Shown here: positions 1 through 64,000 of the stretch, piece by piece
Layout of the letters: each line of letters opens with the position of its first letter
Numbering within the stretch: position 1 is the stretch's first letter
Notes under the pieces: generated by a model
The model's database searches: none
Seen by the model: only the letters and a program-made list of their open reading frames with translations
What the model was told of the DNA's origin: nothing
NCBI RefSeq assembly: GCF_902506195.1
Contig: NZ_LR732817.1
Span: 2,140,985 to 2,204,984, forward strand
Direction: 5' to 3'
DNA: 64,000 nucleotides
Origin: Citricoccus sp. K5
Lineage (GTDB): Bacteria > Actinomycetota > Actinomycetes > Actinomycetales > Micrococcaceae
Program-made: the position numbers and the translations under genes

Positions 1-798
1 CACGGGGTTGACCACCACAGCATCGGCACTGGAGACCTCGGAGATCATGCGGTTGCGGGACATGGACAGCTGCCGCGAGCGCCGCTGCGATTTCACCAGC
101 GGATCGCCGTCGGAACTCTTGTGCTCCCGCTTGGCCTCGTCCTTGGTGACCTTCGTCTGCTTGCGGTTCCGCTTCGCCACCACGAACACGTCTGCGGCTG
201 CCATGACCAGGCCGGCCAGCACGGAGAACCACAGCAATTGCAGCGCGGCGGTGGACACCACCGACGTCACGGCCTCCAGCGGCAGCAGACCCGCCCCCAT
301 CAGCCCGGTGGCCACGGCTTGGATCACCCAGTACATGAGCAGTCCCACGGCCGCCGACTTCGCCAGGGCCTTGGCCGCGTTCCACCACGCCTGCGGACCG
401 AGGATCTTCTGGGCGGCGGACACCGGGTTGAAGTGGTCGAACTTCGGGGCCAGGGACCGGAACGTCACCGGCCCCTGAAGGAACGGTGTGGCCACCGCGG
501 CCAGCATCGCCACGGCCATGAGCGGCAGGATCGAGGCCCCCAGCGCCCCGCCGGCCTGAGCCAGAACCTGCAGCGCCACCTGCGGGTCGCCCGATTGGGC
601 GGCCCGGGTGATCTGGAACAGCGAATCCGTGGCGGCACCCTGGGCGGCGAGGATCGTCATGGGAACCATCACCGCCACGGCGGCCACCACCACCCACGCG
701 GAGACATCCGTGGAACGCCCGAGCTTTCCCTTCTTGCGGACCTCTCGCATCTGCCGGTCGGACGCCTGTTCAGTGCGCTCACCGGTCTCGGAACTCAC
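1..798 (-). CDS. flhB: Flagellar export apparatus protein FlhB (3' end outside window)
   Basis: FlhB is the export-gate component that switches substrate specificity of the flagellar type III secretion system from rod/hook to filament proteins. The visible 266 residues have a basic N-terminus, four hydrophobic segments and then a charged linker (RNRKQTKVTKDE-type) leading to the autocleavage region. The window ends exactly at the cleavage motif, which reads NPV here where most family members read NPTH; the next residue is not visible. The GTG start at 798 is chosen because the ATG at 806 stops after three codons. The gene starts 7 bases after the fliR stop. It is the last visible gene of the long minus-strand flagellar operon; flhA would be expected beyond the edge. 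Confidence 0.95.
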   Translation of the reverse strand, partial: MSSETGERTEQASDRQMREVRKKGKLGRSTDVSAWVVVAAVAVMVPMTILAAQGAATDSLFQITRAAQSGDPQVALQVLAQAGGALGASILPLMAVAMLAAVATPFLQGPVTFRSLAPKFDHFNPVSAAQKILGPQAWWNAAKALAKSAAVGLLMYWVIQAVATGLMGAGLLPLEAVTSVVSTAALQLLWFSVLAGLVMAAADVFVVAKRNRKQTKVTKDEAKREHKSSDGDPLVKSQRRSRQLSMSRNRMISEVSSADAVVVNPV

Positions 799-805
799 GA
801 GCCCA

Positions 806-1567
806 TCACCGCAGCACCTCCTGGATCAGTTCCACGGCGGAGTCGGTCAACTGGTCCAGCGCCATCGGCAGCGCCGCGAACACCATGCCGCCGAAGGCCA
901 GCGTCACCAGGATCTTCAGCGGGAACCCCAGGGAGAAGGCGTTCAGCGTGGGCGCCACCCGGGTCAGCAACCCGAGCCCGACGTCGGCCAGGAACAGCAC
1001 CGCGATCAGCGGCGCCGCGATCTGGGCGGCGGCGGCGAACATCCCGGTGAAGGCGGCCGCGACCGCGGCCGCCGATGAGGACATGTCCGGCAGCTCTCCC
1101 AGGGCGATCGCGTCGAAGGAGGTGCCGAAACCGAGGAACAGCGGGATGTGGGCACCCGAGGCCAGCATCATCGCGATCATCCCATTCTGGAAGAGGCGGG
1201 TGAACTGGGCCCCGTTGACCATCGATCCCGGATCGTAGACGGTGGCCATCTGGAAGCCGGAGGCCAGGTCGATGAGGGAGCCGGCGGACGCCACCGCGGC
1301 GAACGCCACCATCACGAGCACACCGAGCACCGCGCCGGTGGCCGCCTCCGCGGTACCGGCCGCCAGCAGAGCACCGGTGTCCAGGCCGCCGTCCGGAACG
1401 TCCACCCGGCCGGCGAAGGGCAGGGCGAGTCCCAAGGCCACGAGGCCCTTGATGCGCCACGGGAAGGAGGAGTTGGAGAAGGGTGGGGCGATGGCGATGA
1501 ACAGCGTGGTCCGCAGCAGCACCAGGAGGTACGCCTGCAGCCACGCCGGGTCAAGGGTGACGTCCAT
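806..1567 (-). CDS. fliR: Flagellar export apparatus protein FliR
   Basis: This 253-residue polytopic membrane protein has the FliR layout of about six hydrophobic segments, beginning with an LLVLLRTTLF-type helix and a conserved PPF/FPWRIKG stretch. FliR forms the export-gate core with FliP and FliQ in the basal-body membrane. It lies between fliQ (11-base gap) and flhB, the usual fliPQR-flhB order. The ATG start at 1567 gives a normal family length. Nothing unusual is seen. Confidence 0.95.
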   Translation of the reverse strand: MDVTLDPAWLQAYLLVLLRTTLFIAIAPPFSNSSFPWRIKGLVALGLALPFAGRVDVPDGGLDTGALLAAGTAEAATGAVLGVLVMVAFAAVASAGSLIDLASGFQMATVYDPGSMVNGAQFTRLFQNGMIAMMLASGAHIPLFLGFGTSFDAIALGELPDMSSSAAAVAAAFTGMFAAAAQIAAPLIAVLFLADVGLGLLTRVAPTLNAFSLGFPLKILVTLAFGGMVFAALPMALDQLTDSAVELIQEVLR

Positions 1568-1578
1568 GAGGGTGCCCG

Positions 1579-1851
1579 CTAGCCGTTGATCAGATTCGGG
1601 ATCTGGTCAAAACACCACTGCGTGAACGTGACCATCTCCTGGATCATCCAGTATCCGGACAGCGCCAGAACCACAGCGACGGCGATCGCCTTGGGCACGA
1701 AGGACAGGGTGATCTCCTGTACCTGGGTGGCGGACTGCAGCAGGCCGATGAGCAGGCCCACTGCGAGGGCGGTGATCAGCACCGGCGCGGAGAGCTTGGC
1801 GGCCATCAGCAGGGCCTGCACCCCGAGGTCCACCACGGCGTTCTGGTCCAT
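1579..1851 (-). CDS. fliQ: Flagellar export apparatus protein FliQ
   Basis: A 90-residue protein with two hydrophobic helices, typical of FliQ. The first helix region carries the family motif LLQSATQVQEITLSF, followed by a second helix and a short WCFDQIPNLI tail. FliQ is a small subunit of the FliPQR export gate. It starts one base after the fliP stop, so translation is probably coupled. Length and motif match the family closely. Confidence 0.96.
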   Translation of the reverse strand: MDQNAVVDLGVQALLMAAKLSAPVLITALAVGLLIGLLQSATQVQEITLSFVPKAIAVAVVLALSGYWMIQEMVTFTQWCFDQIPNLING

Positions 1852-1852
1852 C

Positions 1853-2707
1853 TCAGCTCCCCGCCCCGTTGTATGTGCCCACGAGGGAACTGATGATCAG
1901 TCCCCACCCGTCCACGAGGACGAACAGGAGGATCTTGAACGGCAGGGACACCATGACGGGCGGCAGCATCATCATGCCCATGGACATCAGCGCCGAGGAC
2001 ACCACGAGGTCGATGATGAGGAACGGCACGAAGATCACGAAGCCGATGATGAACGCGGCCCGCAGCTCGGAGATGACGAACGCGGGCACCAGCGTGGCCA
2101 GCGGGGTGTCGGCGGGGGTAGCCGGGTTCTCCAGATCGGCCGAGCGGGTCATCAGGGCGATGTCCTCCTCGCGGGTGAGCGGCAGCATCCACTCGCGCAA
2201 CGGCACCTGGGCCGCCTCGACGGCCTCGGTGAACACGATCTGGCCGTCCGCATAGGGGGTGATGGCCACGTCGATGACCTCGGAGATCACCGGCTGCATG
2301 ATGAAGATGGTCAGGATCAGGGCGATCCCGGCGAGCACCTGCGTGGGCGGGGTGGTGTTCAGCCCGAGCGCGTTGCGGGTCATGGCCAGCACCACGAAGA
2401 CCTTGGTGAACGAGGTGCACATCAGCACCAGGGACGGGGCCACCATGAGCACCCCGATGCCCAGCAGGGTCAGCACCGAGGAGGAGGGTTCGCCGTCGGG
2501 TCCGTTGATCTCGATGTTCAGGCCCTGGCCGGTGGCACCACCAGTGCCACCGTCCGTGCCGCCGGTCCCGTCCGGGGCAGGGTCCAGCGTATCCGCGGCA
2601 GCCGGTGCCGCGGTGAGCACCGCCAGAAGCCAGAGCCCGACGACGGCCAGCAGCACGCCGGCCAGCACCGGGAGCGCTCGGGGCACCCGGGAGGCGGAGT
2701 GGTTCAC
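1853..2707 (-). CDS. fliP: Flagellar export gate protein FliP
   Basis: FliP is the main pore subunit of the flagellar export gate. With the GTG start at 2707 the protein is 284 residues: an N-terminal signal-like hydrophobic segment (about residues 14-34), a Gly/Thr/Asp-rich extracytoplasmic linker, then the FliP core with LVLMCTSFTKVFVVL, RNALGLNTTPPTQVL and C-terminal membrane helices. The GTG overlaps the fliO stop as GTGA, which supports it over a longer reading from 2755. The Gly/Thr-rich linker is longer than in enteric FliP. Confidence 0.95.
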   Translation of the reverse strand: MNHSASRVPRALPVLAGVLLAVVGLWLLAVLTAAPAAADTLDPAPDGTGGTDGGTGGATGQGLNIEINGPDGEPSSSVLTLLGIGVLMVAPSLVLMCTSFTKVFVVLAMTRNALGLNTTPPTQVLAGIALILTIFIMQPVISEVIDVAITPYADGQIVFTEAVEAAQVPLREWMLPLTREEDIALMTRSADLENPATPADTPLATLVPAFVISELRAAFIIGFVIFVPFLIIDLVVSSALMSMGMMMLPPVMVSLPFKILLFVLVDGWGLIISSLVGTYNGAGS

Positions 2708-3138
2708 GGCCGGGTGCCCTCGGAGGCTGAGGTCTTGCGGCCCAGTCCGGACCACTGGGTGCCCGCGGTCAGCGCGGACAGCGTGGCGGCGAATCCACTG
2801 GCACCGGCCGCATCACGGTGCGCCGCGGACTCACGGCGTGCGATCGGTTCACGGCGCGCGGAGACGCCGCTCACCACGGACTGAGCCTCCGCCGCGGGAG
2901 CGTCCCAGGTCTCGACGGTGTGTGCCCCGCCGTCGGTGAGGGCCACGAGATGGCGGTGTCCGTTGGTTTCCACGACGACCAGGTTCTGCGTCCTGGACAC
3001 CGACTGGCGCGAGATCACGCGGAGCGCGTCCTCGCCCCCGGCGCCGAAACGGCGCCGGGCCACCCGGGCGGAGAGGTAGAGCGCCAGGGCGACGATGCCC
3101 AAGGACAGGACCACCTGCAGGATCTGGCCGAATCCCAT
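2704..3138 (-). CDS. fliO: Flagellar biosynthesis protein FliO
   Basis: A 144-residue protein with one N-terminal membrane helix (QILQVVLSLGIVALALYL), a basic patch (RVARRRF) and a cytoplasmic domain that includes the VISRQSVSRTQNLVVVETNG beta-rich stretch of the FliO family. FliO assists assembly of the FliP ring. The ATG at 3138, one base after the fliN stop, is preferred over an upstream ATG at 3165 that would overlap fliN. The position between fliN and fliP is diagnostic, since FliO sequences are weakly conserved. Confidence 0.88.
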   Translation of the reverse strand: MGFGQILQVVLSLGIVALALYLSARVARRRFGAGGEDALRVISRQSVSRTQNLVVVETNGHRHLVALTDGGAHTVETWDAPAAEAQSVVSGVSARREPIARRESAAHRDAAGASGFAATLSALTAGTQWSGLGRKTSASEGTRP

Positions 3139-3139
3139 G

Positions 3140-3862
3140 TCAGCCCAGGACCTCGGCGTTCTCATCCCGGATGGAGGTGATCTTCACGGCGAAGTCCAGA
3201 TCCTGGACCACGACCTCCCCCGAGGCCAGCAGACGGCCGTTGACCAGCACGTCCGCCGGTGCGCCGGCCGCACGGTCCAGCTCGAGTACCTGGCCGGGCT
3301 TGATGCGCAACAGCTCGGCCACCGTCAGGGTGGTGCGGCCGATGACCACGGACAACTCCATGTCCACGCCGCGGATGCGGTGGACGTTGCGCAGGAAGTC
3401 CTCGTCCACCGCGGTGTTCCGGGAGGGGCGCTCGTAGGTGGCGCCTTCGCGGATGGCCAGCACCAGGGCGTCGGCTCCGTCCACGGTCACCACGAACAGC
3501 TGCGGCGCGGACCCGCCCAGTGAGGCGGAGAAGGGGTTGCTGCCGGCGAGGGCGGGCTCCACGGAGGAGGGGCCCACGGCGCCGGCGGTGGACAGGCCGG
3601 AGTCCACGGCGGGCTTGAGGGCCGAGCCGGGGTCGTCGGCCACGAGGTCCGGCAGCTGGGCGGCGGCGGTCAGGCCGATGACCACGGAGCCGGGCCAGCC
3701 GACGGAGCGGAAGACCAGCGGCTGGCCGGTGGCGGGCAGCTGCTCCGCCGTGGCGGCGGTGCGGGTCTCGATCTGCCCGGCCAGCGGCAGGGCTGCGGCG
3801 GTGGCGGACACGATCTTGGTGACGGTGTCCATGCGCGGCAGCGCGGCGTTCGCTTCGGTCAC
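3140..3862 (-). CDS. fliN: Flagellar motor switch protein FliN (FliY-like length)
   Basis: At 240 residues this protein is longer than enteric FliN (about 137) and closer to FliY. The C-terminal ~75 residues are the SpoA/FliN domain, with DMELSVVIGRTTLTVAELLRI and the VLVNGRLLASGEVVV strand. The N-terminal part begins with a MDTVTKIVSATAAALP stretch and resembles a degenerate FliY middle region; no CheC-type phosphatase motif was recognised. The protein should form the lower C-ring with FliM. Its start overlaps the fliM stop as ATGA, so translation is coupled. Confidence 0.92.
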   Translation of the reverse strand: MTEANAALPRMDTVTKIVSATAAALPLAGQIETRTAATAEQLPATGQPLVFRSVGWPGSVVIGLTAAAQLPDLVADDPGSALKPAVDSGLSTAGAVGPSSVEPALAGSNPFSASLGGSAPQLFVVTVDGADALVLAIREGATYERPSRNTAVDEDFLRNVHRIRGVDMELSVVIGRTTLTVAELLRIKPGQVLELDRAAGAPADVLVNGRLLASGEVVVQDLDFAVKITSIRDENAEVLG

Positions 3863-4806
3863 TGGTCCAACTCCGTTTCAACGATCTTCATGTACTTGCG
3901 GGATCCGTCCACCACGTCCACGGCGGTGGCCAGGTGCTGCCCGTCCACGGTGAGGTTGAAGGGGCGGTTCGAGGTGTGGGTCAGGGGCAGGATGTCCCCC
4001 ACGGCCAGCTTCAGCAGGTCCATGGAGTTGATCGTGAGGGCATTGGTCTCCAGACGCACCTCCACGGGCGTGGCGGTGAGCTGTTCCATGGCCAGGCGCG
4101 GGGCATCCTGGTCCGTGTCCACGGGATTGGAGGAGCCCAGCCGGGGCAGGATGATGTCCGCCGGCAGGGTCAGGGTGAAGCTCTCCGGGGCCCCGGATCC
4201 GGTGGTCACCACGAAGGCGGCCACGATCATCAGGTCCGTGGGCGCGGCGGCCTGGGCGAAACCGGGGTTGTAGTGCACGCCCAGTTCCAACACGGGCGCC
4301 GCGTCCAGCACGCCGGTGAAGGAGTAGGCCAAGTCCTCCATGACCCCGGACATGGTGCGGCGGAGGACGCCGATCTCGGTGCCGGTGAGATCGCGGTGGG
4401 CAGGCAGGGACTCGCCATCGGAACCGAGCATGCGGGATACCCAGTCGGCGGCCGTCTCGATCGGCATCTGCACGATGCCCCGGGTCTCGGTGCCGGCGAA
4501 GTGCAGCAGCATCATGCAGGTCGTCGCCGGCAGCGAGGCGGTGTAGGTGTCATAGGTGGCCAGCACCGTGAGCACGGGGGTCACGGCGGTCTTGGTGCGC
4601 AGACGGGTGGTCATCTGGGAGGACCACTGGCGCGCGAAGGTGTCACAGGCCACATCGAGGATGCGCGAGTGCTCGCGCGCCAGCGTGGTGGGACGCTGGA
4701 AATCGTAGGGAAGATAGTGCGCGGACGCCGCCATCTCCCCGGCGGAGACGGACTGGCCGGTCAGCGGGTCGATGATGTCGTCCGCGCTGAGGTCCTCTAG
4801 GCCCAT
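3859..4806 (-). CDS. fliM: Flagellar motor switch protein FliM
   Basis: A 315-residue FliM. The N-terminus carries LSADDIIDPL, close to the conserved LSQxEIDALL CheY-P binding peptide. A CheC-like middle domain follows, and the C-terminal SpoA domain holds VEVRLETNALTINSMDLLKLAVGDILPL. The ATG at 4806 follows a GGAGGCACC ribosome site, which decides this start over a longer in-frame reading. A 70-base gap separates it from motB and contains a GCATAGGG motif, so fliM may have its own promoter in addition to read-through. Confidence 0.94.
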   Translation of the reverse strand: MGLEDLSADDIIDPLTGQSVSAGEMAASAHYLPYDFQRPTTLAREHSRILDVACDTFARQWSSQMTTRLRTKTAVTPVLTVLATYDTYTASLPATTCMMLLHFAGTETRGIVQMPIETAADWVSRMLGSDGESLPAHRDLTGTEIGVLRRTMSGVMEDLAYSFTGVLDAAPVLELGVHYNPGFAQAAAPTDLMIVAAFVVTTGSGAPESFTLTLPADIILPRLGSSNPVDTDQDAPRLAMEQLTATPVEVRLETNALTINSMDLLKLAVGDILPLTHTSNRPFNLTVDGQHLATAVDVVDGSRKYMKIVETELDQ

Positions 4807-4848
4807 CGGTGCCTCCTCTTCGGCGGGTTGCTGCGTGTTCTCGCAGTT

Positions 4849-4856
4849 CCCTATGC
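4849..4856 (-). promoter_or_regulatory. GCATAGGG motif upstream of fliM
   Basis: On the minus strand GCATAGGG lies 43 bases before the fliM ATG, and AAACG occurs 23 bases further upstream at the end of motB. The same octamer precedes flgD, flgB and the sigma-like operon, always in the direction of transcription. It may be a -10 element or an activator site of an unknown factor; this is inference. The AAACG here is part of the motB stop region and could be chance. Confidence 0.4.
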
Positions 4857-4876
4857 CGAGGTCCGGAGGCCGGCCG

Positions 4877-5689
4877 TCACGTTTCGTCGCTGTCCGGATC
4901 TTCCGGCGCGGCCGCGCCGGAGGCGCCGGCTCCCGCGTCGTCCTGTGTCTGCACCACGATGTCCACGCGCCGATTCCGGTCCAGCATGTCCCGCTGCCCT
5001 TCGATCGGCCGTGTGGAGCCGAACCCCGTGGCCGAGGCCTTCTCCCCTGAGAATCCCTGGGCGTCCACCATGTGCCGCACCACCTGCACCGCGCGGTCGG
5101 CCGAGAGCTCCCAGTTGGTCTCATAGTTCAGCGGCTGGCGGTAGTCGGCATGACCCTCCACGGCCACGCTCCCTCCCTCGGCCTCGACCACCGGGGTGAT
5201 ACCGGCCAGCAGGTCGGTGGCGGAGTCGGACAGGCTCGCGTCATCCGGGTTGAACATGGTCTCGCCGGAGAGGATGCGGATCACCAGGGCTCCGTTCACG
5301 TGGGTGAACTCCACGGCCGATTCCTGGCCGGTGCGCGTGAGGTTGGCCTGCACGCCGGCCTGGATGTCCTCGAGCTTCTCCGCTGCTGTCTGCGGTGGCT
5401 GGGGTTCGGCCACCTCGCCGGAGGACTCCACGGCGTCCACGGCCTCGGGTCCGGGCTCCAACGCCTCGATCCCGGAGTTGAGGTCGTTCAGCTCGCTCTC
5501 CTCCTGGCCGAAGCCCTGGGCGAGGGAGTTCTTGAGCTGTTCGTACTTTCCCGCGTCGATCGAGGACATGGAGAACAGCACCACGAAGGTCAGGAACAGC
5601 ACGGTCATCATGTCCAGGTAGGACACGGCCCAGCGTTCGTCCATCTCGGGGGCGTGGGGCGCCCCCTTCCCCTTGCGTCGGCGGGACAT
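4877..5689 (-). CDS. motB: Flagellar motor stator protein MotB
   Basis: A 270-residue stator subunit. One N-terminal membrane helix contains the essential proton-binding Asp (YLDMMTVLFLTF, about D26). A linker and a C-terminal OmpA-like peptidoglycan-binding domain (about residues 145-255) follow, with VEGHAD and the NRRVDI signature. MotB anchors the MotA/MotB channel to the cell wall and converts ion flow into torque. The DMMT context is typical of proton-driven MotB. It directly abuts motA with no gap. No fliL follows it, although fliL usually lies here. Confidence 0.95.
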   Translation of the reverse strand: MSRRRKGKGAPHAPEMDERWAVSYLDMMTVLFLTFVVLFSMSSIDAGKYEQLKNSLAQGFGQEESELNDLNSGIEALEPGPEAVDAVESSGEVAEPQPPQTAAEKLEDIQAGVQANLTRTGQESAVEFTHVNGALVIRILSGETMFNPDDASLSDSATDLLAGITPVVEAEGGSVAVEGHADYRQPLNYETNWELSADRAVQVVRHMVDAQGFSGEKASATGFGSTRPIEGQRDMLDRNRRVDIVVQTQDDAGAGASGAAAPEDPDSDET

Positions 5690-6577
5690 CTACGCGGCCT
5701 TCGATTTCCCGGATTTGCCGGACTTGCCCTTGCCGGCGGTCGAGCCGGTGCCGAGGTGCGTGGAGCTGGAACCGGCGGCGCCGTCGTCGTCCGCTGTGCC
5801 CTTGCCCTTGCCCCTGCCACCCTGGGCGAGCCGGTAATCCGGGACCAGGGCGTGAAGGCGGTCATTGAGGGCGGTGGAGTTCAGGCCGGACTGGATGGCC
5901 AGCGCGCCCTCCACCACGAGTTCCAGGTTGGACTGCTCGAGCTCGCACAGCCGCCGGATGCGGGTCGCGATCGGGTGCCAGAAGAAGTTGGCGGTGAGCA
6001 GGCCCCACAGGGTGGCCACGAACGCGGCGGCGATCATGTGGCCGATGTTCTCCGGCTCCGCCAGGTTCTCCATGACGTGGATCAGCGAGGCCACGGTGCC
6101 CACGATGCCGATGGTCGGGGCATAGCCGCCCATCTGGGAGAACCAGTTGGACACGGACATGACCTCGTCACGCCGGGTGTTCTTCTGGGCTTCGAGCAGA
6201 TCGCCGAGGGCATCGGAGTCCAGCCCATCCGCCAGGCCGGTGATGGCCGAGCGGATGAGCGGGTCCTCGGTCTTCTCCGCCTCGGCCTCCAGCTCCAGCA
6301 GGGAGCCGCCGCGGGCCTTGGCGGAGAGCGAGGAGATCTCCTCGATCACCTCCCGCGGCGGGCGGACCCGGCCCTTGAAGGCCCAGCCGAAGACCTTGCC
6401 GACGTTCTTCAGGTCTCCCAGGGTGGTTCCCATCAGCGAGACGGCGATGGTGCCGCCGAACACGATGATCATGGGCGCCACGATGAACAGGGACGAGATG
6501 GACCCGCCCTCCATGATCACCATGACGAAGAGGGAGGCGAAGGCGGCGATGATGCCGATGATCATCAAGGGGTCCAC
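5690..6577 (-). CDS. motA: Flagellar motor stator protein MotA
   Basis: A 295-residue membrane protein with the four-helix MotA layout. Two N-terminal helices are followed by a cytoplasmic domain (VGKVFGWAFKGR and SAKARGGSLLELE regions) and two C-terminal helices with GYAPTIGIVGTV. MotA forms the stator ring around MotB. A low-complexity Gly/Lys/Ser tail of about 45 residues extends the C-terminus. It starts 3 bases after flbD and abuts motB, in a flbD-motA-motB-fliM order common in Gram-positive flagellar operons. Confidence 0.95.
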   Translation of the reverse strand: MDPLMIIGIIAAFASLFVMVIMEGGSISSLFIVAPMIIVFGGTIAVSLMGTTLGDLKNVGKVFGWAFKGRVRPPREVIEEISSLSAKARGGSLLELEAEAEKTEDPLIRSAITGLADGLDSDALGDLLEAQKNTRRDEVMSVSNWFSQMGGYAPTIGIVGTVASLIHVMENLAEPENIGHMIAAAFVATLWGLLTANFFWHPIATRIRRLCELEQSNLELVVEGALAIQSGLNSTALNDRLHALVPDYRLAQGGRGKGKGTADDDGAAGSSSTHLGTGSTAGKGKSGKSGKSKAA

Positions 6578-6580
6578 GGC

Positions 6581-6877
6581 TCAGTGCTCCTTGTCGGGGA
6601 CGGGCGTGAGGTAATCGGGATGGTCCGGGTGATGCCGGGAGCGCTCCGGGCGGCTGGACTGCTCGCGGGATTCTCCGGACGGGTGGGAGGCCTGCCGCAG
6701 CAGGTCCACCCGATGGTCGTGGAGGATCTCCTGGACGGCGTCGATGTCCTCGCGGGCAGTGTGGGACCGGCCGGTGATCATGGTGACCACGCAGTTCGCG
6801 CCGTTGGCACGGATCTCCTCCACGAGGTCGGGGTTGAGCCCGAAGCGTTCGCCGCGCAGGGTCGTCAAGAGGATCAT
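6581..6877 (-). CDS. flbD: FlbD-family flagellar protein
   Basis: A 98-residue protein whose first ~60 residues match the small FlbD family (MILLTTLRGERFGLNPDLVEEI, then VVTMITGRSHTARED). Gram-positive FlbD is short and found in flagellar operons; its role is not well defined and it is unrelated to the Caulobacter FlbD regulator. A charged His/Arg-rich tail follows. The ATG at 6877 fits the AGGAAGG ribosome site; the in-frame GTG at 6883 would be too close to it. This is the first gene after a late-type promoter. Confidence 0.85.
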   Translation of the reverse strand: MILLTTLRGERFGLNPDLVEEIRANGANCVVTMITGRSHTAREDIDAVQEILHDHRVDLLRQASHPSGESREQSSRPERSRHHPDHPDYLTPVPDKEH

Positions 6878-6914
6878 GGTCACCCCTTCCTTTCCGTCTG
6901 TCTGCCCACCGTTG

Positions 6915-6943
6915 TTATCGGTCCGCCGGGCGCCAATTTTTCA
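6915..6943 (-). promoter_or_regulatory. FliA (sigma-28)-type promoter for flbD-motAB-fliM operon
   Basis: The minus strand reads TGAAA, a 17-base spacer, then CCGATAA, about 38 bases before the flbD start. This matches the sigma-28 consensus (TAAA / GCCGATAA) and three other copies in the window. It suggests that the motor/switch/export half of the operon can be transcribed by FliA. The region 6878-6964 contains only this element. Confidence 0.75.
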
Positions 6944-6964
6944 CCGGCGCCCGGACGGGGATGA

Positions 6965-8143
6965 TCAGCGCTTCAGGTTGGTCAGCTCGGACAGGACTTC
7001 GTCCGAGGTGGTCACGATCCGGGCTGAGGCCTGGAAGCCGCGCTGGGCCATGATCAGGTTGGTGAATTCCTTGGACAGGTCCGTGTTGGAGCCCTCCAGG
7101 GTGCCGGCGGCCAGGGCTCCGAAGCCGTCGTCGCCAGGGGTGCCGAGGGTGGCCTCGCCGGAGTTGGCGGTGGCGCGGAAGGCGGAGGACCCGGCCTTCT
7201 CCAGACCGGCGGGGTTGGCGAAGGAGGCGATGGCCACCTGGCCCACGGCCCGCAGGTCGCCGTTGGAGAAGGTGCCGTTGATGGTGCCGTCCTGGGCGAT
7301 GGAGAAACCCACGATGGTGCCGGCGGAGGCGCCGTCCTGGCCGGTGAAGGCGGAGGTGTCCATGCCGGCGTACCCGGTCAGCGCGGACAGGTCCACGGTG
7401 ATCCCGCCGACGTTCAGGGAGCTGGTGCCGGTCTGCTGGCCCTGGGCGTTGAAGGCGACGGTGCCGGTGCCGGTGGCGCCGTTGGCGTCCTGGCCCGAGA
7501 CACCCCAGCCGCCGGCGGTGCGGGTGAAGGTCAGGGTCAGCGAACGCGGGTTGCCGGCACCGTCTCGCACGGTCACCTCGCGCACGCGGGTGTCCCCCAC
7601 CTCTGCCTCGTTCGGCAGGTTGCCGCCCATCTCCGCAGAGGTGGTGGCACGGGCCGGCGAGGTGGCCAGGGCGTCGATGCTCAGGGGCACAGCGGGACCA
7701 CCGGGCTGGACTGTGCCGTTGGGACCGGCCACCCAGCCGTTGAGCTGCGCGCCGTCCGGGGTCACCAGGTTGCCCGCGGCGTCCAGACCGAAGGAGCCGG
7801 CTCGGGTGTAGAGCTGCTCACCGCCCTTCGAGACCACGAAGTAGCCCTCGCCGCCGATCATCAGGTCCGTGGCCTTGCCCGTGGACATCATGGAGCCGAC
7901 GCCATGGTCGGTGGTGATGGCGGCGGTGCGCACACCGAGACCCACCTGCGCGGGGTTGGTGCCACCTAGTCCGGTGCCCGGGGCGCCGGCGTTCTGCGCC
8001 ATCTGGGACAGGGTGTCCTGGAAGGTGATGGTGGCGGCCTTGTAGCCGGTGGTGTTGACGTTGGCGATGTTGTTGGCGGTGACATCCAGCATCTGCTGGT
8101 GCGCACTCATGCCGGAGACGCCGGTGTTCAGGGAACGGAGCAT
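6965..8143 (-). CDS. flgE: Flagellar hook protein FlgE
   Basis: A 392-residue hook subunit. The N-terminus has the rod/hook family signature (SLNTGVSGMSAHQQMLDVTANNIANVNT). The FlgE core contains YFVVSKGGEQLYTRAGSF, and the C-terminus has the conserved EGSNTDLSKEFTNLIMAQRGFQ helix. Both termini form the coiled-coil needed for export and polymerisation. It follows flgD after a 66-base gap and has an AGGAAGG ribosome site. No separate distal-rod genes (flgF, flgG) are seen in the window, so this is the only FlgE/G-type protein here. Confidence 0.95.
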   Translation of the reverse strand: MLRSLNTGVSGMSAHQQMLDVTANNIANVNTTGYKAATITFQDTLSQMAQNAGAPGTGLGGTNPAQVGLGVRTAAITTDHGVGSMMSTGKATDLMIGGEGYFVVSKGGEQLYTRAGSFGLDAAGNLVTPDGAQLNGWVAGPNGTVQPGGPAVPLSIDALATSPARATTSAEMGGNLPNEAEVGDTRVREVTVRDGAGNPRSLTLTFTRTAGGWGVSGQDANGATGTGTVAFNAQGQQTGTSSLNVGGITVDLSALTGYAGMDTSAFTGQDGASAGTIVGFSIAQDGTINGTFSNGDLRAVGQVAIASFANPAGLEKAGSSAFRATANSGEATLGTPGDDGFGALAAGTLEGSNTDLSKEFTNLIMAQRGFQASARIVTTSDEVLSELTNLKR

Positions 8144-8209
8144 GGTGGTGCCTTCCTGGTGTGGTTCCGGGGTTGATGCCGGGATTGGTGCGGGTGTGGT
8201 GCGGGGTGT

Positions 8210-8671
8210 CTAGTCGTCGGTGGTGGGCTTCGCCCCGAGCGCGCTGATCTGCGCCAGCGTCACGGTCGTCTCGGATCCCTCGATCTCCAGCCGAGTCTCC
8301 CCGTTCTGGAACAGGGCGCCGGTCACGGTGCCTTTGGAGACCTCCCCGGTGCTGGCATCCATCCACTCGACGTCCTGGCCGATCAGGGCGGCGGCCGTGG
8401 ACATGGAGCTGGCGGCGGTCTGGGTCTGCAGGGTCTTGGAGATGCCGTTGAGGGTCTCGGTCATGGACAGCTGCGCGGCCTGGGACACCATCTGGTTGGT
8501 GTCCATGGGCGAGGACGGATCCTGATTCTGCAACTGCGTCACCAACAACTTGAGGAACACCTCCTCGTTCATCTCCTGGGCCGGACCGGCGGCGGCCGCG
8601 CGCGCCTGGCGGGCGGCATCCAGGGCGATGGTGGGTGCGCCGGTGGCTGCCGGGGCGATCGGGTCTGGCAT
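8210..8671 (-). CDS. flgD: Flagellar hook-capping/scaffold protein FlgD
   Basis: A 153-residue FlgD with the conserved N-terminal core: EVFLKLLVTQLQNQDPSSPMD, then MVSQAAQLSMTETLNGI. It is short compared with enteric FlgD (about 230) and keeps only a small C-terminal beta segment (ETRLEIEGSETTVTLAQI). FlgD caps the growing hook and is discarded later. AAGGAG sits 8 bases before the ATG. A GCATAGGG motif lies in the gap after fliK, so flgD-flgE may have its own promoter. Confidence 0.92.
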   Translation of the reverse strand: MPDPIAPAATGAPTIALDAARQARAAAAGPAQEMNEEVFLKLLVTQLQNQDPSSPMDTNQMVSQAAQLSMTETLNGISKTLQTQTAASSMSTAAALIGQDVEWMDASTGEVSKGTVTGALFQNGETRLEIEGSETTVTLAQISALGAKPTTDD

Positions 8672-8718
8672 CCGTGGCTCCTTCGGTTCGGTGGGCGATT
8701 CGGTGTTCGATCCGGTAT

Positions 8719-8726
8719 CCCTATGC
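8719..8726 (-). promoter_or_regulatory. GCATAGGG motif upstream of flgD
   Basis: An exact minus-strand GCATAGGG in the short gap between the fliK stop (8740) and the flgD start (8671), 48 bases before the ATG. This distance resembles that at fliM. No AAACG partner is found at the 21-23 base spacing seen at the other sites, so the proposed upstream element is absent or different here. Confidence 0.4.
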
Positions 8727-8739
8727 GTCGGGATCCGGT

Positions 8740-10068
8740 TCAGGCGTAGACATCGAGCCCGCCCGTCCCGTCATCCGGTCCAGCGTCCGGCCCGGTGCCG
8801 GCGGTGGGGGGTTCTGCGGGGTCGGCACCGGGGACGGTGGCCCCGCCGTGGGTGTTCCCGACGCCGTCGCCCTCCTGGTCCTTCCCGTCGCCGCCGCGGC
8901 CCCCGGGTGACGGCCCAGTTCCCGGTCCGGCGGCGTTCGCATCGCGGTGCCCGGAGGAACCACCGGACAGGTCCAGGGTTGCGCCCGCCTGGGCTCCGGC
9001 CAGTTCCCGGCGCAATTCGCCCAGGACGGCGCGCAGATTCTCCCGCCCTGCCTCGGTGGCCGCCGTCATCTCCAATCGCACGACGCCGTCCCGGCTGATG
9101 GCCTCGATGGTCACCGGGCCCAAGGCCTCGGGACTGATGCGGACCGTGGCCAGGTGGGTGCCGTTCGGCAGGCTGACCGCCCGTCCGGCGGCCTGCACCA
9201 CGGGGGTGGAGAGCTGCTGGACCGTCCACGCGCGCACGGCCGGGGTCGGCGTGGCCCCCGCAGAAGAGGGAGGGGGAACCACGACGGCGGCCGGGGAGCC
9301 CGCGGCGGCCGGGATGGTGGCGGCCGGGATGGTGGCGGCCGGGATGGTGGCGGCCACGGGAGGCAATCCTGCCGCCGCCGTGCCGGTCAACGAGGAAGAC
9401 GAAGAGGAGACGTGGGACCCCGTCTGCACCGCCGACGGCTGGGACGCATGGGCCGGGTTCTGCAGCGGATTGAACACCATGCTGGAGGCGTTCTGGGTGC
9501 TGGTGACGATGACGCCGTTCGCCACCGCGGCAGTGCCAGCGCCGGTGAATGTGGCCATAGCACCGACCTCAGCCCCGGCGGCGGGCCCGGGAACACCGGT
9601 ACTGGCATCGGCATCGGCATCGGCATCGGAGGATTCCGGCTCGACGGCGTGGACCGTCTCCGCTGTGGCGTCAACGCTGGTTTCCGCGCTGCCCTCAATC
9701 CTGGCCCCGGCAGGCGCGCCGGCCTGAGCATCATGACCCTGGCCGGCCTCGTCCGTGGAGCGCAAACCGTCCAGGGAGATGGGCCGTGAGTACTCCTGGC
9801 CTGTGCGTTCCGGGGTGTAGCCCGGCGGCAGGACGGAGGCGGCGTCGGTGCCCTCACCGGCTCCTGCGGAGGTCCGGTCAGCCGTGCTGCCGGAGGCGTC
9901 ACGCAGGTGGTCCGCGAAGCGGGGCCCGGAGGCGCCAGCGCTGGCCGAGCCCGCGGAACCGGCACCGCCGGAGCGGGAGCCGGCGGAGCTGGATCCGGCA
10001 CCGGACAGCGAGCGGGACGGATCCGGCGTCGGGCCGGGGATCAGTGAGTTCAGCGGTGAGCCGATCAT
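8740..10068 (-). CDS. fliK: Flagellar hook-length control protein FliK
   Basis: A 442-residue protein with the FliK layout: a long low-complexity Ala/Ser/Thr/Pro region and a compact C-terminal Flg_hook domain (about residues 300-390) with LATVRISPEALGPVTIEAI and RENLRAVLGELRREL. FliK measures hook length and triggers the FlhB switch. The ATG at 10068 overlaps the upstream NlpC/P60 stop as ATGA, which fixes the start. The ruler region contains a 15-bp tandem repeat and a GGCATC hexamer run, both potentially length-variable. Confidence 0.9.
   Translation of the reverse strand: MIGSPLNSLIPGPTPDPSRSLSGAGSSSAGSRSGGAGSAGSASAGASGPRFADHLRDASGSTADRTSAGAGEGTDAASVLPPGYTPERTGQEYSRPISLDGLRSTDEAGQGHDAQAGAPAGARIEGSAETSVDATAETVHAVEPESSDADADADASTGVPGPAAGAEVGAMATFTGAGTAAVANGVIVTSTQNASSMVFNPLQNPAHASQPSAVQTGSHVSSSSSSLTGTAAAGLPPVAATIPAATIPAATIPAAAGSPAAVVVPPPSSAGATPTPAVRAWTVQQLSTPVVQAAGRAVSLPNGTHLATVRISPEALGPVTIEAISRDGVVRLEMTAATEAGRENLRAVLGELRRELAGAQAGATLDLSGGSSGHRDANAAGPGTGPSPGGRGGDGKDQEGDGVGNTHGGATVPGADPAEPPTAGTGPDAGPDDGTGGLDVYA
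9306..9350. repeat. 15-bp tandem repeat (3 units) inside fliK
   Basis: CGGCCGGGATGGTGG is repeated three times without change and keeps the reading frame. It encodes an (IPAAT)n run in the flexible part of FliK. Unit-number change would lengthen or shorten the protein in steps of five residues. Confidence 0.85.
9604..9627. repeat. GGCATC hexamer run (4 units) inside fliK
   Basis: Four perfect GGCATC units encode an Asp-Ala repeat in the low-complexity region of FliK. The run is in frame and is a second place where slippage could change protein length. Confidence 0.7.
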
Positions 10069-10823
10069 GCTGAGGCACCTGCCAGCTGTTCGAAGGCGGC
10101 GCGTGTGGAGCCGGACTGGGAGGCGGAGCCCGATCCACCGGCGGGAGCCACGCGGCGGATGGTGTCGATGTCGTCCCACGAGAACAGGGAACGAATGGAT
10201 ACGTTCTCGCCGGGCTGCGGCGCGTGCAGGATCTTGTTGTCGCCCAGGTAGATGGCGATGTGGCTGCCATTGCGCATGCCGAGCAGGTCGCCGGGTTGGG
10301 CCTCGGCGAGCGAGGCGACCTCGGTGCCGACCTTGGCCTGGTCCCGTGCGACGCGGGGCATGTCCACCCCGAGTTCCTTCATGACGTACTTGACCAGGCC
10401 GGAGCAGTCGAAGCCCTGCGACGGGGAGTTGCCGCCCCACACGTAGGGGGTCCCGAGGTACTTCTCGGCGGTCTCGACAATGCTGGTGCCGAAGGCGGTT
10501 CCGGCGGCGGGGCCCCTGGAGGCGCCGCCCGAATCGGTGGCGTTCGCGGACGAGACGGCGTCGGATCCTGACGCGGCGTCCGAGCCCGTGGCGGCGCCGA
10601 GGGCCTCCTCGAGTGCCGCGGAGAAGCCGTCCGCGGCCGCTGCGGTGTCAGCTCCCGGAAGGCCGCCCGTGGTGGATCCGATGATCCCGCCGGGGCCGCT
10701 CACGCCGGTCGTGCTGGCTCCGCCGGGCAGGCCCGCGCGGGCGGTGAAGGACCGTTGCGGAGACAGCGCCTGAAGGTTCGACTCGATCTGCGCCATGCGC
10801 GCTTCAATGGCGGCCAGCGGCAT
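10065..10823 (-). CDS. NlpC/P60 cell-wall hydrolase of the flagellar operon
   Basis: A 252-residue protein: an N-terminal helical stretch, a Gly/Ser/Ala-rich linker (about residues 30-108) and an NlpC/P60 cysteine peptidase domain (about 110-230). The catalytic Cys lies in GFDCSGLV (about C140), the His in NGSHIAIYLG (about H188), and a third polar residue is H200. Such enzymes cut peptide stems of peptidoglycan. No classical signal peptide is seen, so export through the flagellar apparatus is plausible. It sits between fliJ and fliK with overlapping stops and starts, the place where a FlgJ-like rod muramidase function would be needed to let the rod cross the wall (inference). Confidence 0.88.
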   Translation of the reverse strand: MPLAAIEARMAQIESNLQALSPQRSFTARAGLPGGASTTGVSGPGGIIGSTTGGLPGADTAAAADGFSAALEEALGAATGSDAASGSDAVSSANATDSGGASRGPAAGTAFGTSIVETAEKYLGTPYVWGGNSPSQGFDCSGLVKYVMKELGVDMPRVARDQAKVGTEVASLAEAQPGDLLGMRNGSHIAIYLGDNKILHAPQPGENVSIRSLFSWDDIDTIRRVAPAGGSGSASQSGSTRAAFEQLAGASA

Positions 10824-11272
10824 CAGGACTCCTCCTCCTTCACGTCAGGGTCCGTCTCATGGCGGTCCGCGCGGTCGCGGTGGTGCTGGGCCGAGACGAG
10901 TTCGTCGAGCAGCTGCTGTTCGGCGCGGGCGTCGAGCGCCCGCAGGGTGGCGTCGTGGCGTTCTCTCAGCAGTTCGGCGCTGCGGCGGGCCTGCCGGGCG
11001 AGCATGAGGGCCTTCTCCGCGGCGTCCACCTCACCGTCGGCCACCTGCTGGGCGGCCCTGATCTCGGAGAGCTGACGGGCGGCGCTCGCCCGGGCGATTC
11101 CGGCGGCGGCCAGCACGCTCTGGCCACCGAGGTCCTCGAGCAGTTCCCGCTCGTCGGCGGCACGGCGTTGCACACCGCGGGCCGTGATCCGGGCCTGGTG
11201 GAGCCCGGCTGCGGCCTGGTCCTCCTGGATGCGGCGCACTTTGAGCAGGGAGGAGAGCTTGAAGGCGGCCAT
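10823..11272 (-). CDS. fliJ: Flagellar export protein FliJ
   Basis: A 149-residue, highly charged, mostly alpha-helical coiled-coil protein beginning FKLSSLLKVRRIQEDQAA, typical of FliJ. FliJ is the stalk-like partner of the FliI ATPase ring and cycles chaperones. It shares a TGATG overlap with both fliI upstream and the NlpC/P60 gene downstream. Sequence conservation in this family is low; the call rests on length, helix pattern and the FliH-FliI-FliJ order. Confidence 0.85.
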   Translation of the reverse strand: MAAFKLSSLLKVRRIQEDQAAAGLHQARITARGVQRRAADERELLEDLGGQSVLAAAGIARASAARQLSEIRAAQQVADGEVDAAEKALMLARQARRSAELLRERHDATLRALDARAEQQLLDELVSAQHHRDRADRHETDPDVKEEES

Positions 11273-12645
11273 CAGGCGTCCCTCCCGGCGGGCTCGGCGC
11301 CGAGCACCGCGGCGAGCCGTCCCAGCCGGGACCAGGCCTCGGTCAGGGAGGCGGAGTCGTCCATGTCCTGGCGCAGGAACCCGTTGATCTCGTCCTGGGC
11401 GGCCAGTGCGGCGTCCGCCAGCGGCCGGGTGCCGGGGACGTAGGCTCCCACGTCGACCAGGTCCTGCACGTCACGCTGCTCGGCCATGGCCCGGCGCACC
11501 GAGGTGATGTTCACCTTGTCCGCGGCGTCGGTCACCGCCGAGGCCACGCGGGAGATGGATGCCAGGACGTCGATGGACGGGAAGTGCCCGGCCACCGCCA
11601 GGGCCCGGTCCAACACGAGGTGACCGTCCAGGATGGAGCGGGCGGAGTCGGCCACCGGGTCGTTGTGGTCGTCGCCGTCCACCAGCACGGTGTAGATGCC
11701 GGTGACGGAGCCGGCCCGGTCCGTGCCGGCGCGCTCCAGCAGCTGGGCCAGCAGGGAGAACGTGGACGGCGGGTAACCCCGGGTGGCCGGCGGCTCCCCC
11801 GCGGACAGCCCGATCTCACGCTGGGCCATGGCCACGCGGGTCAGCGAGTCCATCATCAGCACGGCATGACGGCCCTCGTCCCGGAACTGCTCGGCGATCC
11901 GGGTGGCGGTGAAGGCGGCCTTGCGGCGCATCATGGCGGGCTCGTCTCCGGTGGCCACCACCACCACCGACCGGGCCAGGCCCGCCGGACCGAGGTCGTC
12001 CTCGAGGAAACCACGCACCTCGCGACCGCGTTCGCCCACGAGGGCGATCACGGAGACCTCGGCGTCCGTGCCGCGGGCGATCATGGACAGCAGGGATGAC
12101 TTGCCCACGCCGGAGCCGGCGAACAGACCGATCCGCTGGCCGCGTCCCAGGGCAGTGAAGGTGTCCACGGCGCGCACACCGGTGCCGATCTGTGCGTTCA
12201 CGGGGGCGCGGTCCAGGGCCTTCGGGGCCGGGTTCTGCACGGGGACGGACCGGACCCCGGCGAGGGGTCCCTTGCCGTCGATCGGCCGGCCGAGGCCGTC
12301 GATGACACGGCCGATGAGTCCGTCGCCCACGGGGACCTGTCCCCCGCGGTGCGAGCGTGCCACGGGGGTACCGGCGAAGGGGGCCCAGCCGTCGGCGAGC
12401 GGCATCACGGTGGCTTCGGTGCGGTTCACGGCCACCACCTCGGCCTCGACGCCGCCGAGACCGTCCGGGCCCGCACCCACGGACACCACGTCTCCGACGG
12501 CGACCGCGAGCCCTCCGATGGTGGCGCGCAGTCCCTGCGAGGAGACAACGGTCCCGTAGGCCACCGGGGCGGCCAGGCGGCGGATCGAGGCGACGTGACG
12601 GGCCAGGTGCGCGGTCAGATCCGCGGTGGAGAGGGTGACGGTCAT
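11272..12645 (-). CDS. fliI: Flagellum-specific ATPase FliI
   Basis: A 457-residue F1-type ATPase that energises flagellar protein export. The Walker A motif is AGSGVGKS (about residues 176-183). Walker B lies in AVLMMDSLTRVAMAQREIGL (about 262-281), followed by the family signature GEPPATRGYPPSTF. An N-terminal beta-barrel and the C-terminal helical part are complete. The start overlaps the fliH stop as ATGA. Length and motifs are standard. Confidence 0.97.
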   Translation of the reverse strand: MTVTLSTADLTAHLARHVASIRRLAAPVAYGTVVSSQGLRATIGGLAVAVGDVVSVGAGPDGLGGVEAEVVAVNRTEATVMPLADGWAPFAGTPVARSHRGGQVPVGDGLIGRVIDGLGRPIDGKGPLAGVRSVPVQNPAPKALDRAPVNAQIGTGVRAVDTFTALGRGQRIGLFAGSGVGKSSLLSMIARGTDAEVSVIALVGERGREVRGFLEDDLGPAGLARSVVVVATGDEPAMMRRKAAFTATRIAEQFRDEGRHAVLMMDSLTRVAMAQREIGLSAGEPPATRGYPPSTFSLLAQLLERAGTDRAGSVTGIYTVLVDGDDHNDPVADSARSILDGHLVLDRALAVAGHFPSIDVLASISRVASAVTDAADKVNITSVRRAMAEQRDVQDLVDVGAYVPGTRPLADAALAAQDEINGFLRQDMDDSASLTEAWSRLGRLAAVLGAEPAGRDA

Positions 12646-13313
12646 CGGTCTACCTCACCGTCATGACGCACCTCGGACGCGTAGCTGCGGACGCGCGTCA
12701 GGGCGTCCTCCACCCCCGCCTCGAGCCAGCCGTCCCGGTACACGGCCACGGCCGCGCCGGGCTGCAGGGCCGGATCGGCCACCAACTCGACGCCGGCCGG
12801 CACCGGGGCGGCGGTGGTCGCCGCGCGCACGGTGTCGGGGTGCAGGCGGATGGTGTGCACCGGGGAGGGCGTCCTGGCGGTCAGGGCGCGGTGAATGGTG
12901 GAGCGGGCGGCCACGGAGGCCTCGGAGAGTTCAGCGTCGAGGATGATCTCGGCGACCTGGCAGGCGATGTCGAAGACGGTGTCCTCGGCCGCGTCCAGGG
13001 CATGCACCATGGACGCGGTGAGCTGGGCGGCGGCGTGGCCCAGAGAGGCCAGGGCCTGCTCGGTCCGCTCGACGGTGGTCCGCATCAGCCGTTCGTGCTC
13101 GGCCTGGCGCGTGGCCTCGAGGGCGTCAGCGTGACCCTGGGCGGCTTGGAGGCCATCCACATAGCCACGGGAACGGCCCTCGATCACGGCCGCGTCCACC
13201 ACGGGGGAAGAGACCACGGACACGGGGGCCGCGTGGTACTCGGAGATCCGCAGGGACCGGAGTCCGGTGTGGTGCTCGAGATCCGGGCGAGTGGCAGCGA
13301 ATGACTCAGACAT
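12642..13313 (-). CDS. fliH: Flagellar assembly protein FliH
   Basis: A 223-residue protein with a helical middle (AQGHADALEATRQAEHERLM) and a C-terminal domain containing IACQVAEIILDAEL and the beta strand VHTIRLHPD, as in FliH and ATPase stator subunits. FliH holds FliI at the C-ring. The ATG at 13313 overlaps the fliG stop by 8 bases; a longer in-frame reading upstream would run through fliG and is rejected. It ends overlapping fliI as ATGA. Confidence 0.87.
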   Translation of the reverse strand: MSESFAATRPDLEHHTGLRSLRISEYHAAPVSVVSSPVVDAAVIEGRSRGYVDGLQAAQGHADALEATRQAEHERLMRTTVERTEQALASLGHAAAQLTASMVHALDAAEDTVFDIACQVAEIILDAELSEASVAARSTIHRALTARTPSPVHTIRLHPDTVRAATTAAPVPAGVELVADPALQPGAAVAVYRDGWLEAGVEDALTRVRSYASEVRHDGEVDR

Positions 13314-14313
13314 ACTCGTCCTCCTCCTGCTTCGAGAGGTCCAGCTCGCCGGCGGCCTCCAAAGCCCGGACCTCGCGGACCACCTCGCCACGGGCCTCCT
13401 CGACTTCAGAGGTGCGCAGCTTGGAGACGGCGGAGGACTCCTCGTTGAGGGCCACCACGTTGCGTGAGGACATGTTCCGCCGGATCTTCTGTTCCAGGGC
13501 GGGGTTCGCGCCACGCAGGGCCCGGGCCAGCACGTCCATGCGGATGGAACGCAACACCATCTGCAGGGCGTGGTCGTCCAGCCGCAGAAGGTCGGCGAAG
13601 GTGAACATGAGGTTCCGCACCTCGGCGCCGAGCTCTGGATCGGTGGCGGCCATGTACTCCAGGACCCCCCGTTCGGTGGCGCTGTCCGCCCGGTTGACGA
13701 TCTCCACGAGGGACTGCACTCCGCCGATGGCGGCCTGTTCACGGGCGGTGGCCACCGAGGAGACGCGGGACTTGAGGATCTCAGCCGTGACGCGCACGGC
13801 CTCTGTGCTGGGAGTGCCCATGGTGGCGATGCGGAAGGCCACCCCGTTGCGGACCGGATCGTCCAGTCCGGAGAGCACGGCCGATGCCGTGCGCGGGTCC
13901 AGGTTGGAGAGCACCACGGCCTGGATCTGCGGGGTCTCCTCGTGGATGAGCGCGAGGATCTGGGTGGCGTCCATGGTGTCCAGGAACTCGAAGGCCTTGC
14001 CGGCCAGCACTCCGGCGGCGCGTTCCATGACGTCCCCGGCCTTGTCCTCTCCGAAGGCACCGGAGATGAGCCGGCGGGCGAGGTGGGCCCCACCCCGGGC
14101 CGGCGTCCGGCCGGAGTCGACCATGGCGGCCAGCTCTGCCATGACGAAGTCCACAGTGTCCGGATCGGCGCTCTTCATGCGCATGATCTCCGCAGAGACC
14201 TCCTGGGCCTCGTCCTCGTTGAAGTGGGACATCACCTCGGAGGCAACCACTGGGTCCAGGTCCATCAGGAGCACGGCGACCTTCTGCACGCCGGTCAGCT
14301 TGACGTCCTTCAT
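13306..14313 (-). CDS. fliG: Flagellar motor switch protein FliG
   Basis: A 335-residue FliG with all three regions: an N-terminal domain (KVAVLLMDLDPVVASEVMSHF), an ARM middle domain with HEETPQIQAVVLSNLDP, and a C-terminal torque domain with LMFTFADLLRLDDHALQMVLRSI, ending in charged residues. FliG joins the MS ring to the C ring and interacts with MotA. The start overlaps the fliF stop as ATGA. Confidence 0.97.
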   Translation of the reverse strand: MKDVKLTGVQKVAVLLMDLDPVVASEVMSHFNEDEAQEVSAEIMRMKSADPDTVDFVMAELAAMVDSGRTPARGGAHLARRLISGAFGEDKAGDVMERAAGVLAGKAFEFLDTMDATQILALIHEETPQIQAVVLSNLDPRTASAVLSGLDDPVRNGVAFRIATMGTPSTEAVRVTAEILKSRVSSVATAREQAAIGGVQSLVEIVNRADSATERGVLEYMAATDPELGAEVRNLMFTFADLLRLDDHALQMVLRSIRMDVLARALRGANPALEQKIRRNMSSRNVVALNEESSAVSKLRTSEVEEARGEVVREVRALEAAGELDLSKQEEDEYV

Positions 14314-15971
14314 GCCAGCTCCTTCGCTTCCATCATGGCCCGCATCATCTCAGCAGTCTTCGCCGGGTCCGTCTGGGCTGCGTGGTGCACCTTCTGTGCG
14401 GCGCTGGGACCCTCTGGCAGTGGGGCGGGCATCACCGGGAGCGGCGCCACCGCGGACAGGGCCTGGGTGGGTGGCTCCGGCATGATCACGGGCATCTGAC
14501 CGGTGTCCGGACTGGTGGAACGGTCCAGCATGGCCGGTGCCGGCGCGGTCTCGCCGAGGTCCTCGAGGGTCTCCACGGTCCGGCGGCGGCGCAGGATCAT
14601 CCACACCACGAAGCCGACCAGCAGCACCGCGGCGACGATGCCATAGATGATCACGTCCCGAATCAGCGCGTCCTGGGCGGCGGCCGCCTCGGCCGCCTCG
14701 GCTGCTTCGATCGCCTGTTGGGCCTCCACGGCCCCGGCGGTGGAGAACGGGATGATCTCCACGGTGACCGTGTCCCCGCGGACCTCGTCGAGGCCGGCCG
14801 CGGTGGACACCAGTCCGGTGATCTGCTCGGCGGTCAGACCGCCGGCGGCGGCCGCGTCCACCGCCACGGCGACCGTCTGACGCTCGACGTCACCGGCCGG
14901 CGTCGTGGTGGAGGTGGTGGTCTTGTCTACCGCGTTGGTGCGGGATTCGGAGCCCGAGGTGAAGTTGCCGTTGCCGGTCGCTCCGGTGCCCGTGTTGGCC
15001 ACGTTGTCCGGTCCGAGCACGCCGGTCCCGGCCGGGGCGCCGCCGCCGGTGTAGTCCTCGGTGGCGGTCTGCTCGGTGAGCGCCTGCACGCCACCCTCCG
15101 GAGTGGTGAATTCCTCGGACACGGTCTCGGAGGTGGACCGGGTGGTCGCCACGGTGGCAGCCACGGTCGAGTTGCCCGCCCCCACCAGGTTGTCCAGCAC
15201 CTTCTGCACATTGGCGGTGACGGCAGCGGAGCGCTCTCCGTCCCCACCGGACAGGTCCACGAGTCCCTCGCCGACGGCGGAGAGGACCTTGCCGGTGGAG
15301 TCGACGACGGCCACGTCGGTGGGCTCCATGCCCTCGACGGAGGCCGAGGCCAGGTGGACGATCGCCTGCACCTGCTGGTTGTTCAGGTCGCCACGGGGGC
15401 TGGAGACGAACACGGAGGCCGTGGGCGTGCCCTGTTCCGAGGCGAAGACGGTCTCCTCCGGCATCGCGAGCTTGACCGAGGCCTGCTCCACCCCGTCCAT
15501 CTGGCCGATGGTCGCGGCGAGCTCACCCTCCAGGGCGCGCTTGTAGGTGGTGTCCTGCTGGAACTCGGAGGAGGTGATGCCGACCTCGTCGAGCAGGTTG
15601 TAGCCGGTGCCACCGCCGGACGGCAGCCCGGCCGCGGCCGCGGACAGACGCTGGTCGTAGACGGCCTCGTCCGGCACCAGGATGGTGGTCCCGCCGTCCT
15701 GGAGCTCGTACTCCACGCCGGCGGAGTTCAACTGCTCCACCACGGCGGCCGCGTCTGTGGAGGACAGTCCGGTGAACAACGGGGCCAGGGTGGGCTTGGC
15801 GAGCTGGAGGGCGGCGAAGATGCCGCCGGCTACGAGGGCGACGGCCAACAGGGAGGCGATGATGCGCTGGCCCAGGGGCATCTCGGAGAGTTTGTCCCCG
15901 ATCCCTTGGAACCAACCTGCCGGGCCGGACTTGCGTGCCGTCGGCAGGGCGGAGGTGGAGTTGAAGCTCAC
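14310..15971 (-). CDS. fliF: Flagellar MS-ring protein FliF
   Basis: A 553-residue MS-ring subunit with an N-terminal membrane helix (about residues 36-56), ring-building domains (LAKPTLAPLFTGLSSTDAA; ASVKLAMPEETVFASE), a Gly/Thr-rich periplasm-side loop, a second helix (VIIYGIVAAVLLVGFVVWMIL, about 440-460) and a cytoplasmic tail that ends in a FliG-binding segment. The GTG start at 15971 follows fliE by 4 bases. FliF nucleates basal-body assembly. Confidence 0.96.
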   Translation of the reverse strand: MSFNSTSALPTARKSGPAGWFQGIGDKLSEMPLGQRIIASLLAVALVAGGIFAALQLAKPTLAPLFTGLSSTDAAAVVEQLNSAGVEYELQDGGTTILVPDEAVYDQRLSAAAAGLPSGGGTGYNLLDEVGITSSEFQQDTTYKRALEGELAATIGQMDGVEQASVKLAMPEETVFASEQGTPTASVFVSSPRGDLNNQQVQAIVHLASASVEGMEPTDVAVVDSTGKVLSAVGEGLVDLSGGDGERSAAVTANVQKVLDNLVGAGNSTVAATVATTRSTSETVSEEFTTPEGGVQALTEQTATEDYTGGGAPAGTGVLGPDNVANTGTGATGNGNFTSGSESRTNAVDKTTTSTTTPAGDVERQTVAVAVDAAAAGGLTAEQITGLVSTAAGLDEVRGDTVTVEIIPFSTAGAVEAQQAIEAAEAAEAAAAQDALIRDVIIYGIVAAVLLVGFVVWMILRRRRTVETLEDLGETAPAPAMLDRSTSPDTGQMPVIMPEPPTQALSAVAPLPVMPAPLPEGPSAAQKVHHAAQTDPAKTAEMMRAMMEAKELA

Positions 15972-15975
15972 GGGG

Positions 15976-16380
15976 TCACGCCTGGATTCTCATGAGCTCG
16001 TTGAAGGCCTGCAGCCCGCTGTTGCGCATCGCCACCATCAGGTCCATGGTGGCCGAGGCCTCCGCAGCGGCGATCGTGGCCTCATGGATGTCTTCCAGGT
16101 CGCCGGTGACGGCCTGGAGGGTCAGGGTGTCCCGCTCCCCCTGCATGGCTTGCAGGGAGTCGACCTGACCGGCGAGCTGGGATCCGAAGGATCCGGCCTG
16201 TGCCCCGACCGGGGCCGAGACCGCGGAGGTGCTGAGCTGCCCGGTCGCGCCGGTGACGGACTCGAGGCCCGCGGGCAGCGCACCGGGGAGGGCGGCCGAC
16301 GTCGGGCTGGTGGCATTGACTGCGGGCATGGCTGGCATATTCGCGACAGCTCCGATGGAGCCGATTGAATCCAAGGGCAT
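15976..16380 (-). CDS. fliE: Flagellar hook-basal body protein FliE
   Basis: A 134-residue protein whose C-terminal two thirds match FliE: SFGSQLAGQVDSLQ, then ATIAAAEASATMDLMVAMRNSGLQAFNELMRI. FliE connects the MS ring to the proximal rod. It has an Ala/Pro-rich N-terminal extension of about 55 residues compared with the usual ~104-residue family length. It shares a TGATG overlap with flgC. Confidence 0.93.
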   Translation of the reverse strand: MPLDSIGSIGAVANMPAMPAVNATSPTSAALPGALPAGLESVTGATGQLSTSAVSAPVGAQAGSFGSQLAGQVDSLQAMQGERDTLTLQAVTGDLEDIHEATIAAAEASATMDLMVAMRNSGLQAFNELMRIQA

Positions 16381-16775
16381 CAGTTGCGTCCGATCTCAAT
16401 GCCGGCCTGGTAGACCGTCTTGGCTTTGTCCACGACCTGGGAGGCGAGGGAATAGGAGCGCTGGGCCATGATGAGGTTGCCCATCTCGACACCCATGTCG
16501 ATGTCCGGGCGGCGGATGTAGCCGTCCTCGTTGGCCTCGGGGTGGTCGGGCTCGTAGGAGAGGATGCCCTCGGCGTCCCCGTACTGCACGGTGGTCACCT
16601 GGACGCCCTGACCGGCGGCGGCCGGGGCGACCTCGAGGTAGCGGGCCTGGAAGGCGTCCCCGTCCGCGCTGGTGACGGTGTTCATGTTGGCCATGTTGTC
16701 CGCCGTGGCATCGATCCAGCGGCGGTTGGCGGACATGGAGGTGCCGGCGATGCCGATCGCGTCAAAACTGGGCAT
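16380..16775 (-). CDS. flgC: Flagellar basal-body rod protein FlgC
   Basis: A 131-residue proximal rod protein. The N-terminus has the rod signature (GIAGTSMSANRRWIDATADNMANMNTV) and the C-terminus has MGVEMGNLIMAQRSYSLASQVVDKAK. Length is normal. The TGATG overlaps at both ends place it in a translationally coupled flgB-flgC-fliE unit. Confidence 0.95.
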   Translation of the reverse strand: MPSFDAIGIAGTSMSANRRWIDATADNMANMNTVTSADGDAFQARYLEVAPAAAGQGVQVTTVQYGDAEGILSYEPDHPEANEDGYIRRPDIDMGVEMGNLIMAQRSYSLASQVVDKAKTVYQAGIEIGRN

Positions 16776-17110
16776 CAGGAGGTCCTCGCAGCCGTGGAGA
16801 CCCCGGAGAGCTTGGACTTGATGGCCTGGGAGGCGAACTGGTAGCTCAGCACCGTGGCCTCATTGGAGAGCACCTCGGTGTCCGCGTTCACGTTGTTGCC
16901 GTTCAGGCGGGTGGGCTCAAGGGAGGGTTGCTCCGCGGCAGTGACGCGGCCGTCACCGGCGGCGATCGAGCGGGCAAGCTGCTGTTCGAACTGGACCCTG
17001 GTCGCCTGGAACTGCGGCGTGTTGACGTTGGCCAGGTTGTTGGCGATGGCACGCTGGCGCGCCGCCAGCCCATCGAGCGCCGACTCCAGCGCGTTGACCG
17101 TGACAGACAT
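16775..17110 (-). CDS. flgB: Flagellar basal-body rod protein FlgB
   Basis: A 111-residue proximal rod protein with ALESALDGLAARQRAIANNLANVNTP near the N-terminus. The ATG at 17110 with the AAGGGG ribosome site is chosen; upstream in-frame ATG codons would add an unrelated Arg-rich stretch. This is the first gene of the main flagellar operon, which runs at least to flhB. The leader of more than 100 bases upstream contains a GCATAGGG motif. Confidence 0.93.
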   Translation of the reverse strand: MSVTVNALESALDGLAARQRAIANNLANVNTPQFQATRVQFEQQLARSIAAGDGRVTAAEQPSLEPTRLNGNNVNADTEVLSNEATVLSYQFASQAIKSKLSGVSTAARTS

Positions 17111-17242
17111 CCGATTCCCCTTCCCCTGGGCCCGTGTGGGGGTGCGGGCCCGTGAGTGCACTCGTTGTTCCTGCATGCACTAGTGGACATGCGCAGAACG
17201 GCGGACGCGGGCGGCCGGTTTCGTGTCCGGTCGCTCGGAAGT

Positions 17243-17250
17243 CCCTATGC
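17243..17250 (-). promoter_or_regulatory. GCATAGGG motif upstream of flgB
   Basis: An exact minus-strand GCATAGGG with AAACG 22 bases upstream, 133 bases before the flgB ATG, in the 238-base gap between the FliT-position gene and flgB. This is a good candidate for the promoter or activator site of the main flagellar operon. Nothing else was recognised in this gap. Confidence 0.45.
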
Positions 17251-17348
17251 GGGCAGATGCGGGGTGGGTGTGCGTTTTGCGTTGAGGACGCCTCGTCCAG
17301 GATCAGGACAGGTGCCGGAGCACGACGCCGGCCGGTTCCGACGCGCGG

Positions 17349-17708
17349 TCAGGCGCCGGTATCCAGGTAGGCCGCGGTGGCGCCGCGGTTCGGCTGGGTG
17401 GCGCGCTTGGCCTGGGCGGTCGCCTTCAGGGACTGGGCGACGCCGTCCTGCTCGGTGCGCATCTTCTGCAGGGCCACGGAGAGCCGGGTGGTCAGGTTGG
17501 CCATGCGGCGCTGCAGGTGCTCGGGCGGAGTCCCGGCGGGGCGGGCCTCGAGTTCCTCTGGCAGCGGGGCGGGGTGTCCGGCCTCAAGCCAGGCTTCGAG
17601 ATCGTTGGCCAGGGTCTCCCAGGCGAGGTCCGCGAGGACGGACTCACGGGTGTTGTTCGCGGAGGTCACGGCAATGGAGTTGCGTCGAAAGGGGGCCGTG
17701 AGGCTCAT
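17349..17708 (-). CDS. Small helical protein at the FliT position
   Basis: A 119-residue, mainly helical protein (ESVLADLAWETLANDLEAWLEAG; LQRRMANLTTRLSVALQKMRTEQ) with no family recognised from sequence. It overlaps the fliS stop as ATGA, so it is translated with the flagellin chaperone. In many bacteria this slot holds FliT, the FliD chaperone, which is also short and helical; the assignment by position is inference. Its end is followed by the flgB promoter region. Confidence 0.6.
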   Translation of the reverse strand: MSLTAPFRRNSIAVTSANNTRESVLADLAWETLANDLEAWLEAGHPAPLPEELEARPAGTPPEHLQRRMANLTTRLSVALQKMRTEQDGVAQSLKATAQAKRATQPNRGATAAYLDTGA

Positions 17709-18085
17709 GCTGTCTTGGCTGCCTGTTCGAAGGCCTCGGACACCGGGGTCAGCAGTTCGATGGCGCTCAGCACTGCGTTGGCGTCCGAGTTCTGGTTGGC
17801 AGCGGAGATCGTCTGGAGGCAGAACGCGTAGACCGACTTGAGGTCCGCGGCTCCGGCCCAGGCGTTGACATCCAGCGTGCCGTCCAGTTCAGACAGGATC
17901 GACTGGGCGTGGATCAAGTGGCCGCTGGCCGTGGTGGTCTGGCCCTGCTGCAGGTCCGTGGCGGCGCGGTGCAGGTCCAGGATGAGGCGCTGGAACAGCT
18001 TCACGGTGAGCTGGGCCGGGGTGGCGGTCATCAGCTCGCGGCGCCGCATCTCCTCGATGGGGTTGCGCTGAGTGGTGCCCAACAT
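17705..18085 (-). CDS. fliS: Flagellin export chaperone FliS
   Basis: A 126-residue four-helix protein with the FliS hallmarks: TATPAQLTVKLFQRLILDLHRA, then HAQSILSELDGTLD. FliS binds the C-terminus of flagellin to prevent premature polymerisation. AGGAG lies 7 bases before the ATG. It is downstream of fliD in the same direction (61-base gap), giving a fliD-fliS-fliT-like order. Confidence 0.93.
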   Translation of the reverse strand: MLGTTQRNPIEEMRRRELMTATPAQLTVKLFQRLILDLHRAATDLQQGQTTTASGHLIHAQSILSELDGTLDVNAWAGAADLKSVYAFCLQTISAANQNSDANAVLSAIELLTPVSEAFEQAAKTA

Positions 18086-18146
18086 GGTGTGCTCCTGGGG
18101 GTCAGAGTGGTTCAGGGGTGAGACGGCGGATGCTTCGGTGCCGGGA

Positions 18147-19499
18147 CTACTGCTGGTTGGCCGCGGCGTTGTTGGTGTTGATCTGGCCGGAAAGGTAACT
18201 CTGCAGAGAGTTGGCCTTGGCCAGGGCGACTTCCATGGCGGTGAACTGGGCGCGCAGGGTGGTCTCGCGCATCTCCAGGCGGCGCAGTGCGGAGTCGATC
18301 CCCTCCTGGGTGCGCTGGTTCTCCGTCACCCGGGACTCGATGGACTGGGTGAGGATGCCGTCGTACTTGTCGGAGATGGAGCTGGCGGCTTCCTGCACGC
18401 GCCCGGCCAGGTCGGCCAGCGCGGTCCCGACGGCGGCGGGGTCCTCGGTGAGCGCCTGCTTCAGTTTCTCGGTGTCGATCTCCAGCCGACCGTAGCGGTC
18501 GGGCTGGACGCCGAACCAAGCCTGGGAGGTGCCGTCCGCAGTACGCACCGCAGCGCCGAAGATCTTGTCATTGATGGACCGGACCGTGGAGTCGCCCACG
18601 AACATGCCGGCGCTCGTGGTGGACCCGGAGCTGCCGGAGCCCGGGGTCACCGTGGTGACGGAGCCGATGGCGTTCAGCAGTCCATTGATCTGCTTGAGGA
18701 GCTTCTCGGCCCGCTCGGTGGCGGCCTGGGGATCGTTGGCCGCCGAGGCGGTGACGGTCTCTCCCACGGCCTTCGCGGACACGGTGACGGAGACCCCGGT
18801 CGCCAGATCGGCGAACTCATTGGTGGCCGAGGTGACGGTCTGCTCGGCTCCGGTGCCGGGGAACAGGGTGATGGTCGCGTCTGCGGCGGCAGAGGTGATG
18901 GCTCCCCCGGCGCCGAACAGGTCGGTGCCGTTGGCGGTGGCAGTGAAGGCTGCCTCAGCCCCGGTGTCCCGGCTGGTCAGCTGCAGGCGGTAGAGGGTCG
19001 TACCTTCGGCGTCGGTGCCAGCCTTGATGAGGGTGGCGTCCACGCCGAGCTCGGCGTCACCGTTGATGGCATCGACCAGGGAGGTGAGGCTGTCCCCCGT
19101 GAAGTCCGCGGTGGTGCCGTCGGCACGGGTAATAGTGAGGGTCTCACCGTTCCAGTCAGAGAGCGGTGCCGAGACGCCCGATTGCTTGGAGGCTGCGGCG
19201 TCTACCCGGAAGTCCAGGGTGGCCGGGGTGGCACCGTCGTCCACGGTGACAGTGACGTTCTCACTCGTGGAGGAGCCGGTCGCCGGGCGGAAGGCGGCGG
19301 CGGTGGAGTACTCCTTGGCCAGCTCAGCCAGGGAGGCGATCTGGGAGTTGAGGGCGCGCAGGCCGGAGATGCGGGCCTCGTTCTCGGCGAGCTTGTTCTC
19401 CATCAGTGTCACGGGGACCCGTTCCACGGAGATGAGGGCACCGATGAGCTCGGTGGTGTTGAGCCCGGAGGCCAGTCCGTCGAAGCTGATGCCTGCCAT
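18147..19499 (-). CDS. fliD: Flagellar filament cap protein FliD
   Basis: A 450-residue filament-capping protein. The N-terminus carries the FliD_N signature (GISFDGLASGLNTTELIGALISVERVP), the middle is Thr/Ala/Gly-rich and variable, and FliD_C lies near the C-terminus (FGVQPDRYGRLEIDTEKLKQAL). Terminal heptad helices form the coiled coil. The ATG at 19499 begins the family motif; the longer in-frame reading upstream is Asp/Arg-rich and unlikely. A near match to the GCATAGGG motif (GCATAGGC, 19579-19586) lies upstream. Confidence 0.93.
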   Translation of the reverse strand: MAGISFDGLASGLNTTELIGALISVERVPVTLMENKLAENEARISGLRALNSQIASLAELAKEYSTAAAFRPATGSSTSENVTVTVDDGATPATLDFRVDAAASKQSGVSAPLSDWNGETLTITRADGTTADFTGDSLTSLVDAINGDAELGVDATLIKAGTDAEGTTLYRLQLTSRDTGAEAAFTATANGTDLFGAGGAITSAAADATITLFPGTGAEQTVTSATNEFADLATGVSVTVSAKAVGETVTASAANDPQAATERAEKLLKQINGLLNAIGSVTTVTPGSGSSGSTTSAGMFVGDSTVRSINDKIFGAAVRTADGTSQAWFGVQPDRYGRLEIDTEKLKQALTEDPAAVGTALADLAGRVQEAASSISDKYDGILTQSIESRVTENQRTQEGIDSALRRLEMRETTLRAQFTAMEVALAKANSLQSYLSGQINTNNAAANQQ

Positions 19500-19597
19500 G
19501 GTGCCGGTCCACTCCTCGTCGATGTCTCTGTCGGTGTCTCTGTGGCGGTCCGGTGACTGTTGGACCACCCGGTGTGATGCCTATGCACCGTCCCGAA

Positions 19598-19639
19598 GGG
19601 CGGCCGCCCCCGGATTCTCCCCGGTGGTGGCGACCGCCC
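19598..19639 (-). terminator. Hairpin downstream of fliC
   Basis: An 11-bp GC-rich inverted repeat (arms 19598-19608 and 19629-19639, one G-U pair in RNA) with a 20-base loop follows the fliC stop by about 43 bases on the minus strand. No clear U-tract follows, so termination may be partial or the hairpin may protect the flagellin mRNA 3' end. Confidence 0.45.
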
Positions 19640-19681
19640 CTCGGTCTCAGGTGCAGCGTCAGTATGACGCGGCTACCAGGA

Positions 19682-20545
19682 TCAGCGGAGCAGCTGCAGG
19701 ACGTTCTGCGAAGCCTGGTTGGCCTGGGCCAGCATGGCCTGGGAGGCCTGCTCCTTGATGTTGGCAGCGGACTGCTTGACGATCTCCTTGGCCATGTCCA
19801 CGTCGCGGATGTTGGACTCGGCGTTGGTCAGGTTCTCGGCGGTCACGTTGACGTGCTTCAGGGTGTGCTCGAGGCGGTTCTGCACGGCACCGATGTTGGA
19901 GCGGTCCGAGGAGATGGCGGTGATGGCCGCGTCCAGCGTCACCAGGGATGCAGCGGCGCCGTCGGCGGAAGAGAAGTCCAGGTCCGCGAAATCCGTGGTG
20001 ACCATCTCGGAGAGGTCGGTGGCGATGGTCAGGCTGATGGTGTCGGAGCTGGAGGCAGCGTCAGTGCCACCGTTGGCGCCGACCTGGAAGCTGAAGCTGC
20101 CCGAACCGTCGCCTGCAGCGCCGCTGGTGGCGCCAAGCAGGTTGGAACCGTTGAAGTTGATCGACTCCGACATACGGGTCAGTTCTCCGGTCAGCTGGGT
20201 GACCTCGGTCTGGATCGCGGTGCGGGCCTCAGCGTTCAGGGTGTCGTTACCGGCCTGGACGGCCAAGTCACGCATGCGCTGCAGGATGTCGCCGGCGGCG
20301 GACAGGCCGCCTTCAGCGGTCTGGGCCAGGGAGATGGCATCGCCGATGTTGCGGGCGGCGACCTCGAGGCCGTTGGACTGGGAGCGCAGGCCCTCAGCGA
20401 TGGAGAGGCCGGCGGCGTCGTCGGCGGCGCGGTTGATGCGCAGGCCGGAGGACAGCTTCTCCATGGAGGAGGCCTTCTCCTCGGAGGCGATGCTCATCAT
20501 GCGGTAGGTGTTGTTGGCGGCGACGTTGGTGTTGATGACAGACAT
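19682..20545 (-). CDS. fliC: Flagellin FliC
   Basis: A 287-residue flagellin. The conserved D0/D1 N-terminus (MSVINTNVAANNTYRMM, LSSGLRINRAADDAAGLSIAE) and C-terminus (NVTAENLTNAESNIRDVDMAKEI, QASQNVLQLLR) flank a short variable middle of about 90 residues, so the outer domain is small. The ATG at 20545 has AAGGAG 8 bases upstream. A clear sigma-28-type promoter lies about 70 bases before it. Only one flagellin gene is present in the window. Confidence 0.97.
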   Translation of the reverse strand: MSVINTNVAANNTYRMMSIASEEKASSMEKLSSGLRINRAADDAAGLSIAEGLRSQSNGLEVAARNIGDAISLAQTAEGGLSAAGDILQRMRDLAVQAGNDTLNAEARTAIQTEVTQLTGELTRMSESINFNGSNLLGATSGAAGDGSGSFSFQVGANGGTDAASSSDTISLTIATDLSEMVTTDFADLDFSSADGAAASLVTLDAAITAISSDRSNIGAVQNRLEHTLKHVNVTAENLTNAESNIRDVDMAKEIVKQSAANIKEQASQAMLAQANQASQNVLQLLR

Positions 20546-20615
20546 GTCATTTCTCCTTGGTACAAAGTGTGGGGTTCTGGTCCGCGGACCCATTCCTGCG
20601 GACCCGACACCAGAC

Positions 20616-20643
20616 TTATCGGCACGCTCCGGAAGTTTTTTCA
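20616..20643 (-). promoter_or_regulatory. FliA (sigma-28)-type promoter of fliC
   Basis: The minus strand reads TGAAA, a 16-base spacer, then CCGATAA (with GCCGATAAG extended), the best match of the four late promoters in the window to the sigma-28 consensus. It lies about 70 bases upstream of the flagellin start codon. Confidence 0.85.
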
Positions 20644-20778
20644 CCTCGGTCGGAACTTTTTCGTCGAGTGCCACAAGTTGGCGTCAGGGATGCCCCTCAC
20701 CCGGTCGTCAGGCGCTTGATGAGAACACCCTCATGAAGGACTCATCGTCATTTCATCGGTGACAAATACCGTACGGGA

Positions 20779-22227
20779 ATGACCTCGATCACAGCCCCAG
20801 CCCCGGCCACCGGCGTTGTCGCCGCGGGAACCATCCGAGCCCTCGTGCTCGTGAGTGCGATGCTGGCGGCATGGTTCGCCACCGCGGGATGGATGCTCGA
20901 CCAGCGTCTGGTCGTTGTCGCGCTAGCGGTCGCGACGGCTGCGTGGATGGCGACCCGTGTCGATGACACCGTGGTCGCCCTCGTCGCCGTCGTAGCCTTG
21001 GCGCTGACGGGTGCGATCCCCACCGAGTCGGTCTTCGGCGCCCTCGGGCACCCGACGATCTGGTTGCTCATCGGCTCGTGCATGATCGCCGCCGGCCTCA
21101 CCTCATCCGGCGTCGCCGAGCGTGCTGCCGAGAAGGTCGTGGGGCGGGCGCGCTCCCTCCGGGGTCTGTGGTACCGCACAACGCTCGCTCTCATCCTCAC
21201 GAGCTTCGCCGTTCCGGCCACGAGCGGTCGAGCCGCGCTCACGATGCCGATCTTCCGCACTGTGGCGGGTTCGTTGCCGAAACAGCACCAGGTGGCGCTG
21301 TCCCTCCTGTTCCCCGCCGTGATCCTGTTGTCCGCGTTCGCCTCGATCCTCGGTGCCGGCGCCCACCTCATCGCCGCGGGTCTGATCGAATCCGCCACCG
21401 GCACGCGCATCTCCTTCGCCTGGTGGGTGGTGCTGGGTGCTCCGGTAGCCGTCGCATCGTCGTTCGCAGCGTCCGAGCTGATCCTCCTGCGTTTCCTCTC
21501 GCGCGATGACCGCCGCATCGACGTCGCTCCCGTCGCCGCCGCACTCACGGCACGCTCGAGGCACGGAAAGCTCGCCCCCGCCGAGTTCCGCGCTCTCGCG
21601 ATCCTCGGTGTCGTCATCACTCTCTGGCTGACCGAGCCGCTGCATGGACTGGATCCGGCCCTGGTCGCGGTCACCGGCGGTGCCGCAGCGGTCCTGCCCG
21701 GCATCGGCGCCGTCACCTCGAAGCAGGCGTTCGTGGAGGTGCCTTGGCCGCTGCTGATCTTCCTTGCCACGACCATCGCCCTCGGCACGGCACTGGTGGA
21801 GACCGGCGCCGCAGATCGCGTCGCCGACGCATCGCTCGGATTGCTCTCAGATTCCCGGCCAGCGTTGGTGCTGCTCGCGATTGTGGCCGTCTCGGCCCTT
21901 GCGCACCTGGCGGTGCAGTCACGGTCGGCGCGCTCCACCGTACTGCTGCCGATCGTCCTGGTGATCGCGGCGGGAGCGGGCATCAACCCCGTGGCCGCCG
22001 CACTTGCATCCACCGCCGCCGCCGGCTTCTGCCTCACGCTGACTTCATCCGCCAAGCCCGTCACGATGTTCAGCGACGTGCCTGGCATCGCCACCTTCAC
22101 CCGGAATCATCTGCTCATCCTCGCCGCGATGATCGGCCCGATCGTGGTCGGCTTCATCCTCCTCGCCGCGGTGTGGCTATGGCCCCTGCTCGGTGTCCCT
22201 CTCATGAACCCGGTCGGCACCAGCTGA
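20779..22227 (+). CDS. SLC13/DASS-type anion transporter
   Basis: A 482-residue membrane protein with about 12 hydrophobic segments. It resembles the divalent-anion:sodium symporter (DASS/SLC13) group: an early VVALVAVVALALTGAIP segment, the IWLLIGSCMIAAGL helix, a PATSGRAALTMPIF motif and a C-terminal PVAAALASTAAAGFCL helix. The 31-base gap to a glycerate kinase suggests that the substrate is glycerate or a related hydroxy acid (inference). The ATG has only a weak ribosome site. The gene lies divergent from fliC and interrupts the flagellar cluster. Confidence 0.75.
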   Translation: MTSITAPAPATGVVAAGTIRALVLVSAMLAAWFATAGWMLDQRLVVVALAVATAAWMATRVDDTVVALVAVVALALTGAIPTESVFGALGHPTIWLLIGSCMIAAGLTSSGVAERAAEKVVGRARSLRGLWYRTTLALILTSFAVPATSGRAALTMPIFRTVAGSLPKQHQVALSLLFPAVILLSAFASILGAGAHLIAAGLIESATGTRISFAWWVVLGAPVAVASSFAASELILLRFLSRDDRRIDVAPVAAALTARSRHGKLAPAEFRALAILGVVITLWLTEPLHGLDPALVAVTGGAAAVLPGIGAVTSKQAFVEVPWPLLIFLATTIALGTALVETGAADRVADASLGLLSDSRPALVLLAIVAVSALAHLAVQSRSARSTVLLPIVLVIAAGAGINPVAAALASTAAAGFCLTLTSSAKPVTMFSDVPGIATFTRNHLLILAAMIGPIVVGFILLAAVWLWPLLGVPLMNPVGTS

Positions 22228-22258
22228 CCCTCGACCTTATCCACCGAAGGAGCACGTC

Positions 22259-23497
22259 ATGCACCATCTCTCCACCCCCACCGTCCTCGTGGCACCGAGC
22301 GGATTCAAGGAGTCCCTGGATGCCGGCACCGTCGCCAGCGCCATCGCTGAGGGCGTGCTCCGCGTCCTGCCAGAGGCGAACGTCCGCCGCTTGCCGCTCG
22401 TAGACGGCGGCGAAGGAACCGCCGCGGCTCTCGTGGCCGCAACCGGCGGCACGCTCATCGAGACGACCGTCACGGGCCCGGTCGGCGAGCCGATCGAGAG
22501 CCACTTCGGAATGCTCGGAAACAGCTCGACGGCGGTCGTCGAGATGGCCGCGGCCGCGGGCCTCAGCCTCGTCCCGCGAGATCGGCGCAACCCGCTCCGC
22601 ACTACGACCTACGGAGTCGGTGAGCTCATCCGCGCTGCCCTCGACGCCGGCGCGACCCGCATCCTCGTTGGATGTGGCGACTCAGGCACCTCGGATGGCG
22701 GGGCCGGTGCACTCCAGGCGCTCGGGGCTCGATTGCTCGACGAGAGCGGTCGCGACCTCGAGCTCGGCGCCAAGGACCTCGGCAGACTCGAACGCATCGA
22801 TACGCGGGGGCTCGATGCACGCCTGGCCGACGTTGGCATCGACGTCGCGTGCAACCCGACCAACGTCCTCACGGGACCGCGCGGCGTCGCACGCGTCTTC
22901 GGGCCCCAGAAGGGCGCGACGCCGAAGCAGGTCGACCGGCTCGCCAAACGCCTCAAGCACTGGGTGCGAACCTTGGAGCGCGATGTCTTGGTTTCGGGGG
23001 ATGTCGACTTGCGACGCGGCGTCGGCACCGGTGCCTCCGGTGGCCTCGGTGCCGGCCTTGCCGCCATCGGGGCCACCCTCCATCCACGCTTCGAAATCCT
23101 GTTGGACGAGTTCGATCTCGACGGCGCCATCGCTGAGGCCGATCTCGTGATCACGGCTGAGGGCTCGATCGACATTCAGACACCTCACGGTAAGGTCCCC
23201 GCCGAGGTCGCGCGAAGGGCGGGGATTGCCGGCGTCCCCGTGCTCGCCATCGCAGGCACCATCGGCGCGGAATCGAAATGTGTCCACGACCACGGCATCG
23301 GTGCTGTGCAGGGCATTCTCCCGGGTCCCATGACGCTCGAGGAATCCTTCGAGCGGGGAATCGAACTGGTGACCGACGCTGCAGAGCGTGCCATGCGCAT
23401 GATGTTGTTGGGAACCGAAGTGGCCGGATTCCTCGGTCGGCCCTCCCCCGGAGCCGAGTTCGTCCCACAGGCCGGGCACGATGCCGTCCCCGCCTGA
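22259..23497 (+). CDS. Glycerate kinase (GlxK/GarK family)
   Basis: A 412-residue type-1 glycerate kinase that phosphorylates D-glycerate with ATP. Family marks are VLVAPSGFKESL at the N-terminus, LVDGGEGT, the GDSGTSDGGAGALQALGARLLD segment, CNPTNVLTGPRGVARVFGPQKGAT and TAEGSIDIQT near the C-terminus. GAAGGAG precedes the ATG. It is downstream of the SLC13-type carrier in the same direction, forming an uptake-plus-kinase pair. A C-terminal extension of about 30 residues is present. The pair has no flagellar function and appears inserted between fliC and fliA. Confidence 0.9.
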   Translation: MHHLSTPTVLVAPSGFKESLDAGTVASAIAEGVLRVLPEANVRRLPLVDGGEGTAAALVAATGGTLIETTVTGPVGEPIESHFGMLGNSSTAVVEMAAAAGLSLVPRDRRNPLRTTTYGVGELIRAALDAGATRILVGCGDSGTSDGGAGALQALGARLLDESGRDLELGAKDLGRLERIDTRGLDARLADVGIDVACNPTNVLTGPRGVARVFGPQKGATPKQVDRLAKRLKHWVRTLERDVLVSGDVDLRRGVGTGASGGLGAGLAAIGATLHPRFEILLDEFDLDGAIAEADLVITAEGSIDIQTPHGKVPAEVARRAGIAGVPVLAIAGTIGAESKCVHDHGIGAVQGILPGPMTLEESFERGIELVTDAAERAMRMMLLGTEVAGFLGRPSPGAEFVPQAGHDAVPA

Positions 23498-23609
23498 CCA
23501 GTCCGTGGTCCGCTGTCTCCATGTCCACCTGGCGAATGCGCTGGCCCTGGCCCTGCGGGCTGGTGTCCCGCAGCGCTCACCGTGATGTGGCCGGCGAATC
23601 TGAGCGAAT

Positions 23610-24434
23610 CTAGGCGAAACGGCGGAACTGCGGCGATGGAGGCGTTGGTTGTGTCCGAGAGGCCTGCGGCACGATCCCGCCCCGCATCGCCCCGCCGGCG
23701 GCAGCCAGGAATTGCTCCCGCCCGGCGGCCGGGACACTCACAGCCACCGGAGCGGCCGGGGTGACGGACAGCGCCGAGCCGAGTACATCCTGCAGCAGAG
23801 CCAGCCCACGTTTCTTCTCCTTGGACACGGTGGCGTCCGAGACGCCCAGGGCCGCGGCCACCTCACCCTGAGCCAGTCCCTGGAAGTAGTGCATCTGGAC
23901 CACTTGGCGCGTCCGCTCCGGCAGGGCCTCAACGGCGCGATGCAGCAGCAGGTTCTTCTCCGCGTTGAGCACCTGCTTCTCGGGGCTGTCCTCCGGGGAA
24001 GCCAGGACCTCACTCAAGGAGTCGTCCAGGGAGGTCTGGGTCTTGGACCCCTCGGCCACCATGGTCCGCAGTACCTCCACCGGGACCCCCAGGGCCACCG
24101 CCAGCTCGGAATCCTCGGGCATCCGCCCCAGGGAATGGGTCAGCTGCGCACGGGCTTTCTCCAGCCGCTTGGCCTTGTCCCGCCCGCGGCGTCCCATCCA
24201 GTCGAGTTGCTGCAGGAACTCCTGGATGGCCCACCGGATTTTGAGGTGGGCCCACGTGGAGAACTGGGTGCCGGCGTCGGGATCCCAGGTGCCCGCGGCG
24301 AGGACGAGGCCCTCGAGGCCCACCGAGACCATCTCATCCCGCTCCACCATGGGGTATTTGTGGTGCATCTCGGACACCGCGTAGCCGACCAGAGGGATGT
24401 TCTGTTCCACCAGGTCGTTCCGTGCTGTTCTCAT
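23610..24434 (-). CDS. fliA: Flagellar sigma factor FliA (sigma-28)
   Basis: A 274-residue sigma factor of the FliA/WhiG type. Region 2 (LVEQNIPLVGYAVSEM; GTQFSTWAHLKIRWAIQEFLQQLDW), region 3 (LTHSLGRMPEDSELAVALGV) and region 4 (LPERTRQVVQMHYFQGLAQGEVAAALGVSDATVSK) are complete. A Pro/Ala-rich extension of about 55 residues follows region 4, longer than usual. GGAGGG precedes the ATG. It is divergent from flgN-flgK-flgL and should read the four TGAAA-N16/17-CCGATRA promoters in the window. No anti-sigma FlgM was recognised here. Confidence 0.93.
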   Translation of the reverse strand: MRTARNDLVEQNIPLVGYAVSEMHHKYPMVERDEMVSVGLEGLVLAAGTWDPDAGTQFSTWAHLKIRWAIQEFLQQLDWMGRRGRDKAKRLEKARAQLTHSLGRMPEDSELAVALGVPVEVLRTMVAEGSKTQTSLDDSLSEVLASPEDSPEKQVLNAEKNLLLHRAVEALPERTRQVVQMHYFQGLAQGEVAAALGVSDATVSKEKKRGLALLQDVLGSALSVTPAAPVAVSVPAAGREQFLAAAGGAMRGGIVPQASRTQPTPPSPQFRRFA

Positions 24435-24531
24435 GCCCGGCTACCCTCCGTCGCTACTGACATGCTGTCCTTGAGCAGGTGCCCGAAAGCACCCTCGGAA
24501 GAAGACATGCGCAGAAATCTCCGGCCGGGGG

Positions 24532-24559
24532 TGAAAAGTTGGTCCATGTGTACCGATGA
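24532..24559 (+). promoter_or_regulatory. FliA (sigma-28)-type promoter of flgN-flgK
   Basis: TGAAA (24532-24536), a 16-base spacer and CCGATGA (24553-24559), about 64 bases before the flgN start. The layout is the same as at flgL, fliC and flbD. Confidence 0.8.
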
Positions 24560-24622
24560 CAAGGAACAACCGGGACACCAGAGGTCCCACCGGCGCCCGC
24601 CGGCGGTGTGAAAGGTATGAGG

Positions 24623-25111
24623 ATGCAAGCAGATGAGCTGTCCAACGAGCTGTGGCGCGAGCGCGGCATCCTGGAGAACCTGCTGTACAAATTCACCACG
24701 CAGCGTCTGCTCGTCACCAACGGCGAATCTCGATGGCTGGGCCGTTGCACGTCCGAGATCGAGTCGTTGAAGAACCAGCTCTCCACCACGCAGTTGACCG
24801 TGGACGTGCTCTCCTCCTCGCTCGCGCAGCTGTGGGGCATGACCAGCGAGGGCTCCCCCACCCTGCGCGAGCTTGTGGCCGGCGCCCCCGCCGACGGGCC
24901 GTGGGCCGGGATCCTCCAGGACCACCATGCGGCCATCGTGAACTTGGCCGAGGAGATCCGCACCGTCTCCGAGGAGAATGCCCGCTTCCTCAAGGCCGCC
25001 AACATCTCCCTGCAGGAGGCTGGACAGCAGACCGGTCCCGCCGTCACCTACACGGCCGCCGGCTCCGCCACCCCGACCTCGGGCGCCGCCATCATCGACC
25101 GCCAGGGCTGA
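24623..25111 (+). CDS. flgN: FlgN-family chaperone for hook-filament junction proteins
   Basis: A 162-residue helical protein with an FlgN-like N-terminus (LSNELWRERGILENLLYKFTTQRLLV) and a second long helix (IVNLAEEIRTVSEENARFLKAANISLQEA). FlgN chaperones FlgK and FlgL, which are encoded immediately downstream. The ATG at 24623 is chosen because AAAGG sits 7 bases upstream; in-frame starts at 24608 and 24617 have poorer spacing. Family identity is weak by sequence but strong by position. Confidence 0.82.
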   Translation: MQADELSNELWRERGILENLLYKFTTQRLLVTNGESRWLGRCTSEIESLKNQLSTTQLTVDVLSSSLAQLWGMTSEGSPTLRELVAGAPADGPWAGILQDHHAAIVNLAEEIRTVSEENARFLKAANISLQEAGQQTGPAVTYTAAGSATPTSGAAIIDRQG

Positions 25112-25131
25112 ACGGCAGGCATAGGACAAAC

Positions 25132-26532
25132 ATGGGACTGAGCACCTTCCACTCGCTGAACACCGCCGCACGGGGCCTCGAGGCCGCCCGCGCGCAGATC
25201 GCCATCACCGCGCAGAACACGGCCAATGCCGGCACGGTGGGCTATACCCGCCAGTCGGCGCAGTTGCAGGCCCTGCCGGGCGTGCACTCCAACGGTCTGT
25301 TCCCGAACGCCACCGGCGCTGGCCAGGGGGTGGAGGTGGCCGGGATCGGCCGCTCCGCCTCCGAGCTGGTCAATCGCCAGGTCCGTGGTGCCGTGGCCCA
25401 ATCCGGCTACCTGCAGGTCAACGCCCAGGCCTACTCCGGGATCGAGGACATCCTGCGCGAGCCCGGCGACAACTCGGTCTCCTCCGCCGTCAACGCCTAC
25501 CACTCCGCCTGGCAGGATTTCGGCAACAATCCCGGTGACACCGGTGCCGGCACGGCCCTGCTCGAGGCCGCGAAGTCCTTGGCCAGCCGGCTCAACAATG
25601 ACACTCAGAGCCTGAAGGACCAGCGGGCCACCCAGAGCGGCGAGCTACAGGCCGAGGTGGGCCAGGTGAACTCACTCGCCGAACAGCTCGCCGTCATCAA
25701 CGGTGCGATCCTGAACACCGGCGCCACTGGCGGCTCCACCAACGAACTGCTGGACCACCGGGATCAGATGGCCGAACAGCTCTCCTCTCTCACCGGCGGG
25801 CAGCTCCGCCCCAACGCCAATGGCACCGCCGACTACCTCGTTGGCGGAAATGCACTGGTCAGCGGGGAGATCATCAAGCCGCTGGAGGTCGATTCCGAGA
25901 CCTCCACGGTCGTTTGGGAGCACCGCCCGGTGAATGCGGAGGGGAACCCTGCCTCCGCCGGGATCGACGGCGGCTCGATCGCCGGCCGCTTGTCCGTCCT
26001 GTCCGAAGACGGCCCGCTGGCGAAGGCCCTCGAGGGCTACAGCAAGCTGACGACGGACCTGGCCGAGGGGACCAACGGGGCCCTGCAGAAAGCCGTGCTC
26101 TACGGACCCGACGGCCAGGAACTTCCGGACGCTCCCCCGCCCTTCTTCACCGTCGGCGAGGACGGGACCCTGAGCGTCGCCATCACCGACCCCTCGCAGA
26201 TCGGTCATGCCCAGTCGGGGGGCGGAGCCCTGGACGGCTCCATCGCGGACGAAATCAGTGGCCTCGGCGCGTCCGTCTCGAACTCCTGGACCGGCTTCGT
26301 CTCTGGGGTGGGATCGGCGTCCCGCAGCGCCCTGAACGGGTTGAGCCTGTCCGTGGGGACCGAATCCTCGGCCCGTGCCTCGCAGCAGTCCATGGCCTCC
26401 GTGGACCGGGACGAGGAGGCCGTGAACCTGGTGACCTTCCAGCACGCCTACCAGGCCTCGGCGCGCGTGCTGACCGCCGTGGACGAGATGCTGGACACTC
26501 TGATCAACCGCGTGGGGCTGGTCGGCCGCTGA
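25132..26532 (+). CDS. flgK: Flagellar hook-associated protein 1 FlgK
   Basis: A 466-residue junction protein. The N-terminus has the rod/hook family motif (STFHSLNTAARGLEAARAQIAITAQNTANA), followed by YTRQSAQLQ and the FlgK helical domain. The C-terminus has SVDRDEEAVNLVTFQHAYQASARVLTAVDEMLDTLINRVG. FlgK joins hook to filament with FlgL. A GCATAGGA sequence, similar to the octamer upstream of other flagellar operons, lies immediately before the start (25119-25126) but is more likely part of the ribosome site. Confidence 0.95.
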   Translation: MGLSTFHSLNTAARGLEAARAQIAITAQNTANAGTVGYTRQSAQLQALPGVHSNGLFPNATGAGQGVEVAGIGRSASELVNRQVRGAVAQSGYLQVNAQAYSGIEDILREPGDNSVSSAVNAYHSAWQDFGNNPGDTGAGTALLEAAKSLASRLNNDTQSLKDQRATQSGELQAEVGQVNSLAEQLAVINGAILNTGATGGSTNELLDHRDQMAEQLSSLTGGQLRPNANGTADYLVGGNALVSGEIIKPLEVDSETSTVVWEHRPVNAEGNPASAGIDGGSIAGRLSVLSEDGPLAKALEGYSKLTTDLAEGTNGALQKAVLYGPDGQELPDAPPPFFTVGEDGTLSVAITDPSQIGHAQSGGGALDGSIADEISGLGASVSNSWTGFVSGVGSASRSALNGLSLSVGTESSARASQQSMASVDRDEEAVNLVTFQHAYQASARVLTAVDEMLDTLINRVGLVGR

Positions 26533-26561
26533 GTCGGCTGAGGTCGGTTTGGCCCCCAGGG

Positions 26562-26589
26562 TGAAAAACTGAGACCACCGTACCGATGA
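26562..26589 (+). promoter_or_regulatory. FliA (sigma-28)-type promoter of flgL
   Basis: TGAAA (26562-26566), a 16-base spacer and CCGATGA (26583-26589), 32 bases before the flgL start. The sequence from GGTGAAAA to ACCGATGACA is nearly the same as at the flgN promoter. Confidence 0.8.
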
Positions 26590-26620
26590 CAGATGCAGAC
26601 CGCCCCGGAAGGAAGGTGAG

Positions 26621-27526
26621 ATGACCATGATGAACCGCGTGACTTCGTCCATGACGGCCGCCGCTATGCGCGCCAACCTGCAGGACTCCGCCAAGACCCT
26701 GGCCGAGCTGCAGACCAAGGCCGCCTCCCGTCAGGCCATCTCGCGTCCCTCCGACGATCCGGCCGGTGCCCGCACCGCCATGACGGCCCGCGCCGAGATC
26801 GCCCGCTCCACCCAGTACGAGCGCAACCTCCAGAACGCGGACACGTGGATGCAGAGCATCGACTCGGCCCTGCAGTCCGGGCTGGACATCATGACCCGCA
26901 TCCAGGATCTGACCTTGGCCGCGGCCAACGGGACGGTGAACCAGGCCGGCCGCGACGCCAGCGCCGCAGAGGTGGACCAGCTGCGCACCGAGCTGCTCTC
27001 CCTGGCCAACACCCAGATCCTGGGTCGCAATGTCTTCGCCGGGACCTCCGCCGAGAACCTGGCGTACACCCAAGGAGCACCAGGCTCCGTTCCCCAGTGG
27101 ACCGGTTCGGAGACCGGCACCGTGGAGCGGCGCATCTCGGACTCATCCACCATCCGCGTGGATGTGCCCGGTCCGGAGGCGTTCGGTGCGGGCGGCAGCT
27201 CGGTCTTCGCCGTCCTGGACCAGCTGTCCGAGAACCTGCGCACCCCCGGTGCCTCGCTCTCTGCGGATATCTCCGCGCTGAAGTCCTCACGGCAGGGCAT
27301 GTCCGACGCCCTGACGGCGTCCGGCGCCCGCCACGCCACGGTGGGGCGCACCCTGGAGGCCGTGCGCACTCAGCTCACCGAGCTCGAGGCGACCCGCACC
27401 TCCACGGAGGAGGCGGACCTGGCCGAGTCGGCCGTGGAGCTGCAGATGCAGCAGCTCAACTACCAGGCAGCACTGGCCGTCTCGGCCCAGGCCCTGCAGA
27501 CCTCGCTGCTGGACTACCTGCGCTGA
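26621..27526 (+). CDS. flgL: Flagellar hook-associated protein 3 FlgL
   Basis: A 301-residue protein of the flagellin/FlgL superfamily. The N-terminus is NRVTSSMTAAAMRANLQDSAKTLAELQ, with ISRPSDDPAGARTAM and NADTWMQSIDSALQSGLDIMTRI. The C-terminus ends ELQMQQLNYQAALAVSAQALQTSLLDYL. A GGAAGGAAGG ribosome site precedes the ATG. It is the last gene of the flgN-flgK-flgL group and also has its own late promoter. Confidence 0.95.
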   Translation: MTMMNRVTSSMTAAAMRANLQDSAKTLAELQTKAASRQAISRPSDDPAGARTAMTARAEIARSTQYERNLQNADTWMQSIDSALQSGLDIMTRIQDLTLAAANGTVNQAGRDASAAEVDQLRTELLSLANTQILGRNVFAGTSAENLAYTQGAPGSVPQWTGSETGTVERRISDSSTIRVDVPGPEAFGAGGSSVFAVLDQLSENLRTPGASLSADISALKSSRQGMSDALTASGARHATVGRTLEAVRTQLTELEATRTSTEEADLAESAVELQMQQLNYQAALAVSAQALQTSLLDYLR

Positions 27527-27598
27527 TACAGGCCCTGAACGCCCCGGAACTCATGACCGAAAGGGGAGACCGGAGCCGCCAGGACCCACACCAGAGAC

Positions 27599-28912
27599 TC
27601 ACACCGCGCGGAGGTGACGCTCCCCTCTCAGGGAACCGGCCGGCGTCGCGCCCGGGGTTCCGGAGCTGACTGCGGCTGCCGAGCCACCGATCTCAACGCC
27701 CGCGCCGAGAATGCCGCGGATGAGGCCGTCCAGGCGGTCCCGCACCTCTTGGTGGGTGGCGCCGAGCGGTGCCTCCGGGAAGCGGACCATCGCCTGATAG
27801 GCGTCCCACGCGCCGGCCAGTGTCTGTTCACGCTCGGCCAGTTTGTCCTCGTGAGTGGCGGCCCCGGCGGTGTCGAAGGCGGAGAAGGCCTCGAACTCCT
27901 CGGCCAGGAACGCGTCCACCACGGCGTTGACGACGGTGCGCCAGCCGGCGGGCTTGCGGCCGTTCTTGAGCACCGGCGAGAATTCCTTGACGGCTGCGCG
28001 GAAGGCCCGCACCGAGGGGCGGTCCGGACGGGCGCGGTCCGCCAATGCCTCCACGGCCAGAGTGTGCGCGATCGCCCGGTCACGGGAGACCAGCTCGAAC
28101 AGCTGGGCCTTGGAGTAGTCGTCCCACAGGGCCATCAGATCCTGATCAGCGTGGTCGAACATGCCCTGCCAGCCGTGGATGCGGTTCAGGCACGCGAGCA
28201 TGGCCTGCGCGGAGCGGTGCGCGGCCTTGGGGTCGGATTCGAGCAGAGGCAGGGCGCGACGCCGGATGCGCACCTCGGGGCGGATCGGTTCCGGCAGATT
28301 GAAGGCGAACCTCAGGGCGGCCGAGCCGGCCGCGGTGCGGGCGATGCCGCGGTGGTGCGAGGCCTTGGAACGCAGCCACTCAGTGGCCTCCTCGAGCATC
28401 ATGCGCTGGGCGAGACCGGCGTCTTCCGTGCCGAGCCCGTCCACGCCGGCTCCAGGGGCCGTGGCCTGGGTGAAGGCGTGTGCGGCAGCGGTGTGCCGAC
28501 CGTCCTCCGCACCGGTGGGAGCCACGAGTTCCTGGCGGGCCGCCGTACGGTTGTGGATGTTGCGCAGCACCGACTTGCGGGTGGCGCGCAGGGTCTGGCG
28601 TGCCCATCCCGTCACCGAGGCGCCGCGGGCACGCTCAAGGTCGAAGAACGCCTCCGGCCCCTCCTCCGTGATGCGGCGGAACAGGAATTCATCGAACTCC
28701 GCAGCAACATCCTGACTCAGCTGGGGCCCGGAGGCCAGCCCGTAATGCCAGGTCTGGTACTCCCGGGCGACCTCATGGGAGATGCCGGATCCGGTGAGGA
28801 CCCCGGCGATCTCCTGACGGGCCTGGCGTTCGCTCAGGCGGCCGGCGGCCCATCGGTCGATGAGGTCACGGCACGCGGAATCGGTCTGAAGGTTCTCTGC
28901 TCGCACGAACAA
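27599..28912 (-). CDS. Unknown sigma-factor-like protein C
   Basis: A 437-residue, helix-rich, soluble protein of no family I recognise. Residues about 73-130 (FDEFLFRRITEEGPEAFFDL, then VTGWARQTLRATRKSVLRN) resemble the FD-x-x-rG-x-x-F-x-x-WA/lR pattern of sigma-70 region 2; the rest is Ala/Arg-rich helix without a clear region 4. The start is TTG at 28912 or GTG at 28906, neither with a good ribosome site. It lies 76 bases after protein B's gene in the same direction and has its own candidate promoter and a CRP-type palindrome in that gap. It is convergent with flgL. A transcription role in motility is inference. Confidence 0.65.
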   Translation of the reverse strand: MFVRAENLQTDSACRDLIDRWAAGRLSERQARQEIAGVLTGSGISHEVAREYQTWHYGLASGPQLSQDVAAEFDEFLFRRITEEGPEAFFDLERARGASVTGWARQTLRATRKSVLRNIHNRTAARQELVAPTGAEDGRHTAAAHAFTQATAPGAGVDGLGTEDAGLAQRMMLEEATEWLRSKASHHRGIARTAAGSAALRFAFNLPEPIRPEVRIRRRALPLLESDPKAAHRSAQAMLACLNRIHGWQGMFDHADQDLMALWDDYSKAQLFELVSRDRAIAHTLAVEALADRARPDRPSVRAFRAAVKEFSPVLKNGRKPAGWRTVVNAVVDAFLAEEFEAFSAFDTAGAATHEDKLAEREQTLAGAWDAYQAMVRFPEAPLGATHQEVRDRLDGLIRGILGAGVEIGGSAAAVSSGTPGATPAGSLRGERHLRAV

Positions 28913-28947
28913 GGTGTGTGCGGCACTTTTGTCTATTGCGTCCTCAT

Positions 28948-28970
28948 ATTATGTGACCTTTGTCACATTC
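28948..28970 (-). promoter_or_regulatory. AT-rich -10-like element (CATAAT) before sigma-like gene C
   Basis: In otherwise very GC-rich DNA, the 76-base gap holds CATAAT (28948-28953, minus strand) with a TTCGAG-like -35 about 16 bases upstream. It overlaps the edge of the CRP-type palindrome, so that factor could block or adjust this promoter. Confidence 0.4.
28952..28967. promoter_or_regulatory. CRP/GlxR-type operator TGTGAC-N4-GTCACA
   Basis: A perfect 16-bp dyad TGTGACCTTTGTCACA matches the established CRP/GlxR consensus TGTGA-N6-TCACA. It sits in the gap upstream of sigma-like gene C, overlapping the -10-like element. This suggests cAMP- or GlxR-type control of that gene. Confidence 0.7.
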
Positions 28971-28988
28971 TCGAAGCGCAAAGGAAGG

Positions 28989-29978
28989 TCAGGCGTGGTG
29001 AATGCCGAGCTGCTCCGCCAGCACGCGCTGGGCCAACGTGCGGACCTTGCGGATCTGCGCGGCAGCCGAGGCCTGCGGCAGGCCCAACTGTTCGGCCACC
29101 TCGTGCGCGGTCAGCACCCGCTGGTCCCCCTCGGAGTCATAGACGCCGGACAGCCAGCAGGCGGCGACGTCGGCCGTCACCCCGCCTATCACCCTCGCCT
29201 TGGCAACCACGGCCGCCACGAGCCGCGGGCCCTCCGTCGCGTGCAGCAGCCCGCCCTCGGGCGTCATGGCGGCCAACTCGAGATCGTGGATGTCCGCGGC
29301 GGGCCGGGCGAGGTTCAGCTCGCCCGCATGGACGAGCATGCCCTGCTTGGCGGCGTCCTTGCGAGTGGCGGTCATGCGGCGATTGTGCTCGGACGCCACC
29401 TCACGATCGCTTGGTTCGAGGCCTGAGGCGGCGCGCATCTCGTCCCGCAGCTGGTTCAGCTGGCGCACTCGGCGGCTCAGCGAGATCATCCCGGATGCGG
29501 GTGAGAGGTTGCGGTCCGCCCAGGCGCGCACCGTGGCGCGTGCCCGCACATGGAGTAGGCCCTCCCAATTGGTGATCTCCTCGATCCGCGCCGGGGTGGC
29601 GACCAGTTCCTCCACGAAGGTCACGGCCTCCATGGCCACGAGCTGCTCCACATCCTCGCGGTGCGTGGCGTAGGGCATCCCGAGGGTGCGGCACAGGCGG
29701 TGGGCCACCAGGCGGTAAAGCTTGCGGCGGGAGGCGATGAAGTCATCCCGGAGGGCGGTACGCTCCCGTGCGGACACCGCACCGGCGATGACCCGGATCT
29801 GGTCCAAGGCGGAAACCTCAAGGACGGCCTCGAGGCCCGCCGCAGTCGCGCCAGCCTCCACGGACGCGGCCAAGACCGTCAGCGGAGCGGTGCTCGCCAG
29901 CGTCGTGATCAGGTCGGGCTTCAACTGAGTGGCACCGCCAGGGGAAACGGTGCGTTGAGAGGTGCAGACAGTGGTCAA
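28989..29978 (-). CDS. Divergent sigma-70-like protein B
   Basis: A 329-residue protein with recognisable sigma-70 architecture. A region 2-like part (about residues 83-160) holds FIASRRKLYRLVAHRLCRTLG and WEGLLHVRARATVRAWADRN. The region 3-like part (about 165-205) holds LSRRVRQLNQLRDEMRAASG and LEPSDREVASEHNRRM. A C-terminal helix-turn-helix (about 288-325) is LTAHEVAEQLGLPQASAAAQI. It is not a standard SigA, SigB, FliA or ECF factor. The TTG start overlaps the stop of protein A's gene as TTGA, so the two are coupled. Whether it binds core RNA polymerase cannot be told from sequence. Confidence 0.7.
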   Translation of the reverse strand: MTTVCTSQRTVSPGGATQLKPDLITTLASTAPLTVLAASVEAGATAAGLEAVLEVSALDQIRVIAGAVSARERTALRDDFIASRRKLYRLVAHRLCRTLGMPYATHREDVEQLVAMEAVTFVEELVATPARIEEITNWEGLLHVRARATVRAWADRNLSPASGMISLSRRVRQLNQLRDEMRAASGLEPSDREVASEHNRRMTATRKDAAKQGMLVHAGELNLARPAADIHDLELAAMTPEGGLLHATEGPRLVAAVVAKARVIGGVTADVAACWLSGVYDSEGDQRVLTAHEVAEQLGLPQASAAAQIRKVRTLAQRVLAEQLGIHHA

Positions 29979-31039
29979 CGGGCGCCCCTGTTCGTCTCCG
30001 GGTCGATCAACACGGACCGGGCCATCGGGTCGGACCCGACATTCAGGGCCGCCTGGGCCCGAGCCGTGGACAGCTTGTCCTGCGGGTGTTCGAGGCGGTA
30101 CGCCGCCACGATCTCGTCCACCGTGGCTCCCGTCATATGGGCGGCCACGCGGCGGACCTTGGGGCCGATCCGGGGGTCGCCGATGGCACGGCGGATGTGG
30201 TCCTCGGCGTCACGGCGCAGATTGCGGCTCAGGTACATGAGCGGGTCCACCTTCGCGAAGCGATCAGGACGCAGACACTGCTCCAACAGACGCGACACAC
30301 TGGCACCATCAGTTGAATCCATCGACGTATCCCCTAGCATCATGGCGTTCACCACCTGTTCGATCCCGGTCTCGTGCAGCACAGACTGGACCCGGCCGGT
30401 GAGCTCGCCGATCTCATGGCTCACTGCTGAGTGAGCCTTGTGAACGGTGGCAGTGACGAACGGTTCGAGACTGAACAGCAATTGCCACTGGGATTGACGG
30501 CCTGCGCGCACGATGTCCTGGAGACCGTCGACGGTGTAGCGGTGGATCCCGGGGGCGGAATAGTTACCGTCAGAAACTATAGCGTTCAAGCTCGTGACAC
30601 GCGAGGAATTTTTCGCCCGCTGAGAAATGTTCGGCGGACGTTCATGCAGGTGGGCCACCTCACCCGAGTCGGTCCAACCCATCGAGTGGGCCGTCCACTG
30701 GTACGGACGTTCTGGTCCATCTGCCCCCTCTAACCGGACCAGGGCGTCGTTTCCGCCCCAGTCCAGCCGAACGGGCATGAGCAGAGCCTGACCGGACTCG
30801 TGGTCCCGTCCCTTCCGACCGATGTCCATGGCGGGCATGCGCCAGTCCCAGGCCGGCAGCAGGGTCACGGCGCGCGGACCGGTCGGGGTGGTGGATCCGG
30901 ACACCAGCAGCTCTTCTGCCGCCCTCCCCCAGAGGATCGATTCGAGGCGGGAACACAGGGAGTCGAGCGTCGGATGACGGCGCGGGGCACTCTCACCCGC
31001 CTCTGGAGCTCCTGCTCGCTCTGCCTGTGTCTCAGCCAT
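29975..31039 (-). CDS. Unknown sigma-factor-like protein A
   Basis: A 354-residue protein. The N-terminal half (about 1-180) is unlike anything I recognise. The C-terminal half resembles sigma region 2 and a following helix-turn-helix: QWQLLFSLEPFVTATVHKAH (about 184-203), DPLMYLSRNLRRDAEDHIRR (about 265-284, like the YL-x-R-x-x-R-D-x-R core) and VRRVAAHMTGATVDEIVAAY (about 295-315). The ATG at 31039 is chosen; upstream in-frame ATG codons add an Arg-rich stretch. A GCATAGGG motif lies only 6 bases before this ATG, so the mRNA could be leaderless. Translation is coupled to protein B's gene. Confidence 0.62.
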   Translation of the reverse strand: MAETQAERAGAPEAGESAPRRHPTLDSLCSRLESILWGRAAEELLVSGSTTPTGPRAVTLLPAWDWRMPAMDIGRKGRDHESGQALLMPVRLDWGGNDALVRLEGADGPERPYQWTAHSMGWTDSGEVAHLHERPPNISQRAKNSSRVTSLNAIVSDGNYSAPGIHRYTVDGLQDIVRAGRQSQWQLLFSLEPFVTATVHKAHSAVSHEIGELTGRVQSVLHETGIEQVVNAMMLGDTSMDSTDGASVSRLLEQCLRPDRFAKVDPLMYLSRNLRRDAEDHIRRAIGDPRIGPKVRRVAAHMTGATVDEIVAAYRLEHPQDKLSTARAQAALNVGSDPMARSVLIDPETNRGAR

Positions 31040-31044
31040 GCCAG

Positions 31045-31052
31045 CCCTATGC
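31045..31052 (-). promoter_or_regulatory. GCATAGGG motif upstream of sigma-like operon
   Basis: An exact minus-strand GCATAGGG with AAACG (31074-31078) 21 bases upstream, the same pairing as at flgB (22) and fliM (23). It ends 6 bases before the chosen start of sigma-like gene A, which fits a -10 element of a leaderless transcript. It would imply shared control, or self-control, of this operon and the early flagellar operons. Confidence 0.45.
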
Positions 31053-31260
31053 ACAAGACGACGCCCCGGCGGTCGTTTGACGCATAGGCCCTTCATGCCC
31101 CGACGCACCCCACCACCTGCTTGGACCAGACGGTCGGGGCGGCGGTACCCGACCGTTACGGGAGTGCCCGCCATGTCCCTCGCTGCGGCGTACTACAGAG
31201 TAAACTTGACACATACAGCAATCCCCTGCTGCGGAAGGCACCTGCAACAGAAGAGAGTGG

Positions 31261-31908
31261 GTGGAAGTATTGCCGATTCGTGACGCCGTCTCCCGGTGGA
31301 CCATCACCCGATGCGATCCACTCGTGGTGCATGCCTACCGTGAGGCAGCCGATGAGGAGCTGCGCTCTACGTCCGCTGATTTTCCCGAGTGGTTCGCCCT
31401 CTGGGCCTCGGGCGTCCTGGCCGACCTGGTCGAGACCCTCGATCCGGAGGACCCGTGGCGCAACACCACCGTCAACGGCGCCGGCGCGGTCGTCCTGCCC
31501 GATGGTTCGGCCTTCGGGACCTGGCACAACGCGACCGACCTCCTGCCGTTACCCGCGGAAGGCGACCCGGCGCTGGATGTGGGGCTGGCCGCCGTCGCGC
31601 AGCCCCTCTCCTCGGAGTCCGCGCTCCTGTGGCATGCGGCCCAGATCGGCCGCGAGAAAGCCCTTGAACAGCTGCTGACGATCGAGATGGGCGGTGCCTA
31701 CCCCGTGGCCGCGCCGGCGATTGAGCGGGCGATGTTCCGCCGCCGCGTGTTCATGGGCCAGGAAGACGCTTACATCCCGCAGGTCTGCACCGACTGGTCC
31801 CTGCGGGCGGACCGGATCTCCGCCGGCGAGCCCTGGGACGAGGCCGGTGCCGCGCGCCTGCGCGCCGGGTCCCGCGTGGAGCCCGGAAGCTGGCGCCTCC
31901 TCGCCTGA
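31261..31908 (+). CDS. Hypothetical protein
   Basis: A 215-residue soluble, acidic protein that I do not recognise. It begins VLPIRDAVSRWTITRCDPLVVHAY and contains a Trp-rich segment (FPEWFALWASGVLADLVETLDPEDPW) and FRRRVFMGQEDAYIPQVC near the C-terminus. No membrane segment or signal peptide is seen. The GTG start at 31261 has a weak GAGAG ribosome site. It is divergent from the sigma-like operon (221-base gap that also holds an AT-rich TTGACA at 31206) and convergent with the histidine kinase across a 66-bp palindrome. Confidence 0.7.
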   Translation: MEVLPIRDAVSRWTITRCDPLVVHAYREAADEELRSTSADFPEWFALWASGVLADLVETLDPEDPWRNTTVNGAGAVVLPDGSAFGTWHNATDLLPLPAEGDPALDVGLAAVAQPLSSESALLWHAAQIGREKALEQLLTIEMGGAYPVAAPAIERAMFRRRVFMGQEDAYIPQVCTDWSLRADRISAGEPWDEAGAARLRAGSRVEPGSWRLLA

Positions 31909-31922
31909 CTCACCACCCGAGG

Positions 31923-31988
31923 CCATCTGAGTCGCACAAATTGCCCCTCATCAGCCGTATTGGGGGTCAATTCGTGCGACTCAGATGG
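31923..31988. repeat. 66-bp near-perfect palindrome between convergent genes
   Basis: Arms of 15 identical complementary bases (31923-31937 and 31974-31988) continue inward with only two mismatches to a loop of about 9 bases. It lies between two converging stop codons and could end transcription in both directions. Its size is similar to the 65-bp elements around the DUF559 gene, and the outer arm is of the same GAGT...GCAC type, so it may belong to the same repeat family (inference). Confidence 0.75.
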
Positions 31989-32009
31989 AGGGGTCAGGAA
32001 AAGGCGGGA

Positions 32010-33701
32010 TCAGGAAGCTGGCCCGGCTATCGGGATGCGGACCGTGAAGGTCGATCCGGCGCCCTGCTCTGAGGCCACCAGGATCTCGCCTCCGTGGGCC
32101 CGCACAAAGCTCTGGGTGATGGCCAGGCCCAGGCCGGTGCCCGGGATGGCGGCCTTGCGCACGTGCTCGGTCCGGTAGAAGTTCGTGAAGAGCTTGGCGC
32201 GCTCCTGGTCGGTCATCCCGAATCCGGTGTCCTCGACTGCCAGTTCGGCCCAGTCCCCCTTCTCGTCCATGCCGGGCAGACAGCGCAGCGAGAGGGTGAT
32301 CGAGCCGCCGTCGGGGGTGTACTTGATGGCATTGGACAGCAGATTGTCCACCACCTGGCCCATCTTGACCGGGTCCGCCTGCGCCAGGAGGTGGTCAGGG
32401 AGATCAGAGGTCAGCGTCAGCCCGCTGTTCCGGGCCCGGACCTCAGCAGACTCGACGCTGTACCGGGTCAGCCGAGACAGGTCCACCTCCTGAAGTGAGA
32501 CTGTGGAGCTGTCCGCCGCCGCGTCCAGCAGGCTCGTCACGAGGGTCAGCAACCGTTCGGCATTGCGCTGTGAGGTCGTCAGGAATTGCCGGAGCGTCGG
32601 ATCCAGATCCTCTTCCATGGCGAGGTCGAGGTAGCCGATGATCGAGGTCAGAGGAGTGCGGAATTCATGTGAGACCTCAGCCACGAACCGTTCACGGGTC
32701 TGGATGGCGTCCATCAAATCCGTGACGTTCTGGAACACCACCACGGTGCCATCGAATCGGTCGTCCTCGTCGAACATCGGCGATGCCGAGACGGAAAGGT
32801 GCTGTTGGCTGCCGTCCGTGCCGATCGCGACGATCCGGCCGCGGTATTCCCTGCCCTGCAGCGCCTGGGTCACCGGCCTTTCGTCGGCGGGGATCGGCGT
32901 GAGTCCGTCCGCCTCGAACAACAACAGTTCATGCTCGGCGCCATCATCCCGGCCAGGTGGCAGGCCGATGAAGTGCGTGCGCCGCTGAGCCTGGTTCATC
33001 AGAAGGTCGTGGCCTTGCCCGTCCACCACCAGGATCCCGACGTCGGAGGTCTCCACCACCGTCTGCAACATCCGATTCTGCGATTTGGAGGTCTCCAAGG
33101 AGGCCCGCAGTTCCACGCGTTGCTTGTCCATACTGCGCGTCAGGATGCTGGCCGCGGCTCCCAAGGACAGCATCATGAACGGCACCATGACCGGCCGGGT
33201 CAGGCTCGATTCCATCAGGGCATCCGAGAACGGAGTCGTTCCGGTCACATACGGCCACCAACTGACCGCGGCGGTTCCGAGAAAGCCGAGGCTCAGGGCA
33301 AGCATGGGGTAGAGACCTGACCACGCCAGCCAGAAGACGGGGAACGCCGTCAGGAGGACCATACCGTCGAGCACATAACGCGCGGCGGTCCAGAACGGAG
33401 CGATCGCGACGAAATCGAGCAGCGGGATGCTCCAGTAGAGCACGGCAGGCAACCGGTGCCACGGAACGGTCCCCGCCAACAACGTCAGGAACAAGATGCC
33501 GCCGAAGCCGATGGCCAGATATGGGGATTCCATGGCCACGCCCGGATCGATCACCAAGACCGCGATGACCACGAGGACGGTGGAGATCGTCAACGGCAAT
33601 TGTGAGAACAGGACGCGGCGCCTCAGTGAGAACTGGCCGAAGTGGCGGCGCCCCCGAGCCTCCCTGGGGGGAAGCATCGTCGTCGGGGTGGAGAGTGACA
33701 C
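32010..33701 (-). CDS. Membrane PAS sensor histidine kinase
   Basis: A 563-residue sensor kinase with five or six N-terminal membrane helices (about residues 30-195), a PAS-like domain (TVVETSDVGILVVDGQGHDLLMN to FQNVTDLMD), a HisKA dimer domain with the phospho-accepting His in FVAEVSHEFRTPLTSIIGYL, and a HATPase domain with N-box DNLLSNAIKYT, G1 DTGFGM and G2 GTGLGLAI. The GTG start at 33701 has GGAG 8 bases upstream. It is divergent from an OmpR-type regulator gene (85-base gap), its likely partner. Confidence 0.92.
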   Translation of the reverse strand: MSLSTPTTMLPPREARGRRHFGQFSLRRRVLFSQLPLTISTVLVVIAVLVIDPGVAMESPYLAIGFGGILFLTLLAGTVPWHRLPAVLYWSIPLLDFVAIAPFWTAARYVLDGMVLLTAFPVFWLAWSGLYPMLALSLGFLGTAAVSWWPYVTGTTPFSDALMESSLTRPVMVPFMMLSLGAAASILTRSMDKQRVELRASLETSKSQNRMLQTVVETSDVGILVVDGQGHDLLMNQAQRRTHFIGLPPGRDDGAEHELLLFEADGLTPIPADERPVTQALQGREYRGRIVAIGTDGSQQHLSVSASPMFDEDDRFDGTVVVFQNVTDLMDAIQTRERFVAEVSHEFRTPLTSIIGYLDLAMEEDLDPTLRQFLTTSQRNAERLLTLVTSLLDAAADSSTVSLQEVDLSRLTRYSVESAEVRARNSGLTLTSDLPDHLLAQADPVKMGQVVDNLLSNAIKYTPDGGSITLSLRCLPGMDEKGDWAELAVEDTGFGMTDQERAKLFTNFYRTEHVRKAAIPGTGLGLAITQSFVRAHGGEILVASEQGAGSTFTVRIPIAGPAS

Positions 33702-33786
33702 GGCGTGGCTCCGTTTCTTTGCGGGGCATGAGACGCGCCCACTCCACGATAGCCTTGGACCTCAGACTATCTTGGGGGTGTTTCGC

Positions 33787-34608
33787 GTGGAGGATCGCCG
33801 TGTCGCGGTCGTCGTCGAGGATGACGATGACATCCGGGGACTCATGGTTGCCCTTCTGAGCCAGTCCGGTTTCGAGGTACACGAGGCGGCCAATGGGGCC
33901 GACGGCGTCAGTCTCGTCCGCAGACAAGACCCCGTACTGATCACCGTGGACCTGGGTCTGCCGGACATCGACGGCTACGAGGTCACCCGTCAGGTGCGCC
34001 AGTTCACCGACGCCTACGTGGTCATGCTGACTGCCCGTGGCGAGGAGATCGACACCCTCCTGGGCCTGGACGCCGGTGCTGACGATTACCTCACCAAGCC
34101 GTTCCGCCCCCGCGTGCTGCGAGCCCGGATCGAGGCCATGCTGCGCCGTCCCCGCGGCGGCAGCGCCGCGGCTCCGGCCGCCCCGGCATCGCCGGCAGAT
34201 GCGTCCGTCCCGGAGACCTCCGGCGGCGCGGTGCCGGCCGCATCCAGCGCGATACCGGTCAAGATCGATCGGCACCTGTCCCTGGACGGACTGGAGCTGT
34301 ACCCGACCGTGCACCAGGTGGTGGCAGAGGGCCGCGAGGTCCCCGTGACCCCGACGGAGTTCCTGTTGTTGGAAACGCTGATGCGCAGCGGCCGCGTGGT
34401 GCGGTCGAAGTCGGAGCTGTCCCGCATCATCCGCGGGGATGAACCAGACAACGGGACCTTCGTCTCCCTGTCGGACGAGCGCACCGTGGAGGTACATCTG
34501 GGGAACCTGCGGCGCAAGCTGAAGGACGATCCGAAGACGCCGCGGTGGGTGCAGACCGTGCGTGGGGTGGGCTACCGCATGGCGGGCAGCCCACAGGATG
34601 TCAGATAA
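33787..34608 (+). CDS. OmpR/PhoB-type response regulator
   Basis: A 273-residue regulator. The receiver domain has the acidic pocket VVEDDDD, the phospho-accepting Asp in ITVDLGLPDIDGYE and the Lys in DDYLTKPFRPR. An Ala/Pro-rich linker of about 35 residues precedes the winged-helix DNA-binding domain (PTEFLLLETLMRSGRVVRSKSEL; VEVHLGNLRRKL; VQTVRGVGYRM). The GTG at 33787 has GGGGG 8 bases upstream; a GTG at 33778 is possible. It is divergent from the PAS kinase, and its end overlaps the convergent HPt-like gene by 8 bases. Confidence 0.92.
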   Translation: MEDRRVAVVVEDDDDIRGLMVALLSQSGFEVHEAANGADGVSLVRRQDPVLITVDLGLPDIDGYEVTRQVRQFTDAYVVMLTARGEEIDTLLGLDAGADDYLTKPFRPRVLRARIEAMLRRPRGGSAAAPAAPASPADASVPETSGGAVPAASSAIPVKIDRHLSLDGLELYPTVHQVVAEGREVPVTPTEFLLLETLMRSGRVVRSKSELSRIIRGDEPDNGTFVSLSDERTVEVHLGNLRRKLKDDPKTPRWVQTVRGVGYRMAGSPQDVR

Positions 34609-34993
34609 CGCCCGCGACCTGCTGTACGAACACCTGCAGCTGCCGGGCCGTCTCGGCGGCCAGACGGCGTAGCTTTTCCATGATCTCGGCCAGCCGCTCC
34701 ATGGGGGGCCAATGGACCGGGGCCGGCGGACGTTTGGCGAAGTCCTCCTGGAGGCGGGCCGCCAACGTGGACAGGGCCTGGGCGCCGGCCATGGCCGATG
34801 AGGTCTTCAGGCTCAGGACAGCGTCCATCCAGTCCTCGTGGTCCTGAGCGGAGAGGGCGCGCTGGAGCCGTTCGACGCGCTGGTCCAGCATGGCCTCATA
34901 GTGGCGGATGAATCCGCACAGCATGTCTGTATCGCCTAGTTGTTCCCCCAACCGGCCCAGCGCATCAGTATCAAGTACTGGTGCAATGGTCAT
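34601..34993 (-). CDS. HPt-like protein without the phosphorylatable His
   Basis: A 130-residue four-helix protein of the HPt type: VLDTDALGRLGEQLGDTDMLCGFIRHYEAML, then DWMDAVLSLKTSSAMAGAQALSTLAARLQ. In HPt domains the core motif is A-H-x-L-K-G-S-S; here the His position is Leu (AVLSLKTSSAMAGA). It therefore cannot carry phosphate on the usual residue and may instead bind and hold a receiver domain. The ATG at 34993 starts the conserved part. It converges on the response regulator with an 8-base overlap. Confidence 0.8.
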   Translation of the reverse strand: MTIAPVLDTDALGRLGEQLGDTDMLCGFIRHYEAMLDQRVERLQRALSAQDHEDWMDAVLSLKTSSAMAGAQALSTLAARLQEDFAKRPPAPVHWPPMERLAEIMEKLRRLAAETARQLQVFVQQVAGVI

Positions 34994-35313
34994 GGACCCA
35001 TGATGCTCCGCTTTACGCAGGAACACGCCGGGCTTTTCCCAAAGCATTGCTCAAGAACCACGCCGGCTCCGCTTCCCAAAGGAAGCCTCAAGGTCGGCGC
35101 CGCGAATCTATGGGAAACCTTGTGGGGATCCGTCGACAACCGGGAGGCCGGGCTTGAGGACCGAGGTTTCAAATGGTTCTCAGCAGGAAGCCGGGAACTG
35201 AACCGACATCCCCGTCGATGAAGTACCGGGAGCTTCCTCACCGTCTCAGTATCTTCGCTGGAGCTGGCATCCCCGCCGGCCCCGGCGAAGATCGTCTCAC
35301 AAGGGGTTTCAAC
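34994..35313. other. Intergenic region upstream of the SipW-linked operon
   Basis: These 320 bases lie between the HPt-like gene and the first alternate-signal exported protein. I see no convincing gene. It should hold the promoters of both, and a possible leader hairpin with CTTCGC/GCGAAG arms (about 35252-35289) just before the plus-strand ribosome site. No riboswitch family was recognised. Confidence 0.5.
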
Positions 35314-35853
35314 ATGAAGAAGATGACCAAGGGTGCACTCGTCACCGGCCTGGGCGTGGCCCTCCTCCTCGGCGGCGGCGGCACCCTCGCCGTCTGGAAC
35401 GTCGAGCAGACCGCCAATGCCGGGACCATGGCCGCCGGCAGCATGGAGCTCACCTCGAGCACGGGCGTCTGGACCTCCAACCTCTCCACCGAGCCGATCT
35501 CCGACATCACCGAATACCGCATCGTCCCGGGCGAGGAACTCACCTACACGCAGCAACTTGAGGTCGGGCTGGAGGGTGACCAACTGGAGGCCACCCTGTC
35601 CGTCGACACCACCGGCGTCACCAACGGCTTCTCCAACAACCTGGCTCTGGAGGACTTCACCGTCACCAAGGCCGGGGCCGCCGACGCTGCCATCACGGGC
35701 TACAACGGCTCGGCCGATGTGGAGACCGGCGCGTACACGGCCTCCGCCACCCTGGCCTTCAACGCCGACAATCAGGAGGACATGAACCAGGAGCTGGACC
35801 TGACCCACGTCGCCTACGTCCTGGACCAGAAGGCCCCGACGCCCGCCACCTGA
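35314..35853 (+). CDS. Alternate-signal (SipW-type) exported protein 1
   Basis: A 179-residue secreted protein. The N-terminus is a basic KKMTKGALVTGLG, a Gly-rich hydrophobic core, then LAVWNVEQTANAGTM, the W-N and G-T pattern of the alternate signal peptides processed by SipW-like peptidases (TasA-type). The mature part is Thr/Glu/Asp-rich with an SGVWTSNL-like and YTQQLEVGLEGDQLEATL beta-strand pattern and may build surface fibres. AAGGGG lies 8 bases before the ATG. It is the first gene of an operon with a second such protein and the peptidase. Confidence 0.82.
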   Translation: MKKMTKGALVTGLGVALLLGGGGTLAVWNVEQTANAGTMAAGSMELTSSTGVWTSNLSTEPISDITEYRIVPGEELTYTQQLEVGLEGDQLEATLSVDTTGVTNGFSNNLALEDFTVTKAGAADAAITGYNGSADVETGAYTASATLAFNADNQEDMNQELDLTHVAYVLDQKAPTPAT

Positions 35854-35953
35854 TCCGCTCCGGTCCGTACCGTCCCGACCCCACGCAGCGGGTGACCGCC
35901 CCCGGTCCACCCGTGGTCCGCTACCGCCGCTCTCTAACACCTGAGGAGATGAC

Positions 35954-36508
35954 ATGCGCATCAAGACCATGGTGCAGACTGCTGCAGTCATCTCTCTGGC
36001 GGCGGTGGCGGGCCTGCTGGGGGTCGGAGGCACCTGGGCCCTGTGGAACGCCTCCGCTCCGGCGCAGATGGGCACCGTCCAGGCCGCGGACTTCCGGGTC
36101 ACGGTCAACGGATCGCCGTTGGCATCCCAGGGTGTGACGGCCACCGCGAAGCCCGAGACCTCGGGCGCGGCCCTGACGCCGAAGACTCCGGTCTACTCGA
36201 TCATCGCGATCACCAACGCCACCAATGCCAGCGGACCCTTCTCCCTGCGAACGGTCCTGGGGCAACCGACGACGTCCAACACTCCAGCTGCCCTGGCCTC
36301 GAATCTGACCATTCAGACGGCATCCATGCCGGCCTCCAACAAGTGCGCCGACGCCAGCTACACCGCGACTCCAACGGCCACCACCATCACCAAGGGCGCC
36401 ACCGCGAGCCTGTGCCTCCGGATGAGCCTTCCGCAGAACGCACCCGACACCCTGACGCAGACCGCCGCCACCGTGGCCGTACCGGTGACCGCCACCCAAA
36501 TCCAGTAA
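35954..36508 (+). CDS. Alternate-signal (SipW-type) exported protein 2
   Basis: A 184-residue secreted protein with an N-terminal hydrophobic segment (MVQTAAVISLAAVAGLLGVG) followed by GTWALWNASAPAQMGTV, the same A-L-W-N ... G-T cleavage context as protein 1. The mature part is Thr/Ala/Ser-rich, with two Cys that could form a disulfide (SNKCADASY; ASLCLRM). It lies 100 bases after protein 1 and 10 bases before the signal peptidase gene. A structural surface or fibre role is inferred from the TasA-like context. Confidence 0.8.
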   Translation: MRIKTMVQTAAVISLAAVAGLLGVGGTWALWNASAPAQMGTVQAADFRVTVNGSPLASQGVTATAKPETSGAALTPKTPVYSIIAITNATNASGPFSLRTVLGQPTTSNTPAALASNLTIQTASMPASNKCADASYTATPTATTITKGATASLCLRMSLPQNAPDTLTQTAATVAVPVTATQIQ

Positions 36509-36518
36509 GGAACAGGAC

Positions 36519-37208
36519 ATGAGCATGCACCGCCAGCAGCGCCGACGTATCCCCTCCTGGATGGGTTGGACTGGACAGGCCATCTCCTTCATCGCACTGT
36601 GTGTCTCCGCACTGGCGGCAATCGTCCTGATCATCGTCCCGCTCGTCACCGGTTCCCAGACATACTCCGTGCTGACCAGTTCGATGGCACCCGGCTATCC
36701 TCCGGGCACCTTCCTGGTCGTCAAGCCGACCGATTTCGACTCCCTGCAGACCGGCGATGTCATCACCTACCAGATGGAGTCCGGCCGTCCGGAGGTCATC
36801 ACTCACCGCATCACCTCCCTCACGGCCAGCCAGGACGGTGAGCGCATGCTGATCACCCAGGGGGACCACAATGACGTGGCCGATGAGAACCCGGTCCTGG
36901 AAGTCCAGGTTCGCGGCAAGCTGTCCTACGCCGTGCCCTACGTCGGCTTCCTCGCCAACGCCCTCGGCAATTCGGATCGAGGCTCCGTCATCACGGTATT
37001 GGCCATCGGACTCTTAGCCTGGGGCGCGGTCACGATGATCCGCGGGGCCATCAAGGACGGCCGGGAAAAACGTGACCAGGAACTGATTGACACAGCGACC
37101 CAACTGGACACGGTCGCGGTCAGGAAAGCCGATCGGGCGGCGCCGGTGACGCTCGACCGGGACCACCGGAACGAAGGCAATGAGTTCTCAACCCAGGAGA
37201 ACCGATGA
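36519..37208 (+). CDS. sipW: SipW-type (ER-type) signal peptidase I
   Basis: A 229-residue membrane serine peptidase. An N-terminal helix (ISFIALCVSALAAIVLIIVPLV) precedes the active-site Ser in VLTSSMAPGYPPGT. The general base is His in VITHRITSL rather than Lys, as in eukaryote/archaea-type and SipW peptidases. A C-terminal membrane helix (VITVLAIGLLAWGAVTMI) and a charged tail follow. It should cleave the alternate signals of its three neighbours. It overlaps the next gene as ATGA. Confidence 0.9.
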   Translation: MSMHRQQRRRIPSWMGWTGQAISFIALCVSALAAIVLIIVPLVTGSQTYSVLTSSMAPGYPPGTFLVVKPTDFDSLQTGDVITYQMESGRPEVITHRITSLTASQDGERMLITQGDHNDVADENPVLEVQVRGKLSYAVPYVGFLANALGNSDRGSVITVLAIGLLAWGAVTMIRGAIKDGREKRDQELIDTATQLDTVAVRKADRAAPVTLDRDHRNEGNEFSTQENR

Positions 37209-38065
37209 CCCGCAGGATGTGGTGCATCTCCGTCGCGGTGTTCCTGACGGTGTTCCTCGGTGGACTCGGCGTCGCCGGGGCGGCAGCCCTGTGGTCGCAG
37301 TCGGGAACCGTGTCGTCTCAGGTCACCACGGGCACGTGGGGCGCAGTCGAGGACGGTGGCGGCGACGCCACCGACGGCACCAGGCCCATGGGACTGGACC
37401 CCAGGCTGGCCTATTCCGAGCCGTCTGGCTCATTCCGTTACGACGGCCCAACGGGCCTCGGGTTCTGCCACGACTTCCGGATCACCAACACTTCCGATGA
37501 ACCCGTCACCTGGTCGGTCACCTTTGACACCAAGAAGGGTCCCTACTGGGGACTGAATCCGACCACGGTGAAGTCGAACGGAACGGGAACGCTACGGGGC
37601 TTCTGGGGAGGAGTGACCAGCGGCTTCGACTCCGCCACCGGACTCTGGACCATCGGCGGAGCCAACTACCAGCGGACACTCGCCGCCGGTGTTTCCGCAG
37701 ATGTCGGCTACTGCGCCAACCCGGCCATGCCCGCGGTCGACCCGACCGCCTATGCCGCCCCGAAGATCCGGGTGGATCCCAGCAGTAATTCCTACGGCGT
37801 CGCCTTGCGGGTACAGGTCACGTCCGGCTCGAGGTTCCAACTGCCGTGGGAGATTGACGTGGATCTGGCCGATCACGTCTGTGCATCGTCCCTTCCCACC
37901 AAGATCACCGCAGAGAACGCTGAGCTCGTCCGCATCAGCGGGACCCGGTACCGTCTCAGCGGCACCGGCGCATTTCGGCTCGTCGGCAATGGTCATTCTC
38001 AGGACTTCGTCTTCGCCCGATACAACCCCGGCGGGAAGCCGTTCCAAGGGGGCAGTTGCCCGTAA
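37205..38065 (+). CDS. Alternate-signal exported protein 3
   Basis: A 286-residue secreted protein. The N-terminal hydrophobic segment (MWCISVAVFLTVFLGGLGVAGAAALW) is followed by a G-T-W, similar to the SipW-type signals upstream. The mature part has a beta-rich domain with paired Cys (GLGFCHDFRITNTSDEPVTWSV to VGYCANP) that recalls carbohydrate-binding family-2 folds, though I cannot confirm this. Translation is coupled to sipW by ATGA overlap. It may be a minor surface or adhesion component. Confidence 0.78.
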   Translation: MTRRMWCISVAVFLTVFLGGLGVAGAAALWSQSGTVSSQVTTGTWGAVEDGGGDATDGTRPMGLDPRLAYSEPSGSFRYDGPTGLGFCHDFRITNTSDEPVTWSVTFDTKKGPYWGLNPTTVKSNGTGTLRGFWGGVTSGFDSATGLWTIGGANYQRTLAAGVSADVGYCANPAMPAVDPTAYAAPKIRVDPSSNSYGVALRVQVTSGSRFQLPWEIDVDLADHVCASSLPTKITAENAELVRISGTRYRLSGTGAFRLVGNGHSQDFVFARYNPGGKPFQGGSCP

Positions 38066-38124
38066 TCGCCACTGAGTTGCAGGGATGATGTCAGACAGGG
38101 AGCACGCCGATTCGCGTGTGGTGC

Positions 38125-38517
38125 TCACGTCTCGGGGCACCCTGCCGGCATGGCCGCATCGTCAAGCAGGCAGACTGGCCCAACCGAGCCTCGCCCCAGG
38201 TGCAGCTGGACACCGGCATCGCCCGCGGCGTCCAGCACTCCCAGGCGCAGTGCAGACACGTCGTACTGCCCCTCGGGCAGGCCGGCCCATTCCGGTGGGC
38301 CTTCCGTGGACCCGGTGACGGGCCGATTCTGGTTGTTGACCGTCGGGGAGATGAGGCCGTCGACGTAGAGCCCGGGACAGTGCGGCCTCGCAACCGTCCA
38401 AAGTGGTCCGGCCGGCCAGTGCCCCGGCCTCCAGATTCACATCGGCCACATTGTCACCCATCCCCTCGAAAACGAGGCAATTCTCTAGCCGAAGTTTGAC
38501 AGTGACAGTCTCCATTC
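38125..38517 (-). pseudogene. Broken gene remnant (frameshifted)
   Basis: Two adjacent minus-strand reading frames look coding but do not join. The upstream piece starts at an ATG near 38517 (METVTVKLRLENCLVFEGM ...), and the downstream piece (about 38436 down to the stop at 38125) reads GLYVDGLISPTVNNQNRPVT and EGQYDVSALRLGVLDAAG with the GC-rich third positions of real genes but no start codon. A single frameshift between about 38385 and 38436 would join them. The product is unknown. Nothing else was recognised between 38066 and 38586 except an imperfect GAGCAC/GTGCTC hairpin at 38100-38127. Confidence 0.4.
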
Positions 38518-38586
38518 ATATCCAGTTGACACCCATTGATCCTCGGGCTGTCGACTCGGCACAGGAACGCGCCCTGACAACGTGTC

Positions 38587-39249
38587 CTAGACGTCCAACG
38601 AGTTCCGCAGGGCCACCAAGTGCCGGCGCATGATCAGCGCGTCCACCCGGCCCGTGCCCCGCTGGGCATCTCCCGGGTAGTACCCCGCCCTCGTGTGGAT
38701 GTGCTCGAAGCCGTGGCGCGCATACAGCCGCTGGGCCCGCGGGTTGTCAGCGCGCACCTCGAGCAGCAGGTCCGTCGCCCGGCGGCGCCTGGCCTCGGTC
38801 ACCATCCACAGCAACATGGCCGTACCCAGTCCGCGCCCCTCGGCCTCGGGAGCCACGGCGATGGTCTGCACATCAGCCAGCGGCGGCACACACATCACCC
38901 CGCAATACCCGAGCACGACGTCGGCGGCCTCGCCCGCGCGCTCCCTCACCCCCTGTTCCTCGCCCGGAACCGGTCCCGACACGGCGTTCGGCACCCGGCC
39001 GGCGATCACGCGGTAGTCCCGCGTGCCGCCGTCGTGCTGGGGACCAGCCTGAGCAAGCTCCTCCTCGAAGAAGGACAGCGGCCAGGCGTCGAGCGGGAAC
39101 AGCCGCTGCTCCAGTGCGTGCACGGCGGGCAAGTCGGCCCACTCCATGGGCCGCATCGAATATCCGGCGGGCAGCACGGGGTCAGCGGCGGTCGAGGAGG
39201 TGGCGTCGAAGTCGTCCACGGACTCGGTAGGAGGAGACATGCGGGTCAT
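38587..39249 (-). CDS. rimI: GNAT acetyltransferase RimI-like (ribosomal protein S18 alanine N-acetyltransferase)
   Basis: A 220-residue GNAT protein: YSMRPMEWADLPAVHALEQRLFP, then acetyl-CoA binding QTIAVAPEAEGRGLGTAMLLWM and the C-terminal EVRADNPRAQRLYARHGFEHIHTRAGYYP typical of RimI. A long Glu-rich insert (PGEEQGVRERAGEAA) is present. RimI acetylates the N-terminus of ribosomal protein S18. In related genomes rimI usually follows tsaB directly; here tsaB is about 10 kb away on the same strand. ATG at 39249 or 39240. Confidence 0.87.
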   Translation of the reverse strand: MTRMSPPTESVDDFDATSSTAADPVLPAGYSMRPMEWADLPAVHALEQRLFPLDAWPLSFFEEELAQAGPQHDGGTRDYRVIAGRVPNAVSGPVPGEEQGVRERAGEAADVVLGYCGVMCVPPLADVQTIAVAPEAEGRGLGTAMLLWMVTEARRRRATDLLLEVRADNPRAQRLYARHGFEHIHTRAGYYPGDAQRGTGRVDALIMRRHLVALRNSLDV

Positions 39250-39346
39250 TCTACGAATCAGGCACCACGGGCGGCCCGCCGCACTCTCTGCTGACCTCGA
39301 TCCGGCGCTAGGGTGACGGGGTGAGCAGCAACGGGGCACGATCAGC

Positions 39347-40492
39347 ATGACAGCAGTAAGAGCCACTCGCGGGGGGCAGCGTACGCACGGCCTGGCTGAT
39401 CGTTTGCGCGAGGTGACCCGTCGGCCGGCCTTCCTCTCCGCCATCACCCAGACCCTCAAGTGCGTGATCGCCGCCACCGCGGCCTGGTGGTTCTCCATCA
39501 CCATTCTGGAGACCCAGATGCCGTTCCTCGCGCCCTGGACGGCCCTGCTGACGGTCCACGCCACGGTGTATCGGTCCCTGTCCCACGGGGTGCAGACGTC
39601 CATCGCCTCCGCCCTCGGCGTCGGGCTGTCCTTCGTCATCGGCAACCTCCTCGGGGTCAGCGTCTGGACCTATGCACTGGCGCTGCTGGTGGGAATGGTG
39701 GCAGCCCGCATCCACTGGATCCGCGACGAGGGAATCGCCATCGCCACCACCGCGATCTTCCTCCTCAGCAGTGGCTTCGAGGATCAGGAACCCCTCTTGC
39801 TGGACCGCATGATCGAGGTCGGCGTGGGCGTTGCCGTGGGCATCACCGTGAACCTCCTGATCATCCCGCCGCTTCGGGACCGGCAGGCAGCGCGCTACGT
39901 CGATTCCATCAACCAGGGCATGGGCAGCGTCCTGGAGGAGATGGCGGACGAATTCTCCCAGTCCTGGGACACGGACAGGGCTGAGGCCTGGATGACGCAG
40001 ACGAAGTCCATGGAAGAGGACACGCGAACCGCCTGGGAGTTCGTGCGCTTCGCGCGAGAGAGCCGACGGGCCAATCCACGCATGTATCTCAGCCGGCACG
40101 GCGTCAGGCTCCGCACGCCGCTGACCGGGAACGGGAAGGAATATGACTACGTCGAGATTCTCTCGCGCTTGGACGAGGGCGTCTCCCATATCCGGCACCT
40201 GGCGCGGACTCTGCGTGAGGCCACCTACGCCGAGGGGGCGTGGGACAACCGCTTCCGTGATCAGTGGTCAGCCCTCCTGCGTGACTGCGGACGCTCGATT
40301 GCCGATCCTGACGCCGCAGTGGAACCGGTCAACGACCGGCTGACGGACCTCTCAGAATCGATGTCGCAGGACCACGACCTCCCGCGGTCGGCCTGGCCGG
40401 TCTACGGTTCACTGATCACCAGCCTGAGGCACCTCGCCGTCATCGTCGATGACGTGGCCTCCACCCGGGATGCCCGGGAAGGCAACTCTTGA
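39347..40492 (+). CDS. Aromatic-acid-exporter-like (FUSC/ArAE) membrane protein
   Basis: A 381-residue protein. The N-terminal half has about five membrane helices (LKCVIAATAAWWFSITIL, MPFLAPWTALLTVHATVYRSL, ALGVGLSFVIGNLLG). The C-terminal half is soluble and helical with charged segments, the usual layout of the ArAE/FUSC group. Substrate unknown. It is divergent from rimI, and its stop overlaps the TTG start of the PIG-L gene, so it may belong to the same operon. Confidence 0.8.
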   Translation: MTAVRATRGGQRTHGLADRLREVTRRPAFLSAITQTLKCVIAATAAWWFSITILETQMPFLAPWTALLTVHATVYRSLSHGVQTSIASALGVGLSFVIGNLLGVSVWTYALALLVGMVAARIHWIRDEGIAIATTAIFLLSSGFEDQEPLLLDRMIEVGVGVAVGITVNLLIIPPLRDRQAARYVDSINQGMGSVLEEMADEFSQSWDTDRAEAWMTQTKSMEEDTRTAWEFVRFARESRRANPRMYLSRHGVRLRTPLTGNGKEYDYVEILSRLDEGVSHIRHLARTLREATYAEGAWDNRFRDQWSALLRDCGRSIADPDAAVEPVNDRLTDLSESMSQDHDLPRSAWPVYGSLITSLRHLAVIVDDVASTRDAREGNS

Positions 40493-41274
40493 TCGGATCC
40501 CGGGAGGCGTGCATCCCCAGTCCGAACGACTCCCGTCCACCCTCGACGGAACCGCCGGCGGACAGGGCTCCTTCGCCCGTTCCGCCGGACACGTGGCGCC
40601 GTGCCATGGCCGAGGCTCCGAACGCGGCATGGCAGCGGGATACCTCCGTGCTGGTGATCGCCGCCCATCCCGACGACGAAGTTATCGGCGCCGGTCGCCT
40701 CCTGGCCGACCATGCGGGCCCCGTGCGGTGCGTCACTCTCACGGCCGGAGAACGGTGTCACGGGGACCACGACGATCTCGGTCGCGTCGCCCGGCACCGA
40801 TTACGGGAGTGGACAGAGGCCCTGGGTGTCCTGGGCGTGACCCCCGTGGAGACCCGGCGCTGGCCCGACGGCGGATTGGCGGGTCATGAGGGCGCGGCCA
40901 CCGAGGTGGTGGCAAGGCTCGCGGCCGAGGCCGACGTCGTTCTCGCCCCGTGGCGGCACGATCCGCACCCCGACCACGAGGCAGCCGGACGCGTCGGTGC
41001 CGCGGCAGCGCGGCGGGCGGGGGTGCCATTGTGGGGTTACCTCGTCTGGACCCCGTACTGGTTCCCTGCGGCAGAGATCACCCGCCGTGATGCGACGCTG
41101 CAGGTGCACCCTACATCGGAGCGGGCCGGTCGTCTCCGCACCGAGGCCATCGCCCGCCACCGTTCCCAGCTCGTGCCCCAGCATCCGGCCGTCCAGCCTG
41201 TGGTGCCGCCCGAGCTGGTCGACCGCCATGAACGCCAAATGCTCGTGCAGGAGCCTGATGACCAGAACGCCTGA
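40489..41274 (+). CDS. PIG-L family (LmbE-like) deacetylase
   Basis: A 261-residue zinc-dependent N-acetyl-sugar deacetylase family member. The metal site motif is VLVIAAHPDDEVIGAG with the second site HDPHPDHEAAGR. The TTG start overlaps the preceding stop as TTGA; an ATG at 40606 would remove about 39 poorly conserved residues and is also possible. It leads a four-gene unit with a methyltransferase, acyl-CoA dehydrogenase-like protein and glycosyltransferase. The substrate may be a glycan or glycolipid made by these neighbours (inference). Confidence 0.88.
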   Translation: MIGSREACIPSPNDSRPPSTEPPADRAPSPVPPDTWRRAMAEAPNAAWQRDTSVLVIAAHPDDEVIGAGRLLADHAGPVRCVTLTAGERCHGDHDDLGRVARHRLREWTEALGVLGVTPVETRRWPDGGLAGHEGAATEVVARLAAEADVVLAPWRHDPHPDHEAAGRVGAAAARRAGVPLWGYLVWTPYWFPAAEITRRDATLQVHPTSERAGRLRTEAIARHRSQLVPQHPAVQPVVPPELVDRHERQMLVQEPDDQNA

Positions 41275-41902
41275 TTTCGATGCGCTTTACCGTTCCGATC
41301 CGGACCCCTTCTCGGTCGGTTCCAGCTGGTACGAACGGCGCAAGATCGCGGTGGTCCTGGCGTGCCTGGCACGTCGGGAGTATGCCCTGGCGTGGGATGC
41401 CGCGGCCGGCACCGGCCACCTCGCCCTGGAACTGTCGGACCGATGTCGCCGCGTCGTGGCCACGGACGCCTCTTCGGTGGCCGTCGCAGCCCTGAGCGAG
41501 GTTGCGCTGGAGGCCGGCTCAGAAGAGACGGTTGACGATTCACCGGAAGGGGCGTGGGCGCCCGGGTTCAGACGGCTCACCGTTCGGCAGTCGGCCCTGC
41601 CCGCCCTGCCAGCAGAGGCCCGGGCGGCGGACCTCATCATCGCCTCCGAGGTCCTCTACTACCTGCCCCATCCGGCCCGCGCCGCCGCGGTAGAGATGCT
41701 CGCCGGCCTCGACGCTGAGATCGTCACCGTGCACTGGCGCCATCACCCCGAGGATGCCTACCTGTCGGGTGAAGACTGCACGCGGGAAGTGGACATGGCC
41801 CTGACTGGTGCGGGGTTCCTCCGGGCGGTGCTGCACGAAGACGAAGACTTCGTCCTCAGCACCCACGTACCCGCGGGCATCCCACGATCGGGGCAGTGTT
41901 GA
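41258..41902 (+). CDS. SAM-dependent methyltransferase (NodS-like)
   Basis: A 214-residue class I methyltransferase. It begins FDALYRSDPDPFSVGSSWYERRK, close to NodS-type proteins. Motif I is ALAWDAAAGTGHLAL, followed by VVATDASSVAV and ADLIIASEVLYYLP. GGAG is 5 bases before the ATG, and it overlaps the PIG-L gene by 17 bases. It is likely to methylate an amino or hydroxyl group on the product of the operon. Confidence 0.88.
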   Translation: MTRTPDFDALYRSDPDPFSVGSSWYERRKIAVVLACLARREYALAWDAAAGTGHLALELSDRCRRVVATDASSVAVAALSEVALEAGSEETVDDSPEGAWAPGFRRLTVRQSALPALPAEARAADLIIASEVLYYLPHPARAAAVEMLAGLDAEIVTVHWRHHPEDAYLSGEDCTREVDMALTGAGFLRAVLHEDEDFVLSTHVPAGIPRSGQC

Positions 41903-43044
41903 CTCGGGCGCCCCAGCAGCGAACAGATCCCCTCGGGGGTGGGCCCGGTGCTGCCGACGCGGGCAGTGCACATCACGGCATAGGTGCCGGCGTGCATTCC
42001 CACGACGCAGGTGGTGGACAAGATGCCGTGCACGGCTTAGACGCACCCGCTCCGCTCCATCTTCCGGCGGAGCTCCGCGGCACCGGGCCGGAGTGTCAGC
42101 GCGCCGCCATGCACCACCTGGCCGGCCAAGCCGAGTGGACCTCACTCAACTGGCCAGGCTTGGTGGAGGCACTGATGGCTTTGGGCCGGACGGACATCCC
42201 CCTGGCCCGCCTCACGGAGGGACACGTGGATGCCCTGCGCATCCTCACCGAGGCGGGTGCCGCCCCGGATACAGACGCGCTCTACGGTGTCTGGGCGTCC
42301 CGCTCCGGCGGAACCGGCCTGGCCGGCAGGCCCGCCCGCGACGGGTGGTCCCTGAAAGGACGGCTGCTCTTCGCCTCGGGGGCCGGCGTGCTGGACCGCG
42401 CCCTGGTGACCGTCTGGCCGGAGGAGGACCGTCATCTGCTGCTGGACGCCGCCGTCTCAGACTGGTCCTTCGACACCAGTGCATGGCGTACCCGCGCCAT
42501 GGAGCACTCCCGCAGCCATCGAATCGAGTTGGACGCCGTGGTCTCGGCTCGGCAGATCGGCGCGGACAACTACTACCTCACTCGAGCATCCTTCTTTCCG
42601 GGCGGTGTCGGTGTAGCCGCTGTCTGGACCGGTGGGGCGGCTCGCGTGCTCGATCTGCTTGCCGACAGCTGGGAGGCTCCCGTGGCTGTCTCTGACCCGA
42701 AGAAAGTGCGCCTGGGCCGGGCACGCACCGATCTGGCCTCGGCAGTGGCCTTGGTTCGCCAGACCGCGGTCACCCTGCGGGCATCGGAGGTCGGCGGCGC
42801 GCCCGGTCCGGCAGGCGAAGGCCTGCCGGCGGGACATCTGGACTCCTTGCGTACTCTCGCGACACTGTGCCGGGCCGGCGTCGGCGCAGCGGTCCGCCGA
42901 ATCCTGGAGGATGTGCGCGCTCTGGCCGGCCCAGCTGGCCTGGCCTTCCATGAGAACCTGAGCCGGGCCGTGGACGATGTGGCCCTCTACGTCGGTCAAC
43001 AGAGCCAGGACGGCGACGCCGTGTACTTGGGAGGGCGTGGATGA
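41896..43044 (+). CDS. Acyl-CoA dehydrogenase-like protein
   Basis: A 382-residue protein with the acyl-CoA dehydrogenase fold pattern: an N-terminal helical part (MHHLAGQAEWTSLNWPGLVEALMALGR), a beta middle (TGLAGRPARDGWSLKGRLLFASGAG) and a C-terminal helical domain. The usual catalytic Glu region is not obvious, and the protein is diverged from fatty-acid beta-oxidation enzymes. The GTG start overlaps the methyltransferase stop. Its presence with PIG-L, methyltransferase and glycosyltransferase genes suggests lipid or glycan modification of unknown kind. Confidence 0.75.
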   Translation: MLTRAPQQRTDPLGGGPGAADAGSAHHGIGAGVHSHDAGGGQDAVHGLDAPAPLHLPAELRGTGPECQRAAMHHLAGQAEWTSLNWPGLVEALMALGRTDIPLARLTEGHVDALRILTEAGAAPDTDALYGVWASRSGGTGLAGRPARDGWSLKGRLLFASGAGVLDRALVTVWPEEDRHLLLDAAVSDWSFDTSAWRTRAMEHSRSHRIELDAVVSARQIGADNYYLTRASFFPGGVGVAAVWTGGAARVLDLLADSWEAPVAVSDPKKVRLGRARTDLASAVALVRQTAVTLRASEVGGAPGPAGEGLPAGHLDSLRTLATLCRAGVGAAVRRILEDVRALAGPAGLAFHENLSRAVDDVALYVGQQSQDGDAVYLGGRG

Positions 43045-43850
43045 CCGAACCCGCGGCGGCAGGGCCGGCGCTGACCGGCCCTCCGGTGGAGGCAACGCCC
43101 TCGACGCCCGGCCTGCCGGTGAACATCATCGTCGCCATTCCGGCCCACGACGAGGAACTCCTGTTGCCCGGCTGCCTGGACCACGTGGCGGCCGCAGTCA
43201 CGCGGGCCCGTGCCATCGGTGCGGTGGACCGGGTCATCGTCGCCGTGGCCGCCCATCGTTGCCGCGATCGAACGGCACAAGTGGCCCGGGCGCGCCTGAC
43301 CGACGCTGAGCCGACCGTGGAATGGATCGTCGTGGAAGACCGGACCTCCACCACGGTCGCCGAGGTCCGCCGGACTGCCGTGGATGCGGCGGTGCCGCTA
43401 TTGGGCCAGTCCAGCAGCGTATGGCTGTTCAGCACGGACGCCGACTCGCTGGTTCCCGTCGACTGGATCTCCTCCAGCCTGGCGGTGGCCACTCTGGACG
43501 GGGCAGATGCCGTCGCTGGCCTCGTCGAGCTTCTGGACTGGAACCCGCCAGCGAGGGCCCGACTCGCGTATGAGCTGCTCGTGACACGCGGCATCCACAG
43601 CGCCGGCCATGACCACGCCTATGGGGCCAACCTGGCGGTCCGTCTCGATGCGTACCGGACTGTCGGCGGATTCACCCCACGGCTCCACGGCGAGGACCAC
43701 GATCTCCTCCGGCGGCTCAGGGCGGCACGCTTCCGTGTGGCCACGCCACTGTTTCCTCGTGTCAGCACCTCAGGCCGGGAAGATTCCCGTTGTGCCGATG
43801 GACTGGGCTCCCTCCTGCGCCGATTGGCCGGGACATCCGACGCCGAATAG
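43041..43850 (+). CDS. Family 2 glycosyltransferase
   Basis: A 269-residue GT-A fold transferase. The N-terminal nucleotide-binding part is NIIVAIPAHDEELLLPGCLDHV, the metal-binding D-x-D lies in VWLFSTDADSLVP, and the acceptor part has HAYGANLAVRLDAYRTVGGF and GEDHDLLRRLRAA. No membrane segments. It overlaps the dehydrogenase-like gene as ATGA and ends the coupled operon. A 216-base gap before thpR shows nothing else. Confidence 0.88.
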   Translation: MTEPAAAGPALTGPPVEATPSTPGLPVNIIVAIPAHDEELLLPGCLDHVAAAVTRARAIGAVDRVIVAVAAHRCRDRTAQVARARLTDAEPTVEWIVVEDRTSTTVAEVRRTAVDAAVPLLGQSSSVWLFSTDADSLVPVDWISSSLAVATLDGADAVAGLVELLDWNPPARARLAYELLVTRGIHSAGHDHAYGANLAVRLDAYRTVGGFTPRLHGEDHDLLRRLRAARFRVATPLFPRVSTSGREDSRCADGLGSLLRRLAGTSDAE

Positions 43851-44066
43851 CCGCCCGAGACCCAGACGTTACGAGAGCGCTCGCTGTCGAGCATCGTCGG
43901 GCCGATTCATAGGGTGAGTGCACATGCCCTGATTTCTGAGATTGGCCCCGATCGCACCGACGTCGATCGTCTTCGTGACGTCTCTGGTGCGTGACCGGCC
44001 CGGACCAGCCGGCTCCGGCGAGGTCAGTGTCTTGTCTTCCGACCCCGGATGGCCTAGGAATCGTCC

Positions 44067-44615
44067 ATGGGAACCCGCATGTTCGTGGCCGTCTACCCGC
44101 CCGAGGACGTCCGCGAGGAACTGGCCGAGTTCCTCTCCGTCCGCCCGGGCCTGGCCTGGACCGGCCCGGAGCAGATGCACCTGACCCTCGCGTTCTTCGG
44201 CTCCGTCCCGGACCGTTCCCTCGAGCCGCTCGAGGAGGCACTGGAGAGCTCCGTCCGGAGCGTCGAGTCCTTCCCCTGCGGTCTGCACGGGGCCGGTGCG
44301 TTCCCCCATCCGGACAGCGCCGCAGTGGTGTGGCTGGGCGTCGAGGACGGCGCCGAGGACCTGACCCGGCTGGCACGGAAGGCGCGCGGGGCGGGCAACC
44401 GGGCCGGCGTCGTGCCCGATGGCAAGGCCTTCCATCCGCACCTGACGCTGGCGCGCCCTGGCCGCACGAATGCCACCCGGTGGATCCGCGTGCTGGAGAC
44501 GTTCACGTCGCGGATCTGGGCGGTGGATGAGGTGCATCTGGTCGAGTCGACGCTCCAGGGGTATGGCCACCGGCCACGGCATCGGACCGTGAAAACGGTA
44601 CCTTTGACCCCCTGA
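44067..44615 (+). CDS. thpR: RNA 2',3'-cyclic phosphodiesterase (2H family)
   Basis: A 182-residue 2H phosphoesterase with both H-x-T/S motifs, MHLTLAFFG (about residues 38-46) and FHPHLTLARPG (about 122-132), at the expected spacing. These enzymes open 2',3'-cyclic phosphates on RNA ends and were first described as 2'-5' RNA ligases. Length is normal. It is monocistronic by spacing. Confidence 0.9.
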   Translation: MGTRMFVAVYPPEDVREELAEFLSVRPGLAWTGPEQMHLTLAFFGSVPDRSLEPLEEALESSVRSVESFPCGLHGAGAFPHPDSAAVVWLGVEDGAEDLTRLARKARGAGNRAGVVPDGKAFHPHLTLARPGRTNATRWIRVLETFTSRIWAVDEVHLVESTLQGYGHRPRHRTVKTVPLTP

Positions 44616-44715
44616 CGGGAGGGGCGGGCCTCGGTACCGTGGAATATGCCACGCCGTGCGCGGTCGGCGTCTCTCACGGTCTTCCGGCGGCCACGGCACG
44701 AGGAGAGGACACATC

Positions 44716-45483
44716 ATGACCGCGCGTACTTCCCCGAGGAACACCCCACTCCGCATAACGACGGCCCTGCTGGGCGTGGGCGGCATCCTCGTCCTGGGTG
44801 CCTGCGCACCCGAGTCCGCATCCGAGACGACCCCGGAGGGCGGCGCGTCTGCCCCCGACGGCGGCGTCCAGTCCCTGAGCCCCGGCGCCACCGAGGGCGC
44901 GGAGACCACGGACACCGTGGCTTCCGACGCGACGGACACAGCGGATTCGGACGCGGCGGGTTCAGGCACAGGAGAATCCGGTGCCCCCGCTGACTACACC
45001 GCGAGCATGCAGGACATCGAGAGTGAGGTCGGCAGCGCACAGATCCGGGAGATGGACGGGGCGATGGAGTTCACCGTGGAGGTCTCCGGCATGGAGCCCG
45101 GCTTCTACGGCCTGCACGTCCACGAGATCGGCGAATGCAACCCGGACAGCGCCGCACCGGACGACCCCTCCGAACTGGGAGCCTTCCTCTCAGCCGGCAG
45201 CCACATCGGCGCTGACGAGTCCGACCATCCAGACCATGCCGGGGACCTGCCTCCCATCCTGGTGCAGGAGTCCGGGGAGGGGCACCTGACCTTCCAGACC
45301 GACCGGCTGACCGCCGAGCACCTGCAGGATGAGGACGGCGCCGCGATGATGCTGCATTCCGAACCGGACAACTTCGCCAACATCCCCGAGCGCTATGCCC
45401 CCGACGGCCCGGACGAGGACACCACCGGTACCGGCGACGCGGGCTTCCGGTGGGCCTGCGGCGTAGTCGAGGCGGCCGGCTGA
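44716..45483 (+). CDS. sodC: CuZn superoxide dismutase-like lipoprotein
   Basis: A 255-residue lipoprotein. The signal ends in the lipobox LVLGAC (about residue 28), followed by a Thr/Ala/Asp-rich spacer of about 65 residues and a SodC domain: FYGLHVHEIGECNP, GSHIGADESDHPDHAGDLPPI and AAMMLHSE. Several copper and zinc His positions are visible (HVH, H-x7-H, H), though the electrostatic loop is short, so activity should be tested. It would act outside the membrane on superoxide. GAGGAG precedes the ATG. Confidence 0.82.
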   Translation: MTARTSPRNTPLRITTALLGVGGILVLGACAPESASETTPEGGASAPDGGVQSLSPGATEGAETTDTVASDATDTADSDAAGSGTGESGAPADYTASMQDIESEVGSAQIREMDGAMEFTVEVSGMEPGFYGLHVHEIGECNPDSAAPDDPSELGAFLSAGSHIGADESDHPDHAGDLPPILVQESGEGHLTFQTDRLTAEHLQDEDGAAMMLHSEPDNFANIPERYAPDGPDEDTTGTGDAGFRWACGVVEAAG

Positions 45484-45492
45484 GGACCCCTT

Positions 45493-45557
45493 GAGTTATG
45501 AGCACGCCCGACGACGAGAATCGCCGATTCAGACGACGGTGACCGTGCTCGTAACTC
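45493..45557. repeat. 65-bp palindromic element, copy 1 (3' side of DUF559 gene)
   Basis: Outer arms GAGTTATGAGCACG and CGTGCTCGTAACTC are complementary except for one G-T pair. The inner block GAGAATCGCCGAT is identical in copy 2 at the same offset. The right half overlaps the last codons of the DUF559 gene. It is a direct repeat of copy 2. Confidence 0.85.
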
Positions 45558-46467
45558 GTGACTGGCGATGGATGGCCCGGCGTAGGCGTTCCACGAACTG
45601 CCTCGCGCCGTCGCTGCGGTAGACGTCATCAGCCGCTTTGACAGATTCCCAGCCATGGTCTGTAAAGTCGCTGTCCCGCTTGATGTCGCTGTTCAATTGC
45701 GTGGCCTCCCCGTGACCTCGTCCGTCGTACTGGATCGCGATCCGCCACTGGGGATAGTGCAGATCCGGCCGTCTCTTCAGGGTCGGTGAAAGCCAGACCT
45801 CCTGGTTCACCACGGGTTCGGGCAGTCCGGCATCAACGATGATCAGCCGAAGCAGGGTCTCGGCAGGCGAGTCCACGCCTTCACGGATCAGTTCCCTTGC
45901 TTGCCGGGCGGCATTGATGCCCTTGGTGCGACGACGGCGCCCCAGCACAGCATCGACCTCGGCCAAGGTGCACAGCGGGTTCTCCCCCAAGACCCCGTCC
46001 GGCCGGACGGGGCCTTTACTTCTCTGTAGCAGCGCGTCTCCGGCAGCGACCAGCCACACCGGATCTTTGATCTGCGTGGAGAGGTCCAACCAGGTCCGTG
46101 CCGGTGTTGTCAGCCGCAGTCCGTCAAGCTCCACCACGTCCTCGTCGTCCAATCCGGCCTTATGCCCCTGGATTCCAGGTCGACGCCTGGCCCCGGATTC
46201 ACCTTTGCTGCCCGTGACGTGAATCGGCCAATCCTCCTCCAGATGGTGCGGCAGCCACAGGCCCCACAGTCGCGCAGCTGTCGAGTGGCTCAGATACTGT
46301 TCCCCGGGCAATGACGACACCGCTTCGACCACTTCGCGCCACGGAAGGTCTCCGAGGTCCCAGAGCCTGATACCCGGCGTAGGCACCACCAACCACCGGT
46401 GCCGCAGTTGGTACTCGGTCATCCCAGATGCACGAGCCTCCTCAGCGGTGAACACCGTCTTGGCCAC
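45529..46467 (-). CDS. AbiEi-like/DUF559 (Vsr-fold) nuclease-like protein
   Basis: A 312-residue protein. The N-terminus resembles the AbiEi-type winged helix (VFTAEEARASGMTEYQLRHRWLV). The C-terminal DUF559 domain (about residues 215-305) shows the Vsr-like endonuclease pattern: SPAETLLRLIIVDAGLPEP, PDLHYPQWRIAIQYDGRGH, and RDSDFTDHGWESVKAAD. The usual E-Y-D-G is Q-Y-D-G here, so catalysis may be altered. The gene is bounded by two 65-bp palindromic direct repeats, and its last nine or so codons lie inside one of them. Cell role unknown; a mobile or selfish unit is possible (inference). Confidence 0.8.
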   Translation of the reverse strand: MAKTVFTAEEARASGMTEYQLRHRWLVVPTPGIRLWDLGDLPWREVVEAVSSLPGEQYLSHSTAARLWGLWLPHHLEEDWPIHVTGSKGESGARRRPGIQGHKAGLDDEDVVELDGLRLTTPARTWLDLSTQIKDPVWLVAAGDALLQRSKGPVRPDGVLGENPLCTLAEVDAVLGRRRRTKGINAARQARELIREGVDSPAETLLRLIIVDAGLPEPVVNQEVWLSPTLKRRPDLHYPQWRIAIQYDGRGHGEATQLNSDIKRDSDFTDHGWESVKAADDVYRSDGARQFVERLRRAIHRQSRVTSTVTVV

Positions 46468-46480
46468 GGCGCCTCGAGCC

Positions 46481-46545
46481 GAGTTATGAGCACGACGGAC
46501 GTCGAGAATCGCCGATAAACCCTTCGTCGATCGTGCTCATAACCC
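46481..46545. repeat. 65-bp palindromic element, copy 2 (5' side of DUF559 gene)
   Basis: The outer arms GAGTTATGAGCACG and CGTGCTCATAACCC are complementary with one mismatch. It shares the 14-base left arm and the 13-base inner block with copy 1 at identical positions and has the same length and orientation. It lies 13 bases upstream of the DUF559 start codon. Confidence 0.85.
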
Positions 46546-46583
46546 CAGGGGGCAGTGGGCATCGGGACCGTTACCCGTAGGGG

Positions 46584-47468
46584 TCAAAGTTGCGCGATGA
46601 CCTCATCCAGCATCTGCTCCGTCAACCGCCCGGTGAAGGTGTTCTGCTGGGAGACGTGGTAGCAGCCGACCACGCGCACCTCTCTCGGACGGCCGGCACC
46701 GGGGCCGCCGCTGACGCCGCTCCCCGGCACCGTGAACACCGTCTGCGCTCCGTGGCCGAACTTGGCCCGGGGCCGCGGCACGCTCCAGCCCACGCGCAGC
46801 GCCGCGGCGTGCAGCGACTGCCAGCCGATCCCGCCCAGTACCAGGATCGACTCGACCGAGTCCGCGAGCTGCAGTTCGCGATCCAGCCACGGCCCGCAGG
46901 CGGCTCGCTCGGCCGGCGTCGGCTTGTTGTCCGGCGGGGCGCAGTGCACCGGGGCCACCATGCGGACGCCGCTGAGCCGTTGCCCGTCCCCGGCTGACAC
47001 GGACGTCTGCCGGGCGGCATAGCCGGCCCGGTACAGGGCGGCGTGGATCCAGTCCCCTGAGCGGTCGCCGGTGAACATCCGGCCGGTGCGGTTCCCGCCG
47101 TGGGCGGCCGGGGCGAGCCCCACCACGAGGACGCGCGGTTGCTCATCCCCCAGGGACGGAACGGGCCGGCCCCAATAGGGCTCACCGAGGAACGCCTTCC
47201 GCTTGCCCACCGCCACCGACTCCCGCCAGTCCACCAGCCGCGGGCAGGCGCGGCACACGGAGACCCGGGCGTCGACGTCGGCCAGGGACTGAGCCGTGCT
47301 CGCCAACCTCCGGACCTGTGCGGCCGAGGTGGCGGCCGGCGTCGTGGGTCCGGCGGGGTCCTCCGGCCAGCCGGTGCCGGGCGGGACGGGCGAGGAGAAC
47401 GGCTGTCCGGTCAGAGGGTGCGGCAGCGGGTGGGGCAGCGGTGGGGGCCGGGCGTCGCCCAGGGGCAA
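46584..47468 (-). CDS. udgB: Type-5 uracil-DNA glycosylase UdgB
   Basis: A 294-residue DNA repair enzyme. Four Cys expected to hold an iron-sulfur cluster are seen ([14 protein letters not shown] or AACGPW). The family-5 motifs are [21 protein letters not shown] with a neutral Ala where other families have an acidic residue, and the C-terminal [14 protein letters not shown]. It removes uracil and related lesions from DNA in GC-rich actinobacteria. A Pro-rich N-terminal extension of about 45 residues may mean that the true start is downstream. Confidence 0.9.
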
Positions 47469-47506
47469 TTTTCCATCGGGAGGGGTGCCTCCGCCCGGGA
47501 CCCCGG

Positions 47507-47812
47507 TCAGGACTGCTGGTCCCGGAGACGGTCGATGTGCTCGGAGGCCTCAGCCTTGGTCAGGTTCGCGGGCAGTTCCTCACCGGCCTGCTTGGCGAGG
47601 GTGTCCAGGTAGGAGCGCTGCGCCTCCGTCATCGGATCGTCACCGCTGACCCAGTCGGCCGGGTCCTTCTCCAGGGCAGGGTCCTCGGCATCACCGGTCG
47701 CGCCGATGGTCCCGACTTCGGCCGGGCCGGCGGCCGACTCTGCGGAGGTCCCCTGTCCGAGGACCTCTGCCTCTTCCTCCGGGTCCGGGAACTGTGCGGG
47801 TGTGGTCGTCAT
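47507..47812 (-). CDS. DUF3072 family small protein
   Basis: A 101-residue acidic protein. The C-terminal half ([39 protein letters not shown]) matches the DUF3072 pattern, a short helical domain of unknown function. The N-terminal half is Glu/Pro/Gly-rich and probably disordered. GAAGGAG precedes the ATG at 47812, which fixes the start against a longer reading upstream. Confidence 0.8.
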
Positions 47813-48039
47813 CAGTGACTCCTTCGTGCGGTGGACTGCGGCTGTGATGCACATGCTAACGCCCCCCACGGACACCATGGCCAGCACCAAGACCCCCTCC
47901 AGGCATACCCTTCGGTAGGTCGGCACGGCCATAGGTGCCGGGCGGATCTACAGTGGGCAGTGCGCGGTAGGTGGAATCCGCTGCGCCGCGCACCAGCACG
48001 ACAGGTCGGTCACAGGCCCCGAGAACCAGGAGTACCTGC

Positions 48040-49386
48040 ATGAGTACAGAGATCCAGCCCGACACCGGCCCCCCGGGGACTGACGGCGCAGAGGCGAAGG
48101 GTCCCTGGTCTGACGGCCTGGGCCGCGTGGGCGCCCGTGCCGGGCAGACGCTGCTGATCGCCGCCGTCGCGGTCGGGGTCATCGTGATGCTGCTGCGCGT
48201 GAGTTTGGTGGTGCTCGCCGTGCTGGTGGCCCTGATCCTGGCCTCGGCGGTCTCGCCCCTGGTGCGCTGGCTGGTCCGCAAGGGCTGGTCACACCTGCTG
48301 GCCACCCTGATGTCCTTCCTCCTCATCCTGCTGTTGCTCGGTGGAGTGGTCACCGGCGTGGTGTTCGCCATCCGCAACGAGTGGGACTCGCTGGTCTCCT
48401 CGGCCATGGCGGGCTGGCAGCAACTCCAGGACTTCGTGACCTCTGGCCCCCTGCCCATCGACCCCTCGCTGATTGACGACGCCATGCAGCAGGTCAGCGA
48501 CTTTCTCGCCAGCGGTGACTACGCCAGCGGGCTGGCCAGCGGCACCCTCACGGGTATCTCCGCCGCCACCAGTTTCCTCACCGGCCTGGTGCTGATGATC
48601 GTGGTGCTGTTCTTCTTCCTCAAGGACGGCTCGAAGATCATCAACTTCACGCTGCGCTGGTTCCGGGGCGAAGCCCGTGCCAAGTTGGCCGAATCCGTGG
48701 ACCGGGCCTCCGGAGTGCTCGGTGGGTACGTGCGCGGCACCGCCACCGTGGCCGCCGTGGACGCGATCCTGATCGGCGTCGGCCTCGCGGTCATCGGCGT
48801 CCCGCTGGCACTGCCCCTGGCCGTGATCGTCTTTGTGGGCGCGTTCATCCCGATCGTGGGCGCCACCGTGGCCGGCATCCTCGCCGCACTCGTGGCCCTG
48901 GTGACCACCGGTCCGGTCGAGGCACTGATCGTGGTCGCCATCGTGGTGGTGGTCAACCAGCTCGAGGGCAACCTGCTCCAGCCCGTGGTGATGGGCCGGA
49001 CCCTGAGCCTGCACGCCCTGATCGTGCTGCTCGCCCTGACCATCGGCACCCTGGTGGGCGGCATCTTCGGTGCCATCCTGGCCGTGCCCTACACCGCCGT
49101 CGCCTGGGCCGTCATCCAGGTGTGGACCACCCGTTACCAGGCCGGCGACGACCCCGTCCTGGGCAAGGATCCCCTGTCCCCCAAGGATCGTCCCGCCCTC
49201 AAGGCCTCCGCCGATCAGCGTTCCAAGTACCGGCGTCTGCGCCGCGAGAAGGTCAGCGGCAATGCCCTCGGCGTGGCCGCGGAGAAGTCGGCACCGGAGT
49301 CGGCTCCGGCGCAGGACACTTCCGGTCCCTCGGGCGCCTCAGGGTCTACGGAAACCACCGGCTCGTCCGGTTCCAAGGAGTCCTGA
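48040..49386 (+). CDS. AI-2E family transporter
   Basis: A 448-residue membrane protein of the AI-2E/PerM family. Pairs of helices occur at the N-terminus (TLLIAAVAVGVIVMLL, VVLAVLVALILASAVSPLV, LLATLMSFLLILLLLGG) and in the core, with DGSKIINFTLRWFRGEAR, VGAFIPIVGATVAGILAALVAL and NQLEGNLLQPVVMGRTLSLH. The family includes quorum-signal exporters and ion exchangers; the substrate here is unknown. A Ser/Gly-rich tail follows. AGGAG is 7 bases before the ATG. It converges on tsaB with a 10-base gap. Confidence 0.9.
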   Translation: MSTEIQPDTGPPGTDGAEAKGPWSDGLGRVGARAGQTLLIAAVAVGVIVMLLRVSLVVLAVLVALILASAVSPLVRWLVRKGWSHLLATLMSFLLILLLLGGVVTGVVFAIRNEWDSLVSSAMAGWQQLQDFVTSGPLPIDPSLIDDAMQQVSDFLASGDYASGLASGTLTGISAATSFLTGLVLMIVVLFFFLKDGSKIINFTLRWFRGEARAKLAESVDRASGVLGGYVRGTATVAAVDAILIGVGLAVIGVPLALPLAVIVFVGAFIPIVGATVAGILAALVALVTTGPVEALIVVAIVVVVNQLEGNLLQPVVMGRTLSLHALIVLLALTIGTLVGGIFGAILAVPYTAVAWAVIQVWTTRYQAGDDPVLGKDPLSPKDRPALKASADQRSKYRRLRREKVSGNALGVAAEKSAPESAPAQDTSGPSGASGSTETTGSSGSKES

Positions 49387-49396
49387 CCCGTTCGGC

Positions 49397-50092
49397 CTAC
49401 CGTTCGCCGGTGCCGGCCTTCTTCCGGGGGCCCGGCACCTTCGCGTCGGATTCGCGCAGGTACAGCGGCTGCACCGGCAGGATCCCCCGGCCACGGCGCA
49501 GGGCGAGCTCGCCGACCAGGCCGAGCGAGCCGGCGTCGGGCACGGCGGTGGAGAACTCCGCGACCGCCGCCAGGGCATCCGGGTACAGCCCGGCCCCGGC
49601 GCCGTAGGCCGGCAGCGGGGTGACCTCGTCAGGGGCCGTGACGAAGGGCCCGTGCAGGCGCTGGAACTGCCCGCCCACGGACGCATAGTGAGCCCAGTAG
49701 ACCTCACGGCGGCGGGCGTCAGTGGCCACCACGAACTCCTCGACCCCCGCCCGGAAGGCTTCCTCAGCCGCAGGCAGCGCGATCGCGTCCAGGCTCATCA
49801 CTCCGTGCACCGGCAGCCCCCACGCGAACGCGAGCGAACGCGCCGTCACCAGACCGGCGCGCAGCCCGGTGAACGGCCCGGGCCCGACGCCGGCCACCAC
49901 CGCACGCAGATCGCCCGGCTCCATCCTCGCCTCCTCGAGAACCCGGCGGACCGCCGGCGTGAGCACCTCGGCATGCGTGTTGGTCTCGATGGAGGCATAG
50001 CGGGCCAGGACCTCGCCGCCCTGCACCACGGCCACACTGGCGGTGGCGGAGGCATCGAGGGCGAGGAGGGGCCGGGAGGAGTGGTCGGGCAT
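49397..50092 (-). CDS. tsaB: tRNA threonylcarbamoyladenosine biosynthesis protein TsaB
   Basis: A 231-residue protein of the ASKHA fold: LLALDASATASVAVVQGG, ETNTHAEVLTPAVRRVLEEA, VAGVGPGPFTGLRAGLVTARSLAF and DARRREVYWAHY. TsaB scaffolds TsaD and TsaE for t6A modification of tRNA. Its usual downstream neighbour rimI lies about 10 kb away in the same direction, separated by accessory genes. Confidence 0.92.
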   Translation of the reverse strand: MPDHSSRPLLALDASATASVAVVQGGEVLARYASIETNTHAEVLTPAVRRVLEEARMEPGDLRAVVAGVGPGPFTGLRAGLVTARSLAFAWGLPVHGVMSLDAIALPAAEEAFRAGVEEFVVATDARRREVYWAHYASVGGQFQRLHGPFVTAPDEVTPLPAYGAGAGLYPDALAAVAEFSTAVPDAGSLGLVGELALRRGRGILPVQPLYLRESDAKVPGPRKKAGTGER

Positions 50093-50170
50093 GGGTCCAG
50101 TCTACGAAGGGGACAGGGCCAGTAACCTACGGGGACCGCCCGCGATGGCCGAATACCACGAAAGGACTCC

Positions 50171-50485
50171 ATGCGATTATTCGATCCCCGAAACCGCGAG
50201 ACCACTGCCCGGATGGCCCGTGTGTATGCCATCTTCGAACTTCTGCACACCGCTGCCGACTTCCTGGCCGCCGGCCTGTTCATCATCGGCAGCATTTTCT
50301 TCTTCGACGAGTCGACGAGGATCGCAGGCACGTGGTGCTTCCTGGCCGGATCCATCTGCTTCGCCCTGAAGCCGACCATCCGTCTCACCCGCGAGTTGCG
50401 AATGGCCTCCTTGCGCCGAGTCGACCGGCTGGCCGAGAAAGCGCCCGAGGCTCCGAGGGACCTGTTCTCCGAGCCCCGGCACTAA
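50171..50485 (+). CDS. YrhK-like small membrane protein
   Basis: A 104-residue protein with two hydrophobic helices (IFELLHTAADFLAAGLFIIGSIFFF and AGTWCFLAGSICFALKPTIRL) in the pattern of the YrhK domain, followed by a charged tail. Function unknown. It is divergent from tsaB with a 78-base gap. The ATG follows GAAAGGACTCC. Confidence 0.75.
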   Translation: MRLFDPRNRETTARMARVYAIFELLHTAADFLAAGLFIIGSIFFFDESTRIAGTWCFLAGSICFALKPTIRLTRELRMASLRRVDRLAEKAPEAPRDLFSEPRH

Positions 50486-50532
50486 CGGCGTTCCACCTCC
50501 GCGCAGCTACCATCACCCAGGCCATCACCCCG

Positions 50533-50691
50533 TTAATCGCCCCCTCCAGGCCGCTGCCGCCGGGCCCGGATCACCTGGGTGAGAACCTGTCCACATTCCG
50601 GAACGGTCAGCGCCCGCGGCGGAGTGGGCGTGGTGCCGTAACCGGGCAGGTCCATCGAATCCCAGGTCTGCGTGCTAGCAACCGGAGCCAT
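50533..50691 (-). CDS. Possible small hypothetical protein
   Basis: A 52-codon frame (begins APVASTQTWDSMDLPGYGTT, ends in an Arg-rich stretch) with the GC-rich third positions of a real gene. The ribosome site is weak and no family is known. It is the only candidate in the 354-base gap 50486-50839; nothing else was recognised there. Confidence 0.25.
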   Translation of the reverse strand: MAPVASTQTWDSMDLPGYGTTPTPPRALTVPECGQVLTQVIRARRQRPGGGD

Positions 50692-50839
50692 TGCACCGGT
50701 TCCGCAGTCCCCCGGCCGTCCCGTCTTCACGGCTGCTCCCGGCCGCACCTACGCTGGCCGGGACAGCGATTGACCACAACGGACGCCCGAGCCTGTCACG
50801 GCCTCCACGGACAGGTGGCGTTCGGGAGAGGTGCACATC

Positions 50840-51532
50840 ATGGTCCAGTCCACCCCCGACGCCCCGGGGCAACCCGAACAGCCTCCGCTCTCAACGGAGG
50901 CGCACATCCCGGCAGCGCATGTGACGCTCGAGGGCCATTTCGTCCTGCCGCAGGTCAACGCCCCCGTGGTGGTCTTCGCCCATGGCAGCGGCAGTGGGCG
51001 GAACAGCGAGCGCAACCAGTACGTGGCATCCGTCCTGCAAGATGCCGGCCTCGGCACCCTACTGCTGGACCTGCTCACCCCGGAGGAGGAAACCGACCGG
51101 GAGAACGTCTTCGACATCCCCAAACTCGCCCAACGGATCACCGCAGCCGAGGCATGGGTGCACCGGCAACCGCAGAGCATGTCCTCACCGGTCGGGTTCT
51201 TCGGCGCCAGCACCGGGGCCGGTGCCGCGCTATGGGCCGCTGCTGAGCCCGGTGCCCGTGTCGGAGCCGTGGTCTCTCGAGGCGGCCGGCCGGATCTGGC
51301 CGAAGGACGAAGGGGCAAGGTCGAGGCTCCCACCCTGCTGATCGTCGGCCGCGAGGACCAGCAGGTGCTCGAGTTCAACCGCCAGGCCCAATCCGAGCTG
51401 CGGTGCGAGAACGCGCTGGAGATCGTCGACGGCGCCACGCACCTCTTCGAGGAGCCCGGCGCCCTGGAGCAGGTCGCCCGTCTGGCGTCAGAGTGGTTCG
51501 CCCGGCACCTTCCCTCGGCAGAAGGACGCTAG
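50840..51532 (+). CDS. Alpha/beta hydrolase (dienelactone hydrolase-like)
   Basis: A 230-residue hydrolase with the nucleophile elbow GFFGASTGAGAALW, an oxyanion region FAHGSGSGRNSERNQYVA, a C-terminal Asp in LLIVGREDQQVLEFN and the catalytic His in IVDGATHLFEEPGAL. It belongs to the small DLH-like group often fused or linked to phosphoribosyltransferases. Substrate unknown. The ATG at 50840 has GGGAGAGG 8 bases upstream; a GTG at 50831 is less likely. Confidence 0.85.
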   Translation: MVQSTPDAPGQPEQPPLSTEAHIPAAHVTLEGHFVLPQVNAPVVVFAHGSGSGRNSERNQYVASVLQDAGLGTLLLDLLTPEEETDRENVFDIPKLAQRITAAEAWVHRQPQSMSSPVGFFGASTGAGAALWAAAEPGARVGAVVSRGGRPDLAEGRRGKVEAPTLLIVGREDQQVLEFNRQAQSELRCENALEIVDGATHLFEEPGALEQVARLASEWFARHLPSAEGR

Positions 51533-51566
51533 AACGCCAGCGGCTGCCTCATCCGTTCGACCGCGC

Positions 51567-52544
51567 CTACCGCGTGTGCTGCGCTTCCCACGCCTGCCGC
51601 GCACTCCAGGCCGAGGCCACCATGTCCTGGACGGAATACCGCATGGTCCAGCCCAGGTCCCTCGCGGCCAGAGTCCCGTCGGCCACAATCCGCGCCGGGT
51701 CACCCGGCCGGCGGTCCTGCACTTCCGGTTCGAAGTCGATCCCGGTCACCGAGGCCATCGCGTCCATGATCTCCCGGACGGAGGTCCCCGCACCGGAGCC
51801 CAGGTTGTAGACGGGCTCCACTGACTCCCCCGCCTCCAGGCGCCGCGCCGCCGCCACATGTGCTTCGGCCAGGTCGGCCACATGGATGTAGTCGCGCACG
51901 CAGGTGCCGTCCGGCGTCGGGTAATCCGCGCCGTTGATGCGCGGCGTCCTCCCGGCCACCAACGCATCGAACACGAGCGGGAACAGGTTGTGCGGGCTGG
52001 TGTCGCTGATGCGGTCCGTGCCGGAGCCGACCACGTTGAAGTAGCGCAGCGAGGTGTGCCGCAGTCCGGCCGCACGCGCCTGGTCGGCCAGCAACCACTC
52101 GCCGATCAGCTTGGTCTCGCCGTAGGGCGATTCCGGCACGGTCGCACTGGCCTCGGTCACCAGCTCACTGTGCGGTGTGCCGAACGTCGCGGCAGAGGAG
52201 GAGAACACCATGTTCGCCACGCCGTCGCCCTCCATCGCCTCCAGCAGGGCCACCATCCCGGTGACGTTGTCGCGGTAGGTGCGCAGCGGCTTCCGCACGG
52301 ACTCCCCGGCGTACTTGTACCCGGCAATATGCACGACGCCGGCCACCCCGTGTTCGGCGAACGCGCCTTCCAGCGCGGCCCGGTCATTCAGGTCCGCCTG
52401 GATGAAGGGCACGTCCTCCGGCACGAAACCGCGGTGTCCACTGGAGAGGTTGTCCACCACCACCGTGTCGATCCCGACGGCCCGAAAGGCCTCCACCACG
52501 TGCGCGCCGATATAGCCGGCCCCGCCGGTCACCATCCAAGTCAT
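51567..52544 (-). CDS. galE: UDP-glucose 4-epimerase GalE
   Basis: A 325-residue short-chain dehydrogenase-type epimerase with the NAD-binding MTWMVTGGAGYIGAHVVE, VVDNLSSGHRGFVP, the catalytic Ser region VFSSSAATFG, Y-x3-K in SPYGETKLIGEW, and LRYFNVVGSG. It interconverts UDP-glucose and UDP-galactose. Length and motifs are normal. It converges on the hydrolase gene with a 34-base gap. Confidence 0.94.
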   Translation of the reverse strand: MTWMVTGGAGYIGAHVVEAFRAVGIDTVVVDNLSSGHRGFVPEDVPFIQADLNDRAALEGAFAEHGVAGVVHIAGYKYAGESVRKPLRTYRDNVTGMVALLEAMEGDGVANMVFSSSAATFGTPHSELVTEASATVPESPYGETKLIGEWLLADQARAAGLRHTSLRYFNVVGSGTDRISDTSPHNLFPLVFDALVAGRTPRINGADYPTPDGTCVRDYIHVADLAEAHVAAARRLEAGESVEPVYNLGSGAGTSVREIMDAMASVTGIDFEPEVQDRRPGDPARIVADGTLAARDLGWTMRYSVQDMVASAWSARQAWEAQHTR

Positions 52545-52585
52545 ACCGTCAGCTTACGGAATCCGTCTCTCCACTCTCGCCATTG

Positions 52586-52615
52586 TTGCAACTCGTTCGC
52601 AATTGCATTTAGAGT
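52586..52615 (+). promoter_or_regulatory. Probable leaderless promoter of aztD-like gene
   Basis: TTGCAA (52586-52591), an 18-base spacer and TAGAGT (52610-52615), then 7 bases to the ATG, so transcription would begin at or next to the start codon. No ribosome site is present, in agreement with a leaderless mRNA. The surrounding AT-rich CAATTGCATTT is unusual for this DNA. Confidence 0.55.
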
Positions 52616-52622
52616 TCTCGTC

Positions 52623-54134
52623 ATGAACACATCACTCCCGCCCTACCGCACCTCTGCCCACTCCACGGCGGCTCACACTGCCACCGTCGCCTCTGGCACT
52701 CCACGCACTCCACATACCCGCCGCGCTCTCTCGGTTGCCGCTTTCGCGGCGGTCGCCCTGACGCTCTCGGCCTGCGCACCGGGCGCCGGAGCCGGCGGCG
52801 GGGACTCCTCCGCCGAGACCGCCGGCGGCTCGGCCACCACTGACTCCACGGACGGCGCAGATGCCGCTGAACCGGTCAACGCCGCGCAGCGGGACTCCCG
52901 CGCCGAGGTTCCCACGCTGAGCCCCCGCGTGGTCCTCAGCCATGACGGCGGGCTGATCACCCTGGACGGTGAGACCGGCGAGGTGGTCCACGAGGAAGAG
53001 CTGGCCGGATTCCTGCGCCTCAACAACGCCGGGGATGGCCAGCACGTCATGGTGTCCAATGGAGACCAGTTCGAGGTCTACAACTCGGGCATCGATGCCC
53101 AGGGCCACGGAGACCACTTCCACTACTACGAGTCGGATCCGGGGCTCAGCGGCATCGAGTTCGACGCCCCCTACGCCGGCCACGTAGTGGTCCACCACGG
53201 CCTGACCACACTGTTCGGGGACGGTGACGGATCCATCCAGACCTTCACATCCGAACACCTCAAGGACGGGCAGCCGCGCACGGAGACGACCGCCACGGAC
53301 GATCCCCACCACGGTGTGGCCCTGCAGCTCATCGACGGCACCCTGCTGACCACCCAGGGCACCGAGGAGGGGCGGAACACCGTGCAGGTGAAGAGCACCG
53401 GGGACAACGGTGAGAACGGTGAAGTTCTGGCGGAGACCACGGACTGCACCGGTGTGCACGGTGAGGCGGCGGCCGCCCCGAACGAGAACGGCGACGTGGT
53501 GGTGCTGGGGTGCGAGGACGGCCCGGTCATCTACCGCGACGGCGAGTTCCACAAGGTCGCGGCCGAGAACGAGTACCAGCGCACCGGCAACCTGGCCGGG
53601 TCCGAGGACTCCTCGGTGATGCTCGGTGACCTGAAGACCGATGCCGAGGCCGAGTTCGAACGGCCCACGCAGGTCGCCCTCATCGACACCCTGACCGATT
53701 CACTGCAGACCGTGGACCTGGGCTCCTCCTACTGGTTCCGCTCCCTGGCCCGCGGCCCGGAGGGTGAGGCCCTCGTGCTGACCTACGACGGCGAGCTCAA
53801 CGTCATCGACGAGGAGACCGGTGAGATCACCGCCGAGATCCCGGCCATCGAACCGTGGGAGGAGAAGGAGGAGTGGCAGCAGCCCGGCCCCATCCTCAAG
53901 GTCGCGGACTCCATGGCCTACGTGACGGACGCCGAGAATCAGCAGCTCGTGGTGATCGACTTGGAGGCCGGCGAAGTCGTCAACGAGTTCGACCTGGAGG
54001 TCACCCCGGTCGAGATGGCCGTGGTCACCGGTCACCCGGAGGCCCCGGAACATGAAGCGAGCGCCAGCGGCGCCGGCCACTCCGGCGACGAAGAAGCCAC
54101 CGAAGAAGAAGGTCACGAAGGGCACGATCACTAA
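52623..54134 (+). CDS. aztD: AztD-like zinc metallochaperone lipoprotein
   Basis: A 503-residue secreted protein. The signal ends in the lipobox LTLSAC, followed by an Ala/Gly/Ser spacer. The main domain is a beta-propeller-like repeat with His-rich loops (QGHGDHFHYYESD; DDPHHGV), and the C-terminus is rich in Glu and His (EATEEEGHEGHDH). This matches the AztD family, which passes zinc to a solute-binding protein of a zinc ABC importer. No aztABC genes are next to it, so its partner must be elsewhere. Confidence 0.82.
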   Translation: MNTSLPPYRTSAHSTAAHTATVASGTPRTPHTRRALSVAAFAAVALTLSACAPGAGAGGGDSSAETAGGSATTDSTDGADAAEPVNAAQRDSRAEVPTLSPRVVLSHDGGLITLDGETGEVVHEEELAGFLRLNNAGDGQHVMVSNGDQFEVYNSGIDAQGHGDHFHYYESDPGLSGIEFDAPYAGHVVVHHGLTTLFGDGDGSIQTFTSEHLKDGQPRTETTATDDPHHGVALQLIDGTLLTTQGTEEGRNTVQVKSTGDNGENGEVLAETTDCTGVHGEAAAAPNENGDVVVLGCEDGPVIYRDGEFHKVAAENEYQRTGNLAGSEDSSVMLGDLKTDAEAEFERPTQVALIDTLTDSLQTVDLGSSYWFRSLARGPEGEALVLTYDGELNVIDEETGEITAEIPAIEPWEEKEEWQQPGPILKVADSMAYVTDAENQQLVVIDLEAGEVVNEFDLEVTPVEMAVVTGHPEAPEHEASASGAGHSGDEEATEEEGHEGHDH

Positions 54135-54150
54135 CGGTGAAGGGCCGATA

Positions 54151-54209
54151 GGCAAGCCCTGAGGCCTTTCCGAGACCGAATGGTGTCGGAAAGACCCTCA
54201 GGGCTTGCC
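54151..54209 (+). terminator. Rho-independent terminator between aztD and rpiA
   Basis: Arms GGCAAGCCCTGAGG and CCTCAGGGCTTGCC are perfectly complementary (14 bp), followed inward by a second 8-bp stem, and then a U-rich stretch TCTATTACTTTTG on the plus strand. It would end the aztD transcript and may also work for rpiA from the other side. Confidence 0.85.
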
Positions 54210-54213
54210 TCTA

Positions 54214-54969
54214 TTACTTTTGCTCCAGCAAGTAGGGGAAGGTGTGAACCTCAGCCGTACCGTCGGGACGCCCGAAGACGACTTCGTGTGCGATGTCCAC
54301 GAAGAAGCCGTTCTCGACGACGCCGGGAATCTGGTTCAGGGCCACCGTGAGCTCACGGATGGACCAGGCTTCGTCCAGCTTGACGTCGAGAATGTAGTTA
54401 CCGTTGTCCGTGATGATGGGCTGTCCGTCGCGCTCACGACGGTAAATCAAGGTGTCCTCCGCGTATCCGTACTCCACGAGCAGCCGGCGGATGGCCTGTG
54501 CGGTGGTGTTCCAGGAGAACTGAATGACCTCGATCGGAAGGGGGAAGGCACCCAGAGTGTCGACGGCTTTGAGCTCATCGGCGACGATGACCACTTTGTC
54601 CGAGTTCCGGGCCACCAGCTTCTCCCAGAGCAGGCACGCGCCGCCGCCCTTGATCATGGAGCCCTCCGCATCGATCTCGTCGGGACCGTCGACGCAAACG
54701 TCGAGGCGACCGATCTCGTCCAGCTCGGCCAGCGGAATGCCCAACTCCAAGGCGAGATCATGGGTGGAACGGGAGGTTACGGCACAGATGATGTCCAGGT
54801 TCTCTGTCCGGAGCCGCTCAGCCAGAGCCCGGACAAAGTAGTGGGACGTGGTCCCTGATCCCAGCCCGATCTTTCCGCCGTCGAAGACGTAGGTCTCGGC
54901 GGCATAGTGTCCTGCCGCCAGTTTGGCCCGGTCCTGTTCGGAACGGGTGACAATCGTGGGAAGGTCCAT
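54214..54969 (-). CDS. rpiA: Ribose-5-phosphate isomerase A
   Basis: A 251-residue RpiA: GGKIGLGSGTTSHYFVRAL (phosphate-binding loop), VTSRSTHDLALELGIPL, the catalytic region DVCVDGPDEIDAEGSMIKGGGACLLWEKLVA and DNGNYILDVKL. It interconverts ribose-5-phosphate and ribulose-5-phosphate. AGGAGAG precedes the ATG. As the last gene of the pentose operon it may be a pathway-specific copy in addition to a housekeeping one. Confidence 0.94.
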   Translation of the reverse strand: MDLPTIVTRSEQDRAKLAAGHYAAETYVFDGGKIGLGSGTTSHYFVRALAERLRTENLDIICAVTSRSTHDLALELGIPLAELDEIGRLDVCVDGPDEIDAEGSMIKGGGACLLWEKLVARNSDKVVIVADELKAVDTLGAFPLPIEVIQFSWNTTAQAIRRLLVEYGYAEDTLIYRRERDGQPIITDNGNYILDVKLDEAWSIRELTVALNQIPGVVENGFFVDIAHEVVFGRPDGTAEVHTFPYLLEQK

Positions 54970-55009
54970 TTCTCTCCTCTTGGTGGTCGTCATGGTGACG
55001 TCAGGGCTG

Positions 55010-55672
55010 TTAGATTCTGGATGGTTCAAGGACGAGTCCGGGCAGGTCGAAGTAACTGTCCAGCCGTAAGCCCTTGACCTCCACGGGTGCCCAGCCGACG
55101 GCGAGGAAGTCGACGTCAGCCCCGGTGGCCGCTGCTTCATCGATCACGGAGTCACCCACGTAGAGCCCGGTTGCCGGGGACTCGCCGAGGGCCTCGAAGC
55201 AGGCGATTACATGGGCCGGGTCCGGCTTCGAGCTCGGCACGGCGTCATTGCCGACGATCCCCCGGAAGTACCGGGTGATCCCCAACTCCTCCAGCACGAT
55301 CTCGGCCATGACCTGCGATTTGTTGGTGCAAACGCCCATGGCGATGCCGGCCTGGTCCAGGGCGGCCAGTGCCTCCCGAACTCCGGGGTACACCGTGGAC
55401 AGCTCAGCCGGCCGGGCCCGATACTCTGCGGCGTACCGGGCATGGACCTGCTTCAGCTCGCCGACTGCACCAGGCATCCCGGCCGTCGACTGGGCCAAGG
55501 CCCCCTCGACCAGGCGAAGGGATCCCTCTCCCAGCAGACCGACCACTTCCGCAGCCCTGAGCTCGCGCCCGCCCACCGGCCTGATGGCCTCGTTCAGGGC
55601 CGCCGTGATGTCCTCGCTGGAATCGACCAGCGTCCCGTCCAAGTCAAAGACCACCGATGTGTAGTTGGTCAT
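55010..55672 (-). CDS. HAD-superfamily phosphatase (phosphoglycolate phosphatase-like)
   Basis: A 220-residue haloacid dehalogenase-type phosphatase. Motif I is VVFDLDGTLVDSSEDI, motif II is GVCTNKSQV, and motifs III/IV are SSKPDPAHVIACFE and GLYVGDSVIDEAAA. It has the helical cap of the Gph subfamily. The ATG overlaps the xylulokinase stop as ATGA. Its substrate is probably a sugar phosphate from this pathway (inference). Confidence 0.88.
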   Translation of the reverse strand: MTNYTSVVFDLDGTLVDSSEDITAALNEAIRPVGGRELRAAEVVGLLGEGSLRLVEGALAQSTAGMPGAVGELKQVHARYAAEYRARPAELSTVYPGVREALAALDQAGIAMGVCTNKSQVMAEIVLEELGITRYFRGIVGNDAVPSSKPDPAHVIACFEALGESPATGLYVGDSVIDEAAATGADVDFLAVGWAPVEVKGLRLDSYFDLPGLVLEPSRI

Positions 55673-57195
55673 GGCGTCATCTCCTTCTGTCCGCACGCCG
55701 CCCGGTAGGCGGCCAAGCCGGCCATCATGGCCTTGAATTCCCTGAAGACGTTGTCGTAGAGCCCTGCGATCCCTGGGTTCGGGTCCGTGTACTCTTCGGT
55801 GCCCACGGCCTGGAGGGCATCGTCCAAGTCCCGCCACCGTCCGACGCCGATGCCGGCTAGCAGTGCCGCCCCGTAGGCCGCCCCGCCCTGTCCGCCTCGG
55901 ACAAACTCGATCCGGGTGTTGAGGACGTTAGACAATGTCTCTTTCCACAGGGGGAACCTCGCGGCCCCACCCGATGTGAGCACGCGGTCGGCCTGAAGGC
56001 CGAGAGACGCGAAGAGGTCGCGAATCTCGCGCACGTTCAGCAGGGCGCCCTCGATGCCAGCACGGGCCATGTCCGCGGCGGTATGCCGCAGGTCCAGCCC
56101 GAACCACGCGGCACGGAGGCCGGGATCCGGGTAGGGGCACCGCTCTCCCACGAGATAGGGGGCGAACCGAAGCCCCTGGGAGCCAGGCTCCGCGGACTCG
56201 GCCAAGCGGACGACGTCGGCGACCTTTAGGTCCTCCTTGACGGTGGACAAGGCCCGAGTGAGCCACAGGAGGGTCTCACCACAGGTCAGGGCCACCCCCA
56301 TGACGTGCCACCGCCCGGGTTCGTTGCCGCAGGAGACCTGGACCCGGGCGCCGACATTGTCAGGGCAGTGCTCGGCGGCCTGCGCCACGATCCCCGCCGT
56401 GCCGATGGTGATGCCCATGGCCCCCTCCTGAGTGATGCCCATGGAGGTCGTCTGCAGGACGGAGTCACCTCCCCCGGCGACCACCGGAATCCCGGCGGGC
56501 AGCCCCAACTCCTCGGCAGTTGCGCTCGAGAGGTACCCCGTCACCTCCGAGGATTCGAAGACGGTGGGCATCAGCCCACGGGGCAAACCTAGGAGCGTGA
56601 ACATCTCGTCGCTCCATCGGCGGTTCCGCACATCGAACAGACCCGTTCCGGAGGCGTCGGAGACGTCTGTCGCGTTGATCCCGGTCATCCGATAGCGGAG
56701 GTAGTCCTTGGGCAGGAGGACGGAGGCTACCTGCGCGAAGGACTCCGGCTCGCACTGCTGCAGCCACAGGATCTTGCCCGCCGTGAATCCCGCCAACGCG
56801 GGATTGTTCGTCAAGGCCAGGAGCCGGTCCTGCCCTCCGACTCGCTCGACGATCTCCTGGACCTGGGCATCGGTGCGGTTGTCGTTCCAGAGGATGGCCG
56901 GTCGCACCACCTCTCCGGCATCGTCCAGGGCCACCAGGCCGTGCATCTGACCGGTGAGCCCGATCCCGGCGATACGCAGTTCTGGATGCTCATCCACTAC
57001 CTCGCGTACGGCCTCGGCCGTGGCGCGCCACCAGTCGAGGGGGTCCTGTTCCACCCACCCGGATTCCGGAGAGTGCAATGGGTACGTGCGTGTCGCCGAG
57101 ACGACGATGGCGGCCTCCTCGTCAACGGCCACCACCTTGACCGAGGATGTGCCCAGGTCCACGCCGAGGTAGCAGGATGTCGTGGTCGGTTCCAT
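55669..57195 (-). CDS. xylB: FGGY-family kinase, probable xylulokinase
   Basis: A 508-residue sugar kinase: YLGVDLGTSSVKVVAVDEEA, GIGLTGQMHGLVALD (a xylulokinase-type motif), ILWNDNRTDAQVQEI, VVAGGGDSVLQTTSMGI and the C-terminal LTSGGAARFPLWKETLSNVLN. It most likely makes D-xylulose-5-phosphate from D-xylulose; ribulose or pentitol substrates cannot be excluded. It starts one base after the aldehyde dehydrogenase stop and overlaps the HAD gene. Confidence 0.9.
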   Translation of the reverse strand: MEPTTTSCYLGVDLGTSSVKVVAVDEEAAIVVSATRTYPLHSPESGWVEQDPLDWWRATAEAVREVVDEHPELRIAGIGLTGQMHGLVALDDAGEVVRPAILWNDNRTDAQVQEIVERVGGQDRLLALTNNPALAGFTAGKILWLQQCEPESFAQVASVLLPKDYLRYRMTGINATDVSDASGTGLFDVRNRRWSDEMFTLLGLPRGLMPTVFESSEVTGYLSSATAEELGLPAGIPVVAGGGDSVLQTTSMGITQEGAMGITIGTAGIVAQAAEHCPDNVGARVQVSCGNEPGRWHVMGVALTCGETLLWLTRALSTVKEDLKVADVVRLAESAEPGSQGLRFAPYLVGERCPYPDPGLRAAWFGLDLRHTAADMARAGIEGALLNVREIRDLFASLGLQADRVLTSGGAARFPLWKETLSNVLNTRIEFVRGGQGGAAYGAALLAGIGVGRWRDLDDALQAVGTEEYTDPNPGIAGLYDNVFREFKAMMAGLAAYRAACGQKEMTP

Positions 57196-57196
57196 G

Positions 57197-58624
57197 TCAG
57201 TACCGGATCCTCAGGTGTTTGATGTTCAGGTAAGCGTGGAGGCCCTCCGGCCCATGCTCGTAACCGTGACCCGATCCCTTGCGTCCGCCGTAGGGCGCGT
57301 TCATGATGCCCGCATCCGGGTTGTTGACGGCAACGTTCCCGAAATCAAGCCGGTGGCCCATCTCGAAGATCTCGGAGACGTCGGTGGCATAGAGATAGGC
57401 GGCCAGCCCGGCCGTTGTCCCATTGGCCAGCTCGACGGCCTCGTCATTGTCATCGAAGGCTGTCACGCCGACGACGGGGCCGAAGGTCTCCTCGGTGGCG
57501 ATCAGGCACTGGTCATTGACGTTGTCCACGACCGCCGGCTGGACCCAGGTGCCGGGGCGGTCGATCGCTGTTCCGCCGACCACCACCGTGCCGCCATTGT
57601 CCCGGGCATCGGCAATGTGGTCCAGGAAGCGGTCCTGGATCTCCGCGTTCGTGACCGGGCCGACGTCGGGGTCCTCGGTACCGGGGCCGACGGACAGGCC
57701 TACCACGGCTGCGGCGAGCTTCTCCACGAACTCGGCGTGGACCGCCCGCGCCACGTAGACCCGGTTGATGGCGATGCAAATCTGCCCCGCATTGCGGAAT
57801 CCGCGGCGCAGACAACCTGCCACGGCGTCGTCGATGTTCGCTGTGGCGGTGACGATCTGCGGACAGGAGCCTCCCAACTCCATGGAGACCGGCAGCGCAT
57901 GAGCCAGGCCACGCGTGATCGCCGCGCCCGTGCGTCCCGAGCCGGTGAAGGCCACCTTGTCGATGCCCGGGTGGGATGTCAGCTGGCCTCCCGTGGTCCC
58001 GGCGCCGAGGATCAGGTTGGCCACACCCGAGGGCAGACCCACCTCGGCGAGCAGCCCGAACAGGCGCACCGCCGAGGTGGGCGTGTACTCGGAAGGCTTG
58101 AGCACCATGGTGCAGCCGGCCGCCAGGGAAGCCGCTAGCTTCCACCCGATAAGTTCCAGTGGATAGTTCCAGGGCGAGATCGCCGCGACCACACCGATGG
58201 GCTCGTAGCGGACGATGCTGGTGACGTTCCTAGCCTCATTGGGGATGGTTCGGCCGTAGACGCGCACTGCCTCTTCCGCGTAGTACTCGAACGCTTCGGC
58301 CAGCTTACTGACCTCGCCCCGGGATTCGCCGATCGGCTTGCCCATCTCCCGGGTGATGTCCTGGGCGAGGGGCTCCAGGTCACGGCGCACCAACCCGGCC
58401 AGCTGGCGCAAGAGTGCCCGTCGATCGAACTCGGTGGTCTGCCTCCAAGCTCCAAAGGCCTTCCGGGCCGAGGCGACAGCCTGATCGACGAGCTCCTGAC
58501 CGGCCTCCCGGATACGCGCACAGGTCTCGCCGGTGGAGGGGTCCACGACGTCGGTGGCCGTTCCGGTGCCGTCGACCCAGGATGCTCCGATCAGGTTTTT
58601 CAAGGGGGTCTGGTTCATGGTCAT
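57197..58624 (-). CDS. NAD(P)-dependent aldehyde dehydrogenase (probable alpha-ketoglutarate semialdehyde dehydrogenase)
   Basis: A 475-residue aldehyde dehydrogenase with the catalytic Glu in VSMELGGSCPQIV, the catalytic Cys in FRNAGQICIAINRVY, and the cofactor loop VAFTGSGRTGAAI. It resembles succinate-semialdehyde-type enzymes. Next to the XylX-type dehydratase, the most likely reaction is alpha-ketoglutarate semialdehyde to alpha-ketoglutarate, the last step of the Weimberg pathway (inference). AAAGGA lies about 8 bases before the ATG at 58624. Confidence 0.85.
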   Translation of the reverse strand: MTMNQTPLKNLIGASWVDGTGTATDVVDPSTGETCARIREAGQELVDQAVASARKAFGAWRQTTEFDRRALLRQLAGLVRRDLEPLAQDITREMGKPIGESRGEVSKLAEAFEYYAEEAVRVYGRTIPNEARNVTSIVRYEPIGVVAAISPWNYPLELIGWKLAASLAAGCTMVLKPSEYTPTSAVRLFGLLAEVGLPSGVANLILGAGTTGGQLTSHPGIDKVAFTGSGRTGAAITRGLAHALPVSMELGGSCPQIVTATANIDDAVAGCLRRGFRNAGQICIAINRVYVARAVHAEFVEKLAAAVVGLSVGPGTEDPDVGPVTNAEIQDRFLDHIADARDNGGTVVVGGTAIDRPGTWVQPAVVDNVNDQCLIATEETFGPVVGVTAFDDNDEAVELANGTTAGLAAYLYATDVSEIFEMGHRLDFGNVAVNNPDAGIMNAPYGGRKGSGHGYEHGPEGLHAYLNIKHLRIRY

Positions 58625-58647
58625 GAGGGGTCCTTTCACAGGGACGG

Positions 58648-59622
58648 TCAGCGGGTTCCGGGAATGGCCACGGGGCAGCGCAGGGCCTGTCCCAGTACGC
58701 CGCGGACCGCTTCCTCGCCGGCCAGCCGCTGGAGGTTATCGATGGATTCACTGGAATAGAACGCCGCATGCGGAGTCAGGATGACCTCGGTCAGGTTCCT
58801 CAGCGGCGAGTTGTCGGCCAGGGGCTCCGGGTCGAAGACATCGAGTCCGGCTCCGGCGATCCGCCCGTCACGGATGGCCTCCGCCAACGCCTCCTCGTCC
58901 ACGATCGGACCGCGGCTGGTATTGACGATCACTGCTCCCCGGGGCATCTTGGCCAGCGTGTCCTTGTTGATCAGACGCACTGTTTCTGGAGTGGCCGGCA
59001 AATGCAGGCTGAACCCCTGAGCGGAGGCCAGTACCTCGTCCAGGGACAGCAGTTCCACATGATGTTCGGCCGCCGCCTCTGGATTCGTGTACGGGTCATA
59101 GCCCACGATCCGGAACCCGAAGGGATGCAGGCGGTCCGCCAGGGCACAGGAGATTCGTCCGACCCCGAGAAGGCCGATCGTGATGCGCCCGAATGACGTC
59201 AGGGGCCCAACCTGGACCGGAGCCACCCAGCCCTTGTCACGGATCTGGGTCGTGTAGTGCGGCAGCCGCCGCAGCAGCGCAAGCATCATGGCTGCGGCGT
59301 GATCCGCCACGGTGTCGATGCCATAGTCCGGGACATTGGCCACATTGACGCCCAGGTCCCGCGCGGCCTCCAGGTCCACACTGTCCACCCCGACCCCGTA
59401 TCGGATGACGGTCCCGCCGCGGTTCATGGCGGCCATCTGCTCCCGTCCCATGGGGGCGAAGTTCGTGATGACGGCGTCCGCCCCGGACACGGCACGGATT
59501 GTCTCCTCCGGAGTCGTGCACTGAAAAACGGAGAAGTCAGCTCCGATAGCCTCGGCGAGTTCTCGTTCCTGCCTGACGTCTCCAAAGGCGTGGTCGGTGA
59601 CAACGATCTTCATGGGGCTCAC
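58648..59622 (-). CDS. D-isomer-specific 2-hydroxyacid dehydrogenase
   Basis: A 324-residue protein of the phosphoglycerate dehydrogenase group. The NAD-binding motif is TIGLLGVGRISCALADRL, followed by GYDPYTNPEAAA, VNTSRGPIVDEEALAEAI and the active-site HAAFYSSESIDNL near the C-terminus. It may reduce or oxidise a 2-keto/2-hydroxy acid of the sugar-acid pathway. The GTG at 59622 overlaps the preceding stop as GTGA with GGGGG upstream; the ATG at 59613 is the alternative. Confidence 0.87.
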   Translation of the reverse strand: MSPMKIVVTDHAFGDVRQERELAEAIGADFSVFQCTTPEETIRAVSGADAVITNFAPMGREQMAAMNRGGTVIRYGVGVDSVDLEAARDLGVNVANVPDYGIDTVADHAAAMMLALLRRLPHYTTQIRDKGWVAPVQVGPLTSFGRITIGLLGVGRISCALADRLHPFGFRIVGYDPYTNPEAAAEHHVELLSLDEVLASAQGFSLHLPATPETVRLINKDTLAKMPRGAVIVNTSRGPIVDEEALAEAIRDGRIAGAGLDVFDPEPLADNSPLRNLTEVILTPHAAFYSSESIDNLQRLAGEEAVRGVLGQALRCPVAIPGTR

Positions 59623-60797
59623 TTGAGCACCCCCCGGGCGGCGAGGTTCGCCATGAACTCGCGGATTCCGAAGGTCCAGGGTGCGGCGTCCTCGGACGTG
59701 GTGACCGTATTGGCCAGGGTCCCGAGAGCCTCACTGTGGATGAGCACCTGGTCTCCCCTGTGGTGGGTGAAGCCATCGCCGGGGACGTCACGGTCCTCGG
59801 TCGGGGCGAACATGGTGCCGGTGTAGAGGGCGAATCCGTCTGGGTACTGGTGGTGACTCCCCCACGCATGCGAGATCAGCTCCTCGAAGGTTCGGCTCAT
59901 CTCCGAGACGCGGGACACGGCGGACAGCGTGAAGCCGTCCTCACCGTGGATCGACATCCTCACCGACGTGTCGCGAAGGTCGGACAGGGTGAAACCCTCA
60001 TCAAACACTCGGATGAAGGGACCCATAGAGCTGGAGGCGTTGTTGTCCTTGGCCTCGGTCAGCAACAGCGCACTGCGCCCCTCGAAGTCACGGAGGTTGA
60101 CGTCATTGCCCAGGGTCGCACCGACGGCCTGGCCCCTTGAGTTGACGGCGAGGACCACTTCGGGCTCTGGGTTGTTCCAGGTGGAGCGCTCCAGGACCCC
60201 GATGTGAGCGCCGAAACCCACGGAGGACAGCACCTGGGCCTTCGAGAAGATTTCCGGGTCCGGGCCGATCCCGACCTCGAGATATTGGGACCATAGCCCC
60301 TCGGCCACCATGCTCTCCTTAATGCGGGCGGCCTCCTCCGAACCGGGGACAACGCTCGTAGCGTTCTCGATGACCGGCCCGAGACGCTTTCGGATGCCCT
60401 CGGCTGCCGCCAGGTCTCCGCGTGCATGCTCCTCGATGACACGTTCCACCATGCTCTTGGCGAAGGTGACGCCAGCAGCCTTGACGGCAGAGAGGTCGAA
60501 GGGGGCCAATAGCGTCGCAGCAGCCGCCTCCCCGGCCATGCTGGCTCGCAGCACCTCAGCCACCGACCAACTCTGAGCGCCGGAACCGAGCGCCTCACGG
60601 ACAGCGCCCGGGACGTCCTCTCGGTCCAGCAAATCGCTCATGGTCGGGCCGGCTGACGTGATGTCGACGAGACGATCGCCGTGTACGGCCACCAGCGCAG
60701 GCCCGACTTCCGGAACGGACAGACGGCCCACGAGGAGCGCGTTGGAATCTGCTGGAAGGACGTCCTGAGTGGAGACCAGTCGTGAAATTGCGGGCAT
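59619..60797 (-). CDS. xylX: XylX-type 2-keto-3-deoxy-pentonate dehydratase (FAH family)
   Basis: A 392-residue fumarylacetoacetate-hydrolase-family protein. Segments such as VKAAGVTFAKSMVERVIEE, GLWSQYLEVGIGPDPEIFSK, WNNPEPEVVLAV, GNDVNLRDFEGRSALLL, HQYPDGFALYTGTMFAP and APWTFGIREFMANLA closely resemble, from memory, the Caulobacter 2-keto-3-deoxy-D-xylonate dehydratase XylX. It would convert 2-keto-3-deoxy-xylonate or -arabinonate to alpha-ketoglutarate semialdehyde. It is the first gene of the minus-strand operon, behind a clear promoter with an operator-like repeat. Confidence 0.87.
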   Translation of the reverse strand: MPAISRLVSTQDVLPADSNALLVGRLSVPEVGPALVAVHGDRLVDITSAGPTMSDLLDREDVPGAVREALGSGAQSWSVAEVLRASMAGEAAAATLLAPFDLSAVKAAGVTFAKSMVERVIEEHARGDLAAAEGIRKRLGPVIENATSVVPGSEEAARIKESMVAEGLWSQYLEVGIGPDPEIFSKAQVLSSVGFGAHIGVLERSTWNNPEPEVVLAVNSRGQAVGATLGNDVNLRDFEGRSALLLTEAKDNNASSSMGPFIRVFDEGFTLSDLRDTSVRMSIHGEDGFTLSAVSRVSEMSRTFEELISHAWGSHHQYPDGFALYTGTMFAPTEDRDVPGDGFTHHRGDQVLIHSEALGTLANTVTTSEDAAPWTFGIREFMANLAARGVLK

Positions 60798-60930
60798 GGG
60801 GGTTCCTTGGGAAAAGGGGACATCGGTCGGCGACGAGGTGCCATCCTGCGATCCAACAAAAGGCCTTGGGCCCTCATCCGGTGGGACTGAGGCAGATGTG
60901 GGCGGATATTTCAGACGAGATCCGCTGCGA

Positions 60931-60942
60931 CATTCGTCGTAC
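60931..60942 (+). promoter_or_regulatory. Operator-like repeat, copy 1 (CATTCGTCGTAC)
   Basis: An exact 12-base direct repeat of 61070-61081. It lies at the expected transcription start of the xylX operon promoter. TCGTCGTAC fits the FadR/GntR-type half-site pattern T-N-G-T-N3-A-C. It probably binds the neighbouring GntR protein. Confidence 0.5.
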
Positions 60943-60948
60943 AGGAAG

Positions 60949-60977
60949 ATCTAACATCAGATGATTCACAGGGTCAA
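60949..60977 (-). promoter_or_regulatory. Promoter of the xylX operon
   Basis: The minus strand reads TTGACC, a 17-base spacer and TTAGAT, a good SigA-type promoter. The start would be near 60942, leaving a leader of about 145 bases before xylX. The operator-like repeat copy 1 covers the start site, a position suited to repression. Confidence 0.65.
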
Positions 60978-61055
60978 GCGTGAAGCAAGTTCTCCAAGAA
61001 CCCCGGACTACAGCGGCTCCTGAAAACAAATTGTGGTCCAATTCACCAAATGTGC

Positions 61056-61084
61056 TTGAAGCACCAGCTCATTCGTCGTACCTT
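61056..61084 (+). promoter_or_regulatory. Probable leaderless promoter of the gntR gene
   Basis: TTGAAG (61056-61061), a 17-base spacer and TACCTT (61079-61084), then 6 bases to the ATG at 61091, so the mRNA is probably leaderless. The operator-like repeat copy 2 (61070-61081) overlaps the -10 element, suggesting self-repression. Confidence 0.6.
61070..61081 (+). promoter_or_regulatory. Operator-like repeat, copy 2 (CATTCGTCGTAC)
   Basis: Identical to 60931-60942 and in the same orientation, 139 bases apart, overlapping the -10 element of the gntR promoter. Together the two copies place a likely regulator on both divergent promoters. Confidence 0.5.
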
Positions 61085-61090
61085 TGTCGC

Positions 61091-61819
61091 ATGCCAGCAG
61101 AAACCAACCAGCGCAAGAGACTCTCCGAGCAGGTGGCCGATGAGATCCAGTCGGACATCCTGCGCGAAGGCCTCACGGCGGGACGCAAGCTCCCAACCGA
61201 AGTCCAGTTAATGGAACGCTTCAACGTCAGCCGTACCGTGCTGCGCGAAGCTGTCCACACACTCGTCCAGCGCGGGCTGGTGACCGTCACCCCTGGCAGG
61301 GGCACGGAAGTGGCCGAGTTCGACGGCTCGATCGTCGCCGAACAGTTCGCCCTCCAGATGGAGGCGAGCCAAGGCAGCTTCCCCCAATTGCTCGAGCTGC
61401 GTTTCGCGATTGACGTACAGGTCTCCACTTCGGCCGCCTTGAACGTGACGGAGGCGCAGATCGCGGAACTGGGCGCCTGCATCGATGCCGGCAAACGGCT
61501 CATCACCCCGGACGGGGTCCGTGACCGGCTGGCGTTCCTGGACCAGGATGTCCGCTTCCACGAGATCCTGGCGAAGGCCAGCGGGAATCCCTATTTGGAA
61601 CTGGTGAGCCAACCAATCAACCATTTTCTCCGCAAGTACTACTCGACGCGGGAGGGGTACCCCTCCAACCCAGGTCGGACCGTCGAGGAACACGAAACGA
61701 TCCTCCGGGCCATCAGCCAGGCAGACACCCTGGCCGCGCGCCAGGCCATTGAACACCACTTGATGCGCCTGCTACGCCGCTGGTCACCCGTAACACCCGC
61801 AGACCAGACGGACGAGTAG
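61091..61819 (+). CDS. GntR/FadR-family (FCD) transcription regulator
   Basis: A 242-residue regulator. The N-terminal winged helix has LSEQVADEIQSDILREGLTAGRKLPTE and RFNVSRTVLREAVHTLVQRGL. The C-terminal FCD ligand domain has LLELRFAIDVQVSTSAALNV, VRFHEILAKASGNPYL and VEEHETILRAI with the metal-binding Asp/His pattern. FCD regulators usually sense sugar acids or other carboxylates. It is divergent from the xylX operon and followed by the importer genes. The ATG at 61091 begins the conserved part. Confidence 0.92.
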   Translation: MPAETNQRKRLSEQVADEIQSDILREGLTAGRKLPTEVQLMERFNVSRTVLREAVHTLVQRGLVTVTPGRGTEVAEFDGSIVAEQFALQMEASQGSFPQLLELRFAIDVQVSTSAALNVTEAQIAELGACIDAGKRLITPDGVRDRLAFLDQDVRFHEILAKASGNPYLELVSQPINHFLRKYYSTREGYPSNPGRTVEEHETILRAISQADTLAARQAIEHHLMRLLRRWSPVTPADQTDE

Positions 61820-61917
61820 ACGAGCTGTTGACTGCCCACTCGGCCTGATCCGACGACGGACACGGCCGCTAATCGCTGTGCCCATCCCCAGTATCACCAC
61901 CCAACTAGGAGACAACC

Positions 61918-63039
61918 ATGACCACTGGACATCGCAATGTCAGTCGTCGCGCCTTCAGCTTTGGCCTGCTCGGCGTTTCCGCAATGCCGATCCTGGCCGC
62001 CTGCGGAAGCGGGGCACAAGCCGGCGCCAGCGGTGCCAGCAGCGCTTCCGGAGGCGGGGGCGGTGTCGCAGCCTTCGCAAACAAGGGCATGAACTATTTC
62101 TTCTTCGTCACCCAGAACGAGGCGATCAAGCGCAAGTCGGAAGAGCTCGGACTGAGTTTTCAGACGACCAACGCCAACCACGATTCCAACCAGCAGTTCA
62201 ACGATTGGAATTCTCTCCTGGTGTCCTCCCCGGTCATGATGATCGCAGACCCCATTGATTCGGAAGGCCTCGCCTCGGTCGTCAAACAGTCCAAGGACCG
62301 CGGCATCCCGGTAGGGATCGTCGATACCCCGCTCACCCAGGGCGAGGCGGACTTCACCATCGCCTTCGACAACTACCGCGCCGGGGAGATGGCGGCCGAG
62401 CGGACCGTGGAGCTACTGACAGAGCGTTACGGCGAGCCGAAGGGCAAGGTCCTCAATGCCTATGGTGCCCTTACCTCCTCGGCCTGGCGGGCCCGCAAGG
62501 AGGGCTTCGAAGCGGTCCTCGGCAAGCATGACGGCATCACGCTGCTCTCTCGTCCGACCGAGGGAGACGAGGCGAACGCTCGCTCGGTGGCGGGGGCGAC
62601 ACTCTCGGAGCACGCGGACCTGGATGCCGCCCACGCTCCCAGCGACGCAATCACCCGCGGCATCGTGACCACCCTGCAAGCCGAGAAGCGCACCGGTGAC
62701 CCGACCGCGGACACCCACGTGTTCCTCACGTCCATCGACGGGGAGCCGCAGTCCCTGGGCTGGATCCGCGACGGCATCCTGGACGCTGCTGTCTCCCAGG
62801 ACCCGGTGGCTTACGGAAACATCTGCGTCGAGATGCTGTTCGAGCACTCGGCGAAGGGCAACGCCGTCCCCACCGGAACTTACGAGAACGCCGACTACTA
62901 CTGGGAGTCCGCCCCGATCGAGCAGACGGAGCAGGGACCGTCCTGTGTCATCCCGCCCTATTACATCGACGCGGACAACGTGGAAGATCCGCGCCACTGG
63001 GCCAACTACGTGGAGACGAAATGGGGAATGAAGCAGTGA
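61918..63039 (+). CDS. Sugar ABC transporter substrate-binding lipoprotein
   Basis: A 373-residue periplasmic-binding-type lipoprotein with a twin-arginine-like SRRAFSFGLLG signal and lipobox ILAAC (about residue 29), then a Gly/Ser linker. The mature part follows the RbsB/type I sugar-binding layout: MNYFFFVTQNEAIKRKSEEL, SPVMMIADPIDSEGLASVVKQ, KDRGIPVGIVDTPL and DNYRAGEMAAER. The substrate is probably a sugar or sugar acid used by the divergent operon. Its stop overlaps the ATPase gene start as GTGA. Confidence 0.92.
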   Translation: MTTGHRNVSRRAFSFGLLGVSAMPILAACGSGAQAGASGASSASGGGGGVAAFANKGMNYFFFVTQNEAIKRKSEELGLSFQTTNANHDSNQQFNDWNSLLVSSPVMMIADPIDSEGLASVVKQSKDRGIPVGIVDTPLTQGEADFTIAFDNYRAGEMAAERTVELLTERYGEPKGKVLNAYGALTSSAWRARKEGFEAVLGKHDGITLLSRPTEGDEANARSVAGATLSEHADLDAAHAPSDAITRGIVTTLQAEKRTGDPTADTHVFLTSIDGEPQSLGWIRDGILDAAVSQDPVAYGNICVEMLFEHSAKGNAVPTGTYENADYYWESAPIEQTEQGPSCVIPPYYIDADNVEDPRHWANYVETKWGMKQ

Positions 63040-64000
63040 CGCAGACTGACGCCCCATTCCTGGAAGTCCGGAACCTCAGCAAAAGATACGGCACGTTCAC
63101 TGCCCTCGACTCGACCGACCTGATCGTCGAGTCCGGTTCCATCCATGGTTTTCTCGGCAAGAACGGCGCCGGGAAGTCGACCATAGTCAAGATCATCGCC
63201 GGCTCCGAACGCCCCACGTCCGGACAGGTGCTCTTCAAGGGGGTCGACATCACGGACTGGCCATTGGCCCGCCGCCGTAAGGCCGGCATCAACCTGCTCC
63301 CCCAGCATGCGGAAATCGTCCCGGAGCTGAGCGTCGCGGAGAATCTGGTCCTTCCCGACTATCCGACCTCCGGAATGCTCCTGAACAAGAAGCGGCTGCG
63401 GACTATGGCCACGGAGCTCCTGGCCAAGTACGACCTGCACTTCGACGTCGAGGCCCGCGCAGGTGACCTGAGTACCCCCGATCAACGTCGATTGACCATC
63501 GTCCGGACCTTGGTGGACGACGGCTCGTTCGCCATGCTCGACGAGCCGACGACGGCGCTCAGCCAGATCGAGCGCGAATCGCTGTTCACGTGGATGCGGT
63601 CCCTGAACGCCAAGGGCCAGACCTTTGCATTCATCTCCCACTATTCCAGCGAGATCCGCGCGATCTGCAACACGGTGACGGTCCTCCGCGACGGGCACGT
63701 GGTCGCGGACAAGACCGATCCTTCGGCGATGACTGCCCATCAGATCTCCGAGCTGGTCGTCGGCGGTGCCGTTGACGAGTACGTCCGGGATCGGAGGGAT
63801 TCCGTGGAGACCAAGGTGCGGGTCCAAGGGCTGCGCATCGGCGACACGGGACCAGTGGACTTTACGGTGGGCAAGGGGGAGGTGCTCGGACTGGTGGGCC
63901 TGCCTGGCTCCGGAGCCCAGGAGACCGCCCGGGCGTTGGGCGGGCTCACCGTGCCGGAGGTCACCCGGATCGAGATCAACGGTAAGGAGGTCAGCAGCGG
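63036..64000 (+). CDS. Sugar ABC transporter ATP-binding protein (3' end outside window)
   Basis: A RbsA/XylG-type double ATPase, of which about 321 residues are visible. The first domain has Walker A GFLGKNGAGKSTIVK, Q-loop NLLPQHAEIV, Walker B FAMLDEPTTALSQ and the switch His FAFISHYSSEIR. The ABC signature is degenerate (LSTPDQRRLTI in place of LSxGQ), as in some members of this importer group. The second domain begins near residue 255 with GLVGLPGSGAQETARALGG. The GTG start overlaps the binding-protein stop. A permease gene should follow. Confidence 0.92.
   Translation, partial: MTQTDAPFLEVRNLSKRYGTFTALDSTDLIVESGSIHGFLGKNGAGKSTIVKIIAGSERPTSGQVLFKGVDITDWPLARRRKAGINLLPQHAEIVPELSVAENLVLPDYPTSGMLLNKKRLRTMATELLAKYDLHFDVEARAGDLSTPDQRRLTIVRTLVDDGSFAMLDEPTTALSQIERESLFTWMRSLNAKGQTFAFISHYSSEIRAICNTVTVLRDGHVVADKTDPSAMTAHQISELVVGGAVDEYVRDRRDSVETKVRVQGLRIGDTGPVDFTVGKGEVLGLVGLPGSGAQETARALGGLTVPEVTRIEINGKEVSS

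What the first reader, a model, noticed from the sequence alone, without database searches (positions are those of the whole stretch)
27599..31039. Three-gene cluster of divergent sigma-factor-like proteins next to the flagellar genes
Genes A (354 aa) and B (329 aa) are coupled by a TTGA overlap, and gene C (437 aa) follows after 76 bases. Protein B has recognisable sigma region 2, 3 and 4 patterns but belongs to no standard group; A and C show region 2-like segments with otherwise unknown domains. A canonical FliA is encoded separately, so these are additional. Their place beside flgL and the shared GCATAGGG motif suggest a split or multi-subunit sigma-like activator of early flagellar genes. 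This is inference; they could also regulate something else.
Basis: partly seen in the sequence, partly recalled or inferred. Interest (0 to 1): 0.75.

Follow-up and report, generated by a model that had tools for sequence, protein, structure and literature searches.

The report
Sigma-factor module beside flagellar genes
The middle gene of this cluster encodes an unusual RNA-polymerase sigma factor whose relatives sit on giant plasmids with the same companion genes, and the DNA switch it probably reads lies in front of its own operon, of plasmid genes and, here, of early flagellar genes.

Summary
Gene B (28989-29978) is a divergent sigma-70 factor: its family profile aligns over regions 2, 3 and 4 with FliA/SigA-type factors (hhalign 72.7; 40 shuffles at most 20.1). 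A and C match no known family. A-B, usually with divergent neighbour D, is a conserved module; in 72,556 plasmid records A, B and C each hit the same 8 megaplasmids. It precedes the A-B operon at 17 of 24 loci, plasmid genes, four early flagellar operons here (flhA, fliM, flgD, flgB), and flhA and fliM on Curtobacterium megaplasmids. Upstream of flhA, GCATAG is in 4 of 5 module-linked clusters but 1 of 40 others. So a flagellar role is plausible here, but the module is not flagellar in general: 6 of 18 module-bearing genomes have FlhA, and two relatives without FlhA keep A, C and D constrained. "Multi-subunit sigma" is undecided. No experiment was done; that B itself reads the promoter is inference.

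The parts
29975..31039 (-). gene A (354 aa), unknown family, first gene of the operon here; start codon 5 nt after the -10 element
   Evidence: relatives; no credible Pfam/NCBIfam/PHROG match
28989..29978 (-). gene B (329 aa), divergent sigma-70 factor with regions 2, 3 and 4; the first ~57 residues are not conserved
27599..28912 (-). gene C (437 aa), unknown family, found on the same 8 megaplasmids as A and B; the start may be GTG at 28906 by comparison with relatives
31261..31908 (+). gene D (215 aa), unknown family, divergent from A; conserved with A-B in most lineages, not found on the Curtobacterium plasmids
31045..31084 (-). predicted promoter of A-B: -10 GCATAGGG at 31045-31052, -35 half at 31072-31084, N19 spacer
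4849..4888 (-). predicted promoter of the fliM operon (GACGAAACGTGAC-N19-GCATAGGG); orthologous site in Bu38
8719..8758 (-). predicted promoter of the flgD-flgE operon; weak orthologous site in Bu38 (score 13.1)
17243..17282 (-). predicted promoter of the flgB-fliF operon; orthologous site in Bu38
25087..25126 (+). possible promoter of flgK (GCATAGGA 5 nt before ATG); not conserved in Bu38
20616..20623 (-). GCCGATAA upstream of fliC: FliA-type -10 (consensus recalled) of the late class, for contrast; also present in Bu38
23610..24434 (-). FliA-type sigma factor

Best explanation
B is a dedicated alternative sigma factor encoded with partner proteins A, D and (in some lineages) C. With core RNA polymerase it reads promoters of the form AAA..GAC-N19-GCATAG[GA][GA], many of which would give leaderless mRNAs. 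It switches on its own operon (positive feedback) and a regulon: DNA-processing genes on actinobacterial megaplasmids, and in this Citricoccus/Micrococcus-type genome the early flagellar operons, while the ordinary FliA drives late genes such as fliC. A, C and D are most likely accessory or anti-sigma-type partners of B. Shown: B's sigma homology, the conserved module, and the promoter's architecture, placement and distribution. Inferred: that B reads this promoter, the feedback, the flagellar hierarchy and the roles of A, C and D.
For: B: hhalign of 16 B relatives against 27 sigma-70 sequences gives 72.7 over 215 columns (40 shuffles: mean 13.7, max 20.1; reversed 14.7); with 23 relatives 77.5 (30 shuffles: max 16.3). 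Pfam Sigma70_r3 in 13 of 16 members at E up to 0.1; the only PDB hit at E up to 1 is sigma-28 FliA, 1rp3, E 2.9e-4. Module: A, B and C each hit the same 8 of 72,556 plasmid records. Promoter: ACN19GCATAGG occurs 25 times genome-wide, 7 of 25 in the 33 kb from flhA to A (reversed-pattern control 11 in all). PWM hits: 0 in 198 kb of control loci against 5.7-9.5 per 100 kb in own, chromosomal-module, Micrococcaceae-plasmid and Curtobacterium-plasmid loci; these contain the training sites. In the Bu38 flagellar cluster, not used in training, the sites upstream of fliM, flgB and flgD recur. GCATAG 3-8 nt before a start: 61 in 742 kb of module loci, 2 in 357 kb of module-free loci. A-B operon motif at 17 of 24 loci. 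GCATAG upstream of flhA: 4 of 5 module-linked clusters, 1 of 40 others.
Against: No expression or binding data. The motif was first seen in this window and homologous sites are counted more than once, so counts are not independent. 7 of 24 A loci lack the operon motif; Bu38 flhA and flgK lack it. The PWM is not clean: 3 hits in 119 kb and 1 in 40 kb of flagellar regions not linked to the module, none upstream of a flagellar gene. On Curtobacterium plasmids the -35 half at flagellar sites is poor (only C's own site reaches score 13 in 100 kb). In one search some permuted hexamers score as high as GCATAG: maxima 9 (own, GCATAG 5), 5 (chromosomal, 4), 16 (Micrococcaceae plasmids, 19), 18 (Curtobacterium, 24), 13 (order loci, 9). 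G304 and G376, in which no A was found, carry well-scoring sites. The strict pattern matches 124 of 395 family genomes, much of it one recurring sequence (23S rRNA by recall). Of five plasmid helicase genes beside C, two lack the motif. Nothing shows that B rather than A, C, D or another regulator reads it.
Confidence: 0.72

Rival explanations
1. A, B and C together form a multi-subunit (split) sigma-like activator: A and/or C carry degenerate sigma domains and bind RNA polymerase or promoter DNA with B.
For: A and B lie next to each other, or with one small gene between, at the loci with both; all three are on the same 8 megaplasmids. The A family is B's best-ranked non-self match among 33 real families (25.8; next 22.1), over 130 columns; in one direction A-B scores 29.9 against a shuffle maximum of 18.2.
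Against: hhalign probability for A-B is 1.5-11 %; the other direction is 22.5 against a shuffle maximum of 21.3. With A as query the B family is not among its five best of the same 33 families (fifth: 17.6). A and C against sigma-70 are at or near controls. B already has regions 2, 3 and 4, so no split is needed. Structure models failed.
Confidence: 0.17
2. A is an anti-sigma or co-sigma switch protein (and D or the ParA-like ATPase a sensor) that holds B inactive until a signal, like other sigma/anti-sigma operons.
For: A-B gene order, here with overlapping genes, and conservation of D and, outside the Citricoccus-type loci, of a ParA-like ATPase gene in front of A.
Against: No similarity of A to a known anti-sigma factor; no direct evidence. 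A B paralogue stands without A in Bu38.
Confidence: 0.4
3. The cluster has nothing to do with flagella; its position beside flgL is accidental and GCATAGGG is read by something else.
For: 12 of 18 module-bearing genomes lack FlhA. Between two Citricoccus genomes without FlhA, A, C and D stay constrained (dN/dS 0.24, 0.26, 0.13) while the fliI remnant does much less so (0.72, CI 0.53-0.98).
Against: The same promoter lies on early flagellar operons here and in Bu38, and GCATAG on flhA (3 of 3) and fliM (2 of 2) of Curtobacterium megaplasmids, but upstream of flhA in only 1 of 40 clusters not linked to the module.
Confidence: 0.15

Closest known systems
SigN (ZpdN) of Bacillus subtilis plasmid pBS32 (PMC6751061; outline, abstract and section 7 read)
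   Same: Plasmid-encoded sigma factor with its own promoter consensus, activating its own gene and a plasmid regulon that includes genes listed as DNA Pol III and exonuclease
   Different: SigN is described as weakly homologous to ECF factors and its gene as LexA-repressed; B's family has a region-3 match, has partner genes A, D and C, and its predicted promoter also covers flagellar operons. SigN and B were not aligned here
FliA/WhiG (sigma-28) group
   Same: Closest profile match of B; regions 2, 3 and 4 in the same order; B's predicted promoter, like FliA's, belongs to flagellar genes in this genome
   Different: No FliA/WhiG model reports B; predicted -10 GCATAGGG instead of GCCGATAA; a FliA-type gene is present beside it; relatives live on plasmids and in genomes without FlhA
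SigO-RsoA split sigma factor of Bacillus subtilis (recalled; seen only in a search listing)
   Same: Idea of a sigma activity made by more than one small protein
   Different: B carries regions 2, 3 and 4 itself; no sigma domain is established in A or C

Membership tests
sigma-70 family (gene B) | homology to sigma-70 over regions 2, 3 and 4 in order | tested here: met
   score 72.7 over 215 columns (40 shuffles max 20.1); 77.5; only PDB hit is sigma-28
sigma-70 family (gene B) | single-sequence match above curated Pfam/NCBIfam cut-offs | tested here: not met
   window B reaches 12.8 bits for Sigma70_r3 (cut-off 25.3) and no NCBIfam model; this measures divergence from the models, not a biological property
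sigma-70 family (gene B) | binds core RNA polymerase and directs promoter-specific transcription | not testable with these tools
   only indirect: conserved two-part promoter linked to the module
FliA/WhiG subfamily | match to the FliA_WhiG model TIGR02479 | tested here: not met
   0 NCBIfam families for B at E up to 1
ECF sigma factors | no region 3 between regions 2 and 4 (recalled definition) | tested here: not met
   Sigma70_r3 in 13 of 16 B relatives, below cut-off in the window's B; alignment spans region 3
plasmid-encoded autoregulated sigma factor (SigN type) | encoded on a plasmid | tested here: inconclusive
   relatives on 8 megaplasmids; the window's own copy is on a 3.7-Mb contig, so chromosomal here
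plasmid-encoded autoregulated sigma factor (SigN type) | own promoter of the regulon type upstream of its operon | tested here: met
   window and 16 other loci, 17 of 24 examined; sequence prediction only
split sigma factor (SigO-RsoA type) | sigma regions divided over two polypeptides | tested here: not met
   B alone spans regions 2, 3 and 4; sigma likeness of A inconclusive

The most novel reading that the evidence does not exclude
A mobile transcription module (sigma B plus A, D, a ParA-like ATPase and C) of actinobacterial megaplasmids carries its own promoter language. It took over early flagellar operons when flagella travelled with it, so that a megaplasmid-derived multi-protein sigma system became the flagellar master regulator, with A a degenerate sigma-like partner of B.
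Probability: 0.22. Interest if true: 0.85.

Novelty: new variant of a known kind. Interest (0 to 1): 0.66.

Why it matters
How early flagellar genes are switched on in flagellated Actinobacteria outside the zoospore formers is, to my knowledge, largely open (recalled). This gives a concrete candidate with a written promoter that can be tested directly. It also points to a family of megaplasmid sigma factors with unknown conserved partner proteins, and to flagellar clusters that share a promoter type with a mobile element. That bears on the view that actinobacterial flagella were inherited vertically (PMC10746217; abstract and 12 passages seen).

Tried and rejected
Rejected: A and C as sigma proteins by sequence (A 18.9 against at most 19.0; C 20.9 against at most 19.1 over 30 columns; D 16.6 against at most 16.5; all with probability under 1 %). 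B was not folded. Weak family hits taken as chance: eL13 for A in the PDB search (E 0.0064), PKMT_2nd in 1 of 15 A members (0.069), DUF2518 in 1 of 12 C members (0.034). Viral relatives: B (plasmid version) in phage records and in viral contigs, none. The strict promoter pattern as a genome classifier: confounded by one sequence repeated in many genomes (23S rRNA by recall); the match list was cut. A shared origin of the Citricoccus-type and Curtobacterium flagella: FlhA alone groups them (0.927), but 13 concatenated flagellar proteins give 43 for that split (the 100 printed beside it belongs to window+Bu38 and was misplaced by re-rooting), so it is unresolved. Permuted-hexamer controls vary widely and overlap GCATAG in three groups, so I rely on the comparison with module-free loci. 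Literature: searches listed nothing that describes this system; listings only, except PMC6751061 (outline, abstract, section 7) and PMC10746217 (abstract, outline, 12 passages). On re-checking I lowered the split-sigma rival (0.20 to 0.17) and the novel case (0.25 to 0.22), because B is not among A's five best matches.
Full report
What is there. Minus strand: A 29975-31039, B 28989-29978, C 27599-28912, with the TTGA overlap of A and B and 76 bases between B and C. D (31261-31908) is divergent. Flagellar genes fill most of window 1-27526 and flhA lies just outside. The window is a stretch of a 3.7-Mb contig of a 3.88-Mb genome.

B is a sigma factor. Alone it matches models only weakly. Its family does better: Sigma70_r3 in 13 of 16 members and Sigma70_r4_2 in 6 of 16 at E up to 0.1, beside other helix-turn-helix families in up to 7 of 16. 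Its profile finds one PDB sequence at E up to 1, sigma-28 FliA, E 2.9e-4. It aligns collinearly with 27 FliA/SigA-type sequences over 215 columns, score 72.7, against 13.7 on average and 20.1 at most for 40 column shuffles. In the same test A scores 18.9 (at most 19.0 for shuffles), C 20.9 (19.1) and D 16.6 (16.5), all with probability under 1 %. With 23 relatives each, A and B show a weak collinear likeness: 29.9 in one direction (30 shuffles at most 18.2), 22.5 in the other (21.3). A is B's best non-self match among 33 real families, but B is not among A's five best. I call this suggestive only.

The module. In 72,556 plasmid records A, B and C each hit the same 8 records, of 375-608 kb, in Arthrobacter (2), Pseudarthrobacter (2), Paenarthrobacter (1) and Curtobacterium (3) (A and B asked with plasmid versions at E 1e-5, C with the window's protein at E 0.01). 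C's weakest hit is E 4e-3 over 66 % on D40; its place behind csrA, as on the other two Curtobacterium plasmids, supports it. D hits the 5 Micrococcaceae records. On those, A and B follow a ParA-like ATPase gene. On pACHL01, pPA-B-2242 and the A. caoxuetaonis plasmid they precede a large ATPase-like protein (sub-threshold matches; primase-helicase by my reading) and a PD-(D/E)XK nuclease gene; on pYJN5-1 a kinase gene intervenes. C lies about 11-13 kb away beside an ATP-binding protein and a helicase gene. On the three Curtobacterium plasmids C lies directly behind csrA at the end of a flagellar cluster, seen at full length on two, with A-B elsewhere. By profile, A is in 9 of 395 family genomes and in 10 of 337 order genomes, own included. 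In the 9 order-level stretches fetched, B was found in 7, D in 7 and C in none (L131 lacks B and D, L130 lacks D, L138 lacks B and is a short contig).

The promoter. Lining up GCATAGGG sites showed a second conserved part, AAA..GAC, whose C stands 19 nt before GCATAGGG. In many cases the start codon follows 5-7 nt after GCATAG[GA][GA], where the -10 of a leaderless transcript would lie. GCATAG 3-8 nt before a start codon of an ORF of at least 80 aa: own 5 in 94 kb (three look spurious to me), other chromosomal module loci 4 in 88 kb, Micrococcaceae megaplasmids 19 in 174 kb, Curtobacterium megaplasmids 24 in 181 kb, order-level loci 9 in 165 kb, G140/G154 0 in 40 kb, module-free loci 2 in 357 kb. 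The best of 13 permuted hexamers reaches 9, 5, 16, 18, 13, 3 and 24 in the same groups. The first gene of the A-B operon has GCATAG at 17 of 24 loci: 4 of 4 Citricoccus-type chromosomes, 6 of 6 Micrococcaceae plasmid loci, 3 of 3 Curtobacterium plasmids and 4 of 11 others. That first gene is A itself in the Citricoccus-type loci and an ATPase-like gene elsewhere; in some of the latter this rests on annotation or N-terminal likeness, since the Walker A search failed. On the Micrococcaceae plasmids the motif also precedes the large ATPase-like gene (6 of 6), the nuclease gene (5 of 5 seen) and the helicase gene beside C (3 of 5). Many of these loci are related, so the numbers are not independent events.

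The flagellar link. Here the -35/-10 promoter precedes fliM, flgD, flgB and flhA, by my reading the heads of the early operons. In Bu38 the sites at fliM (25.9), flgB (22.4) and flgD (13.1) are conserved; those at flhA and flgK are not. fliC has a FliA-type GCCGATAA in both genomes. On Curtobacterium plasmids GCATAG stands 5 nt before flhA (3 of 3) and fliM (2 of 2 examined), with poor -35 halves. In 601-nt regions upstream of flhA, GCATAG occurs in 4 of 5 module-linked clusters but in 1 of 40 other Micrococcaceae regions (38 without A, 2 with A on another contig; in 6 of the 40 my simple pattern did not find the FlhA start); by hand, Fisher p = 201/1,221,759, about 2e-4. The chromosomal flagellar stretches fetched from three module-plasmid hosts (119 kb, 3 PWM hits) and from one module-free genome (40 kb, 1 hit) have no site upstream of a flagellar gene.

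Not only flagellar. FlhA over the cut-off is present in 126 of 395 family genomes; 5 of the 9 with A have it. Of 9 order-level genomes with A, 1 has it. CH26A and WCRC_4 gave no FlhA (WCRC_4 is a 91 % complete MAG), and of the window's flagellar genes only fliI and fliJ were found beside C (fliJ cut by the contig end in WCRC_4). Between these two, dN/dS is 0.24 for A (95 % CI 0.13-0.41), 0.46 for B (0.32-0.71; 0.32 without the first 58 codons), 0.26 for C (0.15-0.42), 0.13 for D (0.04-0.28), and 0.72 for the fliI remnant (0.53-0.98). One pair of genomes only; but the module seems to have a use that outlives the flagellum.

Origin. In a tree of 13 concatenated flagellar proteins the window and Bu38 fall outside a group of four other Micrococcaceae (support 100) on a long branch. 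Their joining with the Curtobacterium plasmids has support 43 there and 0.927 with FlhA alone. Whether flagella and module travelled together is open.

Reading. The closest working analogue is SigN of pBS32: a plasmid sigma factor with positive feedback and a plasmid regulon (PMC6751061). The present system differs by conserved partners and by flagellar promoters.

Noticed in passing
L105 14166-43703 and L106 9756-38981 (Curtobacterium plasmids D40 and pS16): Apparently complete flagellar gene clusters lie on the 608- and 546-kb megaplasmids; in the main text of the actinobacterial flagella paper PMC10746217 the word plasmid does not occur.
   Followed up: partly
L018 9067-10083: Bu38 carries a second B gene (65% identical to the window's B) without A, C or D in 20 kb, beside what looks like a fructose-bisphosphate aldolase gene (by eye).
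   Followed up: no
L017 13768-15817 and L016 9074-11171: Two Citricoccus genomes without FlhA keep fliI and fliJ behind a promoter that resembles the flgB promoter, as if a deletion had joined it to fliI.
   Followed up: partly
L021 3708-8243: The large plasmid ATPase-like protein is 1511 aa instead of about 1050, with an insert in the P-loop region that looks like an intein (by eye).
   Followed up: no
window 35314-38065: Small secreted-protein genes with a SipW-like signal peptidase gene (TasA/camelysin-like by eye), also kept in Bu38 and CH26A.
   Followed up: no
L117 5451 and L118 7678: Well-scoring GCATAGGG promoters in two genomes (G304, G376) in which no A was found.
   Followed up: partly
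window 28913-28960 and L015, L017, L031, L043, L045, L046 upstream of C: A GCACACA(T)-type element lies just before C in several lineages, different from GCATAGGG; possibly a second promoter type.
   Followed up: no
L015 upstream of 15191 (flgN, minus strand): GCATAGGA about 100 nt upstream of flgN in Bu38, not scored as a promoter site.
   Followed up: no
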